From assembly GCA_035939775.1 (NCBI GenBank), contig DASZFO010000077.1:1-53752 (forward strand): 53,752 nucleotides of DNA. Direction: 5' to 3'. Position 1 is the stretch's first letter. Each line of letters opens with the position of its first letter. The DNA comes from Pirellulales bacterium (GTDB lineage Bacteria; Planctomycetota; Planctomycetia; Pirellulales; DATAWG01). This document shows, piece after piece, positions 1-53,752 of this stretch. Both the position numbers and the translations under genes were made by a program. The notes beneath the pieces were generated by a model. It ran no database searches and was not told the origin of the DNA. It saw only the letters and a program-made list of their open reading frames with translations.

Positions 1-59
1 TTGCGCGCTAACTGGCTATTCCTGACGCCGTTTTCCTCGCCAATTGGCCTCTTGGTTCG

Positions 60-902
60 TCAGCGGCTCCCCGTATACAGAATGCCGAAAACGCTGTCGT
101 GCGCGATTTTCAGGCAATGCGATGGAAAATCGTGGAGTTCCCCATGGATTCGAATGACCACGGTTCCCTTCTCAACCTCATTATGATCCCAGCACTTCGT
201 CACCGGCGATTCGTCGGCGTCAAGAATATCTAAGCCCGCGAGAAAAAGCTCGTCCCATGCAGGCGCGGACTTTACCAAATACGATTTACGTTTTGAGCGC
301 CCGCACCAAATTGTTCGCCACGGCTGCAGACCTAAGTTCACGATTCTCGTCGCAACGAAATCCACCGGAAGATCCAAATGATTCGAAATATGGACGACAA
401 GATCCATCGACGGACGACTACGCTTTAGTTTCTCAGCCAGCCATTCTCTCGGCAAAAGAATCTCGTCCGCACCGAGATCGCAAAGCTGCTCAATTAAGCC
501 GTGCGCGATCCGCTTTTTCACGTTGCTCCCGGCCGCGCGAGCCATAGCGACACGGTCCTTCTCCAGCACGAGATGGACAAGCTCGTGGGCAATCGTGTGG
601 CGCCGACTCCACTCGTCAAGATCGCCATTAATTTCTATTTCAACGTCGCTCCCCGACAACATTAGCCTGCCGCGCATTGCAAGCGGGACGATCGCAACGC
701 GTTGCACGCCCAAGTGCTTCGCCAGTCGCTTCAAATCCGTCGGCGGAGCGTCCGTCCCAGCGGCGATTAATTCTCGTCTGACGAGGCGCATCGCCTCGGC
801 TTGAGTCGCTTTGCTCTTGCTCCGCTGTTCAGCGGCGGAGTCGAGCAAGCGGTTATAGAACCGAACGTCGAAGTATCGCTGATCTCGGCTGCCGTTCAGC
901 AT
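60..902 (-). CDS. ImmA/IrrE-family zinc metallopeptidase
   Basis: This 280-residue protein carries the gluzincin motif HELVH at residues 106-110, in the context HTIAHELVHLVLEKD. About 30 residues later comes a helix with E138 and the phrase ADEILLPREWL, matching the third zinc ligand and LLMP-like segment of ImmA/IrrE peptidases. Known members cleave or inactivate a cognate XRE-type repressor, as ImmA does to ImmR and IrrE/PprI does to DdrO. The gene starts 13 bases after the stop of the kinase-NDT-XRE gene, so the two are almost certainly one transcript and that XRE protein is the obvious substrate. The last 90 residues (after about 190) have no recognised match and may be a sensor region. 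Family assignment is firm; substrate and trigger are inference. Confidence 0.85.
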   Translation of the reverse strand: MLNGSRDQRYFDVRFYNRLLDSAAEQRSKSKATQAEAMRLVRRELIAAGTDAPPTDLKRLAKHLGVQRVAIVPLAMRGRLMLSGSDVEIEINGDLDEWSRRHTIAHELVHLVLEKDRVAMARAAGSNVKKRIAHGLIEQLCDLGADEILLPREWLAEKLKRSRPSMDLVVHISNHLDLPVDFVATRIVNLGLQPWRTIWCGRSKRKSYLVKSAPAWDELFLAGLDILDADESPVTKCWDHNEVEKGTVVIRIHGELHDFPSHCLKIAHDSVFGILYTGSR

Positions 903-915
903 GGCGTCAGGCCTC

Positions 916-2736
916 TTATTTTCGGTCGGCGTCGTCTGGAAAAAGCTGTAGGCGGCGTCCTCCTCTTTCTTCGGATTCTCTTAGGTGGCGCGCCTCCAAC
1001 GCCCTGTGGCGTGCAACCCACTGGTCTTCGCTGATATTCGTCCCTTCGCCGCTCGCCGCTAACTGCCGCAAATAGTCGTCACGAAGATCGATGAACGAGT
1101 CCGCGTTCCAACCCGCCTTCTTTGCGGTGTTTTCGAGTCGCTTTAAATTCGCGTCCGGTGTCGTCATATTACGCGAGGCTTTGGGCATTTCGTCGCCGAA
1201 AAGGTCATTTAGCGAGGCGCCTAAGGCGACGGCAATCCGTTCGATCAGGTCAATCGATGCGCTCTGATAATACCCCTTTTCGATGGCCTCGAGCAGTCGG
1301 GGCGAGACGCCCAATGAATCCGCGAGATCGCCGGGCGAGCCGTACCCCTTTCTCGTCCGCAAGGTTGTAAGACGGTGTCCGAGCGGTACCGCGCCGCCAG
1401 CATGGACGAGCGTCTTCCAACGCCGAACCGTACCGAGATTGGCGCCTAGGGACCTCCGCAGCTTGCGCTCCAGGTCCTCTGGCGTCGCGTACGTGATATC
1501 GTCGAGGAGGTGCGCAGGACTGCCCGTCACCATCCGCGAAACCGTGCTACTATCCTCGCGCACGAGGAGGATTGTCGGAATGCTGTGACTTGTCGCAATC
1601 TCGATTTCTTGTCCAACGCCGAAACTCGGTCGATTGGCGATCACGAAGAGTAAGTCAGCGGCAACAACTCGCTCGCGGTCAAGCCGATAGACGACGCGCG
1701 GATCAACGCCTTTATTCAACTGCGGATCGGTAGCCTTCCGAGGCTGGTACACGTAAAGGCCGTACTCCTTGGCGGTCTCGGCGATCTTACTGGATACGAA
1801 CATGATCGCTTCACGAGAATCGGGGTCCAAGCCGGTTAATGCCGTGGCGATGTACCCGTGAAGCGGCTCAATAGGTTCCACGCTTGCGAGTTCCGAGTTC
1901 GCACGCTCCAAAAGACTCCGAACGTCCGCGCACGTACCCGGTCGCTTTTCCGGCAATTTGTTCAAGAGTTTCTGCGCCGCGTCAAAGAGAATGGAGGACA
2001 CGCCGTCTGTCGCCTTCACAGCGGGATCAAAACGCGGATTGTCGGTCTCGATCAAGCGGGTGAGGCGTGCCCACTGTCCCTCATCCGCGAATACCTGCTC
2101 CCCGTGCAGTAGCGCATAAATAATGGTTCCCAGGGAATACAAATCAGTCCGATCGTCGTAGCTGCGGCCAAAAAGCATCTCGGGGGATGAATTCCGGATC
2201 GTCCCGATGAAACTTTCCTCCGGCGTCAGACGCGAGTCTGAGAGGATCTGTACAACACCCAGGTCCATCAACTTCACGTCGAAATTGGACGTCACTAATG
2301 CGTTTGCAGGTTTGATATCACGGTGACGAACCCCGTTGTCATGAAGATGCGAGACGGCGCTTAGCAATTGACTGACAAACCGCATGACCAACCGCCGGGG
2401 AGCGGGGTGGAATTGCTCAATCCATTTGTCGAGCGGAATTCCGTCGACATACTCCATCACCAGGAACGGCGCTGAATCGGACGTTCCGGCGGGCACGTAT
2501 TCGTGCATCCGCACGAGATTCGGGTGGGAAAACTGCGACCCAACTTTGAACTCGCGCTCTATTCTGTCGAACTGCCGCGCTTGTTGAAGGATTTCAGGCT
2601 TGTAGCGCTTGATTGCAACGAGATCACCAGGGCGAGCGTACGCCTTCGGCGCGACCGGCGTTGCAAGAAAAACTTCGCCCGCGGCGCCTTCGCCCAATTT
2701 ATCCACGACCCTGAAGTCGCCGATCTGCTCAGTCAT
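916..2736 (-). CDS. Ser/Thr protein kinase fused to NDT-like domain and XRE HTH
   Basis: This 606-residue protein has three parts. Residues 1-285 are a Hanks-type kinase with glycine loop GEGAAG (15-20), ATP lysine K43, HRDIKPAN with catalytic D140 and N145, a DLG metal motif (158-160, in place of DFG) and SPE at 184-186, so it looks active. Residues 293-430 (GYIATALTGL, a DRERVVAADLLFVIANRPSFGVGQEIEIA block, IPTILL) resemble nucleoside 2-deoxyribosyltransferases; E377 sits where their catalytic glutamate lies. Residues about 452-515 form an XRE helix-turn-helix. The C-terminal 90 residues are charged and unassigned. I chose ATG 2736, which begins just before the kinase fold and has a GGGGGCGAG stretch upstream, over ATG 2787. 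No membrane helix is seen. It precedes the ImmA gene and lies 120 bases after nrdJ. Domain calls are sound, the NDT label moderately so, and the combined role is unknown. Confidence 0.82.
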   Translation of the reverse strand: MTEQIGDFRVVDKLGEGAAGEVFLATPVAPKAYARPGDLVAIKRYKPEILQQARQFDRIEREFKVGSQFSHPNLVRMHEYVPAGTSDSAPFLVMEYVDGIPLDKWIEQFHPAPRRLVMRFVSQLLSAVSHLHDNGVRHRDIKPANALVTSNFDVKLMDLGVVQILSDSRLTPEESFIGTIRNSSPEMLFGRSYDDRTDLYSLGTIIYALLHGEQVFADEGQWARLTRLIETDNPRFDPAVKATDGVSSILFDAAQKLLNKLPEKRPGTCADVRSLLERANSELASVEPIEPLHGYIATALTGLDPDSREAIMFVSSKIAETAKEYGLYVYQPRKATDPQLNKGVDPRVVYRLDRERVVAADLLFVIANRPSFGVGQEIEIATSHSIPTILLVREDSSTVSRMVTGSPAHLLDDITYATPEDLERKLRRSLGANLGTVRRWKTLVHAGGAVPLGHRLTTLRTRKGYGSPGDLADSLGVSPRLLEAIEKGYYQSASIDLIERIAVALGASLNDLFGDEMPKASRNMTTPDANLKRLENTAKKAGWNADSFIDLRDDYLRQLAASGEGTNISEDQWVARHRALEARHLRESEERGGRRLQLFPDDADRK

Positions 2737-2856
2737 GACACTCGCCCCCGATTGTTTAATTTCGCGCTGAGCGCGGGGAATGTGCATTCGACGCCGCTCA
2801 GTATTCGTCCGTTTAGTCTCTCATATTCTGCGGTCCTGTGCTTGCCGTCGTCCTCC

Positions 2857-5800
2857 TTACGAACATCCCATGCTGTTGCCGCAGTTGTAGCAGAGGTAGC
2901 AGTTGCCGCTGCGCACTGTGATCGAGCCGCAGTTGTCGCAGCTTGGGGCGTCGAGTTGGAATTTGGCGAATTGCTCGCTTTGCGTCGAGAAGTGGCCCCC
3001 GTTGAGATCGACTTTCATCGCCACGCCGGCGCGCTCGAGGAGGGCCGCGTCGGGGCGGGATGGGGACTGGGGGCTGGGGGCTGGGGGCTGGGAAGTCGAG
3101 CGTGCCTTTTTTTCTGGGCGCTTTTGCGCGGTTGCCCCCTCACCCCGGCCCTCTCCCGCCAGGGGAGAGGGAGATGAAGTTGGCGCGCTCCGTTGGATTG
3201 TCGGTCCGGTTGAATGCTTGGCTGCCGGCGCTTTTGTCAGGCCGCGGGCCTGACCTACGGGCTTGGAACTGGTCCGGGGTGTGACCACCCCGGCTCGTTG
3301 TTCGTCGCCAAGCAGTCCGCGCTGGTCTTCAATCGGCGCGTCGTCGCTCTTTGGGATCACGGTCGGGCCTTCGTCGCCGAGAAGGCCTTGCTGCGCTTCG
3401 CGGAAGCCGGGTAGGAAGGTGATCCCCAGCCAGCGGAAGATGTAGTCGACGATGCTCTTGGCGATCCGGATGTCCGGGTTCTTGGTGTGCCCCATCGGCT
3501 CGAAGCGGGTGTGTGAGAACTTGTTCACATACACTTCGAGCGGCACCCCGTATTGCCAGCTCATCGAGACGGCCGTGCCGAAGCAATCCATCAGCCCGCC
3601 GATCGTGCTGCCCTCCTTGGCCATCGTGATGAACAGCTCGCCCGGCCGGCCGTCTTCATAGAGGCCGACCGTGATGTAGCCCTCGTGCCCGGACACGCTG
3701 AACTTGTGCGTGATCGAGTTGCGAGTGTCCTGCAAGTGCTCGCGGCGCGGGACGGCGGCTTGTTTGGCGGCCGCCTTATCCCCTTCGCTCGAAGTGGAAA
3801 GCGGTTGACTCTCCTTCGAACCGTCGCGATAGATGGCCAGGGCCTTGAGGCCCAGCCGCCAGCCTTCGAGATAGGCGCTGGCGATGTCGGCCGGGGTCGT
3901 GTCGCGCGGCATGTTCACCGTCTTCGAGATGGCCCCCGAAAGGAACGGTTGGGCCGCGGCCATCGTCAGCACATGCGCCCGCCAGCCGATCGACCTGGTG
4001 CCGTTGCGCGGTTGGAAGGCACAGTCGAACACGGGCAGGTGCTCCGGCTGCAATTCCGGGGCGCCTTCGATCGTGTCGTGCTTGTCGATATAGGCCAGGA
4101 TCGACTCGATCTGCGGCTCGTCGTACCCGAGGGTCTTGAGCCCCAGCGGCACCGTTTGGTTGACGATCTTGAGCATGCCGCCGCCGGCAAGCTGTTTGTA
4201 CTTCACCAGGGCGATGTCCGGCTCGATCCCGGTCGTGTCGCAATCCATCATGAAGCTGATGGTGCCGGTCGGGGCGAGCACGGTGGCCTGGGCGTTGCGG
4301 AAGCCGCTGGCGCGCCCGGCGTCGAGCACTTCGTCCCACAGACTGCGGGCCGCTTCCTTCAAATCGCCGGGGCAGGCTTCGTCGATTCGCTCGACCGCGT
4401 CGCGGTGCATCTGCATCACGTGCAGCATCGGATCGCGATTGATCTCGAACGAATCGAACGGCCCGACCGCCGCGGCCAATTCGCTGCTGGTGAGGTTCGC
4501 GGCGCCGTGCAGCAGGGCCGTGATCGCCCCGCAAAGGCCGCGCGCGGCGTCTGAATCATACGGCAAGCCGCTGGCCATGATCAGGCTGCCGAGGTTCGAA
4601 TAACCCAGCCCGAGCGGGCGGAAGCGATGGCTGTTCTCGGCGATCCGCTTGGTCGGATAGCTGGCATGATCGACGAGGATTTCCTGGGCGATGAAGTAGA
4701 TGCGGCACGCATGATGGAACCGGTCGACGTCGAACGAGCCATCCTCATTGCGGAACTTCATCAGGTTGATGCTCGCCAGGTTGCAGGCCGTGTCGTCGAG
4801 GAACATGTACTCCGAGCAAGGATTCGAGGCGTTGATCCGCCCCGAGTTCGGGCAGGTGTTCCAGTGGTTGATCGTCGAATCGTATTGCACTCCAGGATCG
4901 CCGCACGACCAGGCGCATTCCGACATTCGGCCGAGCATCTCACGGGCCGGCCACGATGGCCCGGCCTCGTTCGGGTTCGTGACCCAATGCGTGACCCAGG
5001 GCTTGTCTTCGGTGACGGCCTGCATGAACTCGTCGGTGACGCGCACCGAGAGGTTCGCGTTCTGGAACATGATCGAGCTGTAGGCCTCGCCGTTGAAGTT
5101 GGCCTCGTAGCCTCCCTTCTCGATCAGCACCAGCGCCTTCTTCTCCTCTTTGGCCTTGCACTCGATGAACTCCATGATGTCGGGATGGCCGACCTTGAGC
5201 GATTGCATCTTGGCGGCGCGGCGCGTCTTGCCGCCGCTCTTCACGACCGCGGCGATCTGATCGTAGACGCGCATGAACGAAAGCGGGCCGCTCGGCCTGC
5301 CGCCCCCCGAGAGCTTCTCGCGATGCGAGCGCAGCGTGCTGAGATCGGTCCCCGTGCCCGAGCCGAACTTGAACAGCATGGCCTCGCTGCGGGCGAGTTC
5401 CATGATGTCTTCCATGTCGTCTCTGACGCTCTGAATGAAGCAGGCGGAGCCTTGCGGGTATTCGTACGGGTTCTCCGGTTGGTTGACCGTCTCGGCCACC
5501 GGGTCCCAGTGCCAATTGCATTGCGCCCCTTTGACGCCGTATTGATGATAGAGGCCGACGTTGAACCAGACCGGGCTGTTGAACGCCCCGTGCTGGTGCA
5601 GGCAGAGCCAAGTCAAGTCGCGGTAGAAATTCTCGCCGTCTTCGGCGCTGGCGAAGTAGCCGTCTTGCAGCCCCCAATCGGCGATCGTGCGACTGACGCG
5701 ATGGATGATCTGGCGGACGCTATTCTCGCGCTGCGGCGTGTTGATCTCGCCATAGAAGTATTTGCTGACCACCACGTTCGTGGCCAACTGGCTCCAAGAC

Positions 5801-6027
5801 TTGGGGATCTCGCAATTGGTCTGCTCGAAGAGCACGCCCCCCGATTCGTCCTTGATCGCCGCGGTGCGCTGGTCCCACTCGACGGTGTCGAACGGATCGG
5901 CAATATCGGTTGGGCAAAAGACCGGCTCGACGGCCAGGCCTTCCGGGCGGCGCCGGGCAGAATGGCGACGCGAACCACTGGTCTTGGAAATGGGGTTTTT
6001 CATGCTACCGAGTTCGGCTCGGGCCAT
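2857..6027 (-). CDS. nrdJ: Adenosylcobalamin-dependent (class II) ribonucleotide reductase
   Basis: This 1056-residue enzyme reduces ribonucleotides to deoxyribonucleotides using a B12-derived radical, so it works without oxygen and without a small subunit. Visible motifs are GSACF near residue 195 (redox cysteine), NPCSE near 402 (radical-site cysteine and glutamate), and APTGTISFMMDCDTTGIEPD near 590, typical of the B12-dependent class. At the C-terminus (about 1028-1050) two CxxC pairs in CDNCG and CYNCG resemble the zinc ribbon or shuttle cysteines of this family. Residues about 950-990 are a low-complexity linker in which a dispersed genomic repeat is translated in frame as SPSPLAGEGRGEG. 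Start ATG 6027 has AAGGAG eight bases upstream, better than ATG 6003. A perfect palindrome lies 43 bases upstream (6070-6089). Confidence 0.95.
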   Translation of the reverse strand: MARAELGSMKNPISKTSGSRRHSARRRPEGLAVEPVFCPTDIADPFDTVEWDQRTAAIKDESGGVLFEQTNCEIPKSWSQLATNVVVSKYFYGEINTPQRENSVRQIIHRVSRTIADWGLQDGYFASAEDGENFYRDLTWLCLHQHGAFNSPVWFNVGLYHQYGVKGAQCNWHWDPVAETVNQPENPYEYPQGSACFIQSVRDDMEDIMELARSEAMLFKFGSGTGTDLSTLRSHREKLSGGGRPSGPLSFMRVYDQIAAVVKSGGKTRRAAKMQSLKVGHPDIMEFIECKAKEEKKALVLIEKGGYEANFNGEAYSSIMFQNANLSVRVTDEFMQAVTEDKPWVTHWVTNPNEAGPSWPAREMLGRMSECAWSCGDPGVQYDSTINHWNTCPNSGRINASNPCSEYMFLDDTACNLASINLMKFRNEDGSFDVDRFHHACRIYFIAQEILVDHASYPTKRIAENSHRFRPLGLGYSNLGSLIMASGLPYDSDAARGLCGAITALLHGAANLTSSELAAAVGPFDSFEINRDPMLHVMQMHRDAVERIDEACPGDLKEAARSLWDEVLDAGRASGFRNAQATVLAPTGTISFMMDCDTTGIEPDIALVKYKQLAGGGMLKIVNQTVPLGLKTLGYDEPQIESILAYIDKHDTIEGAPELQPEHLPVFDCAFQPRNGTRSIGWRAHVLTMAAAQPFLSGAISKTVNMPRDTTPADIASAYLEGWRLGLKALAIYRDGSKESQPLSTSSEGDKAAAKQAAVPRREHLQDTRNSITHKFSVSGHEGYITVGLYEDGRPGELFITMAKEGSTIGGLMDCFGTAVSMSWQYGVPLEVYVNKFSHTRFEPMGHTKNPDIRIAKSIVDYIFRWLGITFLPGFREAQQGLLGDEGPTVIPKSDDAPIEDQRGLLGDEQRAGVVTPRTSSKPVGQARGLTKAPAAKHSTGPTIQRSAPTSSPSPLAGEGRGEGATAQKRPEKKARSTSQPPAPSPQSPSRPDAALLERAGVAMKVDLNGGHFSTQSEQFAKFQLDAPSCDNCGSITVRSGNCYLCYNCGNSMGCS
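3136..3173. repeat. Dispersed palindromic repeat inside nrdJ
   Basis: The segment reads CCCTCACCCC, GGCCCTCTCCC, then the near-complementary GGGGAGAGGGAG, so it can form a hairpin. It is translated in frame within the linker before the zinc-ribbon tail of the reductase. A second copy with the same layout lies at 39817-39852 between genes. Similar CCTCACCCC...CTCTCCC elements are widely dispersed in environmental bacterial genomes. Confidence 0.8.
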
Positions 6028-6069
6028 TGTTCAGCTCCTTCTGGAAAAGAATCCTGAGCATCCGTTCGA

Positions 6070-6089
6070 TAGTATACTTCAGTATACTA
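6070..6089. promoter_or_regulatory. Perfect 20-bp palindrome upstream of nrdJ (operator candidate)
   Basis: TAGTATACTTCAGTATACTA has two 9-base arms that are exact reverse complements around a 2-base centre. It lies 43 bases upstream of the nrdJ start and is AT-rich in a GC-rich genome. This is the size and symmetry of a dimeric repressor site. It does not match the NrdR box I know, and no cobalamin riboswitch is visible. The regulator is unknown. Confidence 0.55.
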
Positions 6090-6770
6090 AACCAAAGTCC
6101 CTTTCGGCACCCGCCACACAAGATTATAAGGCTTTTGGAGGCCAGGAATCCGGCCCCGTGCGATCGTTCCACCCATTGGTGGCAAATTGTGTCGTTTGTG
6201 CTAGCAGAACTCAACAGGTTGTGGTCGATGCTCACAATACCACAACATACAGCGTGAGGGGCTAGTTTACAAACTTTCTCCTCCTCGTCAACAGGAGTCC
6301 AAAATCGGGTTCTAAGGCCTTGCAGGGAGGGGGTTTCGGGCGGCGGATGCTAGCACGGCCCGCCGCGCGGTCTCAAGGTCGCCAGGGCGGATTCGCGCTC
6401 GTTTTTCCGGACGATTTGGAGCTTCGTTGACGCCGCGCTAACGCACTCTAAACACGCGGAAAATTTTTTGGCGTTTTTTCGCCCGGCCGACATGAATCGA
6501 TGGTGGTCGTCCTTCAAAAGAACCGGAGGAAACAGAGAGTTTGATTCGCGACTTGCCGGTCTCTCCGTTCCCTCTGTTTGCTCCTCTTCATCCGTTTTGG
6601 ATTTCTCGTATGAGGAGTCAGCGTCTACTCGGCATCGGGAGCGGATTTGGTAGAATTGCGGCTGCCCGATGACCCTAAGCTGAGCGCCAGCGTGATGTCG
6701 CCGATCTAGCCAGTTTTACCTGAACTTGAACGATCCCGTACCACCCCAAAAAAAATCCCGCATAGTTCTC
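6090..6770. other. Intergenic region between nrdJ and recA
   Basis: About 680 bases without a supportable gene separate the divergent nrdJ and recA. The stretch 6100-6300 is AT-richer than its surroundings and holds a TATAAT-like hexamer on the minus strand (6123-6128) that could serve nrdJ, but no good -35 was found. An inverted repeat lies at 6525-6584. The short ORFs here have no coding character. Confidence 0.5.
6525..6584. repeat. Inverted repeat, GGAG-AAACAGAG family
   Basis: The left arm GGAGGAAACAGAG (6525-6537) and right arm CTCTGTTTGCTCC (6572-6584) are complementary at 12 of 13 positions, around 34 bases that include a CTCTCCGTTCC motif. A related element with GGAGCAAAC and GTTTGCTCC ends is at 40691-40751. 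Confidence 0.7.
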
Positions 6771-6799
6771 TTGCTAACTCAAAAGACCGCCGATATACT
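6771..6799 (+). promoter_or_regulatory. Sigma-70 promoter of recA
   Basis: A -35 TTGCTA (6771-6776) and -10 TATACT (6794-6799) are separated by 17 bases, placing transcription start near 6806 and a leader of about 90 bases before recA. The -10 overlaps the operator-like palindrome at 6796-6815, the usual arrangement for LexA repression. Confidence 0.65.
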
Positions 6800-6815
6800 G
6801 TTCAGGAGTTCAGTA
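6796..6815 (+). promoter_or_regulatory. SOS (LexA-like) operator candidate for recA
   Basis: TACTGTTCAGGAGTTCAGTA has the TACTG-N10-CAGTA frame of the enterobacterial LexA box and differs from the CTGT-N8-ACAG core at one base. It covers the end of the -10 and the predicted start of transcription of recA, so binding would block the promoter. That LexA binds here is inferred; no lexA gene is in the window. Confidence 0.55.
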
Positions 6816-6894
6816 ACTCGGCCGCGACGGATTGGCGATTTTCGCGCTCGTTTCCGCCGGCTTTTCGAGATCTCGAGCCAAAAGGACTGTGACC

Positions 6895-8034
6895 ATGGTA
6901 ACCGCCACGAAAACGAACAATCGCATGGCCAAAAAAGAGACCGTTCCCGGCAAGTCGTCCACGAAACACGATCCGCACCAGGCCGGCGAGACGCTGATGG
7001 AAGAGAATCCGGCGCTCAAGAACGCGGTGGCGCAGATCGAAAAGCAATACGGCGAAGGCTCGATCATGCCGCTGGGAACCGGCATGAACGGACCGATCGC
7101 GGGAATCCCCACCGGCAGCCTCTCACTCGACATGGCGCTCGGCGGCGTCGGCGTGCCCAAGGGGCGGATCATCGAGATCTTCGGCCCTGAATCGAGCGGC
7201 AAGACCACGCTCGCCCTGCACGTCATCGCGCGGGCGCAGAAGGCAGACGGAATCGCCGCCTTCATCGATGCCGAGCACGCCCTCGATCCAAGCTGGGCCA
7301 AGAAGCTGGGTGTGGAGTTGGAAACGCTGCTCGTGAGCCAGCCCGGCAGCGGTGAAGAGGCGATGCACATCACCGAAATGCTGATCCGCTCGAACGCCGT
7401 GGACGTGATCGTCATCGACTCGGTGGCGGCGCTCGTTCCGCAGAAGGAACTGGATGGCGACATGGGCGATTCGCACGTCGGCTTGCAGGCCCGGCTGATG
7501 AGCCAGGCGATGCGCAAGCTGACCGGCGCGATCTCGAAGAGCAAGACCTGCGTGATCTTCATCAACCAGATTCGCGAGAAGATCGGAGTGATGTTCGGCA
7601 GTCCGGAAACCACCCCCGGCGGCCGGGCGCTTAAGTTCTATAGCTCCTGCCGGATCGACGTGCGCCGGATCGGCCAGCTCAAGGAAGGGGAGGAAGTGGT
7701 CGGGCAGCGGGTGCGGGCGAAGGTGGTCAAAAACAAGGTCGCGCCGCCGTTCCGAGTCGCCGAATTTGACATGATGCATTCCGATGGCATCAGTTACGAA
7801 GGAGACGTGCTCGATCTGGCGATGGTGCAGAAGATCGTCGTGCGGTCCGGCACATGGTTCCGCTATGGCGATCTTCAACTTGGCCAGGGTCGCGAGCGCG
7901 TGCGGGCGTATCTCCGCGAGCATCCCGAGCTGACCGAAGAGCTGCGAACCAAGATCATGGAATCCGGCGCGCCGGCGGCGATCGCCGCGGCGCCGGCGGC
8001 AGACACGGAGGGCGACGGTGCGGCGACCGAGTGA
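6895..8034 (+). CDS. recA: Recombinase RecA
   Basis: RecA forms ATP-dependent filaments on single-stranded DNA, drives strand exchange and triggers LexA self-cleavage in the SOS response. Walker [10 protein letters not shown] is at residues 97-105, the Walker B region [14 protein letters not shown] follows, and the DNA-binding loop region with [28 protein letters not shown] is intact. I start at ATG 6895 (379 residues), where AAAGGA lies upstream; the in-frame extension back to 6832 has no RecA similarity. The first 35 residues form a Lys/Thr-rich tail longer than in E. coli RecA. A promoter and SOS-like operator lie directly upstream. Confidence 0.97.
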
Positions 8035-8111
8035 CAGGATGAAGAATGCGAAGCCCGGAGCGATCTCGAGTCTGACCGCCCGCTTCCCGACCTCCGCACA
8101 GCGGTGAACGA

Positions 8112-9620
8112 ATGGCGACAACGAAGTTGACCCGCGCGTCGTTTGTGGCGTTGCTCGCCGCCGTAATCGCGCTGATGCCGAAACCCCTTTGGGCTCAAGA
8201 ACCGAACGGCCTGCAAGCTGCCGCGGCCATTGAGGGCGCTCTGGTCGATGCGATTGCCGGATCAGAGAAATCGGTCGTGGCGATCGCGCGGGCCGATGTC
8301 GACGATCCTGCGGCACAGAGCCGTGTGACGATTAGCCGCGGGCCGGCTGGCGGTGGATTGGAGGCCGGGCTGCCGCAGGTGCAGGCGCCGCGCTCGCCCG
8401 GCGATCCCGATTTCATTCCGGATGCGTATGCCACGGGCGTGATCGTCGACCGTCACGGCCTGATTTTGACCTATTACCACGTGCTGCGATTGAAGAGCCA
8501 ACACTATGTCACAACGCCCGACCGCCGAGTTTATGCCGCCCACATCAAGGCGGCCGATCCGCGCAGCGACCTGGCGATTCTCGAGATCGACGCCGACAAC
8601 CTCACACCGATTCGTTTCGGAGATGCGACCGGTTTGAAGAAGGGGCAGATCGTCATCGCCCTGGGCAACCCGTTTTCAATCGCTCGTGACGGGCAAGTGA
8701 GCGCCAGTTGGGGCATTGTCTCGAATCTTTCACGCAAGGCGCCACCCGACGATCCCAACCAATACAGTCCGACCGGCAAGGATAAGCTCTATCATTTCGG
8801 CACTCTGATCCAGACGGACGCCAAGCTGAATCTGGGCACCAGCGGCGGGGCGCTCGTGAATCTCCGCGGTGAGATGATTGGACTGACCACGTCGCTCGCC
8901 GCCACCGCCGGCTACGAGCAGGCCGCCGGCTACGCGGTGCCGGTCGACGACACGTTTCGCCGCGTCGTCGATGCGCTCAAGGAAGGGCGCGAGGTTGAAT
9001 ACGGCTATCTCGGGGTGACGCTGGAAAACCTCAAGGATTCCGAGCTTGCCAAGGGGGCGCACGGAGCGCGAGTGGAAATCGTGCAAGGGGGATCGCCGGC
9101 CGAACGCGCCGGATTGCACCGGACCGACATCGTCACCCATGTGAACGATCAGTCGATCTTCGACGCCGATGGATTGATGCTCGAGGTCGGGCGGCTACCG
9201 GTCGAGTCGCAGGTGCAATTGACCGTGCGCCGCGACGATCGGGAGCAAAAGATTCACGTCGAGCTGGCGAAATACCCGGTGCGTGGGGTCAAGGTCGTGA
9301 CCGCTCCCTCGCCGGCGTGGCGCGGGCTGCGAGTCGATTACGCCACGGCGCTGCCCAGCGACACGCGCCGCTTGCCGTACGATCGCATTAGCCCCGAAGG
9401 CTGCGTGGTGATTACGGAGGTGGAAAAAGACAGCCCCGCCGCCGCCGCGCAGCTCCAAGTGGGCATGTATGTCACGCAAGCCGGCGGCGCTTCAGTGCGC
9501 ACTCCCCGCGAATTCCAAGCGGCCGTGGCTGGCAAATCGGGCGACGTATCCCTGCGCGTTTTCGCCGGCGCCGAGGTGAACTCCACGGAGGTTCGCACGG
9601 TCAAGCCGACGGCCGGTTAG
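8112..9620 (+). CDS. Secreted HtrA/DegP-like serine protease with PDZ domains
   Basis: The 502-residue protein starts with a signal peptide (residues 1-29, ending PKPLWAQ), so it acts outside the cytoplasmic membrane. The trypsin-like domain has the full triad: H123 in TYYHVL, D153 in RSDLAIL and S244 in LGTSGGAL. Two PDZ-type regions follow, starting near GYLGVTLENL (299) and near residue 395. HtrA proteases degrade or refold misfolded envelope proteins, and the PDZ domains recognise exposed C-termini. It lies 77 bases after recA on the same strand but is probably a separate unit. Its 3' end converges on miaE with only 16 bases between. Confidence 0.88.
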   Translation: MATTKLTRASFVALLAAVIALMPKPLWAQEPNGLQAAAAIEGALVDAIAGSEKSVVAIARADVDDPAAQSRVTISRGPAGGGLEAGLPQVQAPRSPGDPDFIPDAYATGVIVDRHGLILTYYHVLRLKSQHYVTTPDRRVYAAHIKAADPRSDLAILEIDADNLTPIRFGDATGLKKGQIVIALGNPFSIARDGQVSASWGIVSNLSRKAPPDDPNQYSPTGKDKLYHFGTLIQTDAKLNLGTSGGALVNLRGEMIGLTTSLAATAGYEQAAGYAVPVDDTFRRVVDALKEGREVEYGYLGVTLENLKDSELAKGAHGARVEIVQGGSPAERAGLHRTDIVTHVNDQSIFDADGLMLEVGRLPVESQVQLTVRRDDREQKIHVELAKYPVRGVKVVTAPSPAWRGLRVDYATALPSDTRRLPYDRISPEGCVVITEVEKDSPAAAAQLQVGMYVTQAGGASVRTPREFQAAVAGKSGDVSLRVFAGAEVNSTEVRTVKPTAG

Positions 9621-9636
9621 AACTTCGCCATTTTCT

Positions 9637-10212
9637 CTAGCTATGCATCCGCGGCTCATCGTCGCCGTGGGCGACGATCTCGGCCTCCGCCGCGGCGAGT
9701 TCTTCGAGCCGCTCATGAACGAGTTCATCCGATCCGAAGAGCTTGGCCAGCCGAACGTAGGTGCTATGATGCCGCGCCTCGCTCTCGAAGAGATTGTCGT
9801 AGAATGCCGCGAGCGTTCGATCGGATAGCCGCTCGCGGAGCAGGCCGAAGCGTTCGCACGAGCGGGCCTCGATCAGTCCGGCAACCAGCAGCCGATCGAC
9901 GGCCTTCCGCGGCTCCTGCTTCGAGACGAGTTCATTGAGCTGCCGACCGTAGCTGCTCGGCGTCAAGCGGCGAAATCGAATCCCGCGGCTGACGAGCAAA
10001 TCGAGCACCATTCGGAAATGTTCGAGTTCCTCAGTGACGATCGCCGACAGCTCGCGGCAGAGTTCCACGCGATCGACATAGGCGAAGATCAGGTTCAAGG
10101 CCGTCCCGGCCGCCTTCTTCTCGCAATGCGCATGATCGATCAGCAGCAAATCCAAATACCCCGCAACCTGCTCAAACCACCGCGGCGAGGTGCTCGACTT
10201 GAGACTTAGCAT
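9637..10212 (-). CDS. miaE: MiaE-like tRNA hydroxylase (ferritin-like diiron)
   Basis: This 191-residue all-helical protein carries the diiron ligand pattern of the MiaE family: E31 in CEKKAAG, EELEH at 61-65, E115 in LIEARSCER, and ESEARHH at 143-149. MiaE uses a diiron centre and oxygen to hydroxylate the isopentenyl group of 2-methylthio-N6-isopentenyladenosine at tRNA position 37. The start at ATG 10212 (MLSLKSSTSPRWFEQ) fits the family; the in-frame extension to 10314 overlaps the neighbour and looks non-coding. No miaA or miaB is in the window, so function rests on family resemblance. Confidence 0.85.
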   Translation of the reverse strand: MLSLKSSTSPRWFEQVAGYLDLLLIDHAHCEKKAAGTALNLIFAYVDRVELCRELSAIVTEELEHFRMVLDLLVSRGIRFRRLTPSSYGRQLNELVSKQEPRKAVDRLLVAGLIEARSCERFGLLRERLSDRTLAAFYDNLFESEARHHSTYVRLAKLFGSDELVHERLEELAAAEAEIVAHGDDEPRMHS

Positions 10213-10303
10213 GGCGCTCAATACCAACCAGGCTCGATCGAATCTGCGGTGGCATCGCACACGAGCGACTGCTCCGCGCCTCAAAACATCACCTCGATGC
10301 CCA

Positions 10304-11623
10304 TCAGCTTCCAATCTTAACGAGTTGCCGCGTGTCTACGACAGAATCGTATTGACACTCATCGGTGAGCCATTTTGGCGCAACGCTTCGAGCGATGAGA
10401 AGCTTGGCTGCTCGGTACCGGCATGTACCGCATGGAGTCCATCTGAAAGACTGCAACGCTAGCGCGCCAGGTCGGGCAGCGGGATTTTGTTCGAGAATCT
10501 CTAGGAGGTCCATTAAGAACCAGTGGCGCTCGACTGGATCGTCAGGAATGCGTAGATTCGCGAGCAGTATGTCCTCATCGCCCGGTCGAAAGTTTCTAAT
10601 CAAGAGCGCTAGGGACTTCGGTTCACCAGCGGGTGTTTGCAAATGGTCCAGTGCGAACTTGCGAATTGAAGAGTGCGCATTCTGTGCAACTGTCGAATAT
10701 GCTCGCCTCCGTACTCGTTCGTCTTCATGCTCCAAGAGCCCCAGCAACCGCTCATCGAATTGCGGCAGAGGGCGGTTAGAGAAGACATGCAGATAGTTTA
10801 TGATCACGCCCGGGGCATGGCTGTTGAACAAGCGATCCAGAACTGCTTTCAGGTCGTCTTGCCTGGCGTACATTCCCCAGCCTCGAAAATGGCCGGCGCC
10901 TTTCTGCGCGTTTTCCGCGGTTCGCACGATTTCGCTCAACGTAATACGGCGCATTCGATCAGCATGGGCCTGTCTCGGCTCGCGTACCGTCGTCTCCGCG
11001 TACGTCCGCCATCTCTCAAGAAAACAACGAACTTCTGGCGACGCTTCCGCTTCACGAGCAAGAAGCTCGACGGCTTTCGACTCGCCAAGCTGCTCGATGG
11101 CGGAATCCATCATAGCCATATCATCCAAATCCCATTCTCGATTGAGCAGGCGCTCGCCTCTGGCTCTGGCAACGAAAAGAAATCCTGCTTCCGCGTCGAG
11201 TTCGATTAATTCCTCTTCACCAAGCCATGGGCAATCCGGCAATGGTTTTTCAGCAACTATCTCCTGCAGGCGATGACGAAATCTGTCGTCGCCATTCATA
11301 GCGTAGAAAACGCAGAATTGGCAAAGCTGTTGAGCGTTAACCTCGTAATCGACCGATTGCAAGGATTTGAGAATCGGTTCCCGAAATCTGTCGACAACGG
11401 CGCTGGCTTCCATAATTTGCCACAACCAAGAGCCGCGCGCATCTTCGCACTGTTTGTCGTATCGCAAGTCGGTCAGGCACGCATTGAGGAGAATCGTTTC
11501 ATCCCTACCTTTACCGTTCTTCGCCCACCGAAGTGCTCGCCCGAGACCTTTCTGAAGCGCATCCTGCCAATCGGCCCCATCAGGGACTTCACCAGGCTCG
11601 ATATCCGATCTGGACATCATCAC
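10304..11623 (-). CDS. Uncharacterised helical-repeat (HEAT-like) protein
   Basis: I do not recognise a characterised family for this 439-residue protein. It is predicted to be almost all helix, without signal peptide or membrane segment. From about residue 270 it shows HEAT-like phrasing such as LLGLLEHEDERVRRRAYSTVAQNAHSS. The C-terminal part contains CGTCRYRAAKLL. HEAT-like proteins usually act as scaffolds. The coding sequence is less GC-rich than its neighbours, which may mean recent acquisition. It sits between the uvrD-type helicase gene and miaE on the same strand, with gaps of 57 and 91 bases, so co-transcription is possible. Confidence 0.7.
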   Translation of the reverse strand: MMMSRSDIEPGEVPDGADWQDALQKGLGRALRWAKNGKGRDETILLNACLTDLRYDKQCEDARGSWLWQIMEASAVVDRFREPILKSLQSVDYEVNAQQLCQFCVFYAMNGDDRFRHRLQEIVAEKPLPDCPWLGEEELIELDAEAGFLFVARARGERLLNREWDLDDMAMMDSAIEQLGESKAVELLAREAEASPEVRCFLERWRTYAETTVREPRQAHADRMRRITLSEIVRTAENAQKGAGHFRGWGMYARQDDLKAVLDRLFNSHAPGVIINYLHVFSNRPLPQFDERLLGLLEHEDERVRRRAYSTVAQNAHSSIRKFALDHLQTPAGEPKSLALLIRNFRPGDEDILLANLRIPDDPVERHWFLMDLLEILEQNPAARPGALALQSFRWTPCGTCRYRAAKLLIARSVAPKWLTDECQYDSVVDTRQLVKIGS

Positions 11624-11680
11624 TTCTTTCGATTCAACGCCGTCACATGAAAGATTCGAGAGCGAATCGCTCGCCGTTTG

Positions 11681-13792
11681 TCATTTGCTCCTTTGGCGAC
11701 TTCGGTTCCCCGAAGTGAGGGCCTCGTGGACTCCGTTCTGCTTTCCTCGACCCCTGGCCTCCGGCTTCCGGCCTCTGTCCTCCGCCTGGCCGGTGAGTTC
11801 GAAGAGGAAGCGGCTGGGGTCGGTGGGGCGGCTTTTGCCCCATTTCATGCGGCCCAGCGCGAGTGAAAGGGTCAAACGGTCTTGTGCGCGGGTGATGCCG
11901 ACGTAGCAGAGTCGCCGCTCTTCTTCGATCGCCGCGCCGCCGTCGGTCACGGCCCGATGGTGCGGCAGCAAGCCCTCTTCCAGGCCCACTAGAAAGACCT
12001 GCGGGAACTCCAAGCCCTTGGCGCTGTGCAATGTCATCAGCGCGATGGCGTTGCGGGCGAGCTGCGACTCCTTCTCGTCGGCATCCTCCCGATCGCCCAG
12101 CGCGATCTCGTCGAGGAATTCGGCCAGGCGGGGCCGCTTCGAGCGCTGTTGATAACGGCCCAGCGCGTTGACCACCTCCTCGACCGCCGCCCACCGCGAT
12201 TGCTCCTCATCCGGATCCTTGTAAACCCGAGCCAACTCGCGGCGATAGCCGATCTCCTGAATCAGCGCGGAAGCGACCTCCACCGGCGCGTCGTGCTTCA
12301 ATTGCTCCTGATACCTCAAGATCATCGCCTGAAACTTCCGTATCGCATCCGCGGTGGCCGGATTCACTTTCGATTTTTCCGCGGCCGAAAGGTCGTTCGT
12401 CACTTCTCTGGCCTCTGGCCTCTGGCCTCCGGCCCCTTCCTCATCCCTCGTCCCTCGCCCCTCATCCCTCCCCCCTCGCAGCACCTCCCACAGCGGCTTG
12501 CTCGCCCTCACGGCTTGCGCCAAAAGCGCCGTGACTGTCGCCTGCCCGATGCCGCGCGGCGGATTGTTGACCACACGCAACAGCGCGCTTTCGTCGTGCG
12601 GCGCGACGAGCAACTTGAGATAAGCCACGATGTCGCGGACCTCTTTGCGATCGTAAAACGACATGCCCCCCACCAGCACATACGGCAACCCGACGCGGCG
12701 CAGCTCCATCTCGAACGGCCGGGGCTGTTCGTTCGTGCGGAACAGGATCGCGAAATCGCGGGGCTGAGCGCCCGGCGCGCGGAGCCGGCTTTGCAAATCG
12801 GCCACGACCTGCCGGGCTTCGTCGGTTTCGTCCTGGCACTGGAGGATGCGAGGCTTTTCGCCCCCGGGTCGCGCGGCGCGGAGGACCTTCTCGTGCCGCG
12901 TTCGATTGAACAGGATCAGCTTGTTGGCGAGCCCAAGAATCTCGGCGGTCGAGCGATAGTTGTCTTCCAGGCGGACGACCTTCGCCTCGGGCCAATCGTG
13001 CTTGAAGCGCAGGATGTGCGCCACTTCGGCGCCGCGCCAGCCGTAGATCGATTGATCGTCGTCACCGACGACGCACAGATTGCGGTGCTCGGCGGCCAGC
13101 GCCTTCACGATGCGGTACTGATTCTCGTTGGTGTCCTGATACTCGTCGATGAGCAATTGGCTGAACCGCGCGGCCTCGGCTTTGCGCGCCGCGGGAAAGC
13201 GAGCGAAGATTTCCTGTGTGAGCACCAAGAGGTCGTCGAAATCGACGGCCCCGCGGGCTTTGAGCGTCTTTTGATAACGCCGATAGGCGGCCGCGGCGAG
13301 ATGCTCTTTGTCGGTCTGGGCCAGGCTGGAGGCTTGCTGTGGATCGACGGAAGCCGTCTTCCAGCGCCCGATGAAGTACAGTAAGTCCCCCGGGCGCAGT
13401 GATTCGTTCGGCACGCTGATCTCGCGGAGCACGGCTCGGGCGATGCTCTCCTGCTCATGCCGGTCGCAAATCGTGAACTGCTGCGGATAGTCGAGCTGCT
13501 GAATCTGCCGCCGCAGCACGCGAACGCAGAGCGAGTGAAAGGTCGAAATCTCAGGCCGCTGCGGGAGCCGTTTTCCCAACAGCGCGGCCGCCCTCTGCTG
13601 CATCTCGGCCGCCGCTTTGTTCGTGAACGTGACTGCCAGGATTCGTTCGGGGGGAGTGCCGTGTCGGATCAACTCGGCAATGCGATGGGTGACGACGCGC
13701 GTCTTGCCGCTCCCTGCCCCGGCCAGAACGAGCAGTGGGCCCGAGAGCGTGTTGACCGCCTCGCGCTGCGCCGGATTGAGATGATCGCTCAT
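11681..13792 (-). CDS. uvrD: UvrD/PcrA-type ATP-dependent DNA helicase
   Basis: This is a superfamily 1A 3'-5' helicase of 703 residues, used in nucleotide excision repair, mismatch repair or clearing of recombinases. Motif I is LAGAGSGKT at 23-31, motif II DEYQDTN near 217, motif III GDDDQSIYGWRGA near 240, and motif V/VI residues include HSAKGLEFPQVFLVGLEEGLLPH near 587 and YVGITRA. The start MSDHLNPAQREAV is typical of the family. Two stretches are unlike homologues: about 437-462 (RGTRDEEGAGGQRPEA) and the last 35 residues (AEDRGRKPEARGRGKQ). Both are translations of the low-complexity repeats at 12405-12478 and 11754-11790. Whether it is called UvrD or PcrA cannot be settled here. Confidence 0.93.
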   Translation of the reverse strand: MSDHLNPAQREAVNTLSGPLLVLAGAGSGKTRVVTHRIAELIRHGTPPERILAVTFTNKAAAEMQQRAAALLGKRLPQRPEISTFHSLCVRVLRRQIQQLDYPQQFTICDRHEQESIARAVLREISVPNESLRPGDLLYFIGRWKTASVDPQQASSLAQTDKEHLAAAAYRRYQKTLKARGAVDFDDLLVLTQEIFARFPAARKAEAARFSQLLIDEYQDTNENQYRIVKALAAEHRNLCVVGDDDQSIYGWRGAEVAHILRFKHDWPEAKVVRLEDNYRSTAEILGLANKLILFNRTRHEKVLRAARPGGEKPRILQCQDETDEARQVVADLQSRLRAPGAQPRDFAILFRTNEQPRPFEMELRRVGLPYVLVGGMSFYDRKEVRDIVAYLKLLVAPHDESALLRVVNNPPRGIGQATVTALLAQAVRASKPLWEVLRGGRDEGRGTRDEEGAGGQRPEAREVTNDLSAAEKSKVNPATADAIRKFQAMILRYQEQLKHDAPVEVASALIQEIGYRRELARVYKDPDEEQSRWAAVEEVVNALGRYQQRSKRPRLAEFLDEIALGDREDADEKESQLARNAIALMTLHSAKGLEFPQVFLVGLEEGLLPHHRAVTDGGAAIEEERRLCYVGITRAQDRLTLSLALGRMKWGKSRPTDPSRFLFELTGQAEDRGRKPEARGRGKQNGVHEALTSGNRSRQRSK
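11754..11790. repeat. CTGGCCTCCGGC low-complexity repeat in the uvrD 3' end
   Basis: Successive CTGGCCTCCGG, CTTCCGGCCTCTG and TCCTCCGCC phrases encode the Arg/Gly/Glu-rich tail of the helicase on the minus strand. The same phrase structure recurs at 12405-12478 and 44453-44490. Confidence 0.65.
12405..12478. repeat. Low-complexity repeat inside uvrD
   Basis: Three tandem versions of CTGGCCTCTGGCC are followed by CATCCCTCGTCCCTCGCCCC repeats. Translated on the minus strand it gives an Arg/Gly/Glu-rich insert of about 25 residues between conserved helicase blocks, leaving the frame intact. Confidence 0.75.
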
Positions 13793-13950
13793 GCTCCGAT
13801 GCTAGCGTGCCAGCGCGCCGCCGGGAAGTGCCGAGCTACTACCAACCGCGCCATATTGCCATATTGCCCAGCCTGTGAAATCAACATTGACCAGTTCGGC
13901 GATCGCTTTTATTGTCCGCAGTTTGCAGAAGGCGAGACATTCGGCCGGAA
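13793..13950. other. Divergent intergenic region between uvrD and the hydrolase
   Basis: About 160 bases lie between the uvrD start and the earliest plausible start of the plus-strand hydrolase. No convincing promoter, operator or small gene was found. Confidence 0.4.
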
Positions 13951-16128
13951 ATGATCGTGAACAATCGCGAATCGACACTGCGCCCTCGTTCCCAGGCTCC
14001 GCCTGGGAACGCGCTGTTCGCGAGGCTCTGCCTCGCATGCAGCACCATCGCGGCGTCGGTCGCTCGCAATTCCGGCCGGCAGAGCCTGCCGAGCAGCGTG
14101 GTCCCAGGCAGAGCCTGGGACCGAGGCACTCATTTCCGATCATTTTCGTTCATTTCCGGCTCGATCCGGTTGCCCGCGACCGCGGCGTTGTTGCATGCGC
14201 TGTTGCTTACTTGCGGCTGTGCGCAGTCGAGCTTTGTCACGTTGCGAGGCGCGCCGCATAATCCGCTGGCCGAATCGCTATCGCTCTTCTCTCGCAGCGG
14301 CCCGCAGCCGAGCGATCGCACCATGCAATTCCTTCGCGGTTACGGTTTGACCGACGAGCTGAACGGCGATCCGCACAAGCTGATCGAGAAGGTGCAAACG
14401 ATCGTCGATCGTGAGCCAAGCCCCGACAGCATCTATGCGATCGCCGAGCTGGCCTACGTCGGCGGCGCGAAATTGCAGAAGAACAAGGACCCCAGCGAGG
14501 CGCTCGATCTTTACGCTGCCGCGGTGGCCCACGCGTACAAATTTCTGTTCGATCCGCAATTTACCCAGCAGCGGAATCCGTATGATCCCGAATTCCGCCG
14601 CGCTTGCGAGGTCTATAACGGCGCGCTCGAAGCGGCGCTGCGGATCGCCCGCGATCGAGGCGGCTTGCAGCCGGGCGCTTCCCACACCACGAATTTGGCC
14701 GGTCAGGTTTGGGAATTGCAAACCGTGGTGCGCAACAGCCATTGGCCCGACGAAGATTTCGGCAGCGTCAAGTTCGTTTCCGACTATGAAATCAAGGGAC
14801 TGGTCAACCACTATCACACCTACGGACTCGGCGTGCCGTTGATCGTCGTCCGGAAGGGGGTCGCGCATAACGATCCGGCCGATCCGTACTACGCGCCTGG
14901 GCTGGCCTATCCGATGACGGCATTCCTGCGGATCGAGCCGGACGTCGTGTCGGGAGACGGAGGTTCGGCGAAGCACCATCGCGCCGTGCTCGAGCTTTAC
15001 GATCCGCTGACGTCGACTGAGGTCGCCTGCGGCGAGCGCCGCGTACCGCTGGAGACCGACCTCAGCACGCCGCTGGCCTATTGCCTCGACGATAAGTCGT
15101 TCCAACAACTCGACCAATCGACGCTCGGCCTGCTCCGACCCGACTCGAAGGACGCCAAGACCGGTCTCTACATGATCGAGCCGTACCAGTCGTACAAGAT
15201 TCCCGTGCTGATGATCCACGGTCTGTGGTCCAGCCCGATCACCTGGATGGAAATGTTCAACGATCTTCGCGGGCAGCCGGAGCTGCGAGCTAACTATCAA
15301 TTCTGGTTCTATTGTTATCCGACCGGACAGCCGTTCTGGCAGACGGCCGCCGAGCTGCGCCAGACGTTGGCCACGATGCGCGCCACGCTCGACCCGCAGC
15401 GGCAGGCCCCGGCGCTCGACCAGATGGTGCTTGTCGGGCACAGCATGGGCGGGCTCGTGGCCTGGTTGCAAACGCTCGACAGCGGCGATGAATTCTGGCG
15501 TCTCAACAGCGACAAGCCGTTCCAATTGGTCAAGACCGAGACGCCCGTGCGCGATTCGCTGGCGAACACGTATTTCTTCAACCCCAATCCGTCGATCCGC
15601 CGCGTGATCACGATCGGCACGCCGCATCGCGGCAGCAGCTTTTCCAACGACACCACGCAATGGCTCGGCCGAAAGCTGATTTCGCTCCCCAAGGCACTCG
15701 TGCAGAACGAGCAACAACTGCGGCGCGACAATCCCGACTATTTCGGCAAGCTCGCGCTCATCGACGTCACTACGAGCATCGATTCGCTTTCGCCGCGCTC
15801 GCCGATCCTGCCGCTGATGCTCACGGCGCCGCGAGCGCCGTGGGTCGCGTATCACAACATCGTCGGCCGGCTGCCGCATCACGACTTGCTCGGCCGCGTG
15901 AGTGGCGACGGCGACGGAGTGGTGCCCTACGAAAGCGCGCACTTGGACGACGTGGCCTCGGAAATAGAAGTCGCGGCCGACCACTCCGAACTGCACCGCC
16001 ATCCGCTCAGCGTGCTGGAAGTGCGGCGAATTCTCCTGGAGCAACTTACCGAATTGCGCCAAAATCCCTATGGCCCGCCGCGCGTGATGATCGCCTCGCG
16101 GCAGCCGCCTGCCGGTGTTCCGCGCTAA
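13951..16128 (+). CDS. Alpha/beta-hydrolase (lipase-like), probably exported
   Basis: The protein has a C-terminal alpha/beta-hydrolase domain with oxyanion region MIHGLWSSPITW, nucleophile elbow VGHSMGG (Ser codon 15442-15444), GTPHRGS, an acid region GDGDGVVPYES and a terminal DHSELHRHP supplying the histidine. This suggests a lipase or esterase; the substrate is unknown. The N-terminal half (from about NPLAESL) has no recognised domain. The start is uncertain. ATG 13951 opens the frame but its first 60 codons run through a cluster of hairpin repeats. The hydrophobic segment ATAALLHALLLTCGCAQ near 14170-14220 looks like a lipoprotein or signal segment, so the ancestral start probably lay near 14130-14170; an in-frame TTG is at 14170. 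The inverted repeat at 16150-16254 may end the transcript. Confidence 0.78.
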   Translation: MIVNNRESTLRPRSQAPPGNALFARLCLACSTIAASVARNSGRQSLPSSVVPGRAWDRGTHFRSFSFISGSIRLPATAALLHALLLTCGCAQSSFVTLRGAPHNPLAESLSLFSRSGPQPSDRTMQFLRGYGLTDELNGDPHKLIEKVQTIVDREPSPDSIYAIAELAYVGGAKLQKNKDPSEALDLYAAAVAHAYKFLFDPQFTQQRNPYDPEFRRACEVYNGALEAALRIARDRGGLQPGASHTTNLAGQVWELQTVVRNSHWPDEDFGSVKFVSDYEIKGLVNHYHTYGLGVPLIVVRKGVAHNDPADPYYAPGLAYPMTAFLRIEPDVVSGDGGSAKHHRAVLELYDPLTSTEVACGERRVPLETDLSTPLAYCLDDKSFQQLDQSTLGLLRPDSKDAKTGLYMIEPYQSYKIPVLMIHGLWSSPITWMEMFNDLRGQPELRANYQFWFYCYPTGQPFWQTAAELRQTLATMRATLDPQRQAPALDQMVLVGHSMGGLVAWLQTLDSGDEFWRLNSDKPFQLVKTETPVRDSLANTYFFNPNPSIRRVITIGTPHRGSSFSNDTTQWLGRKLISLPKALVQNEQQLRRDNPDYFGKLALIDVTTSIDSLSPRSPILPLMLTAPRAPWVAYHNIVGRLPHHDLLGRVSGDGDGVVPYESAHLDDVASEIEVAADHSELHRHPLSVLEVRRILLEQLTELRQNPYGPPRVMIASRQPPAGVPR
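13987..14121. repeat. Cluster of four perfect hairpin palindromes
   Basis: Four exact palindromes with 3-base loops lie in 135 bases: CGTTCCCAGGC-tcc at 13987-14011, GCGAGGC-tct at 14020-14036, CGGCAG-agc at 14077-14091 and GTCCCAGGC-aga at 14101-14121. The last pair is roughly the first pair in reverse orientation, so the whole is an inverted composite like a BIME/REP array. It lies in or just before the 5' end of the hydrolase gene. Confidence 0.85.
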
Positions 16129-16149
16129 GATCGGCGCCGCGCATTCAGT

Positions 16150-16254
16150 GATCTGCAGATTGCGCAGATTTCCGCAGATTAATTACGACGATTTTCTCTA
16201 CGGTCAGAAGTATATTGCCTTTCAATCCGCGAAAATCTGCGCAACCTGCGGATC
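16150..16254. repeat. Imperfect 31-base inverted repeat
   Basis: The arm 16150-16180 (GATCTGCAGATTGCGCAGATT...) is complementary to 16224-16254 at 27 of 31 positions, around a 43-base AT-richer spacer. It lies between the stops of the plus-strand hydrolase and the minus-strand XRE gene and overlaps the latter's stop by two bases. A shared terminator role is plausible; no clear T-tract follows. Confidence 0.7.
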
Positions 16255-16582
16255 AAGTCTTGACCTCCGTAAGCTCCAGCTTCAATCCCAAGGCCGTCGC
16301 CAGGGCCTGAACGCTCGCCAGTGTCGCATCGCGGCCATATTCTATGTCGCGCACCGTATTGGGATTGGGGATTCCCGCTGCTTTTGCGGCGGCGTACCAA
16401 ATCAGCCCTCGGGCCTCGCGAGCGGCCCGTATCTGCGACGGAATGCCTGGCGGAGACGGTTTGCGCCCCGCTCCCGCGGCGGGCGGGATTTCCCTCACGA
16501 TCTTCTCGCGAATTACTGCATGCCGCCGCTTCTCCTCGTCGGTCGCAGGACGCACGATCTGTCGAAAGCCTTTCTTCGCCAT
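16253..16582 (-). CDS. XRE-type HTH antitoxin-like protein
   Basis: The 109-residue protein has a basic N-terminal region (RHAVIREKIVREIPP) and an XRE helix-turn-helix at about 50-100 (SQIRAAREARGLIWYAAAKAAGIPNPNTVRDIEYGRDATLASVQALATALG). It follows the BrnT-like gene by 11 bases, so the two form an operon with the toxin first. Antitoxins of such pairs bind the toxin and repress their own promoter. The HTH call is firm; the antitoxin role is inferred from size and context. Confidence 0.75.
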   Translation of the reverse strand: MAKKGFRQIVRPATDEEKRRHAVIREKIVREIPPAAGAGRKPSPPGIPSQIRAAREARGLIWYAAAKAAGIPNPNTVRDIEYGRDATLASVQALATALGLKLELTEVKT

Positions 16583-16593
16583 CGTTGTATCTC

Positions 16594-16839
16594 CTACGGC
16601 TCGGGCACTTCGTATGCGGTCACCAGGTAAACGGAATCCTCATCGACCTCTTCAAAAACCACGACGATGTAGCGCCCGTCATCGGTAAGACCGAACACGC
16701 AAGGCAAGCCCGATGATCTACTTACGCTGCGGCTCGCGTAATCCTCCAGAACTAGCTCGAAATCCGCAGTCGTCAGCCCGTGTTCCTCGATGTGCTCGAC
16801 ATTGCCGCCGGCCTCATCGTTCCAGATGATCTGTTTCAT
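16594..16839 (-). CDS. BrnT-like toxin (RelE-fold candidate)
   Basis: This 81-residue protein opens with KQIIWNDEAGGNVEHIEEHGLTTADFELVLED and ends with GRYIVVVFEEVDEDSVYLVTAYEV. The pattern resembles BrnT-type ribonuclease toxins: a W-D-E opening, an HI..HG helix, a D-G-R-x-hydrophobic beta strand and a final A-x-x strand. It is the upstream gene of a two-gene unit with an XRE protein, the usual layout for this toxin class. The match is by motif only, and an inactive or related DUF4258-like protein is possible. Confidence 0.62.
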   Translation of the reverse strand: MKQIIWNDEAGGNVEHIEEHGLTTADFELVLEDYASRSVSRSSGLPCVFGLTDDGRYIVVVFEEVDEDSVYLVTAYEVPEP

Positions 16840-17012
16840 CGACCGGCGCGATCGGCTTTCTGATTATAACATTGTATTGCGATAATTCAATTCGAGGTAT
16901 TTAGGCCGTAGAACCCGCGATCAGTGGCCGCGTTCGCAGGCGATGCGCGCCGCGCATTCCGAACTGCAAGGGATTAATCTCGGTCAGAGATTTGGAATTC
17001 GCACGTCTTCTC

Positions 17013-17447
17013 TCAATTGATTCGAAGCCGTTCATGCGGCATGCCTTCATCAGTCCTTGACCACTCCGCCGGAGAGAACCCATGCGCCTTCCAGCGTTGG
17101 TAGAAGAACTCGGTGATTTCGCACGGCGACTCAAAGGATATGTGAATATCGGAGTCGTTGCAGAAGCGAAACTCGATCGCGAGCGGCGGAATCTTAATGA
17201 AGAGATCTTCCCGCCCGAAATGGCCCATACCAGCAGACTCAACACGATGCACTTCCGCCATAAGATCGGCAAGCGGAATTCTCACCGGCTGCCAATCTGA
17301 AGTGGCGTAATAGTCGCTTCCCCAAAAAGAACCAAAAAGTGTTTCGCGGTACTCGTACCCGAGCTTGCGAAAGTGCTCAACGAAGTACGCAAGCTCGTCA
17401 TACATTTGATCCGTGTCGATTGGGAAGGTCAGTATCTCGCGGTTCAT
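17013..17447 (-). CDS. Hypothetical protein
   Basis: I do not recognise this 144-residue protein. It is acidic and rich in aromatic residues (FGSFWGSDYYATSDWQP), has no signal peptide or membrane helix, and looks like a small mixed alpha/beta cytoplasmic protein. The coding sequence is visibly less GC-rich than the groEL genes beside it. With the toxin-antitoxin pair downstream it may belong to a small acquired patch. An immunity-type protein is conceivable but no motif supports that. Confidence 0.6.
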   Translation of the reverse strand: MNREILTFPIDTDQMYDELAYFVEHFRKLGYEYRETLFGSFWGSDYYATSDWQPVRIPLADLMAEVHRVESAGMGHFGREDLFIKIPPLAIEFRFCNDSDIHISFESPCEITEFFYQRWKAHGFSPAEWSRTDEGMPHERLRIN

Positions 17448-17633
17448 ATGCCATTGAAACCAATTTACGCGATCCAGACGGTCATTAGTTCTGATTATAG
17501 AAACCGATGCTCGGCTCCGAAAGCGACGGTCTTAACCCCGCAATCTTTCCTTACCAGCATCAGCTCGAGGCACCTGGGGAATTCGGCAATCTCTGATTGC
17601 AGCTTTGGTCCCGATGGCCCCAACAATGAAAAC

Positions 17634-17664
17634 GGCCCGCCGATCCGTTATGGATCGGCGGGCC
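17634..17664 (-). terminator. Intrinsic terminator of groEL
   Basis: GGCCCGCCGATCC and its exact complement form a 13-bp stem with a 5-base loop. On the minus strand it is followed by GTTTTCATT. It lies about 60 bases downstream of the groEL stop codon. Confidence 0.85.
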
Positions 17665-17725
17665 ATGAATTCCTTACGAGCCGCCTCCGGTGACTTACGT
17701 CACCGGCTTGTCAGTTGCCACGCTC

Positions 17726-19381
<1,656 letters not shown>

Positions 19382-19448
19382 TCAGTGGATTGTTGTCAGT
19401 AGTTTGTTGTTGCGAGACTCGCGACACGCAAGGCGCTCCCGACTTGGC

Positions 19449-19465
19449 GGCACGCAGAGCGTGCC
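19449..19465. repeat. Hairpin in the groES-groEL spacer
   Basis: GGCACGC-aga-GCGTGCC is a perfect 7-bp-stem palindrome that directly abuts the groES stop codon. It resembles the GGCACAC-tcc-GTGTGCC element at 38503-38519. In the mRNA it could attenuate or stabilise, but a dispersed repeat is the simpler reading. Confidence 0.65.
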
Positions 19466-19804
19466 CTACTCGATGACGGCGAGGATGTCTTCTTCGCGCA
19501 TCAGGAGCAGCTCTTGCTCGCCGATTTTGAATTGCTCGCCGGCGTAGCTGGAAAAGATCACGCGGTTGCCCGGCTTGACTTGCAATGGGTGCCGCTTGCC
19601 GTCGTCGAGCAGCTTCCCGTCGCCGACGCTAACGACGACTCCGCGGGCAGGCTTGTCCTTAGCGGTGTCTGGGAGCACGATGCCACCGGCGGTGCGACCT
19701 TCTGATTCTTCGCGTTCGACCACCACGCGGTCGCCGAGCGGCTGCAGCTTGAGGTTGGACTTCTTGGAATGAGTTTGAGGTTTGCTCTTCGTCGCCGTGG
19801 ACAT
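19466..19804 (-). CDS. groS: Co-chaperonin GroES
   Basis: The 112-residue lid of the GroEL chamber shows the family core LQPLGDRVVVEREESEGRTAGGIVLPDTAKDKPARGVVVSVGDG, followed by VKPGNRVIFSSYAGEQFKIGEQELLLMREEDILAVIE. The mobile loop (about 35-50) is intact. An extra 18-residue Lys/Ser/Thr-rich N-terminal extension precedes the core, longer than the usual 97-residue protein. The start is supported by TGGAGG upstream. It is the first gene of the groES-groEL unit. Confidence 0.96.
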   Translation of the reverse strand: MSTATKSKPQTHSKKSNLKLQPLGDRVVVEREESEGRTAGGIVLPDTAKDKPARGVVVSVGDGKLLDDGKRHPLQVKPGNRVIFSSYAGEQFKIGEQELLLMREEDILAVIE

Positions 19805-20319
19805 GATTGGTTCGCCTCCAGGAGAATTCGTCGTGAGAGATCAGTTTTCGGAATGAATCCGAGCACGGCGGCGGCCGGCAATCGCTCGGATACGCGATTT
19901 AGCCCTCCAGCGGCTGCCAAAGGGCGCACTGGAAGACTTCGCGGCCGGACAGGGAAGCAATCCGCGCGCCAGCGCCGATTGGCGCTCGTAACTTCTTGGA
20001 TCACAAATGATTAAACTGAAACTGGCCATTCGGATTTGAACGCTTCGGGCTGCCGAGACCGCGATTAACCCAGCGTCCTCTGCCATTCTGACAGCCGGCG
20101 AATTCTTCTAGCCTCCTCTTATCAATCCTGCAAAATCCTGTAATCCTGTCGATGATTGTCTTTTTGAGAGGACTGCAGGTTTTAGAGGACTGAGTTGATC
20201 GCGAAAGTTGCGGCCATGGCGGCTCCGCTCAGATCGTGTCGTTCAGGCATCACGTCGGTCGCGGGTGCGATATAATTTGCTTGCAAAGAAAGCATTCGCT
20301 CAAAAAGAAGGCCACGCGC
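19805..20319. other. Divergent intergenic region, groES to acyl-CoA dehydrogenase
   Basis: About 515 bases hold no supportable gene. No CIRCE inverted repeat (TTAGCACTC-N9-GAGTGCTAA) is present before groES, so heat-shock control, if any, works differently. On the minus strand 20023-20100 has a tRNA-like look (a TTCAAAT loop) but its arms do not pair. No clear promoter was assigned. Confidence 0.45.
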
Positions 20320-22266
20320 ATGACCAAGACGTCGTCGGACTCCCAAATCTCAGATCTAAAATCGCAAGTCTCAGATGGCAACGACGGCGCCTCGTTCGCC
20401 GAGACGGCGCTGCGGATGGGGGGCAAGAGCGACGAAGAGGCGCGGCGGACGGGGGCGATCGACAAGGCGGACGAACAGGTCGAGGCCATGTTCGCCGCGC
20501 GGTTTCAGACGACGAGCAGCCCCGTGCATCGGGCCGTCTGGGATCGAGGGCTGCCGGTCGAACTGTTCGTCTCACAGTCGACGACGGCGCCGCCTGAAGT
20601 CGAGCGCGTGATGACGTGTTCGCTCGACGTGGTGCGCCGGCATCGGCAGGCCGGAACGCTGCTGGATGAAAACCGCAAGCTGAGCCAATCGTTGCTCGAT
20701 GATCTGGGGACCGCTGGCTATTGGGGCCTGTTGGTGGACCGCGAGCATGGCGGCTCGGGAGCGCCGTTCGCCGCCTTCGCCCCGTTTCTGACGCGGATGG
20801 CGTTGATCGATCCGACCGTCGCCGGCTTGGCCTCCGTTCATGGTTGCATCGGGGCGGTCGATCCAGTCCGCACGTTTGGCACTCCCGAGCAGAAGGGCCG
20901 CTTCCTGCCGCTGTTGGCCAGCGGCGAGAGCCTCTCGGCCTTCGCTCTCACGGAACCCGGCGCCGGCTCCGATCTCACCGCGCTGCGCACGCGAGCCGAG
21001 CGCGACGGCGACGAGTTCATCGTCAACGGCGAGAAGTTATTCATCACCAACGTGCTGCCCGGCCGGACGATCGGGCTAGTGTGCTTGATCGATGGTCGCC
21101 CGGCTGTGCTGATCGTCGATTTGCCCAAGCAAGAAGACGTGCATTTCCAGCTTCGCCGCTACGGACTTTACGCTCTCAAGCAAGCGCACAACTACGGCAT
21201 CGTATTCAAGGATTTCCGCGTTCCCGCGGCGAATTTGCTCACTCCGCCGCGCGGCGACGGGCTGACGATCGCTTATCACGGGCTGAATCTGGGCCGGGTC
21301 GCGCTCTGCGCCAACGCGGCCGGCACGATGCGGCTAATGATGGCCAGCATGTTGCCCTGGGCAAAGTTCCGCAAAACCTACGGCGAGCCAATCGCCAATC
21401 GAGAACTCGTCCGCCGCCGGCTCGGGCGATTGGCCGGGCTGATCGTGGCCTGCGACGCGCTCGTTGCCTGGTGCGCCGGGCTGATCGATGCGGGCTATCG
21501 CGGCGAGATGGAGTGCATCATCGCCAAGATCTTCGGCAGCGAAGCCCAGATGGAAGCGGCCATCGAGCTGTTCATGAAGACGCACGGAGGCCGGTCGTTC
21601 CTCGTCGGGCACATGTTCGGCGACAACGTACACGAGTATCTCGCCCCGTGCATTTATGAAGGGGAAGGAGAAATGCTCGGGATGGCATTTTTCAAATCGC
21701 TCGTGAAGCATCACGGCACGCGGTTCTTCGAGCCGATCGGCAAGGCGCTCGCCGCGGCGAAGATTAAGAAACCGAATCCGGTCAATCCAGCGCATGCCTG
21801 GGCGCTGCGCGGCGTGATTGGGCCCTATCTGAAATGGCTCGCCGCCGAGCATTTGCGGCGAGCTGTCACGCCGGAATTCCCGCCGATGCCCGCGGCGCTG
21901 AAGGCCCATGCCGAGTTCGCCGCCCGCTTCTTGCAGAAATCGCCGCTGGTGATCGACGGCGTGATGCGGAAGCATCAGCTTGCGTTGGCCGATCGGCAAT
22001 GCCGCATGTCGCACCTATCGCAGCAGATTCAGGACGCGGTGGTGATCCTATGCACAAGCCTTTTCGCGAGCCGGCGCGAAGACGAGCTGGTCCGCAGCGC
22101 GGCCGATTGTCTCTGCCAGGACCTGACTCGCAAACTCACGCATCAAAGCCCGAGCGACCGCTACTTTCGTCAAATCACATCGCTCGGCGAGCAAATTGCC
22201 GACGGCGGATTCAATTCCATCGCCGGATTGCATCCGGATGAAATCTTGATGCCGTACAATGCTTGA
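20320..22266 (+). CDS. Acyl-CoA dehydrogenase (long form)
   Basis: This flavoenzyme introduces the trans-2 double bond into acyl-CoA in fatty-acid beta-oxidation. The N-terminal helical domain (about 100-200), the FAD/substrate motif [21 protein letters not shown] near 206 and GEKLFITN are clear. The C-terminal helical domain includes [41 protein letters not shown]. At 648 residues it is much longer than the 380-residue short forms because it carries an N-terminal extension and a C-terminal helical region of about 150 residues. ATG 20320 has AAGAAGG nine bases upstream. The first 20 residues ([12 protein letters not shown]) translate a low-complexity repeat. Substrate length is not predictable. 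Confidence 0.9.
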
Positions 22267-22341
22267 CGAAGCTCGACTGCCGCATCAATCACGACAAAGA
22301 ACTCGACGGAACCGAGCTTCCATAGCGGCAGTGATTACCAT

Positions 22342-23370
22342 ATGAACCGCGACACCGACTCTCCGACCTCCGACGAGGGCCGTCCCGACGCAAGAGGCGA
22401 GGCGAACTCAAGACCTCCGATCTCCGTGCTCAGCGCCGGAATCCTGGTGGTCGATCATCTCTCGGCGCCGATCGCCCGGCTGCCGCGGGCCGGCGAGCTG
22501 GTGCTTTGCGATCGACTGCCGCTGGCGATCGGCGGTTGCGCGGCGAACGTGGCGATCGATTTGGCGCGAGTCGGCGTGCGCGTGGGGGTGGTCGGCTGCG
22601 TCGGACGCGATCCGTTTGGCCAGTTCTTGATCGATCGGCTCGCGGCCGACGGCATCGAAACCAGCGACGTGCGAATGCTCGAAGGCATCGACACTTCGGG
22701 CACGCTCATCATCAACGTGGCCGGCGAGGACCGCCGCTTCATCCATTCGGCCGGCGCCAATGCCGTGACGCAGGCCAGCCACATTCCGCCGGAGCGCGTG
22801 CGGCAGGCGAAGGTGTTCTACGTCGGGGGCTATCTGCTCATGCCGGCACTCGAGCGGCCGGGAGCGCTCGTCGAACTATTTCGTCGGGCCCGAGCCGTCG
22901 GCGTGAAAACGGTGCTCGACGTGGTCGTGCCCGGTCCCGGCGACCATTGGCCGAAGCTCGAAGCATTGCTGGCTGAGACCGACGTCTTCTTGCCGAATGA
23001 AGACGAGGCGGCTCTGATCACCGCTCTTGCCGATCCGCTCGACCAGGCCGCGCGATTCCGCGACGCGGGGGCCGGCACTGTCGTCATCACGCAAGGCGAA
23101 CGCGGCACGCTGCTAGTGAGCAATGATCGTCGCGTGCGCGCAGGCGCATACCCGACCGAATTCGTCGGCGGCACCGGAGCAGGCGATGCGTTCGACGCCG
23201 GCTACGTCGCCGGACTCTTGGCCGGCGAGGACACAATTGGATGCCTAAAATGGGGTGCGGCGCTGGGGGCCAGTTGCGTGCGCTCAATCAGTGCAACGGA
23301 GAGCGTCTTGACGCGAGAAGAAGCGGTCGCTTTCATGCGCGAACATGAACTCAGAATTGAACCGGTGTAG
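22342..23370 (+). CDS. PfkB/ribokinase-family sugar kinase
   Basis: The 342-residue kinase phosphorylates a sugar or nucleoside with ATP. Seen are the N-terminal family signature GGCAANVAIDLARVGVRVGVVGCVGRDPFG, the PNEDEA motif near 220, and the ATP/anion-hole motif GGTGAGDAFDAGYVAGLL near 275, whose Asp is the catalytic base. The substrate (ribose, fructose, adenosine or another) cannot be told. The first 35 residues are a low-complexity extension with CCGACCTCCGAC-type DNA, so the true start may be near residue 30. The TAG stop lies inside the terminus of a dispersed palindromic element (23367-23467). Confidence 0.88.
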   Translation: MNRDTDSPTSDEGRPDARGEANSRPPISVLSAGILVVDHLSAPIARLPRAGELVLCDRLPLAIGGCAANVAIDLARVGVRVGVVGCVGRDPFGQFLIDRLAADGIETSDVRMLEGIDTSGTLIINVAGEDRRFIHSAGANAVTQASHIPPERVRQAKVFYVGGYLLMPALERPGALVELFRRARAVGVKTVLDVVVPGPGDHWPKLEALLAETDVFLPNEDEAALITALADPLDQAARFRDAGAGTVVITQGERGTLLVSNDRRVRAGAYPTEFVGGTGAGDAFDAGYVAGLLAGEDTIGCLKWGAALGASCVRSISATESVLTREEAVAFMREHELRIEPV

Positions 23371-23467
23371 GGTGCGTCAAGTCCGCGCAGACGCACCGGA
23401 ACCGCCAGCAAGCGCCGCGTTCACGGTGCTGCTCGGTGTGTCTGCGCAGGAGCTTGACGCACCCTAC
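23367..23467. repeat. GTAGGGTGCGTC inverted-repeat element, copy A
   Basis: The element begins GTAGGGTGCGTCAAG and ends with the complement CTTGACGCACCCTAC, with inner GACGCACCGG and CGGTG motifs. It supplies the stop codon of the sugar kinase gene. Other copies are at 33884-33924, 37030-37129, 38833-38939 and 42512-42594. Confidence 0.88.
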
Positions 23468-23494
23468 CTTACTTCGACATTCGTCATTTTCCCG

Positions 23495-24958
23495 CTACCC
23501 CTTGATCACCCCAATCGGCCTCATCCGGGCAACTTTCTTGGCGAGGTTCGCTTTGTGGACGACCTCGACCACCAGATCGACGTTCTTGTAGGCGTCGGGC
23601 TGTTCTTCGGCCAGGCCGCGCCAGCTATGGGCTCGGGCGATGACGCCGCGGGCTTCCAATTCGCGGTCGATCCGCCGCCCTTGGGCATGCTTGACGGCGG
23701 CGGTGCGGCTCATCATTCGGCCGGCGCCATGACAGGCGGTGCCAAACGTTTGCGTCATGCTCCCCTCTTGCCCCACGAGCACCCAACTCGCCCGACCCAT
23801 GTCGCCGGGGATGATCACGGGCTGGCCGATCTGGCGATACTGGGACGGCACTTCCGGATGGCCCGGCGGAAACGCCCGCGTCGCTCCTTTGCGATGGACC
23901 CAGAGCTTGCGGCGATCGCCGCCGATCATATGCTCTTCGAATTTGGCGATGTTGTGAGCCACGTCATAAACGAGGTTCATCTGTAACTCTTGCCAGGTGC
24001 GGCCGAACACCGTCTGAAAACACTCGCGAGCCTGCCACATCAGGAGCTGCCGGTTGCACCAAGCGAAGTTCGCCGCCGCCCGCATCGCTCCTAGATAATC
24101 TTTCCCCTCGGGGCTATCGATCGGAGCGCAAACGAGCTGCCGGTCGGGCAATTCGATGCCGTATTTCTCCGGCACGCGGCGCAACGCGTGCAGCGCGTCG
24201 TCGCACACCTGATATCCCAGCCCGCGCGATCCGGAATGGATCATCACGCAGACCATGCCGAGCGTCAGACCGAATGCGCGAGCGGCCTCGTCGTCGAACA
24301 CCGCCTCGACCACTTGCACTTCGAGAAAATGATTGCCCGATCCGAGCGTGCCGCATTGATCGGCGCCGCGCATCAGCGCGCGATTGCTGACGAGCGTCGG
24401 GTCCGCGCCGTCGAGCCGGCCGCGGGCTTCGGTGTATTCGATGTCGCGCTCGACGGCCAGATTGCGGTCGGCCAGATAGCTCGGCCCCGCCGCCATCAGA
24501 TTGCGAAGTTCCTTGGGATTGAAGCGGTATTTTCCTCCACGGCCGACGCCGGCCGGCACCTGGCGGAACAACTCCTCGACGAGCGTCTTCAACTGCGGCT
24601 TGACGTCGTCGAGCATCAGATTCGAGCGCATCAGGCGCACGCCGCAGTTAATATCGTAGCCGACGCCTCCCGGTGAAATCACGCCCCCTTCCCGCGCATC
24701 GGTCGCGCAAACGCCGCCGATGCAAAACCCATAGCCCCAGTGGATGTCGGGCATGGCTAGGCTGGCGTATTGAATGCCCGGCAGAAACGCGACATTGGCG
24801 ACTTGCTCGGGGGCCTGATCGTTCTTGATCGCGTCGATCAATTCGTCGTCGGCGAAGATCAGACCATCGACGCGCATCCCGGCCTTGTACGACTTGGGAA
24901 TCCGCCAGCAGGTTTCGCTGACGCGCTCAAGCGGACCGCTGTATGCGCCTTTAGCCAT
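23495..24958 (-). CDS. rtcB: RNA-splicing ligase RtcB
   Basis: RtcB joins RNA 2',3'-cyclic-phosphate (3'-phosphate) and 5'-hydroxyl ends using GTP and Mn2+. Family blocks are intact: SPGGVGYDINCGVRLM with the metal-binding cysteine near residue 103, LGSGNHFLEVQ, HSGSRGLGYQ, and CHGAGRMMSRTAA near 404 with the histidine that is guanylylated. I start at ATG 24958 (MAKGAYSGPLER, 487 residues) because the longer frame to 25057 runs through a tandem repeat. It is the last gene after an MDR oxidoreductase and archease, its known activator. Confidence 0.95.
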   Translation of the reverse strand: MAKGAYSGPLERVSETCWRIPKSYKAGMRVDGLIFADDELIDAIKNDQAPEQVANVAFLPGIQYASLAMPDIHWGYGFCIGGVCATDAREGGVISPGGVGYDINCGVRLMRSNLMLDDVKPQLKTLVEELFRQVPAGVGRGGKYRFNPKELRNLMAAGPSYLADRNLAVERDIEYTEARGRLDGADPTLVSNRALMRGADQCGTLGSGNHFLEVQVVEAVFDDEAARAFGLTLGMVCVMIHSGSRGLGYQVCDDALHALRRVPEKYGIELPDRQLVCAPIDSPEGKDYLGAMRAAANFAWCNRQLLMWQARECFQTVFGRTWQELQMNLVYDVAHNIAKFEEHMIGGDRRKLWVHRKGATRAFPPGHPEVPSQYRQIGQPVIIPGDMGRASWVLVGQEGSMTQTFGTACHGAGRMMSRTAAVKHAQGRRIDRELEARGVIARAHSWRGLAEEQPDAYKNVDLVVEVVHKANLAKKVARMRPIGVIKG

Positions 24959-24971
24959 GGAACGGAACTGT

Positions 24972-24999
24972 GAAGTACGAAGTATGAAGTACGAAGTAC
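24972..24999. repeat. Tandem 7-base repeat upstream of rtcB
   Basis: Four consecutive heptamers read GAAGTAC, GAAGTAT, GAAGTAC and GAAGTAC. They lie between the archease stop and the rtcB start, so they fall in the operon's intercistronic leader. Confidence 0.9.
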
Positions 25000-25043
25000 A
25001 AAACTGTTTGGCCGCGACCCGCATGGGAGCGCGACCGAACGAC

Positions 25044-25457
25044 TCAAATATCCACAATCACTTCCGCTAGCCAAGTGCCGTCGGGCTCTTGCGCCACCTT
25101 CAATTCATGATACGTGATCGCCTTCACTTCGTGTTCCGCGTGATGGCGGGCCGGATCGAAAGGTTCACCTCGGGCGGTGGCTTGCACGCTGCTTTCGGCG
25201 ACCCGCACCTGGAATTCTACCAGCACCAGCCGGCGTGTTTCGAAGATAAACAGCAATTCGTTGAGCCAGTCGAAGAGTAGATAATCCAATTCCGCGCCGA
25301 TCACCCCCAGCGAGACCTCTTCGACAGCGCGAACATCTTCCAGGTTCGCGATCATGAGCGAAAACAGCCCTCGCCCGGCCTCGGCAAAGAGTGCATCGAG
25401 ATCAGCAGCCCGAACACGTAAACCCAAATCGGCGGTATGCTCGAAGGTTTCGTACAC
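25044..25457 (-). CDS. Archease (RtcB activator)
   Basis: The 137-residue protein has the archease signature MYETFEHTADLGLRVRA at the start, LLFDWLNELLFIFETRRLVL in the middle and AITYHELKV near the end. The conserved metal-binding acidic residues are at D10 and around E67. Archease promotes RtcB guanylylation and multiple turnover. The gene starts 4 bases after the stop of the MDR oxidoreductase gene and is followed by rtcB, giving direct genomic support for the pairing. Confidence 0.93.
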   Translation of the reverse strand: MYETFEHTADLGLRVRAADLDALFAEAGRGLFSLMIANLEDVRAVEEVSLGVIGAELDYLLFDWLNELLFIFETRRLVLVEFQVRVAESSVQATARGEPFDPARHHAEHEVKAITYHELKVAQEPDGTWLAEVIVDI

Positions 25458-25461
25458 GGGA

Positions 25462-26457
25462 TTACAGCTTCACAACCACGCGGCCGGTGACTTGTCCCTT
25501 CAGGATCGCTTGGATTGGCCCTTCCAATTCGTCGAGACCGACGGTCCGGCTCACGATTCGTTCCAGATCGTTCGGCTTCCAAGGTCCCGCGAGCTTCGAC
25601 CAGAGGGCGATCCGTTTGGCCATGGGATAATAGGACGACTCGATTCCGATCAACTGGATCCCGCGCAGGATGAACGGATAGACGGTCGTCGGCAGATCGG
25701 TCCCCGCCGTCAACCCGCAAGCGGTCACGCAGCCGCCGGGGCGCACCGAGCGCAGCGCGGTCGCCAGGATTCCGCCGCCGACCGTGTCGATCGCGCCGGC
25801 CCAGCGAGGGCTGAGCAGCGGGCGCGGTGAAGTGTCGCTTACCTCTTCGCGCGTCAAGATGCGCTTGGCCCCGAGCCGCGCGAGCAGCTCGCGAGCTGAT
25901 TCCTTGCCGGTGGCGGCCTCGACGTCATGGCCGGCCTTTGCCAAGAGCGCGACGGCCATCGTCCCCACGCCGCCGCTCGCGCCCGTGACGAGGATTGGCC
26001 CGGCCGACGGCCGCACTTCGTGATGCTCGAGCGCCGCGAGGCTCATCCCGGCGGTGAACCCGGCCGTGCCGTAGATCATGCTCTGGCGCGCGGTGAGCCC
26101 GGCGGGAAGCGCAACGAGCCAATCCGCCGGCACTCGGGCCAACTCGGCGTACCCGCCCCAGCGGCCCGCGCCGAAATCGAAGCCAGTCACCAGCACCTTA
26201 TCGCCGGCACGAAATCGCTCCGCGCTGCTTTCGACCACGGTGCCGGCAGCGTCGATCCCTGGCACGTGCGGAAAGCTCTTAGTCACGCCCGGATGGCCGG
26301 TCGCCGAGAGCGCGTCCTTATAGTTGAGCGACGACCACTCGACCCGAATCAGTACGTCGCCCGGCGGCAGGTCGCCGATCGAAAGCGGTTCGATCCCGCG
26401 GCTTACGGCGCCCGCGGCCGATTTTCGTACAACGAGGCAGCGGAAGGTGTCGGTCAT
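25462..26457 (-). CDS. MDR-family oxidoreductase (YhdH/AcuI-like)
   Basis: This 331-residue zinc-independent medium-chain reductase resembles the YhdH/AcuI group. It has SSLNYKDALSATGHPGV near 40, PHVPGIDAAGTVVES, the Rossmann motif VTGASGGVGTMAVALLAKAGH near 150 and GIESSYYPMAKR. AcuI reduces acryloyl-CoA to propionyl-CoA with NADPH; whether this protein uses that substrate is unknown. ATG 26457 (MTDTFRCLVV) fits the family; the in-frame extension to 26523 does not. It is the first gene of the operon with archease and rtcB, whose link to RNA repair is unexplained. Confidence 0.85.
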   Translation of the reverse strand: MTDTFRCLVVRKSAAGAVSRGIEPLSIGDLPPGDVLIRVEWSSLNYKDALSATGHPGVTKSFPHVPGIDAAGTVVESSAERFRAGDKVLVTGFDFGAGRWGGYAELARVPADWLVALPAGLTARQSMIYGTAGFTAGMSLAALEHHEVRPSAGPILVTGASGGVGTMAVALLAKAGHDVEAATGKESARELLARLGAKRILTREEVSDTSPRPLLSPRWAGAIDTVGGGILATALRSVRPGGCVTACGLTAGTDLPTTVYPFILRGIQLIGIESSYYPMAKRIALWSKLAGPWKPNDLERIVSRTVGLDELEGPIQAILKGQVTGRVVVKL

Positions 26458-26649
26458 CGGTCGATAATGGAATTGAAGGGCAAGTGCGACGATTCGGGCC
26501 CAACTCGCGGCAATCGTTGACACCCTAGTGTCGAAACCTATAATTCCGGTGCTGTCAGGATTCTAACCCCCGCCGCCGCCGGATGACACCGGCGTTTGCT
26601 TTCAAGCGAAACGGGGCACCGTTTCTTCGCCAACTAAGAGGAGAACCTC

Positions 26650-26976
26650 ATGGAGAATGTAGTCGAGATCACGGACAACAACTTCCAAGACCAGGTTCTT
26701 GGTTCGAGCGACCCGGTGCTGGTGGATTTTTGGGCCCCCTGGTGCGGTCCTTGCCGGATGCTTGCTCCGTTGGTCGAAGAGTTGGCCGGCGAGAATCGCG
26801 GCTCGATCAAAGTCGGCAAGATCAACATCGACGACAATCCCGGCGCCGCGCAGAACTACGGCGTCAGCAGCATCCCCACGCTGATGATCTTCAAAGGGGG
26901 CGAAGTAGTCGATCGGTTCGTCGGCGTGCAACCCAAGAACCGCTTGCAGCAAGCGATCGACGCCGCGAAGGGGTGA
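26650..26976 (+). CDS. trxA: Thioredoxin
   Basis: The 108-residue protein has the thioredoxin fold and the active site WCGPC at 31-35, with the cis-proline loop [13 protein letters not shown] near 73. It reduces protein disulfides in the cytoplasm and is an electron donor for many reductases; class II ribonucleotide reductases commonly use it. AGAGGAG stands 7 bases before the start. It converges on the secreted transglutaminase gene with only four bases between the stops. Confidence 0.97.
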
Positions 26977-26980
26977 AGCC

Positions 26981-27952
26981 TTACTTCACTTCTTCTTGCA
27001 CGAACCGCACGCTCGGCCGACCACTTCCTTTGCTCATCGACCCCTTAAGGAATTCGTTCACGTAGCGCAGGCGGTCCTTGGGGCGATCGGGGTCGTGGAA
27101 GTTGTCTCCCTTTTGCAGAATCGGGCGCGTCTCGGTAATCCCGCCGAACTCTTTCGCGCCGGCCGATTGGCAGGGGAACCAATTGCCTTTGCCCTTATCG
27201 TCGACCAGATAAAACTCGGAATAGCAATGGCCGGGGACCCAGATCGTACGCGCCGGGATATTTTCGGCGCGGCACATCGCGATGAATAGCGAAGAGTATT
27301 CCTCGCAATCGCCGGTTCCGTCGTTCAAGCCCTTGAGCGCTCCCTTCAAGTCTCCCGCCTTGTACTGGATCTTGTCGCGAACGGCGTCGCAAATGGCCTC
27401 GACCTTGTCCCAGTTCTCCTTCCCATCAGTGACCTCCTTGGCCAGCTTGACGATCTTTGGATTGCGGCTCTCGATATAAGGGCTCGGGCCGAGATAGATG
27501 GCCGCATCTTTCTCTTTTTCCGGATGCTCGGCGACCTTGAAGATGCTCTTGTCTTCCGGCGGTAGGATCGTGCGGCGCGTGATCTCGAAGGTCACCAGCG
27601 CATGGGCCTCGTCTCCCGCGTTCAGATGGGGCACGGCCACGAGCATCTGTTTTGCCGTGCCGCCGGTCAACTGGCGATATTCGACCTTGCGAACGCTCGG
27701 CGAGACATCTTCCTTGAGGATCTGCACTTTCTGCTCGGGCCATTCGGTCGGGACCGGCACGGTGCCCACGATTCCGATGCACGGGCCCCCTTGGGCCGTG
27801 ATGGTCATGCCGATCTTGATCTTCTCGACGACCGTCTTATCCAGCCGGATGCCGGGCGTTTTGACGTCCTCGAATTGCGCCCGGGCCTCGGATGCGCTGA
27901 AGATCAAGAGCCCAGTAAGACACGCGGTGAGTCGATTGTAAAACTCTGTCAC
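26981..27952 (-). CDS. Exported transglutaminase-like protein
   Basis: The protein has a signal peptide (TEFYNRLTACLTGLLIFSASEARAQ) if translation starts at GTG 27952. GGAG is correctly spaced before that codon, and an in-frame extension to ATG 28063 is unlikely. The transglutaminase core shows the catalytic Cys in GTGDCEEYSSLFIAMCRAENIPAR and His in GHCYSEFYL. An N-terminal domain of about 180 residues precedes it. Such proteins act outside the cytoplasmic membrane as cross-linking enzymes or cysteine proteases; no substrate can be named. Confidence 0.85.
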   Translation of the reverse strand: MTEFYNRLTACLTGLLIFSASEARAQFEDVKTPGIRLDKTVVEKIKIGMTITAQGGPCIGIVGTVPVPTEWPEQKVQILKEDVSPSVRKVEYRQLTGGTAKQMLVAVPHLNAGDEAHALVTFEITRRTILPPEDKSIFKVAEHPEKEKDAAIYLGPSPYIESRNPKIVKLAKEVTDGKENWDKVEAICDAVRDKIQYKAGDLKGALKGLNDGTGDCEEYSSLFIAMCRAENIPARTIWVPGHCYSEFYLVDDKGKGNWFPCQSAGAKEFGGITETRPILQKGDNFHDPDRPKDRLRYVNEFLKGSMSKGSGRPSVRFVQEEVK

Positions 27953-28187
27953 GGAGTCGCTCCAAGAAAGGGGCAAAGCCTCCGTGCGATACGACGGTCG
28001 ACAAACCGCCGCCAAAACCTGGTAAACCGACCAAACGGCCGCCCCTTTATTATACAACCCCAACGGGCAACGCCGTTAAGCATTTTCAGTAGGAACCCAG
28101 CGTAGGCCGCGAAGCGCGTCCAACGCTGAGCTGGAGGACGCAACGCCGTTGGCGTAGAGCAGACTGCAATCAGGTTGGGATGGAACC

Positions 28188-29129
28188 TTAATTCTTTCCG
28201 GCCTGCGCGGCAGCTTCCTGTTTGGCCCTAAATTGCTTTGCCTTCGCCGCGGCGTCGTCTTCGACTGCCTTGGCTTGCTGGGCCTTGCAGAGATCGGGAT
28301 TGGGGGTCGCATCGCCCGGCTCGATATTGAGGATCCATCGGATCGCTCCGAGCAGCGACTGCTGATACTTCGGATTGGCCCAGACTTTTTCGTCGTGGCC
28401 GAGGCTGATATAGAATACCTTCCCCTGGCCGTAGTCCTTGCACCAGGCGATCGGGACGTGATACGGCTCGTGGTGCTCGGTCTTAGCCATGTTCATGCTC
28501 ATCAGCACGTGGACCTTTTCCGGCTGCCAGTTCTTGAACTTGTAGATTTCATCTTTGATCGTGAACTCATCTCCCCACGGCTTCATGGCGGGGAACTTCG
28601 TGTCGTGAACGGTGATCGTCACCTTCGAGCCATTTCCCCACGGGTGGCCGTCGAAAGTGCCGCCGATCATGTCCCAGTAGGGCTTGTAATTGTGAAACGT
28701 GTCGGTCGCCGAATGGGTGCCGATGAATCCATGCCCCTTCTGCTTGAGCCAGTCGTTGAAGAAATAATCCTTGGCCTCCTGCGGGATCGGCAGATCACCG
28801 GTGGTGTAGAAAAACACGATGTCGTAGTTGGCCAGCTTTTCCTTGGTAAAATCCTTGGCCACATCCTGCGTGCAATCCACTTGGAACATGCCCGAGGAGA
28901 TTCCCAATTCGGTGACCGTCCGCTCGGCGGTTGAAAGATCGGTTCCCTTGCGGGTGACCGAACTGTGCTTGAACCCGGCGCTTTGCGTTACCATCAAAAT
29001 GCGAGCGACGTGGTCGGGCTTCGCGATCACGCTCTTTGCATCGTCTGCGACGGCTGCGCGCGAAACAAGAGAACCGATTAGCATCAGGCTGGCCGCAATC
29101 GAAGCGGACTTCAACCAACGACGATTCAT
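28188..29129 (-). CDS. Exported ThuA-domain protein
   Basis: The 313-residue protein begins with a signal peptide (SIAASLMLIGSLVSRAAVA). The ThuA fold, a class I glutamine-amidotransferase-like domain, follows: ILMVTQSAGFKHSS, YDIVFFYTTGDLPI, GFIGTHSATDTFHNYKPYWDMIGGTFDGHPWG and IAWCKDYGQGKVFYISLGHDEKVW. ThuA-type proteins are linked to sugar (trehalose and keto-sugar) use, and planctomycetes carry many exported copies. The last 35 residues are an Ala/Lys/Gln-rich tail. CCAGGAG precedes the start. The reaction is not established. Confidence 0.88.
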   Translation of the reverse strand: MNRRWLKSASIAASLMLIGSLVSRAAVADDAKSVIAKPDHVARILMVTQSAGFKHSSVTRKGTDLSTAERTVTELGISSGMFQVDCTQDVAKDFTKEKLANYDIVFFYTTGDLPIPQEAKDYFFNDWLKQKGHGFIGTHSATDTFHNYKPYWDMIGGTFDGHPWGNGSKVTITVHDTKFPAMKPWGDEFTIKDEIYKFKNWQPEKVHVLMSMNMAKTEHHEPYHVPIAWCKDYGQGKVFYISLGHDEKVWANPKYQQSLLGAIRWILNIEPGDATPNPDLCKAQQAKAVEDDAAAKAKQFRAKQEAAAQAGKN

Positions 29130-29317
29130 GGGAATACTCCTGGAGAAACGCGGGAGGGAGGGCTGGCTGGATAAAGGCGGGAGAATCGACCTCTGTCATT
29201 TAACCATCGCCCGAAGCCGATTGCAACTGGCGAACGTTGGCGTTTCAGTCCCACGAGCGACTTGGTATGCTCTCCGGCGAAACCGCATAGTCCGCGGGAT
29301 TTGCCTCCATAAACCGC

Positions 29318-30067
29318 ATGAAGACCTTATCGGAACAAGCTGCGTTGGCAAGCTCGCGCCGCCGCTGGCTGCGCCTGCTTTGGCCGATCGGCATCGCCGC
29401 GCTCGGCTTTGCCGTGCTGCCGCTCGATCTGCCGATCGCGCGCTGGTTTCACGACGGCCGTTGCCCGCCGGAGATTCTCCGCTGGCTGGGATTCGCCGAG
29501 ACGTATGCTTACGGGTTCGGAGTGGCCTGCATTCTGCTTACGGTTTTCGCGCTCGATCCTGGCAAGCGACTTCTGCTGCCACGTGCGGCCGCGACCGCAT
29601 TTGGCGGCGGGCTACTTGCAAACGCACTCAAGCTGCTCGTCGTGGCCCGAACGCGGCCCGAGTATTTCGACTTCACGCGGACCATCGGCGAGACGTTCGG
29701 GCAATGGCTCCCGCTGGGAAGCGGCGGTAGCCATCAGCAGAGCTTTCCATCTTCCCACATGGCGACCGCCTTCGGCCTGACGGCGGCGCTGATTTGGCTC
29801 TATCCGCGCGGACGATGGATCTTCCCGTTTTTTGCGCTCTTGGCCGGCTGCCAGCGAATGTCGAGTTGGGCGCACTTCTCCAGCGATGTGGTCTGGGGCG
29901 CCGCCGCGGGCTGCGTCGCAGTGGTCCTTTTCCTTCCCGGCGGATTGTTGGCTTCCTGGTTCGACCGGCTGGAAGCGCTGCTGGCCTCCTATGGCGCGCC
30001 TCGCGCCGCTGCGGCGTCTTCTTCGGACGAACGCAACGAGGATTCCCAACGGTGCAGTGCTGCGTGA
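29318..30067 (+). CDS. PAP2-family membrane phosphatase
   Basis: This 249-residue integral membrane protein shows the three-part acid-phosphatase signature: KLLVVARTRP near 105-114, FPSSHMATAFG near 143-153 and CQRMSSWAHFSSDVV near 178-192, which supplies R, H and D. The family dephosphorylates lipid phosphates such as phosphatidic acid or undecaprenyl pyrophosphate. Several hydrophobic segments surround the motifs. The C-terminus is an Ala/Ser-rich soluble tail. Substrate is unknown. Confidence 0.88.
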   Translation: MKTLSEQAALASSRRRWLRLLWPIGIAALGFAVLPLDLPIARWFHDGRCPPEILRWLGFAETYAYGFGVACILLTVFALDPGKRLLLPRAAATAFGGGLLANALKLLVVARTRPEYFDFTRTIGETFGQWLPLGSGGSHQQSFPSSHMATAFGLTAALIWLYPRGRWIFPFFALLAGCQRMSSWAHFSSDVVWGAAAGCVAVVLFLPGGLLASWFDRLEALLASYGAPRAAAASSSDERNEDSQRCSAA

Positions 30068-30092
30068 CCCGCGCCGCCTGATTGGTGACAAC

Positions 30093-30659
30093 TCACCGTG
30101 GAATCGGCGACTGCGGAAACTCAGCCAGATACTCGGGGCAGACGCCTTTGAGCCAGGCAAAGTAAGCGTCGATCTTCTTCGGCCTGACGGTGCTCGACGC
30201 GATCAGGCCGACGAACGGCGAAGTGAGCAGCATGACAAGCCCGGTCCAAAGCACGGCAGCTCGACTGGCGCCTACATCGTTTGCGCCTAGCACGAGGACG
30301 CCGATGCCGCCGACGAACAGCAGCCAGGCGATTGCAATGCTCCTGTTTCTCCGCGACCGATGCCGCGGACAGAGGCCGATCTCGACTCGGGCGGTCTGCC
30401 GAATCACCAGGGCGATAATCACATAGATCAATACACCAGCAAGGATGGTTAGATAGATCGCCGGATGGTGCCAAGACAGGTTCCGTTTGAGTCGATAACC
30501 TTCAGCCGGCTCGTTGCACTTGACGCAGCGATCGGGCAGCACGGCGCCTTTACGCAGGACCAAGAGCCCGCGGTCTTGCCACACCTCGTCGCCGGGCACA
30601 ATTTGCGCCGTAAGCGGCGCTTGTGGAGCTTGATACGGATTGATTTCGGCGTTTGACAT
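30093..30659 (-). CDS. NPYQAP-type membrane protein of unknown function
   Basis: The 188-residue protein begins MSNAEINPYQAPQAPL, an opening I associate with a large set of planctomycete membrane proteins. A soluble region has two cysteines (DRCVKCNEPAEG) that could bind metal. About four hydrophobic segments follow, including HHPAIYLTILAGVLIYVIIALVI and SIAIAWLLFVGGIGVLVLG, and a CPRH in the loop between them. I chose ATG 30659 because the sequence upstream to 30761 lacks coding character. Function is unknown. Confidence 0.78.
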   Translation of the reverse strand: MSNAEINPYQAPQAPLTAQIVPGDEVWQDRGLLVLRKGAVLPDRCVKCNEPAEGYRLKRNLSWHHPAIYLTILAGVLIYVIIALVIRQTARVEIGLCPRHRSRRNRSIAIAWLLFVGGIGVLVLGANDVGASRAAVLWTGLVMLLTSPFVGLIASSTVRPKKIDAYFAWLKGVCPEYLAEFPQSPIPR

Positions 30660-30791
30660 GGTTGATCCGAACACAACGCATGGTGGCGGCTCGTTCCGGT
30701 GGCTGCTGGCTTGCAGCACGCATTGCCGGACACGATTGCGACCATTGTAAATGCGCCGCACGGCGGTTGCAAACCACCAAGAGCCGATCGC

Positions 30792-31613
30792 TCAATAAAG
30801 GCTCGGGCTGGTTTCCGTCCAGCCGACGACCGGGACGTCGGGCGGGATGACGAAAATCTCGACGCGGCGGTTGCGGCGCCGGTCGGCGGCGGTGCTGTTC
30901 GGGGCGATCGGCTGCTGCCCGCCGTAACCGGCCACTCCCATCCGGGGCTCGGCGACGCCGGCCTTGTGCAGATACATGGCCACCGTAAGCGCTCGCGACG
31001 TGCTCAAGTTCCAGTTGTCGCCGTAGCGCTGCCGCGTTTCCTTGCCCGCGATCTTTTGATTGTCGGTATGGCCGACGATCATGATCCGCATGTCGCCGGC
31101 TTCTTTCGATTGCAGAACGCCCGCCAGATCGGAGAGGACTTGCTCCGCCTGTGGCTTCAAATCGGCGTTGCCGCTGTCGAACACGACGTCCGTATCGAGC
31201 TTCGCCATGCCCGTTTGCGGATCGAATTGCAGGCTGGGATGCCGTCGAGCCAGCCCGGCCAATTGATTGGAAACTCCGGCCGGGATGTGTACCGCGCCGT
31301 GCGCGAAGCCGGTGAACTGATCGCGGAGTTGATCGCGTTCGTGCTGGTAGTTGGCCAGCTTCTTGTTGTCGGAGCCGAGCTTTTGGTCGGAGAGCGCAAG
31401 CTGCTCTTCCGCCTGGATCAGCTTGTCTTCGATCTGGCGGTTATGCGATTTGAGATTGTCGAGTTCGGCCAATTGCGCATGGTTCTGCTCGGAGAGCGCG
31501 CGGTTCTGGGCCTGAACCGTGTTCAACTGGCTGGCCGGCACCATTTGGCACCCGCAGACCGCGGAGGCAGCCAGATAAAAGAGCAGCCAACTCAAGCTGC
31601 GCGTGGAAGACAT
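30792..31613 (-). CDS. OmpA-family peptidoglycan-binding lipoprotein
   Basis: The 273-residue protein has a lipoprotein signal (SWLLFYLAASAVCGC), a Gln/Glu-rich coiled coil (about 40-100, with NTVQAQNRALSEQNHAQLAEL phrasing) and a C-terminal OmpA domain. That domain has FDSGNADLKPQAEQVL, IMIVGHTDN and RALTVAMYLHKAGV...GYGGQQPI...RRNRRVEIFV, including the Asp and Arg that bind diaminopimelate. It would tether the outer membrane to the wall. AAAGGAG precedes the start. It lies 133 bases downstream of the HTH/membrane protein gene, with a palindromic repeat between. Confidence 0.9.
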   Translation of the reverse strand: MSSTRSLSWLLFYLAASAVCGCQMVPASQLNTVQAQNRALSEQNHAQLAELDNLKSHNRQIEDKLIQAEEQLALSDQKLGSDNKKLANYQHERDQLRDQFTGFAHGAVHIPAGVSNQLAGLARRHPSLQFDPQTGMAKLDTDVVFDSGNADLKPQAEQVLSDLAGVLQSKEAGDMRIMIVGHTDNQKIAGKETRQRYGDNWNLSTSRALTVAMYLHKAGVAEPRMGVAGYGGQQPIAPNSTAADRRRNRRVEIFVIPPDVPVVGWTETSPSLY

Positions 31614-31663
31614 CGTTCGACTCCTTTCGAACTGCTAAGTCATCGAGGTTGACCCGTAGGGAT

Positions 31664-31713
31664 CGTGGCGTACGCTGCCAGCGTCCGTTCCGACGCTAGC
31701 AGCGTCGGCCACG
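31664..31713. repeat. GTGGC...GACGCTGCCAGCGTC palindromic repeat
   Basis: CGTGGCGTACGCTGCCAGCG pairs with CGCTAGCAGCGTCGGCCACG across a short centre. A related palindrome, CCGACGCTG-c-CAGCGTCGG, occurs at 50496-50514. Confidence 0.75.
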
Positions 31714-31746
31714 TTCGCGACGAGCCGTCCGTGGCCCGCTCTCCCA

Positions 31747-33153
31747 TCATTTGTCCATCCAACCGATCGTGCGCTCGATCGATGTAAATATCGAACTGTT
31801 GGCCCCGCTCAGGCCATTCCATTGCCACATGTTGCGGGTCAGATCGTACATCATCATCCCGGCCATCAAGAGCAACAGCGCGCAGCAAACCAACCCGGCC
31901 ACATTCCAGCCGGAGTAGGGCGTCTCGGGCGCCTGTGTCGTCGCGACCAATGCCGGTCCGGTCGTCAGAATTCCGGTGGGCGAAATGCCCATCGCCCCTT
32001 CGGCTCCCGTGTCTTCTTCCAACATCGCCACCATGCCGGAGGTGGCCGGGGTAAACGCCCCGGAACTCAATTCCTCGTCGGCATCCAGCGCGATCACCTG
32101 CGAGCCGCTGTCCGATTCGTCGGCAGTCGTTTCTTGCACCGGAGTGAGCTGAAAATCCTCATCCGATTTCAGTTGGGTCGTGCCCTCCATGTCGGCGGAT
32201 TCTTCGAGCGAGATCACGTCGGCTTCACCCAGCTCGAGTAGCTCCTTCGCCGAGCCGCCGAGCACCAGCGGCTCTTCCAGCGACAGCCCGCTGTCCTTGG
32301 GATCGACCAGATGGATGCCGCTGTCGGTTGCCCCGCGGGTAATGTCGCTATCCGGTTTGGCGCCGAGCACGTCTTCATCCAGCTCGAGGCTGCGGCTGAA
32401 ATCCGACATACCCGCTTTCTTGCTGTCCGTGCCGCGTTTCTTGCTGGAGCTGCCCGTGCCGGACTCCGAGGTTTCCGCCAGGCGGATTTCGTCGTCGGCG
32501 AGTTTGAACGATCCCGACCCGCCGGTTTTCCCGGCCTTAGAGCCGCCGACCGCAGACCCGCCGGCCACGTCGCTTCCGAGCCCAATGGCCAAATCGCTAC
32601 CCGAGCCGCCCGGCAGAACGCTCGCGCCCTTATCGCTTCCGCCCGGCTCGAGTTTGAGATCGTCGAGCACCCCGAGCTTGGAATCGGGCTTCGCGGCGGC
32701 GGCCTTCTTTTTGTCCGAGTCGCTGAGGATGAGCTTCACGTCGCTGCCGATCCCCGAAATGTCCGCCGCCAGCGACACGTCGCTGAGCGACGAATCCTTT
32801 TCCCGCGGCGCGAGCTTGATGTCGCCTTCGGTCACGGGACCATGCGGGCTCCCCTTGCCGATGATCGTGCTGGAAGTGCTATCCGCCGATTGGCCCAGCT
32901 CTTTTTCACTGAGCAGAACCGAGTCGACGGCCTCCGGCGCTTCCAGGCCAAGGTCGCCTCCTTTGGTCCAAGAATCGCCAGCGCCGGCGGCCAAATCTTG
33001 CTTCACCCGTTCGATATCTTCGGGTTTGAATTTCCAGGCGTCGCCGTCGCGATATGGGAAGAGCTGCTTGCGGTCGCGCATCTTGTTGATTTCTTCGATG
33101 CTGACGCCGAGCATTTTCGCGGCTTCTTCCTGATCGATGAGTTTCCGAGCCAT
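31747..33153 (-). CDS. Membrane-anchored excisionase-type HTH protein
   Basis: Residues 1-52 (ARKLIDQEEAAKMLGVSIEEINKMRDRKQLFPYRDGDAWKFKPEDIERV) form an excisionase/MerR-like winged helix-turn-helix. Residues about 60-410 are low-complexity, rich in Asp, Ser, Gly and Lys (GSGSDLAIGLGSDVAGG, KKRGTDSKKAG, DSDITRGATDSG), and probably disordered. A single hydrophobic helix at about 416-437 (WNVAGLVCCALLLLMAGMMMY) is followed by a 30-residue tail. The layout suggests a DNA-binding head on a long tether to the membrane. No enzymatic domain is visible. The architecture is familiar from planctomycetes but I know no function. Confidence 0.8.
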   Translation of the reverse strand: MARKLIDQEEAAKMLGVSIEEINKMRDRKQLFPYRDGDAWKFKPEDIERVKQDLAAGAGDSWTKGGDLGLEAPEAVDSVLLSEKELGQSADSTSSTIIGKGSPHGPVTEGDIKLAPREKDSSLSDVSLAADISGIGSDVKLILSDSDKKKAAAAKPDSKLGVLDDLKLEPGGSDKGASVLPGGSGSDLAIGLGSDVAGGSAVGGSKAGKTGGSGSFKLADDEIRLAETSESGTGSSSKKRGTDSKKAGMSDFSRSLELDEDVLGAKPDSDITRGATDSGIHLVDPKDSGLSLEEPLVLGGSAKELLELGEADVISLEESADMEGTTQLKSDEDFQLTPVQETTADESDSGSQVIALDADEELSSGAFTPATSGMVAMLEEDTGAEGAMGISPTGILTTGPALVATTQAPETPYSGWNVAGLVCCALLLLMAGMMMYDLTRNMWQWNGLSGANSSIFTSIERTIGWMDK

Positions 33154-33305
33154 CGCAGTTCCTCCGCCAGACCGTTGATCGTCCGGCTAACAGCTTTCCG
33201 GCAGACTCTCCTTGATGCCGCCGCAAGCCAATTGTTTATCTTCGCCGCGTCGTCCATGCGCGCCGTGTCGGCCGGCCCACGGTGAGGCGGCCAGCATGAG
33301 TAAAG

Positions 33306-33659
33306 TTAATGATTCTCGAGCATCGCACGAATCTCGCGTGGCAACGGGCTGACCGCGTTGAACTCCGACATCTGCAAATCCCACTGGAAATTGCGAACGC
33401 TCTTGAGCGCGACGACGCCGGTTGCCGGTTCGATTTGATATACGCAGATCACTCGCGACTTGGGATCGATGATGGTCAACAGTTGCCGGTTTTCGGCGGT
33501 CGCAAAGGTGTGGGTAATCAATTCGCCGGCGGAATTGGGCGAACCGCCGTATGCCCCTGCACCATATTGAGCCGCTGCCTCGTTGCGCTGGCCGATCGCC
33601 AACATCGCCAACAACATCAGACCCGCGCCGAGCAAGGCGCCCAGACCCGTGCTTCTCAT
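33306..33659 (-). CDS. Small exported hypothetical protein
   Basis: The 117-residue protein has an N-terminal signal peptide (GLGALLGAGLMLLAMLAIGQRNEAAAQ). The rest reads as a beta-rich domain (ENRQLLTIIDPKSRVICVYQIEPATGVVALKSVRNFQWDLQMSEFN). It carries no known motif. AAGGTGA precedes the start. It lies 152 bases upstream of the membrane-anchored HTH gene on the same strand, so linkage is possible but not shown. Confidence 0.7.
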   Translation of the reverse strand: MRSTGLGALLGAGLMLLAMLAIGQRNEAAAQYGAGAYGGSPNSAGELITHTFATAENRQLLTIIDPKSRVICVYQIEPATGVVALKSVRNFQWDLQMSEFNAVSPLPREIRAMLENH

Positions 33660-33883
33660 AAGTCACCTTATGGGAGTTGGGGGAGCTAGGGCCTCTAGTC
33701 CATTCTAAAAGCCCGGATTTTGATTACAAGACGCGTGCGGCGGGAATTGCCGCGGGATGTGGACCGAAAAAAGCCCGGAAAAACCAGGCCTTTCTCGGGG
33801 CAGAGGGTTGCCGGGCGGGGAGTTTAGCGTCAACCGCGGGGGTTCGCAAGGCGAAAAAGAATCGCGAGAACGAGAACCCAGAA

Positions 33884-33924
33884 GTAGGGTGCGTCGAGCG
33901 GTCCTCCGCGCTGACGCACCCTAC
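33884..33924. repeat. GTAGGGTGCGTC element, short copy B
   Basis: A 41-base version reads GTAGGGTGCGTCGAGCGG then CGCTGACGCACCCTAC. It has both termini but lacks the inner part of the longer copies. It lies just downstream of the PDZ-protein gene stop. Confidence 0.85.
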
Positions 33925-33940
33925 GGCTTTCCGGCGACAT

Positions 33941-34933
33941 CTATTTCCACGCACCGAGTTCGATTTCCTTGGTCAGCATGTCGTCGCGGTTGTTCGCTTC
34001 GTCTCGGCGGCGCAGCTCGATCGTCACTTTGTCGCCCGGATTTCGAGAGCCGATCAGGGTTGTCAGCGTCTCGAAGTCGGGGACTTGTTGGTCTTGAAAC
34101 CTCAGAACGATGTCTTGCTCTTGCAGGCCGGCCCGGTCGGCGGCGGAATTCGGCTGCACCATCGTGATCCGGCAACCCGCCGGGTCGGTCTGCCCCGAGA
34201 CGCCGAGCATGGCGTTGCTGCGTCGGTCGATCTTGACGCCGGGATAAAGCTGAGCCAACCGGGCGGCACCGTCGACGGTGACTTTCGAGCCAAACAAGTC
34301 GATCTCCGCAAGCCGGTTCAAACCGTCGAGATGCTTCAAGTCGTCGTCGGTGATCCCCACGCCGTGGACTTGCAGCCATTCAAGGTCGGGAACTCGCTTC
34401 AAGAGCTTGAGGTCGGCCGTAGTGCCGCGCCATTCCGTGCCAATCACGATCTGAATCCCGTCGGCGTTGCCCGTTCGCGGATTGCCGAGCGTGACCGTCG
34501 CGCCCAAGCGCTTTAACTCGTCGAGCGTGCGATCCTGGCGGAGTTCCTGAAAATCGTTGAGGGCGTCGGCCGCCAGGTCGGCGGACGAGCCGGCCCTGGC
34601 CTCGGCGATCTTTGTAAGCGAATCGGCCGCCGCGTCTCCAGTCGCCACGTCTTCCGAGGCGAGCAGGGTCTGCAGCACTTGGACCGCTCGGCAGGACACT
34701 TCCAGGTCGTCTTGCAACGCGGCGGCGGTGACTGCGGCGACGACCGATTTCCCGGCCCGGGTCAACTGGATGGTCGCCTCCGCGCGCGTGCCGTAGTCGT
34801 CGCTGCTAAGCTGGCCGATCCATTGGCGAACGTTGTCGGCGGAGACGGTGCTCGGCTCGGCGGCGCGCGCCGCGGCCGCGAGCGGCCCCGTCAGGGCAAT
34901 CGCCAGCAGCATTCGGAACGTGATTCGGTCCAT
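33941..34933 (-). CDS. Exported protein with PDZ and repeat-type domains
   Basis: Starting at ATG 34933 (preceded by AAGG) the protein has a signal peptide (ITFRMLLAIALTGPLAAAARA). An N-terminal helical HEAT-like region follows (QWIGQLSSDDYGTRAEATIQLTRAGKS). Leucine-rich-repeat-like strands come next (LKLLKRVPDLEWLQVHGVGITDDDLKHLDGLNRLAEIDLFGSKV). A C-terminal PDZ domain (GVSGQTDPAGCRITMVQPNSAADRAGLQEQDIVLRFQDQQVPDFETLTTLIGSRNPGDKVTIELRR) ends it. No protease triad is present, so it looks like a binding or scaffold protein outside the membrane. Confidence 0.8.
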   Translation of the reverse strand: MDRITFRMLLAIALTGPLAAAARAAEPSTVSADNVRQWIGQLSSDDYGTRAEATIQLTRAGKSVVAAVTAAALQDDLEVSCRAVQVLQTLLASEDVATGDAAADSLTKIAEARAGSSADLAADALNDFQELRQDRTLDELKRLGATVTLGNPRTGNADGIQIVIGTEWRGTTADLKLLKRVPDLEWLQVHGVGITDDDLKHLDGLNRLAEIDLFGSKVTVDGAARLAQLYPGVKIDRRSNAMLGVSGQTDPAGCRITMVQPNSAADRAGLQEQDIVLRFQDQQVPDFETLTTLIGSRNPGDKVTIELRRRDEANNRDDMLTKEIELGAWK

Positions 34934-35066
34934 CGGTTCCACCTTCTCGCGAGGTGAAGGATATCATGGGAACTGGTCCGGACGATTATAGCATTTATCC
35001 CGGCCGGTATCGCTAGCCGAGTTTCTTGGGCGGCGCGTTTATTGAAGCTTCAAATCTGAATTGACG

Positions 35067-35143
35067 GGTACCATGGCCACTGCCCTGAGTGGCCATGCGC
35101 CAACTCAAGTCCATGCCCACGCAAAGCCGTGGGCACGGCACCC
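35067..35143. repeat. GGTACCATGGCCACTGCC palindromic repeat, copy 1
   Basis: Two hairpins lie side by side: CATGGCCACTGCCCTGAGTGGCCATG, then CATGCCCACGCAAAGCCGTGGGCA. GGTACC-like and GGCACCC ends bound them. A second copy is at 38552-38628 inside the pseudopilin leader. Confidence 0.8.
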
Positions 35144-35171
35144 GGCCTCGCCCACGCGCGCTGGATTTGTC

Positions 35172-36377
35172 TCACCGCGGCCGCATCTCCGCGGCGCGGA
35201 TGAAGCGCAGCGAAACGTCGGTCGTTTTGTCGTGAGCTTGGATCGCCAGCGTGCCCGGCTCGACGCGCGAGCCGTTGCGCGGATTGGCGTCCGGCGGGCG
35301 CGGGTCGGTCCAATCGGTCACTGGATAGCCATCGACCCAGGCCGCCATGTGGAGCCCCGTCGCGATCAGCGTCAGGTGAAACCAGCGGAAGTCGTCGGGC
35401 ACCACGCGGCGGGCGGCCTGCCGGCGGTAGATCGCCCCCGTGCCGAAATCGGCCGGCTTGGTGCGATCGCCGTCCTTGAAGCGATTCTCGATCTGGCATT
35501 CGTAGCCGTTCATCAACTGGCCCGGAATGCAGCGGAAAAAGATTCCTGAGTTCACGTTCTTCGCGTTGCAGATCACTTCCGTCTGGAGCGTGAAGTCGCC
35601 GAACTTCTCTTCGCTCTCGACCTGGCCCGAGCCGATCTTGACGTTCAAATCACCTTCCTTCGTAACGGTGGCGATCGTCGGCTTGCCGGGATAGAGCCGC
35701 CAGCCGGTCAGGTCGCGGCCGTTGAACAGGTCTTTCAACCCCAGCGGCTTGAGCTTGACATTGCGAAACTCGGCGTTGCCCGTGTTGTATTGCAGGCCGA
35801 TGAACCCGCGGCCGAGCGGCTTGGGATCGGTGTAGTCGCACACCACGGCGCCGTCGAGCTTGAGCGTGAAGTGGTTCCCCTCGACGCGAATCTCATAAGT
35901 TTGCCAGTCGGTGCTGAACTTTTCGACCGTTCCCTTCTTTCGCCCGACAAGGCTGCCGGTCGGGAATTTACTGATGCTCGGGTCGGCGATGTTGGCCTCG
36001 TAGCAATCGACGGTGGGGCTCTTGGGCACGGCGGGGGTTCGCAGGAAGATTCCGCTGTTCGTCTCCTTAGGGGCGCGGAAATCGACCTTGAGCACGAAAT
36101 CGCTGAACTCACTGTTCGTGTGCAACAGGCCCGGCTTGCCCGAGGTGACGGAGATCACCCCGTCGGCCACTTTCCAATCGGCCTTGCTCCCCGGCGACCA
36201 GCCGAACAGCGTCTCGCCGTCGAAAAGCTGAATCCAGCCGTCGGCGATTTCGTCTTTGCTTAGCGCATTTTGTTTGGCATCGCCAGACTCCGCCGCCGCG
36301 CCGACTAGCGGGAAAAGCCAAATGCTCAACACGCCACCGAGAACGGCAATCGACTTTCGCGCGAGACGATGATTCAT
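35172..36377 (-). CDS. Exported protein with two DUF1080 (3-keto-disaccharide hydrolase) domains
   Basis: The 401-residue protein has a signal peptide (IAVLGGVLSIWLFPLVGAAA) and two tandem jelly-roll domains. The first (about 45-205) has WIQLFDGETLFGWSP, NSGIFLRTP and GFIGLQYNTGNAEFRNVKLKPL. The second (about 215-395) starts KDLFNGRDLTGWRLYPG and has NSGIFFRCIPGQLMNGYECQIENRF and GTGAIYRRQAARR. The DUF1080 family includes enzymes that hydrolyse 3-keto-glycosides in a keto-sugar pathway, and it is greatly expanded in planctomycetes. The actual substrate and whether both domains are active are unknown. Confidence 0.9.
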   Translation of the reverse strand: MNHRLARKSIAVLGGVLSIWLFPLVGAAAESGDAKQNALSKDEIADGWIQLFDGETLFGWSPGSKADWKVADGVISVTSGKPGLLHTNSEFSDFVLKVDFRAPKETNSGIFLRTPAVPKSPTVDCYEANIADPSISKFPTGSLVGRKKGTVEKFSTDWQTYEIRVEGNHFTLKLDGAVVCDYTDPKPLGRGFIGLQYNTGNAEFRNVKLKPLGLKDLFNGRDLTGWRLYPGKPTIATVTKEGDLNVKIGSGQVESEEKFGDFTLQTEVICNAKNVNSGIFFRCIPGQLMNGYECQIENRFKDGDRTKPADFGTGAIYRRQAARRVVPDDFRWFHLTLIATGLHMAAWVDGYPVTDWTDPRPPDANPRNGSRVEPGTLAIQAHDKTTDVSLRFIRAAEMRPR

Positions 36378-36415
36378 GGCGAAGAAACTCTCAAAGTGAA
36401 AGAATAAGGATTTTG

Positions 36416-36498
36416 TTTATGAGGAGACCAGGAAAGCAGGAAGGGAAAGCGCGAGCAAGGCATTCTCAACTTTCCTGTGTTCCTGGTCTCCTCATAAA
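36416..36498. repeat. 27-base inverted repeat upstream of the DUF1080 gene
   Basis: TTTATGAGGAGACCAGGAA leads the left arm (36416-36442) and is matched by its complement at 36472-36498, with two mismatches in the inner 24 bases and a 29-base spacer. It lies in the leader region of the DUF1080 gene. Confidence 0.82.
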
Positions 36499-36539
36499 AA
36501 CCAATTGATTGCGGCCGGCGGCCGCGCGACCTGGGCAAA

Positions 36540-36591
36540 GGGGACAGTCCCCGTTTTGCTCCGCGGACTGCGCAAAAAGGGGACAGTCCCC
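36540..36591. repeat. Pair of GGGGACAGTCCCC palindromes
   Basis: The 13-base perfect palindrome GGGGACAGTCCCC occurs at 36540-36552 and again at 36579-36591. The 26-base spacer between them contains TTTTGC and GCAAAA, which are mutually complementary. Confidence 0.92.
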
Positions 36592-36637
36592 GGCGGTTCT
36601 CGGATAGGCTCTTAATGATAATCGCCGGGAGGGCCGT

Positions 36638-37081
36638 CTACGAGCGGATTTCGAGGCGGACTTCGCCGATCATTTCGGCGGGCGATCGCTCGCGGCGCGG
36701 GCGCTCGGGAGGCGTTGCGCCCGGCTCTTCAGGCGGCAGCTCGATTTCGAGAACGAGCACGTTGCGCGGCGCGAGCAGCCGCGTCACGTCGAACTCGGCA
36801 CGCTTCGCTTCGCCGCTAATCTGGCCGAGTGGCGCATTATTGAGCGCGATCGTGCCGAATTGGTCGGCCCCTGCGACGACGACCCAAACTTTCTCCAGCG
36901 GCCCAAGATTCGTCGGCAGGCCGAACCGCCGCGTGTAGCGCAGTCGATCCGGTGCAATCGCCTCGCATTCCCACGGCCAGCGCAAGCGAATGATGTGTGT
37001 GTCCAAGCCAGTGTATTGTTCGCTTCGCGGTAGGGAGCGTCGAGCGCAGCGCTGACGCACCGAGGCAGAGCCAAAGGGCAA
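36638..37081 (-). CDS. Conserved hypothetical protein, jelly-roll-like
   Basis: I recognise the general pattern of a planctomycete family, not a function. LRWPWECEAIAPDRLRYTRRFGLPTNL is followed by KVWVVVAGADQFGTIALNNAPLGQI, EFDVTRLLAPRNVLVLEIELP and a C-terminal GEVRLEI. The strand pattern resembles the sugar-binding jelly roll at the N-terminus of family 2 glycosidases. The only ATG that opens the frame (37081) lies inside the repeat copy at 37030-37129, so the first 18 residues are repeat-derived and the native start was probably lost or is non-ATG. It lies 61 bases downstream of the pseudopilin gene. Confidence 0.65.
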   Translation of the reverse strand: MPFGSASVRQRCARRSLPRSEQYTGLDTHIIRLRWPWECEAIAPDRLRYTRRFGLPTNLGPLEKVWVVVAGADQFGTIALNNAPLGQISGEAKRAEFDVTRLLAPRNVLVLEIELPPEEPGATPPERPRRERSPAEMIGEVRLEIRS

Positions 37082-37129
37082 GCCGTTCGGCGGGTTCCGG
37101 TGCGTCCGCGCGGACTTGCCGCACCCTAC
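37030..37129. repeat. GTAGGGTGCGTC-type element, copy C
   Basis: It starts GTAGGGAGCGTCGAGCG and ends CTTGCCGCACCCTAC, with inner CTGACGCACCG and CGGTGCGTCC motifs as in copies A and D. It lies between the pseudopilin gene and the jelly-roll-like gene and supplies the latter's ATG. Confidence 0.85.
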
Positions 37130-37142
37130 AAACCCGGATTGC

Positions 37143-38672
37143 TCAATCCGGCAGGAACGTCTCGGCGACCGTGATCTCGCGAACCTGCCGCGAGGTCGGC
37201 TCGTAAACGCGAATCTTGACCTGCACCCCGCGCAGCGGGACCGGATAGGGAGGACACGTCATCCGTTCGTTCGGATTATCGACGCCGTATTTGCCGGAAA
37301 CGCCCGACCCTCCATCATCGAATCCGTCGAACGCCTGGTTCGCCGACTGGCTCGACGATATCGCGCTGTTCCAATACTCGTATCCGAGTGACCAAGTGTC
37401 GAAGGTCGCATAGTTCTTCGTTGAATTCGACACGGTTAATCCGAAGGTGCTTCCAAATTTACTGTTCCCGTTTCCGTAGTCGGGACCAGCGAAATAAGTC
37501 GGGGGTGCCGACGCTGGGTTGGTGATTCGCACGCCCGAATTATAGTTCAAATCGACATAAGCGCCGTACTGTGGCGGGTTGAACTTTGTGCCGCCGGTCC
37601 AGCCCGGATCGCTAGGCACAAGCGGCGTATTCTGGTGAGCTGGGTCAAATCTCACTTCCGCTCCAGGATCCCAGACCTTTACATCGAAGCTCAAGACGTT
37701 CGTTAGCACAACATCCTCTCCGTACCTCTGGCTGCCGATCGGATTCGGTGCACCGTTAGGAAGATACGGCGGCTGAAAGGGCTTCAGGCCTGCTGGGTTG
37801 TTGATTAGATACGGCGCCGGTGACGGGACGTGCGCAAACCGGTTCTCGCGATAAGTCAAATCGGCCAATGAATTGGCAACGACTTGCCCACTTACCAAAT
37901 GTGCGGAAACATCATTGTTTTCAAAATAGGTGGCGGGTGGCGGCGTAGTCCCTGTGTCAGTCAAGATCGTGGGGAGGACTAAGAACTGTCGCCGATAGAG
38001 AGTGTATGTTGGCGGATTCGTTGCGATTCCGGCCGCGTTAAGCGTCGGCTGGACATACCATATGACCTCGGCGACTTGAGATTCTATTGTCCTTGGGCTT
38101 CCGCCCGGTGTGAAGCGCCCCGTGAACGGCAAATCAGGACTGCGCGTGGTGAACATGAGATAATCTTGCGTATAGCCGATCATAGCACTCGGGGCGTTAA
38201 GCTTGACATCGTTGCTATCGCGATTCGTGGCAGCCGGTCCCTTGACGATCTCGAAAAATCCGCTCCCGGCCGAGGGCTGCTCCCATGGCAAGAACGAAAC
38301 CGTCGCGCCGCGGAGGTCGCGGCGGAGCAGGTTTTGCGTCGAGCGGAGGCGGTCGTTGGTTTCGATCATCGCGCGGCCGGCGTTGATTTTGTCTCCCACG
38401 ACGCCGAACAGCGTGACTGTCGCCCCCATTACCATGATGCTGATCGTGGTGGCGATCATCAATTCCATCAGCGACAACCCGCGCCGCGCGCGCAATGTAG
38501 AAGGCACACTCCGTGTGCCGCAGCGGACCTTCAAAGCGGTTTTTACACGTTGGGTGCCATGCCCACCGCCCTGGGTGGGCATGAGCCGCGTCGAGGCATG
38601 GCCACTCAGGGCAGTGGCCATGGCACCCATCGCTCGTGAGGTGGGAAAAACAGCGGGCGCGGGCGAATTCAT
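37143..38672 (-). CDS. Type II secretion/pilin-like pseudopilin with long leader
   Basis: A prepilin peptidase site is clear: RRG then LSLMELMIATTISIMVMGATVTLF, with cleavage after Gly65 and the conserved glutamate at mature position 5. The helix is followed by a large globular domain of about 420 residues (DRLRSTQNLLRRDLRG; YEYWNS; a DDGGSGVSGKYG stretch). The normal leader is under 30 residues; here it is 65, because two genomic repeats (38503-38519 and 38552-38628) are translated in frame. ATG 38672 has CAGGA upstream. The protein may be a minor pseudopilin (GspJ-like region) of a planctomycete secretion system, but no other system gene is here. Confidence 0.8.
   Translation of the reverse strand: MNSPAPAVFPTSRAMGAMATALSGHASTRLMPTQGGGHGTQRVKTALKVRCGTRSVPSTLRARRGLSLMELMIATTISIMVMGATVTLFGVVGDKINAGRAMIETNDRLRSTQNLLRRDLRGATVSFLPWEQPSAGSGFFEIVKGPAATNRDSNDVKLNAPSAMIGYTQDYLMFTTRSPDLPFTGRFTPGGSPRTIESQVAEVIWYVQPTLNAAGIATNPPTYTLYRRQFLVLPTILTDTGTTPPPATYFENNDVSAHLVSGQVVANSLADLTYRENRFAHVPSPAPYLINNPAGLKPFQPPYLPNGAPNPIGSQRYGEDVVLTNVLSFDVKVWDPGAEVRFDPAHQNTPLVPSDPGWTGGTKFNPPQYGAYVDLNYNSGVRITNPASAPPTYFAGPDYGNGNSKFGSTFGLTVSNSTKNYATFDTWSLGYEYWNSAISSSQSANQAFDGFDDGGSGVSGKYGVDNPNERMTCPPYPVPLRGVQVKIRVYEPTSRQVREITVAETFLPD
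38503..38519. repeat. GGCACAC-tcc-GTGTGCC palindrome in pseudopilin leader
   Basis: A perfect 7-bp-stem palindrome with a 3-base loop is translated in the pseudopilin leader just before the prepilin cleavage site. It is similar to the palindrome at 19449-19465. Confidence 0.8.
38552..38628. repeat. GGTGCCATGCCCACC palindromic repeat, copy 2
   Basis: Adjacent hairpins CATGCCCACCGCCCTGGGTGGGCATG and CATGGCCACTCAGGGCAGTGGCCATG are bounded by GGGTGCC and GGCACCC. The element lies in frame in the pseudopilin leader. The first copy is at 35067-35143. Confidence 0.82.
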
Positions 38673-38832
38673 GAGATGGTCCTGCAATGAAGAGAGACTC
38701 TGCCCCGAAACCGAGGCCGCCGATCATCGCATTTGGCCCGCGTCGACGATCGACTCCAACTCTATTCGACTCAACCGGCAAGCGAATGTCAAGGGAGAGA
38801 AGACAGAGAGACGCGGGAATTACTGGGGCGGC

Positions 38833-38939
38833 GTAGGGTGCGTCGAGCGGTCGTCCGCGCTGACGCACCGGACCCGGCCAGAATTGTCTGACCGGCGATG
38901 GGCCACGGTGCGTCCGCGCTTCGCTTGACGCACCCTACC
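38833..38939. repeat. GTAGGGTGCGTC element, copy D
   Basis: It starts GTAGGGTGCGTCGAGCGG and ends GCTTGACGCACCCTAC. Inner CTGACGCACCGG and CGGTGCGTCC make a second complementary pair. It lies in the 350-base gap between the TPR gene and the pseudopilin gene, which holds no other feature I can support. Confidence 0.88.
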
Positions 38940-39025
38940 GCGACTGCCGGGCAGGACTGGTCCGGCTCGGCAAGCCAGACCTACACGAATAATCGCCGAA
39001 ACTCGGCGGGCCAGGATCGCCGCGT

Positions 39026-39766
39026 TTACCGCAGCGGCGCTTGCGGCGCGGTGACGAGCCGCGTACCGTCGGGGGCGGTCGGCATGGCGCCGGGGATAGC
39101 TGATTGGAGCGTCGCCACGCGGGCGGCGACGTCCGGCTGGAAGCGGTTGCTCGCCAATGAACGCTGATAGACGGCCAGCGCCTGCGTCGGGTCGCCCGAT
39201 TCTTCCTTCAGCTTGCCGAGCGCGGCCAAGGCCCGCGGGTTGTCTGGGGCGATCGATAGAGCGTCTTGCAGATGGGCTTGGGCCGCCTGCTTGTCGCCGA
39301 ACTCCTGGAATAGCCGGGCCAACTCGACCTTCGGCTCGGGGGACGACGGGCTGCGCTCGCCCCACCGCTGCAAGAGGCTGAAGGCGTCGTCGGGCCGATT
39401 CTCTTCGACCAGCAGCACCGCCAGCCCGCGGTAGCAATCGCGATGGTCGGGGTTCCGGTCGAGGCACAAATGGTAATAGGTCTCGGCCTGATCCAACTGG
39501 GCCTTTTGATTGGCCAGCTTGCCTTGGCGATGGTAAGTGGCGGCAAGGTTGTAGTAGCTGTCGGCGTCGTTCGGATCGGCCTCGATGGCTAACTGAAATT
39601 TCTGAGTGGCCGCGGCGTAGTTGCCCTGCTCGAAAAAGCCGACGCCGGCGATGTTGTCGGTGTGCGCCATCCAACCGCAGCCCGAGCTACAGACGGTCAG
39701 CAGACCGGCGAGAAGCATTGCTGCGGGCGACAACGCGCGGCGTGAGACTGATCGTGATGCGATCAC
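39026..39766 (-). CDS. TPR-repeat lipoprotein
   Basis: The 246-residue protein has a lipoprotein signal (AAMLLAGLLTVCSSGC, lipid Cys at 30). It then carries about five tetratricopeptide repeats (EQGNYAAATQKFQLAIEADPNDADSYYNLAATYHRQGK; AQAHLQDALSIAPDNPRALAALGKLKEE; DPTQALAVYQRSLASN). TPRs mediate protein-protein contacts, so this is likely an envelope scaffold or a Tad/PilF-like assembly factor. Its placement before a pseudopilin gene on the same strand makes a pilus or secretion link reasonable, but the 350-base gap argues against a simple operon. Confidence 0.85.
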   Translation of the reverse strand: MIASRSVSRRALSPAAMLLAGLLTVCSSGCGWMAHTDNIAGVGFFEQGNYAAATQKFQLAIEADPNDADSYYNLAATYHRQGKLANQKAQLDQAETYYHLCLDRNPDHRDCYRGLAVLLVEENRPDDAFSLLQRWGERSPSSPEPKVELARLFQEFGDKQAAQAHLQDALSIAPDNPRALAALGKLKEESGDPTQALAVYQRSLASNRFQPDVAARVATLQSAIPGAMPTAPDGTRLVTAPQAPLR

Positions 39767-39816
39767 GAGACCACCGATTCCTTGGCTGAGGCTTCGATCG
39801 AAGACAATCGGCGAAT

Positions 39817-39852
39817 CCCCTCACCCCAGCCCTCTCCCACAGGGAAAGGGAG
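39817..39852. repeat. CCCCTCACCCC...CTCTCCC repeat, intergenic copy
   Basis: It has the same layout as the copy translated inside nrdJ (3136-3173): CCCTCACCCC, AGCCCTCTCCC, then GGGAAAGGGAG. It lies about 50 bases upstream of the TPR gene start. Confidence 0.8.
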
Positions 39853-40043
39853 CGGTTTTGGCGACTCGCCAGCCGATGCGGCGACGGCCGAAATGGATTT
39901 TTGCAACAGACAATCTGCAACGCCTTGCCCGGTGCTTTGACATGCGGCGCGAGGCCGTGGTTGGGCAAGGTGAGAACGGACGCGAGAGAATAGACTCGCG
40001 CATCGGCCGATGCAAGATCAGATTTGCGATCGAATCGCGATCG

Positions 40044-40520
40044 CTAGCACGACAGTTCTTCGCCGACGATGATCGCTGCGAGCGGCTGGGTGTCGTCCAT
40101 GTCGCCGGCGATTTCGTTCTTCGCGGCAAGCGATTCGCCGCCGGAGACTCTCTGATAGCCGAGGCCGCGGATCACTTCAAGGATTTCGCTGCACGTGGGA
40201 AACATCCGGCCACTGCTGCGCTTATATTGCTCGAGCGCTTGCATGAACTCGACTTCCTCGCCGGAATAGTCCCGTTCGCAAGTGGTCGGGTCGATTTGGC
40301 GGCGGCGGTTGACTTTCGCTCGGCGCTCGATTTGGCGATGCTCGACGACGACCGACATTTCTTTCTTGCGGCGTTCGTCGCGGTCGCGGCGGTCCTTCAG
40401 CTTGGCGCGTCGGTCGGTCGATTTCGAATCAGGTTTTGAGCTTTTGACCACGGCAGAAACCCTCGTACTCGTAGGACGATTCGTTTGCCCGGCCAAGGGC
40501 CAGGGCACGAAATGAATCAT
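40044..40520 (-). CDS. Conserved small hypothetical protein
   Basis: The C-terminal part ([53 protein letters not shown]) reads as a compact helical domain that I have seen in planctomycete small proteins, function unknown. Its helix pattern is reminiscent of a winged-helix edge. Residues 20-80 are extremely basic ([22 protein letters not shown]), which suggests nucleic-acid binding. An alternative start is Met 55 (near 40358), giving a core of about 104 residues. The long start runs through basic low-complexity sequence and is less certain. Confidence 0.65.
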
Positions 40521-40815
40521 CGGAGCCGAGTCGTGGAAAACTCTAACTTCTAGAGAAAACAGGCGATTGTTCCGTTCTGGGCGATTGGTGCGGATTTTAC
40601 TGTCTGGAGAATCATTCCGGCTCTGGCGACACTTCCACCAGAATAGTCGGAGTCACGCCCGAAACACGCGCTGCAAGAATGCGATGAACGGGAGCAAACA
40701 GCGAAAACGGAGAGCGGAGAACTCGAAACCTCCGTTCTCTCCGTTTGCTCCTGGTCAAATGTCTTTTTCGGATGCGGCGGGGAGGGCACGACGGTGGCAG
40801 CGTCGGGCCACGAAA
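40521..40815. other. Intergenic region with inverted repeat
   Basis: Between the small hypothetical gene and the anti-sigma gene there is only the GGAGCAAAC inverted repeat at 40691-40751. I see no other gene or clear regulatory site. Confidence 0.45.
40691..40751. repeat. Inverted repeat, GGAGCAAAC family copy 2
   Basis: The left arm starts GGAGCAAACAGCG with CGGAGAGCGGAG inside. The right arm is CTCCGTTCTCTCCGTTTGCTCC split around GAAACC. It is related to 6525-6584. Confidence 0.65.
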
Positions 40816-41445
40816 TCAGCCGATGACGGCGATTCGCGAGAGCGGGAGCGGCTCGGCCGATGATCGGATCGGTGCATCGCCGCCGGGAAGTGTCCGCCGC
40901 AGCGCGTGTAAGGCGGCCGACATCGAATCGGCGACCGGCTTTAGCCCGTCGGCCATCTGTTCGACCCATTCGATCCGGTGCCCGCGAAACTCCTCGGTCA
41001 TCGCCGCCGCCTGGTTGTAATACTGGCCATACAGATAGTTGCCGTCTCGCACAACCGCAGACGGAGGCACCGCAACTGAACGATCCGTCGCTCGATCCTC
41101 GTGGTTCGGCACATTCAAACCGCGCCATAAGCCAATCGCGACGAGTGCCGCGGCCGCGATCGCGGGGACCGACCACATCCAGCTTCGCCAGAGCGGGCGT
41201 TGCGCGTCGGCCGATTCGGCCGCCACGCGCACGGCGTAATTCGCCGCCACGCGCACGGCGAAATCCGGCCCGGGGCCGGGCGACTCGACCGTCTCCACGC
41301 CATCGAGCAGCAATTCGTGTCCGGCAAGCAAATCGGCGCAGTCGGAACAGTCGCGGGCATGCTCGACCAATTCCAAATCGGCGTCCGGCGGACTTCGCTC
41401 ATCCAGCAATTCGTTCAATCGCATTTCAAACCGGACGCAGTGCAT
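40816..41445 (-). CDS. Zinc-finger anti-sigma factor
   Basis: The 209-residue membrane protein has an N-terminal anti-sigma zinc-finger-like motif (LVEHARDCSDCADLLAGHELLL, an HxxxCxxC pattern) that binds an ECF sigma. One membrane helix follows near 91-109 (MWSVPAIAAAALVAIGLWRGL), then a periplasmic sensor-like region of about 100 residues with no known fold. Its start overlaps the end of the sigma gene by 20 bases, so the two are translationally coupled. The inducing signal is unknown. Confidence 0.82.
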   Translation of the reverse strand: MHCVRFEMRLNELLDERSPPDADLELVEHARDCSDCADLLAGHELLLDGVETVESPGPGPDFAVRVAANYAVRVAAESADAQRPLWRSWMWSVPAIAAAALVAIGLWRGLNVPNHEDRATDRSVAVPPSAVVRDGNYLYGQYYNQAAAMTEEFRGHRIEWVEQMADGLKPVADSMSAALHALRRTLPGGDAPIRSSAEPLPLSRIAVIG

Positions 41446-41992
41446 GGCGCTCCTCCGCTAACATTCCGCGCTCGCGCAATCGTTCGATCAATTCGCGGCG
41501 GGCTCGGTGGACCCAGGTTTTTACGGTGCCGACGGGGCACTCCAAAGCGGCCCCGATCTCGGCGTAACTCATCTCTTGTTCGTGAAACAGGACAAACGCC
41601 TGGCGGTAATCCTCGCGTAGTGATCCCATCGCCAACTGCAATTCCTCGCGCAGCCGGCGGGCTGGCTCGCCGTCGGCCGTCGTGTCCGACGGCTCCTCGA
41701 CAAAGGCAGTCGTTGCCGGCCGCTTGGTCCGCCGCGAGAGCAGCGTCCGGCAGCGGTTTGCGGCAATCGCCAACAGCCACGGAAGAAAAGTCCGTTGCCG
41801 ATCCCAGTGCGACAAGCTCCGCAGCGCTCGGACGAACGTCTCTTGCGCCATATCTTCGGCATCCTGATGGTGCCGCAGCATCCGAAAACAAAGCCCGAAG
41901 ACCGGGCGCTGATGCCGATCCACCAGTTCGAGGATGGCCGAGTGCTCTCCCGCCAGACAGCGATCAACCAGTTTGCAGAAATCGTCTGCCAA
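41426..41992 (-). CDS. ECF-type RNA polymerase sigma factor
   Basis: The 188-residue protein has sigma region 2 (LVDRHQRPVFGLCFRMLRHHQDAEDMAQETFVRALRSLSHWD) and region 4 (LREDYRQAFVLFHEQEMSYAEIGAALECPVGTVKTWVHRARREL), the hallmarks of extracytoplasmic-function sigma factors. It redirects RNA polymerase to stress promoters when released by the anti-sigma factor encoded immediately downstream. The start codon is TTG 41992 with GAGGTG upstream. No promoter for autoregulation was identified. Confidence 0.92.
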   Translation of the reverse strand: MADDFCKLVDRCLAGEHSAILELVDRHQRPVFGLCFRMLRHHQDAEDMAQETFVRALRSLSHWDRQRTFLPWLLAIAANRCRTLLSRRTKRPATTAFVEEPSDTTADGEPARRLREELQLAMGSLREDYRQAFVLFHEQEMSYAEIGAALECPVGTVKTWVHRARRELIERLRERGMLAEERHALRPV

Positions 41993-42162
41993 AAGGGCAC
42001 CTCGCTGCGGCTGGAAAGCGGTCCATCACTACAGAATACCCCGGCAACTCGCGGCGAGTTTCAGCGTGCCGGGAGCAATGGCCGGGTTCGGGGCTGGACC
42101 TCATCTTACCCGTCGAGAGGGTGCGAAATCAAACTAGAACTCGCCGGGTGCGGAAGACCACG

Positions 42163-42405
42163 CTATTTCCAGACTTCGCGGCAAATATCGCGGAGTTCGC
42201 CCGGCGAGACTTCTTCCAGCCGTTGGCCCCGCTGGGTGAGCTGCTCGTTGATCTTAATGGCGGTCTCCTGCATCACGGCGTGGGTCTCCTCGGAGCCGCC
42301 GCAGAGCAGGAAATTATCCCCCTTGGTGATCCGTTTGTGGCCGTCTTTGGCGTCGAAGGCCAAACCCAACAGGGCCGCTTTGGCGATCCGATGATTGCGT
42401 TTCAA
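42163..42405 (-). CDS. Conserved small hypothetical protein
   Basis: This 80-residue protein has a recognisable conserved pattern (AKAALLGLAFDAKDGHKRITKGDNFLLCGGSEETHAVMQETAIKINEQLTQRGQRLEEVSPGELRDI) that I associate with planctomycete genomes without a known function. The start is TTG 42405 with GGGGAG seven bases upstream. No signal or membrane segment is present. It lies 170 bases upstream of the ECF sigma gene on the same strand. Confidence 0.68.
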   Translation of the reverse strand: MKRNHRIAKAALLGLAFDAKDGHKRITKGDNFLLCGGSEETHAVMQETAIKINEQLTQRGQRLEEVSPGELRDICREVWK

Positions 42406-42511
42406 ATGAATCTCCCCAGCACAAGTTGGCCTGCGATCCCAGAGTTATTATCGCATGGGCCCGCGTTGGAACTATAGGCATGCTGGAGAATTGCGGTCAA
42501 GCGCGAGGCAG

Positions 42512-42594
42512 GTAGGGTGTGTCGAGCGAAGCGCTGACGCACCGGAACCCGCTTCGATATCGCGGTGCGTCGGCGCAGACTTGACGCACTCTAC
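42512..42594. repeat. GTAGGGTGCGTC-type element, copy E
   Basis: It starts GTAGGGTGTGTCGAGCG and ends ACTTGACGCACTCTAC, with GACGCACCGG and CGGTGCGTCG inside. It has more substitutions than the other copies, so it may be older. Confidence 0.83.
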
Positions 42595-42639
42595 TTGAAT
42601 ACTGGCGAATTCAGCCCCGAAATCTCGCCGACGGCGCCG

Positions 42640-43107
42640 TCACGTGCTGTTCGTCGGGTTCGGGGCGCTGCTCAACTGGGCAAGCACTTGAATCACGCCG
42701 TTCAGATGGGCCAGCCGCGGTCCGAAACGGTCGATGAACTCGTTCAGCACGAAATCGCCGTCGAGCAATTCCTCGGCGTTGGAATTGACCTCGTCCGTCA
42801 GCGATTCGAGAAACTCCGCCTGCACCTTGCTGAGCGCCTCCGCGGCCATCCGGCAACCCTTGGCCAACCGCGGGTTGGCTTGCTTCCATTGCCCGAGTTC
42901 CGTGTTTCGCTGGCGCTGCGCTGCGCTAAACTGCGAGATAAGTTCTTCGAGCAATTCGTTCTGTCGATCCTGAGCGGCGAGAAGATCGCGCAACAGCCTC
43001 GTCTGCTCGTCGGCGGCGCACATCGGCGTCAACGTCGGAGGAGAAGAAGAAGGCGCGATATCAACCTGCGTGTACAGCGGAGTGCTCGAACGAGCGTTAT
43101 TCGTCAT
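42640..43107 (-). CDS. Hypothetical protein with coiled-coil
   Basis: The protein (about 155 residues from ATG 43107) has a low-complexity N-terminus (ARSSTPLYTQVDIAPSSSPPTL). A central helix (LLRDLLAAQDRQNELLEELISQFSAAQRQRNTELGQWKQ) is likely a coiled coil. A helical C-terminal part (SKVQAEFLESLTDEVNSNAEELLDGDFVLNEFIDRFGPRLAHLNGVIQVLAQL) follows. It is similar in build to small planctomycete proteins of unknown function. No signal or membrane helix is present. Confidence 0.65.
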   Translation of the reverse strand: MTNNARSSTPLYTQVDIAPSSSPPTLTPMCAADEQTRLLRDLLAAQDRQNELLEELISQFSAAQRQRNTELGQWKQANPRLAKGCRMAAEALSKVQAEFLESLTDEVNSNAEELLDGDFVLNEFIDRFGPRLAHLNGVIQVLAQLSSAPNPTNST

Positions 43108-43516
43108 GGAGAATCCAATTCCTTTCCAGCCAATCACGGACACTTGCGGGATGAATCGCGACTTGGGCAGTTAGCTCAGTGTAGTTAAAGGTCTTTGAAA
43201 TTGCCAGCTAGAAGAAAGTAGAAACATGACCTAGCACTTGTTCAACTCGGGAACCGCGCACCAGCTCACCGCGCCAGCGAGGGTTCGCCACTTACGCGGT
43301 CGCCGCCTCGCTCGCCCTTTGGGCCAGCGGTTGACGTGGTGGCCGCGCCCGCAAAGTCGCCGCATCTTTCCCTTGGCCCCTGGACTTCGCCGTCTGGGCC
43401 CTGCCCCCTCAAGTCCATTCCGACGCGGCCCGATTGTCAATTGAGGGCCAATTCGGGCGAGCGATTTTCGGGCGGGGCGGCAGCGTTGTCGATTGTGAAA
43501 CACCGAGGATTTGTGG
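43108..43516. other. Divergent intergenic region
   Basis: About 400 bases hold no supportable gene. GGGCAGTTAGCTCAGT at 43165-43180 looks like the 5' part of a tRNA but no matching arms follow. The minus-strand ORF at 43231-43503 is Arg/Gly-rich and looks like a GC artefact. No clear promoter was found. Confidence 0.4.
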
Positions 43517-44152
43517 ATGCCCGTCGATGACGCGAAGTCGCAGCCGGCGCTCGGCTTTTTGACCGTGCTCGAACATGCTCAGCATGGCTTGATGGGCGGA
43601 TATCTGGTGCTGAACAGCGCGGGCCGGCCGCTGGAATTCCATTGCACGGCGCCGATCAAGCCCAATCGCGCCCAACAGATTCTTTATGGCCCGACGCTCG
43701 AACCGTATCTCTACGGTGAACAGATAGGGCAGGCATTGGTCGCCAAATCGCCTGCGCAGCCGCTGGTGATCTGCACCGATCTGCGCCCAGCGCTGGCCTT
43801 GCGACCGCTGGTCAGCGCGCCCGTGGCGTTAGTTTTGCCGGAAAACGACGGGGCGCGCGGCGAACCGTCCCCGGTCCCGCCGCTAGCAGCGGCGGCCACG
43901 ATAGCAGCCGCGCCGGGCGATGACGACGGGCTGCGAACACCACGGTTGCGGATTGACTCGGCGCATAGCGGTTGGCCGCAATTGCAGATTTTCCAGATCG
44001 GCCGCAACCGGCTGGCCGTTCCGCCCGACCGCGATGCCGACCGCTCGACCATCTTGAAGCGGCTCGCGCCGTTCGAGGACCTGTTCGATCTGGCCGAACC
44101 CTTCTCCCGCATCCGCGAAGCGCTCGAAGAAGCGCAGCGCGGCGGGCGATGA
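43517..44152 (+). CDS. Hypothetical protein upstream of the SNF2 helicase
   Basis: The 211-residue protein starts at ATG 43517, with GAGGA upstream. Its N-terminal part (GFLTVLEHAQHGLMGGYLVLNSAGRPLEFHCTAPIKPNRAQQILYGPTLEPYLYGEQIGQALVAKS) reads as a compact alpha/beta domain. A low-complexity Ala/Pro/Gly linker (about 108-145) follows, then a short C-terminal domain ending in REALEEAQRGG. I do not recognise the family. It lies 50 bases before the SNF2 helicase gene on the same strand, so it is probably co-transcribed and may be its partner. Confidence 0.72.
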   Translation: MPVDDAKSQPALGFLTVLEHAQHGLMGGYLVLNSAGRPLEFHCTAPIKPNRAQQILYGPTLEPYLYGEQIGQALVAKSPAQPLVICTDLRPALALRPLVSAPVALVLPENDGARGEPSPVPPLAAAATIAAAPGDDDGLRTPRLRIDSAHSGWPQLQIFQIGRNRLAVPPDRDADRSTILKRLAPFEDLFDLAEPFSRIREALEEAQRGGR

Positions 44153-44202
44153 ATCGGCTTTCGATTTGAAACCTTGGGATCGCGATTTGAGAGCGCCCGC
44201 CG

Positions 44203-45945
44203 ATGCAGATCTTCTCGATTGAACTGCCGAACGCCGAGGTCACGACGCAATCCCAAGCGCGAAGTGATTTCAATTCCGGACTGCAACCTGATTTAGCAAC
44301 GATGGATCTCGCCGACAGCCGGCCGGAGGTGTTGTCGGTTCCGCTCAACCGATTGCAAATCAAGACGCACACGTTTACATTTCCGCACGCGTCGGTGAAG
44401 GCCGCGCTGGCGATTGAGAGCGGCCAGCCACCGAGCGGCGAAGCCGGTCGCCCGGGCCCTGGCCTCGGGCCTCTAGCCTCCGGCCCCTCTCGCACTCGGT
44501 TCAAGCCTCCCGGCGACATCGTGAAGTTGAAGGACCGGCTGCACTATGTCTTGCAGCCGTCGCTCGAGACGCTGCTGACGGATTCGGCGCTGCATTTCCC
44601 GTTCGTGCCGTTTACTTATCAGTTCGAGGGAGTCGCCTTTCTCTTTCCGCGCGTGGCGGCGGTGCTGGCGGACGAAATGGGGTTGGGCAAAACGATGCAA
44701 GCGATCACGGCAATCCGCCTGCTAATCCATTCAGGCGAGATGCGGAGCGTACTGTTAGTCTGCCCGAAACCGTTGGTGACCAACTGGCAGCGCGAGTTTA
44801 CCCTGTGGGCGCCCGAACTCCCGTTGGCCGTGATCGAAGGGGAGCAGGAAAAGCGCCGCTGGCAATGGCAATTGCCCGACGCGCCGATCAAGATCGCGAA
44901 TTACGAGGCCCTGAACCGCGACCGGCGGATGGTGGTCGATTCGGGCTTGCATTTCGATTTGGTCGTGCTCGACGAATCACAGCGAATCAAGAACCGCAAC
45001 AGCACGACGAGCCAAGTGGTGCGCTCGATCTCGCGGACGCGAAGCTGGGCGCTCACCGGCACTCCGGTCGAGAACAGTCCCGACGATCTGGTCGGCATCT
45101 TCGAGTTCGTCGCGCCGGGGCATCTATCGCCCGACATGAAACCGCGGAGCATGGGGCGTGCAGCCGGCGAATACGTGCTGCGTCGGACGAAAGACAAGGT
45201 GCTCACCGACCTGCCGCCGAAGCTGTTTCGCGATGCCGAATTGGAACTCACGCCCGAACAGCGTCAGACCTACGAACTTGCCGAAGACGAGGGAGTGCTG
45301 CGGCTCACCGAGATGGGAGACGAGGCCACGATCCATCATGTGTTCGAGTTGGTGCTGCGGCTCAAGCAAATCTGCAATTTCGATCCGGCCACCGGCGAAA
45401 GCGCCAAGCTGGAGCGCTTGGCGGCCGATCTGGAAGAGGTCGCGGCCAGCGGCCAGAAGGCGATCGTCTTCAGCCAATGGGTGCAATCGCTGCAAGCGCT
45501 CGGCCGCCGGCTGCGGCGCTTCGGCACACTCGAGTATCACGGGCAAATCCCGTCGCGCAAGCGCGACGCCGTGATTGAGCAATTCCGCGACGATCCACGG
45601 CGGCACGTGCTCTTGATCAGCTATGGGGCCGGCGGGGTCGGGCTCAACTTGCAGTTCGCGGGCTATGTGTTTCTCTTCGACCGCTGGTGGAACCCGGCCG
45701 TCGAGGACCAGGCGATCAATCGGGCCCATCGGATCGGCGCGGCGGGGCCGGTCACCGTCTGCCGCTTTCTCACGCTCGACACGATCGAGCAGCGGATCAA
45801 CCAGATTCTCGAAGAGAAGCGCGAAATCTTCGACACGATCTTTTCCGACACGGCGCCCCACCTCCACTCCGGTCTCACGCAGCAAGAGGTTTTCAGTCTC
45901 TTCAAACTCCGCTGCCCGCACGGGCCAATCGATCTGGCGGCGTGA
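44203..45945 (+). CDS. SNF2-family helicase/translocase
   Basis: The 580-residue protein contains both RecA-like lobes of the SNF2 family. Motif I is DEMGLGKTMQAITAIR near 158-173, motif II is LDESQRIKN near 256 (SQ in place of the usual AH or EH), and motif III is ALTGTPVENSPDDL. The C-terminal lobe has LISYGAGGVGLNLQFAGYVFLFDRWWNPAVEDQAINRAHRIGAAGPVTVCRFLTLDTIEQRI. Such ATPases translocate on double-stranded DNA to strip or remodel bound proteins. Residues about 84-96 (GRPGPGLGPLASGPSR) are a translated low-complexity repeat (44453-44490). No nuclease domain is fused, so a partner may be supplied in trans. Confidence 0.9.
   Translation: MQIFSIELPNAEVTTQSQARSDFNSGLQPDLATMDLADSRPEVLSVPLNRLQIKTHTFTFPHASVKAALAIESGQPPSGEAGRPGPGLGPLASGPSRTRFKPPGDIVKLKDRLHYVLQPSLETLLTDSALHFPFVPFTYQFEGVAFLFPRVAAVLADEMGLGKTMQAITAIRLLIHSGEMRSVLLVCPKPLVTNWQREFTLWAPELPLAVIEGEQEKRRWQWQLPDAPIKIANYEALNRDRRMVVDSGLHFDLVVLDESQRIKNRNSTTSQVVRSISRTRSWALTGTPVENSPDDLVGIFEFVAPGHLSPDMKPRSMGRAAGEYVLRRTKDKVLTDLPPKLFRDAELELTPEQRQTYELAEDEGVLRLTEMGDEATIHHVFELVLRLKQICNFDPATGESAKLERLAADLEEVAASGQKAIVFSQWVQSLQALGRRLRRFGTLEYHGQIPSRKRDAVIEQFRDDPRRHVLLISYGAGGVGLNLQFAGYVFLFDRWWNPAVEDQAINRAHRIGAAGPVTVCRFLTLDTIEQRINQILEEKREIFDTIFSDTAPHLHSGLTQQEVFSLFKLRCPHGPIDLAA
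44453..44490. repeat. Low-complexity repeat inside the SNF2 gene
   Basis: CCCTGGCCTCGGGCCTCTAG, then CCTCCGGCCCC, shares the phrase structure of the uvrD inserts (11754-11790 and 12405-12478). It keeps the reading frame. Confidence 0.7.
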
Positions 45946-46035
45946 AAAACCATCGAGCTGGGCCACCCGAATTGTTTGGTCGCATCACTCCGCCGGTCTT
46001 TTGCACTGGGCCTAATCCGCCGTATGATGGGCGTC

Positions 46036-47859
46036 ATGCCCTCGGCCCTTTACGAATACGACGTCCTCGTCATCGGCGCAGGACACGCCGGCACTGAGGT
46101 TGCGCTCGCCGCCACCCGGCTCGGTGCTCGCACGGCGCTTCTAACAACCAATTGCGACACCGTCGCTCAGATGAGCTGCAATCCGGCGATCGGCGGCGTG
46201 GCGAAGGGGCAGATCGTTCGCGAGATCGACGCGCTGGGCGGCGCCATGGGCCGCGCGATCGACGCCACCGGCATCCAATTCCGCCTGCTCAATCGCCGCA
46301 AAGGTCCCGCGATGCACAGTCCGCGGGCCCAGGCCGACAAGAAGCTCTATCAGCTCGAAGTCAAACGGATCGTCGAGGAGCAGCCGAATCTTGTGCTGCG
46401 GCAGGAGACGGTGGAAGACCTGCTCACCGAAGAAATCAGCGGGCGGCCGCGCGTCGTTGGGGTTCGCGTCCGCGGCGATGCCGAATATCGCGCTCGCGCC
46501 GTGGTTCTGACTACCGGCACGTTTCTGCAAGCCATCATGCACACCGGCGAGACGAAGACTCCCGGCGGCCGCGCCGGCGAAGGAACGACCGCCGGCATCA
46601 GCGGGGCGCTGGGCCGGCTTGGCTTCGAGCTGCGACGATTCAAGACCGGCACGCCGGCCCGGCTCAACGGCCGCACGATCGACTTTTCGCAGACTGAATT
46701 GCAGCCTGGCGACGACGAGCCGCAGCCGTTTTCGTTTCTCACCGAATCGCTTCCCGCGCCCCAGGTCCCCTGCTGGATCACATACACGAACGACGCGGTG
46801 CACGATCTGATCCGCGCCAATCTGCACCGCGCCCCGATGTACTCGGGGCAAATCCAATCGCGCGGGCCGCGCTATTGCCCCTCGATCGAAGACAAAGTCG
46901 TGCGGTTCGCCGATAAGGATCGGCACCAGCTTTTTCTCGAGCCGGAAGGGCGCCACACGCGCGAGGTCTATGTCAACGGAATCTCGACAAGCCTGCCGCG
47001 CGACGTGCAGGACGCCATGTTCCGTCTGATTCCCGGCCTGCAGAGAGCCGAGATCATGCGCTACGGCTACGCGGTGGAATACGACTACGCTCCGCCCGAG
47101 CAGTTGTGGCCCAGTTTGGAAACGAAGCGCGTCGCGGGGCTTTACTTCGCCGGGCAGATCAATGGCACGACCGGCTATGAAGAGGCGGGCGCGCAAGGCT
47201 TGATGGCGGGGATCAACGCGGCGCTGGCCGTGCGCGGCATTGACCCGATGGTGCTGGGCCGCGAGCAGGCGTATATCGGCGTGCTGATCGACGACCTGGT
47301 GACGCGCGGCGTCGATGAGCCCTATCGCATGTTCACCAGCCGGGCCGAATTTCGACTTTCGCTGCGGCAAGACAACGCCGATCGACGGCTTACGCCGCTC
47401 GGCCGGCAGATCGGGCTGGTGGACGCCGCGCGCTGGCAGCGACTGGCCGCCAAAGAAGCAGAGATCGTCACGGCGCTTGCCGTACTAGAATTGACCCGTG
47501 CCGGAGAATCCAACTTGCTGCGGCTCTTGCGGCGGCCGGAAACGACCTGGCCTGACGTGGTCGCCCAAGCGCCGGAGCTGGCGGCGATTTCACGCGAAGC
47601 GGCGCTGCAAATCGAATATGACGTGAAATACGCCGGCTACGTAGCTCGCCAGGAGATCGACGTCGCGCGGCAAAAGCGGTTGGCGGACAAACGGATTCCG
47701 TCCGAGTTCAACTTCGCGGGTATCGCACAGCTTCGCACCGAGGCGCGCGAGAAATTAACTCGCATTCGACCGGTGAGCCTTGCCCAGGCCGCGCGAATCA
47801 GCGGCATTACACCAGCCGATATCGCGCTCTTGCTGGTGCATCTCGAAGGCAATCGCTGA
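46036..47859 (+). CDS. mnmG: tRNA uridine 5-carboxymethylaminomethyl modification enzyme MnmG (GidA)
   Basis: MnmG is a FAD-dependent enzyme that with MnmE installs the 5-carboxymethylaminomethyl group on wobble uridine 34 of several tRNAs. The FAD-binding [19 protein letters not shown] near 13, [23 protein letters not shown] near 47, [32 protein letters not shown] and the C-terminal helical domain ([16 protein letters not shown]) are all present. At 607 residues it is the usual size. ATG 46036 fits best; upstream ATG 46024 is also possible. mnmE is not in the window. Confidence 0.95.
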
Positions 47860-48052
47860 TTCAGCTACTCCAAACCTGCGAATTTCGGGAAAATCGCTAT
47901 TTTCTCAGGGGCCGGTTTTGGGTAAAGAACTATTCTGGGTTGAATTGGAGGGCGGTCGATGGCTGCCGAGCACGTTGCGGTGAAAACTCTGAGAAACCGC
48001 TTGATTTGCGTAAGATGTTAGTTGTTTGGTGGTTGCGTCGATTAAGTCGATA
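47860..48052. other. Intergenic region after mnmG
   Basis: About 190 bases lie between the mnmG stop and the strong promoter at 48053. The AT content rises toward the promoter. No gene or repeat was identified. Confidence 0.4.
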
Positions 48053-48080
48053 TTGACTCAATATAGAAGATGGCTATAAT
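48053..48080 (+). promoter_or_regulatory. Strong sigma-70 promoter
   Basis: TTGACT (48053-48058) and the perfect -10 TATAAT (48075-48080) are 16 bases apart in an AT-rich stretch. The predicted start is near 48087, about 225 bases before the response-regulator start. Confidence 0.78.
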
Positions 48081-48091
48081 TTGGTGCCGAT

Positions 48092-48139
48092 GGCAAATTC
48101 GGTAATTCAGGCGAGAATTGTCGAATTGCCCAGTTTTTT
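48092..48139 (+). terminator. Terminator-like hairpin immediately after the promoter
   Basis: GGCAAATTCGGTAATTC pairs with GAATTGTCGAATTGCC (one bulge, two G-U pairs) around a 6-base loop. CAGTTTTTT follows, ending at 48139. It begins only about 5 bases after the predicted transcription start, so it would end a transcript of about 50 bases, or attenuate the downstream mRNA, or stop read-through from mnmG. Confidence 0.65.
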
Positions 48140-48310
48140 CGGGATCAGATGCGAGAGTTTCTTCATCACCCCCTCCGTCGGGTTGGTGAAGGATCATGTC
48201 TAGCGTGACACGGAGGACTAGGAACCTTCGGGCTTGTCCGTGGATCGGCAGCTTCGAGGGTCCCGCTTAGACTAGCTGCACCATCGGCTAGGGAGAGGGG
48301 TGGTTCGCAG

Positions 48311-48907
48311 ATGAAGACTGTGTTTACGACGGGTGAAGCGGCCAAGATTTGCAAGGTTAGCCAGCAAACCATTATCCGCTGTTTTGACTCGGGGCAATTG
48401 AAGGGGTTCCGCGTGCCGGGGAGCCGCTTCCGCCGCATCCCCCGCGATCAGCTCTTTTCGTTCATGCGGGACAACGGCATCCCGACCGACGCCTTGGAGA
48501 GCGGCAAGCGAAAGATTCTGGTCGTCGACGACGACGAGGAACTCGTCGAATTGATCGTCGATGTCCTCGAGCGCGACGGCCGATTCGAACTGCGCGCGGT
48601 GAACAACGGGTTCGACGCCGGGATGATGGTCAAGGAATATCGGCCCGACCTGATCGTGCTCGACGTAATGCTGCCCGATATCAACGGCAAGGAAGTCTGC
48701 CAGCGGGTGCGCAGCGACTCGACGATGGACGACGTGCGGATCATCTGCATCTCGGGGATGATCGAGGCCGACAAGGTCGATGATCTCAAGGTGGCCGGGG
48801 CGAACGATTTCCTCCAAAAGCCGTTCGAGGTCGAGCAATTGGTCGACCGAATTTGTCATCTGCTCGATGTCGAGACGGTGACGGCCGGCTCCGCGAGAGC
48901 GGTTTGA
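48311..48907 (+). CDS. Response regulator with N-terminal excisionase-type HTH
   Basis: Residues 1-55 (TTGEAAKICKVSQQTIIRCFDSGQLKGFRVPGSRFRRIPRDQLFSFMRDNGIP) form an excisionase/MerR-like HTH. Residues 68-185 form a receiver domain with acidic pair D73/D74, phosphoacceptor D118 (DLIVLDVMLP), switch residue S148 and K170. The domain order is the reverse of most response regulators. The likely partner is the histidine kinase gene at 49034. The mRNA has a 5' leader of over 200 bases with several hairpins. A strong terminator follows at 48932-48963. Confidence 0.9.
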   Translation: MKTVFTTGEAAKICKVSQQTIIRCFDSGQLKGFRVPGSRFRRIPRDQLFSFMRDNGIPTDALESGKRKILVVDDDEELVELIVDVLERDGRFELRAVNNGFDAGMMVKEYRPDLIVLDVMLPDINGKEVCQRVRSDSTMDDVRIICISGMIEADKVDDLKVAGANDFLQKPFEVEQLVDRICHLLDVETVTAGSARAV

Positions 48908-48931
48908 TCGCGAACGTTTGAAATATGCACC

Positions 48932-48963
48932 AAGCCCACGGGGTGTCGCCCGTGGGCTTTTTT
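48932..48963 (+). terminator. Intrinsic terminator of the response regulator
   Basis: An 11-bp stem (AAGCCCACGGG and its complement) with a 6-base loop is followed by a run of T at 48958-48963. It lies 25 bases after the stop codon. Confidence 0.9.
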
Positions 48964-49033
48964 GATGAATTGGACTGTAGCTGGATTCGCAAGAATTCAG
49001 CCCTACCATCGGAATTCTTGCGAGTTCCGCTAT

Positions 49034-49933
49034 GTGCCCGTGGACGAGCGCGAGCTAATCGAGCAACTTGCGGCGGCCGCGCGCGAGGCGGCCGAGCTAC
49101 TTTCGGCCTTCGGCGATGCCGAACCGGCTGCGCGGCGGCTCTCGGGCGTGTTGGCCGAACTCGCGCCTGAATTGCCCGCGCTCGGCGAGCGATTGGCGCG
49201 ACTGGATGAACTCGAGACGGATTTTCAAGCGGCGGTTGAGACTGCCAAGCTCGACGCGCTCAAGGAATTCGCCTACGGCGCGAGCCACGAGATCAACAAT
49301 CCACTGGCCAACATCTCGGCCCGAGCACAGACGCTGTTGCAAGACGAGCGCGATCCGGAGCGCCGCCGCCGCCTGGCGGCCATCAACAGCCAGGCTTTTC
49401 GCGCCCATGAGATGATCGCCGACGTGATGCTCTTCGCGCGGCCTCCGCGGATGGAGCGCCGCGAGGTCGATCTCTCGGCGTTCGTGGCGATCGTGATCGA
49501 TGAAATGTCGGAAGACGCCGCCGTCCAGCACACCCAGCTCATGCGTAAGGGGAGTTCGGATGCGCTCGTGGCCGGCGTCGATCCCGTGCATCTGCGCATC
49601 GCGCTCAAGGCGCTCGTGACCAATTCGCTCGAAGCGCTCGCCGAGGGCGGACGGATCGAGATCGAGGTCCGCCGCGGCGCGGGGCGCGCCGTCAAACCGG
49701 CTGCCGCGAGCGGCGAGGTCGCCGAAATCCTCCTTTCCGACACCGGTCCCGGCATCCCGCCGGAGGTCCGGCCGCACATTTTCGATCCCTTCTTCTCCGG
49801 CCGCGAAGCAGGGCGCGGCCTGGGAATGGGATTGCCCAAATGCTGGCGCATCGTGAATCAGCACGGCGGCCGCATCGACGCCGAAAGCGCCGACGGGCGC
49901 GGAGCAATCTTCAAAATCACGTTGCCGATTTGA
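49034..49933 (+). CDS. Soluble sensor histidine kinase
   Basis: The protein has a charged helical N-terminus (about 1-70, likely a signalling coil), the phosphoacceptor block YGASHEINNPLANISARAQTL with H85, and a GHKL ATPase domain with NSLEALAEGG (N box), DTGPGIPPEV and GRGLGMGLPKCWRIVNQHGG. No membrane segment is visible, so it is cytoplasmic. GTG 49034 is chosen because in-frame ATG 48962 lies in the terminator. GTG 49040 is also possible. Its place after an HTH-receiver gene suggests a two-component pair, although a terminator separates the genes. Confidence 0.85.
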   Translation: MPVDERELIEQLAAAAREAAELLSAFGDAEPAARRLSGVLAELAPELPALGERLARLDELETDFQAAVETAKLDALKEFAYGASHEINNPLANISARAQTLLQDERDPERRRRLAAINSQAFRAHEMIADVMLFARPPRMERREVDLSAFVAIVIDEMSEDAAVQHTQLMRKGSSDALVAGVDPVHLRIALKALVTNSLEALAEGGRIEIEVRRGAGRAVKPAAASGEVAEILLSDTGPGIPPEVRPHIFDPFFSGREAGRGLGMGLPKCWRIVNQHGGRIDAESADGRGAIFKITLPI

Positions 49934-49937
49934 GACG

Positions 49938-50360
49938 CTAATTCACGACCGCGGCCACCACTTTCTTGTGGTGCTTGTGGGGCACGATGGCCACTTTGTC
50001 GGCAGTGTCGCTCGTCGCTTCGATCACGACGTGCTCACCCTTGTGGATCGCGGCAAGCGTGACTGGTTTCATGCCGGCGGCGGTCGCCGCTTCGTACACC
50101 GTGCTCGGCCCGACCTGGAATGTCGTCGTGACTACCTCGGGTGGCACAACCGTCGCACCATTGACCACGCGCTTGTGTGCCTCAATCGTGATTGTGCCGT
50201 TGCCATCCGCAGAGACCGTCACCGACACCACCCGGCCATGCGCCTTGTGCTCCTTGTTCTTTCCATTTCCGGCTTCCGCCGCTGCCGGCGCCGGCACCCA
50301 GCAAACCGCGGCCAGCATTGCACTGGCAATGATCGCCAAACCCAATCTCGTTGCCAACAT
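49938..50360 (-). CDS. Exported hypothetical protein
   Basis: Starting at ATG 50360 (GAGGAG six bases upstream), the 140-residue protein has a signal peptide (LGLAIIASAMLAAVCWVPAPAAA). A mature domain of beta-strand character follows (HGRVVSVTVSADGNGTITIEAHKRV, TFQVGPSTVYEAATAAGMKPVTLAAIHKGEHVVIEATSDTADKVAIVPHKHHKKVV). It resembles small periplasmic DUF5666-like beta-barrel proteins, but that is only by pattern. Confidence 0.72.
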   Translation of the reverse strand: MLATRLGLAIIASAMLAAVCWVPAPAAAEAGNGKNKEHKAHGRVVSVTVSADGNGTITIEAHKRVVNGATVVPPEVVTTTFQVGPSTVYEAATAAGMKPVTLAAIHKGEHVVIEATSDTADKVAIVPHKHHKKVVAAVVN

Positions 50361-50491
50361 GTTCCACTCCTCACTCGGCTTTCGCCCCGGAATAACCCAT
50401 CGCACACTCGAATCTGTTCACGCTTCCACGACTTCTTCGTAGCGGCCGACGCCAACCGCGGCTAGAATCGCAATCGTTCATCGCGCGGCAT

Positions 50492-50514
50492 GTGGCCGAC
50501 GCTGCCAGCGTCGG
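50492..50514. repeat. GTGGCCGACGCTGCCAGCGTCGG palindrome
   Basis: CCGACGCTG and its complement flank a single base. It is related to the element at 31664-31713 and lies upstream of the phosphorylase-like gene. Confidence 0.8.
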
Positions 50515-50587
50515 GGCCGGCGGCCCGCAAGAATTAAACACGCGGAAGTCGGGAAAGTTTCGGCCGTAGGCCGATGAGAGGGATTAC

Positions 50588-51394
50588 ATGGCCAGCGATC
50601 CCGACCCCAACTCGGCCGCGGAGCCGGCTGGTTCTCACCCGCCCTCGGCGAGCCGCTCGCGCCGCTGCGATCTGGGAATCGTTGTGACCAATTCACTGGA
50701 GTCGGGGTGCTTCGAGGACCGGCTGGCCTGCGTTATCACGTTGCGCGGCGATGGATTCGTCCTGCGTCAGGGAGCGCTTCATGGCCGCAATGTGGCCGTG
50801 ATGATCTCCGGAGCGAAATCCCAACAAACGGTTTTTGCGGTGGAGGCCCTCGTTCACGGACATTCGCCGCGGTTGGTCGTCGCCGCCGGATTTGCCAGCG
50901 GCCTGACCGACCGGCTCGAGCGCGGCGATCTGATCGTGGCCGACAGTATTCTCGGGGTCACGCGAGAGCTGCTGCCGCTCGACCGGACCCTGGATCGGAA
51001 TCTGCTGTCCGCCACGCCGCGTCTGCACGTCGGCCGGCTGCTGACGTTCGAGCAACCTGTCCGCCGGCCCGCCGAGAAACGATTGCTCGGCCAGGAGCAT
51101 GGTGCGCTGGCGGCGGACGGGCAATCACTCACCGTGGCGAGAGTATGCCGCGGTGAAAACGTCCCATTTTCCGCGGTTCGAGTCATAGTAGACGCAGTCG
51201 ATGACGAACTGCCGCCGGAAATCCAGCGGCTCACTAGCCGCAAAACGGCCGCGCAGCGGATCGGGGCCGTCGCCGGCTCGCTCGTGCGCCGCCCGTCCGC
51301 GATCAAGGCCCTCTGGAATGCCTACGAGTCGTCGCTCGCCGCTTCCGAGACGCTGGCCAAATTCCTCGAATCGCTCGCGGCGAGTATGATGTAG
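50588..51394 (+). CDS. Nucleoside phosphorylase-superfamily protein (HpnG/MTAN-like)
   Basis: The 268-residue protein has a phosphorylase/nucleosidase fold: LGIVVTNSLESGCFEDRL at the start, VMISGAKSQQTVFAVEALV, RLVVAAGFASGLTDRLERGDLIVADSI and a late VPFSAVRVIVDAVDDELPPEI, where the catalytic Asp of the MTA/SAH nucleosidase family would lie. A 28-residue low-complexity N-terminus precedes it. Its position 95 bases before ispH suggests a hopanoid or isoprenoid role, like HpnG, which removes adenine from adenosylhopane. AGAGGG precedes the start. The substrate is not proven. Confidence 0.75.
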   Translation: MASDPDPNSAAEPAGSHPPSASRSRRCDLGIVVTNSLESGCFEDRLACVITLRGDGFVLRQGALHGRNVAVMISGAKSQQTVFAVEALVHGHSPRLVVAAGFASGLTDRLERGDLIVADSILGVTRELLPLDRTLDRNLLSATPRLHVGRLLTFEQPVRRPAEKRLLGQEHGALAADGQSLTVARVCRGENVPFSAVRVIVDAVDDELPPEIQRLTSRKTAAQRIGAVAGSLVRRPSAIKALWNAYESSLAASETLAKFLESLAASMM

Positions 51395-51489
51395 GGCGGA
51401 GGTCGGAGATCGGAGCAGAGTAATCGCTCGTCAGCCGGTTCGCTTGCGAACCGATCCGCGCGAGCAAGGATGAATTCGGAGAACTGCGC

Positions 51490-52422
51490 ATGAGAATCCT
51501 TCTCGCCGGCCCGCGCGGGTTTTGCGCCGGCGTCAACATGGCGATCGACACGCTCGATCTGTCGATCCAGATTTTCGGCACGCCGATTTACGTCTATCAC
51601 GAAATCGTCCATAATCGGCACGTCGTCGAGCGGTTTTGCTCGCAAGGCGCCATATTCGTCGATCACTTGGCCGACGTGCCCGAAGGCTCGCGGCTGCTGT
51701 TCTCGGCTCACGGCGTGTCGCCCGAGGTGCGGCGATTGGCGGCCGAGCGGCGGCTGAAGACGATCGACGCCACTTGCCCGCTCGTGACCAAGGTGCATCT
51801 CGAGGCGGTCCGCTTTGCCAGGCAGGGGTATACGATTCTCCTCGTCGGCCATCGCGGGCATGACGAAGTGGTCGGCACGATGGGCGAGGCCCCAGAGGCG
51901 TTCGTGCTGGTCGAATCTCCCGAGCAAGTCGATCGTCTCGATTTTCCGACCGGCACGAAGCTGGCATATCTCACGCAGACGACGCTCTCGGTGGACGACG
52001 CCAACCGGATCATTGGCCGCTTGAAGGAGCGGTTCCCGGAGATCGTCGGCCCGCCGAAGGAAGACATCTGCTACGCGACGCAGAATCGCCAGGAAGCAGT
52101 TCGGCAATTGGCCCGCGAGGCCGACATCGCGCTGGTGCTCGGGAGCCAGAACAGCTCGAACAGCCAACGCTTAGCCGAGCTGGCAATGGAAACGGGCGTT
52201 CGCGCCCATCTCATCGACGGCCCCGCCGATCTGGACCTGACGTGGTTCCGCGGCGACGAGACCGTGCTAATTACTGCCGGGGCCAGCGCGCCGGAATCGG
52301 TAGTCGAAAAATGCGTGGCTTTGTTACGCGACAAGTTCTCGGCCACCGTCGAGCCGCGCTCGATCCGGGAAGAAGAAGTTTACTTCCCGCTGCCGAAGGA
52401 ACTGCGGACGGTCGGGCGATAG
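51490..52422 (+). CDS. ispH: 4-hydroxy-3-methylbut-2-enyl diphosphate reductase IspH
   Basis: IspH is a [4Fe-4S] enzyme and the last step of the MEP isoprenoid pathway, giving IPP and DMAPP. Cluster cysteines are at C12 (GPRGFCAGVNMAID), C96 (DATCPLVTKVH) and C194 (DICYATQNRQEAV). The HEIVHN motif and the conserved QTTLSVDDA and GSQNSSNSQRLAEL motifs are present. At 310 residues it is full length. GGAG is placed upstream. It follows the HpnG-like gene, as is known in hopanoid clusters. Confidence 0.96.
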   Translation: MRILLAGPRGFCAGVNMAIDTLDLSIQIFGTPIYVYHEIVHNRHVVERFCSQGAIFVDHLADVPEGSRLLFSAHGVSPEVRRLAAERRLKTIDATCPLVTKVHLEAVRFARQGYTILLVGHRGHDEVVGTMGEAPEAFVLVESPEQVDRLDFPTGTKLAYLTQTTLSVDDANRIIGRLKERFPEIVGPPKEDICYATQNRQEAVRQLAREADIALVLGSQNSSNSQRLAELAMETGVRAHLIDGPADLDLTWFRGDETVLITAGASAPESVVEKCVALLRDKFSATVEPRSIREEEVYFPLPKELRTVGR

Positions 52423-52429
52423 CGGGCTT

Positions 52430-52552
52430 CGATTTTGGATTTGCGATTTTGGATTGCGGAGGTGAACTCCAACCCCGGACCATCCCGCCGTTTACAATTC
52501 CGCCTGCGGACGCTGAATCCAAAATCCAAAATCGGCAATCCAAAATCCGATC
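52430..52552. repeat. GATTTTGGATT repeat cluster
   Basis: CGATTTTGGATTTGCGATTT and following GGATT (52430-52455) are complementary to a run of AATCCAAAATC units at 52516-52552. It lies between the convergent ispH and CBS genes and could fold into a long hairpin, perhaps ending both transcripts. Confidence 0.78.
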
Positions 52553-53036
52553 ACCGCGGCTTGGCGAAAACTGCCGAGTCGGTCAGCGGCGTATCGACTT
52601 CGCCGTGGATGTAGGTCTTGAGGTAATGGTTTTCCATCGTCAGGTGGTCGTGCTGGGCCTTGACGATGTCGCCGATCGAAACGATGCCGATCAAACGGCC
52701 GTCGGCGACGACTGGCAGATGGCGAATGCGGCGATTGGTCATCGTGCCCATCGTCTCTTCGACGGAGTCGGCGGGCGTGCCCATCGCGACGTCTTTAGTC
52801 GTCATTGCCTCGCTTACGCGGACTTGATCGAGCGGCGCGCGCTTGGCGGCGCAGGCCTTGAGAATGTCGCGCTCGGTGATGATGCCGAGCATCGACGACG
52901 AGGAATCCGCCGCCGTGACGACGAGCGAGCCGCAGTTGTGACGCACTAGCGTCTGCACGACGTCGTCGAGCGTCGCCTCGGGACGAATCGTGTGAACGGC
53001 GGAACCTTTTTGGCGGAGAATGTCTTGCAGTAACAT
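52551..53036 (-). CDS. CBS-domain pair protein
   Basis: The 161-residue protein consists of two CBS motifs (DVVQTLVRHNCGSLVVTAADSSSSMLGIITERDILK and VSEAMTTKDVAMGTPADSVEETMGTMTNRRIRHLPVVADGRLIGIVSIGDIVKAQ). Such stand-alone pairs bind adenosine nucleotides or SAM and usually regulate a partner or sense energy state. No catalytic domain is present. The final 25 residues (HLTMENHYLKTYIHGEVDTPLTDSAVFAKPR) are unassigned. Confidence 0.9.
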   Translation of the reverse strand: MLLQDILRQKGSAVHTIRPEATLDDVVQTLVRHNCGSLVVTAADSSSSMLGIITERDILKACAAKRAPLDQVRVSEAMTTKDVAMGTPADSVEETMGTMTNRRIRHLPVVADGRLIGIVSIGDIVKAQHDHLTMENHYLKTYIHGEVDTPLTDSAVFAKPR

Positions 53037-53500
53037 GGCCGAGCCCTTGAAAAGATAGTTGGCTTGAGAGATGAAACCGGCCGGCGCCTCGTTCAGAATC
53101 CAGACTATTCAGCATATCGCTCGGCCGGGGGCCTTGTCAAAAAAAATCCTCGGATGTTTAAGCGACGGGAGGGCTTCCGAGCGGGGACGGACATTCGCAA
53201 ATCCTGACTTTTCCAGATGGCCGGTTTGCCTCGATTACCGGCTCTGCGAAGGCTGCGCAAAATTCAGCGCCGGCCGGTCCAGGGTTGTCCGCCGCGTGGC
53301 CATGTGACACGAATTGCTATTGGTTTCGCCGCGCCAGCACTGGTATCCTTCGGCAATCCGAGATAATGACCTCCCTCGGCTCGCAGCGCCGGCATGCGGA
53401 GCACGACCTCCACTGTCCAATATGCGCCATCCCGCCGCGAGCGGCGGGGCTAACGGAGCCGCCTTCCGACCTCGACTTCCAACCCCGACCTCCGACTCCC
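53037..53500. other. Divergent intergenic region with low-complexity end
   Basis: About 460 bases have no supportable gene. The 3' part (53466-53500) has a CCGACCTC/CCGACTCC low-complexity phrase of the kind seen in the PfkB N-terminus and near 51395. It stands where the ribosome binding site of the glycosyltransferase should be. Confidence 0.4.
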
Positions 53501-53752
53501 GTGCTCACCGTCCTCATCCCTGCCAAGAACGAGCGGCTGAATATCCGCCCCTGCATCGAGTCGGCTAGGTCGATCGCCGACGAGATTCTCGTGGCCGATT
53601 CCGGCTCGACCGACGGCACTTTGGAGATCGCGCGGCAACTGGGCTGCCGGACCGTCGAGCGCGAATTGGTCGATTTCTCCGATTTCAAGAACTGGGCCAT
53701 CCCGCAAGCGAAGTATCCGTGGGTGCTGGTACTTGATGCCGACGAACGCGTG
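53501..53752 (+). CDS. Family 2 glycosyltransferase, 5' part
   Basis: The open frame from GTG 53501 runs off the window. It reads LTVLIPAKNERLNIRPCIES, ADEILVADSGSTDGTLEIARQLG and ends YPWVLVLDADERV. These are the nucleotide-sugar-binding opening and the DxD (DAD) metal motif of GT-A family 2 enzymes, similar to the lipopolysaccharide core WaaE/KdtX group. Start choice is by family alignment; no clear ribosome site is visible. Only 84 residues are present, so the acceptor cannot be judged. Confidence 0.82.
   Translation, partial: MLTVLIPAKNERLNIRPCIESARSIADEILVADSGSTDGTLEIARQLGCRTVERELVDFSDFKNWAIPQAKYPWVLVLDADERV

Follow-up and report, generated by a model that had tools for sequence, protein, structure and literature searches.

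Gene organisation at the contig end

The window, by which we mean the whole 53,752-nucleotide stretch of contig DASZFO010000077.1 from a Pirellulales bacterium, carries close to its first base two co-directional genes separated by 13 bp (916-2736 and 60-902, minus strand). An earlier note had described them as one chain of kinase, NDT-like and XRE domains followed by an M78 (ImmA/IrrE) protease, and the open reading frames and Pfam matches bore out both coordinates and composition. The features are as follows.

916..2736, minus strand: kinase - DNPH1/NDT-like - XRE fusion gene, 606 aa (Pfam)
1933..2712, minus strand: Hanks-type Ser/Thr kinase domain, residues 9-268 (Pfam PF00069, Pkinase, E=3.3e-42)
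1441..1857, minus strand: DNPH1/Rcl-like (NDT superfamily) domain, residues 294-432 (profile, fold and residue table)
1201..1383, minus strand: XRE/Cro-CI helix-turn-helix, residues 452-512 (HTH_31 4e-8 over residues 452-509; HTH_3 2.6e-5)
60..902, minus strand: ImmA/IrrE-type (M78) metalloprotease gene, 280 aa (PF06114 9.4e-8)
573..587, minus strand: HELVH zinc motif of the protease, residues 106-110, intact
2737..2856, minus strand: presumed promoter/operator region, the 120 bp that separate nrdJ from the kinase gene

Translation from an extra in-frame ATG at 2787 would give the fusion protein a length of 623 aa. Upstream, 120 bp from the kinase gene and co-directional with it, lies nrdJ (2857-6027, minus strand). 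A scan of the gap between them detected no sigma-70-like promoter, and an operator search upstream of the module returned no clear inverted repeat. Since the contig stops 59 bp beyond the M78 gene, any downstream operon is invisible in the window; an overlap search found no contig reaching beyond window base 1. GC3 is 0.63-0.66 in the module versus 0.82-0.84 in nrdJ and recA, which argues only weakly for a foreign origin because the z-score is about -1.

All catalytic motifs of the kinase were intact (GEGAAGEV at 15, VAIK at 40-43, HRDIKPAN at 138, DLG at 158 and SPE at 184). Its top PADLOC matches were defence kinases (MAD6, PD-T4-6); we set this identity aside, as these are generic kinase matches and the PADLOC kinase models are unspecific. 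The window genome contains 49 kinase-like matches. At the other end of the protein, Foldseek matched the helix-turn-helix to the DNA-binding domain of SinR.

In PADLOC the M78 proteins matched CapP best, at 6.9e-15 for the window protease and 2e-23 to 1e-25 for its relatives. An AF2 model of the window protease, built from two sequences and unresolved in the C-terminal third that would show any PprI GAF-like domain, matched the PprI/IrrE fold at 1.3e-6 (including ssDNA-bound PprI) and CapP more weakly, at 1.1e-3. The signal that activates PprI, and likewise CapP, is ssDNA (PMC10904395).

The middle domain is predicted to be DNPH1-like

By itself, the middle domain scored 0.0064 against Pfam Nuc_deoxyrib_tr, under the curated cut-off, and E=0.0018 against an NDT structure. 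We built a profile from the window domain, a fused relative (L023, which is the L010/L081 locus of the Planctomycetota genome G021) and standalone relatives, and this family profile matched rat Rcl/DNPH1 (7e-21), human DNPH1 (5e-19), NDT 7m5h (3e-10) and MilB (7e-10) in the PDB. The AF2 model of the domain (mean pLDDT 78, with values over 85 for most of its length) aligned with human DNPH1 (8rpt) at Z=16.3 and 2.4 A over 133 residues, with MilB and NDTs next. Y295, D353, S371, E377 and S400 were conserved in the residue table, so that the catalytic Tyr, Asp and Glu of DNPH1/Rcl are present (Y295; D353, in the column of Rcl D69 and human D80; and E377); the column of Rcl Arg19 is occupied by Thr301.

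On the strength of the profile match, the modelled fold and the retained Tyr, Asp and Glu, which complete the catalytic triad, we assign the domain to the DNPH1-like, nucleoside-5'-monophosphate branch of the NDT superfamily. The earlier suggestion of an NDT-like domain therefore stands at the level of the superfamily, by profile as well as fold, and gives way to a DNPH1-like rather than a classical NDT identity. That suggestion had also placed the family glutamate, which is E377 in an intact NDT-type active site, and the proposed profile and Foldseek comparison of this region matched a catalytic fold. Characterised hydrolases of the DNPH1/NDT superfamily use deoxy- or ribonucleoside 5'-monophosphates (PMC12884076).

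The closest standalone proteins were 36-39% identical. At three loci (L024, L025 and L027) they belong to an operon from Anaerolineaceae that also encodes class II ribonucleotide reductase, a DCD-type deaminase and thymidylate synthase, and a further standalone relative (L050) lies on a viral contig with a dCMP-deaminase-like gene adjoining. These dNTP-metabolism settings (L024, L050) support a deoxynucleotide ligand for the branch to which the window domain belongs.

NDT-XRE proteins are mostly paired with M78 proteases in Planctomycetota

Searches for relatives covered the window's phylum, class, order and one family. The NDT-XRE fusion was found at eight loci, namely the window and seven other Planctomycetota genomes (L081 in G021, L080 in G267, L089 in G720, L090 in G542, L091 in G551, L102 in G940 and L082 in G384). 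An M78 gene lies directly downstream of, or overlaps, the NDT-XRE gene at seven of the eight. With two M78 genes in all in the 6.4-Mb window genome, this frequency indicates that the pairing is conserved and not due to chance, and the pairing of homologues with an ImmA-type protease on which the earlier note had staked its proposal is thus seen in other genomes. The exception, L082, has no M78 gene and carries a Fic-type gene in front; at L082:866-2527 the RHH, Fic and NDT-HTH genes are consecutive, and their neighbours are a JAB-ThiF (E1-like) gene in divergent orientation and a gene for a resolvase.

The kinase behaves differently. A search of other genomes for the three-domain architecture that the note had emphasised did not extend it, the kinase-NDT-XRE chain being seen in the window genome only (1/8 loci), and we consequently regard the kinase as an add-on rather than part of the core. 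L081 has another N-terminal extension in its place, HTH-like in appearance. A small RHH-like gene lies ahead at six of the eight loci (the RHH_1 matches are weak, and L091 and L102 were judged by eye), and three of these six also have a gene for a protein with two membrane segments. These genes (L090:6299-6664, L091:6190-6558 and L102:6723-7109) lie between the RHH-like gene and NDT-XRE and encode 121-128 aa, the membrane segments being assigned by eye; a Pfam scan of two of the proteins gave nothing above cut-off. The protein is a possible membrane effector.

The members also differ at the active site. According to the residue table, the catalytic Asp column holds Asp in the window, L081 and the first of two tandem NDT-XRE units that share one ORF in L091 (6474-8531), and Asn in L080, L089, L090, L102 and L082. 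The second L091 unit has Thr in this column and has also lost the Glu and one conserved Ser. Judged from these residues, the pattern would suit, but does not prove, a gradual change in this family from enzymes to sensors: human D80N has hmdUMP bound in a crystal structure (8rps, matched in the fold search), but the phage protein DmtZ is active despite an Asn at the catalytic Asp position (PMC12884076).

Searches of plasmid and phage records with the NDT-XRE region gave no match, and scans of viral contigs returned one standalone relative only and none with the L089 protein as query. The scan outside Planctomycetota used narrow patterns from the window, L081 and the standalone branch, which divergent fusions there may escape.

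A SPARSA operon follows the pair in one relative

The gene order at L089 is RHH, NDT-XRE, M78, SIR2-APAZ and short pAgo, and the stop of the M78 gene and the start of SIR2-APAZ share an ATGA (4-bp overlap). The SIR2-APAZ protein matched PADLOC Aga_SIR2-PNTD1-PNTD2 at 6.6e-184 and the product of the gene after it matched pAgo_I at 2.6e-185, which by profile identifies the downstream genes as a SPARSA operon (SIR2-APAZ plus short pAgo). This is the one locus of the eight at which a well-known defence system was seen to share the operon. Elsewhere, L102 has a divergent PDC-S48 candidate defence gene, and genes of mobile-element type are neighbours in L090 (integrase), L091 (ParB-like), L080 (Replic_Relax) and L082 (resolvase). 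No obvious effector is found in L080, L090 and L091 except, at most, the protein with two membrane segments. The proximity to defence genes that the note had proposed to score is thus found directly after the pair in L089, with candidate defence or mobile-element genes near other members.

Comparison with known switches

CapH+CapP and CapK+CapS are regulators of adjacent immune operons (PMC13373217). The pair described here resembles CapH+CapP in having an HTH repressor beside an M78 protease and in the CapP matches of the protease, best in PADLOC and weak by fold; a place at the head of an immune operon is seen in L089, whereas in the window the contig ends after the protease gene. It differs in that the window repressor has kinase and DNPH1-like domains and that an RHH-like gene precedes the pair in most relatives; CapH is not known to have a kinase or nucleotide-enzyme domain. 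With PprI/IrrE-DdrO, the Deinococcus DNA-damage switch, it shares an M78 protease of the same fold, paired in principle with an XRE-type repressor, but that switch has no operon with a sensor-fused repressor and regulates dispersed DNA-repair genes. CapK+CapS likewise combines a kinase and a DNA-binding repressor over an adjacent immune operon (PMC13373217); CapK, however, is a GHKL/STAS kinase and CapS an STAS-wHTH protein, whereas the window has a Hanks-type kinase in one chain with the repressor, a protease is present, and the fusion gave no Pfam match to a GHKL or STAS domain.

The middle domain shares with DNPH1/Rcl and MilB, which are nucleoside 5'-monophosphate N-glycosidases, its fold, the Tyr/Asp/Glu set and the PSxGVGxE and SxMxxG motifs, and departs from them in Thr301 and in its fusion to a kinase and an XRE domain. 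Retron NDT-HTH effectors (e.g. Retron-Eco1) similarly join an NDT-superfamily domain and an HTH in a single protein, but no reverse transcriptase or ncRNA was noticed among the window genes, on a contig that ends downstream, and an M78 partner is present instead; the Retron-Eco1 effector was absent among the fold matches listed, and a relation may still exist. SPARSA would be the controlled effector at L089, where it lies directly downstream of the pair; none is visible in the window. The claim that no described system has this composition stands for the literature searched, in which neither SPARSA with ImmA nor deoxyribosyltransferase with metallopeptidase yielded a description, although CapH+CapP and PprI-DdrO work on the same principle.

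A candidate protease-relieved repressor switch

On balance we lean slightly towards reading the module as a protease-relieved repressor switch of the immune-operon type, CapH+CapP-like, with a nucleotide-binding domain and, in the window genome, a kinase as extra inputs. The XRE domain would probably bind the module's own promoter and repress the module and the adjacent operon. Once activated, the M78 protease would cleave the XRE protein and lift repression, in the manner of CapP acting on CapH or PprI on DdrO. A small nucleotide, with a (deoxy)nucleoside 5'-monophosphate the likeliest candidate, would be the ligand of the DNPH1-like domain, and the ligand-bound domain may set the state of the XRE protein or its susceptibility to cleavage. 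The N-terminal Hanks kinase of the window genome may add a further input by phosphorylating its own chain or the protease. This switch is supported by the M78 pairing, the SPARSA overlap in L089, the CapP and PprI matches and the DNPH1-like domain. What we observed are the domains, the active-site residues, the pairing, the mobile setting of several relatives and the one SPARSA link; we infer the DNA binding, cleavage, ligand, signal, phosphorylation and kinase role, and the operon downstream in the window genome. Against the switch count the window itself, where the contig ends before any downstream operon is visible, the single known defence operon in eight loci, the three loci without an obvious effector (L080, L090 and L091), the operator search that found none, L082 without an M78 gene and the single case of the kinase fusion; the complete catalytic residues of the window domain would also suit an enzyme or an effector.

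A more specific form of the switch, possible in our view but rather unlikely, is that the repressor reads a nucleoside 5'-monophosphate through its DNPH1-like pocket, and that ligand state and kinase together license cleavage and turn immunity on; dNMPs from phage-degraded host DNA, or nucleotides modified by phages such as hydroxymethyl-dUMP/dCMP, would be examples of ligands. The triggers of the known immune-operon controllers CapH+CapP, CapW and CapK+CapS are ssDNA or DNA damage, and the nucleotide pool, which phages alter strongly on infection, is suggested here as a second type of trigger. Short-Argonaute (SPARSA) operons would also gain a candidate transcriptional controller, none being described in the literature found.

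Alternatively, the DNPH1/NDT-like domain could itself be the effector or toxin and hydrolyse dNMPs or NAD, inhibited by the XRE domain until the M78 cut frees it. Its catalytic residues are all intact in the window, L080, L090 and L091 appear self-contained without a separate known effector, and NDT-HTH proteins are toxic effectors in some retrons (PMC12548924, which cites NAD+-hydrolysing filaments for Retron-Eco1). We nevertheless judge this unlikely: the L089 pair precedes a complete effector system, the nearest fold is a dNMP hydrolase and not an NADase, one L091 copy lacks the Glu, and Asn replaces the catalytic Asp in five members, even if DmtZ is still active with Asn (PMC12884076). It is more doubtful still that the kinase is a growth-arresting effector, as in KKP or PD-T4-6, with NDT-XRE and M78 controlling its level or release. 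Defence through a toxic kinase is well established (KKP, PMC11341870), the motifs are complete and the top PADLOC matches, though generic, are defence kinases; those models are unspecific, however, such kinases are common in the window genome, and all other members lack the kinase and retain the core pair.

Two readings without an immune operon appear highly improbable. ImmA/ImmR switches of ICEs are well known, and several members lie near integrase, ParB-like, Replic_Relax or resolvase genes, as would suit a prophage or integrative-element switch (ImmR/ImmA type) for excision or lysis; yet in the window the module is flanked by housekeeping genes (nrdJ, recA), among which no integrase was noticed, and the L089 pair continues into SPARSA. 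Least credible to us is a housekeeping dNMP-sensing regulator of deoxynucleotide pools that controls the adjoining nrdJ, in line with the nucleotide-pool theme that the earlier note drew from this neighbour. The adjacency and shared direction of nrdJ, the DNPH1-like domain and the standalone relatives in dNTP operons speak for it, but nrdJ lies upstream of the module, not downstream, and no other member was seen adjoining nrdJ. Moreover, the sister genome G001 retains nrdJ (78% identical) without the module and has an unrelated gene next to it. The adjacency is therefore not conserved, and the theme fails as far as it derives from nrdJ.

Additional observations

The other M78 gene of the window genome (L114:687-2388) encodes 395 aa, an M78 domain with an N-terminal extension that is HTH-like by eye, and has a DUF4411 gene and then what appears to be an HNH gene after it, an arrangement that resembles RmrA/RmrT-type pairs. 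Among standalone NDT-like genes, one (L093:6328-6840) adjoins hsdR of a type I restriction operon and another (L092:6742-8191) overlaps a DCD (dCTP deaminase-like) gene. Within the nrdJ frame of the window, a REP-like GC-rich palindrome at 3133-3174 lies in the linker ahead of the C-terminal Cys motif and encodes SPSPLAGEGRGEGA; at this linker the sister genome has unrelated low-complexity sequence instead of the palindrome.
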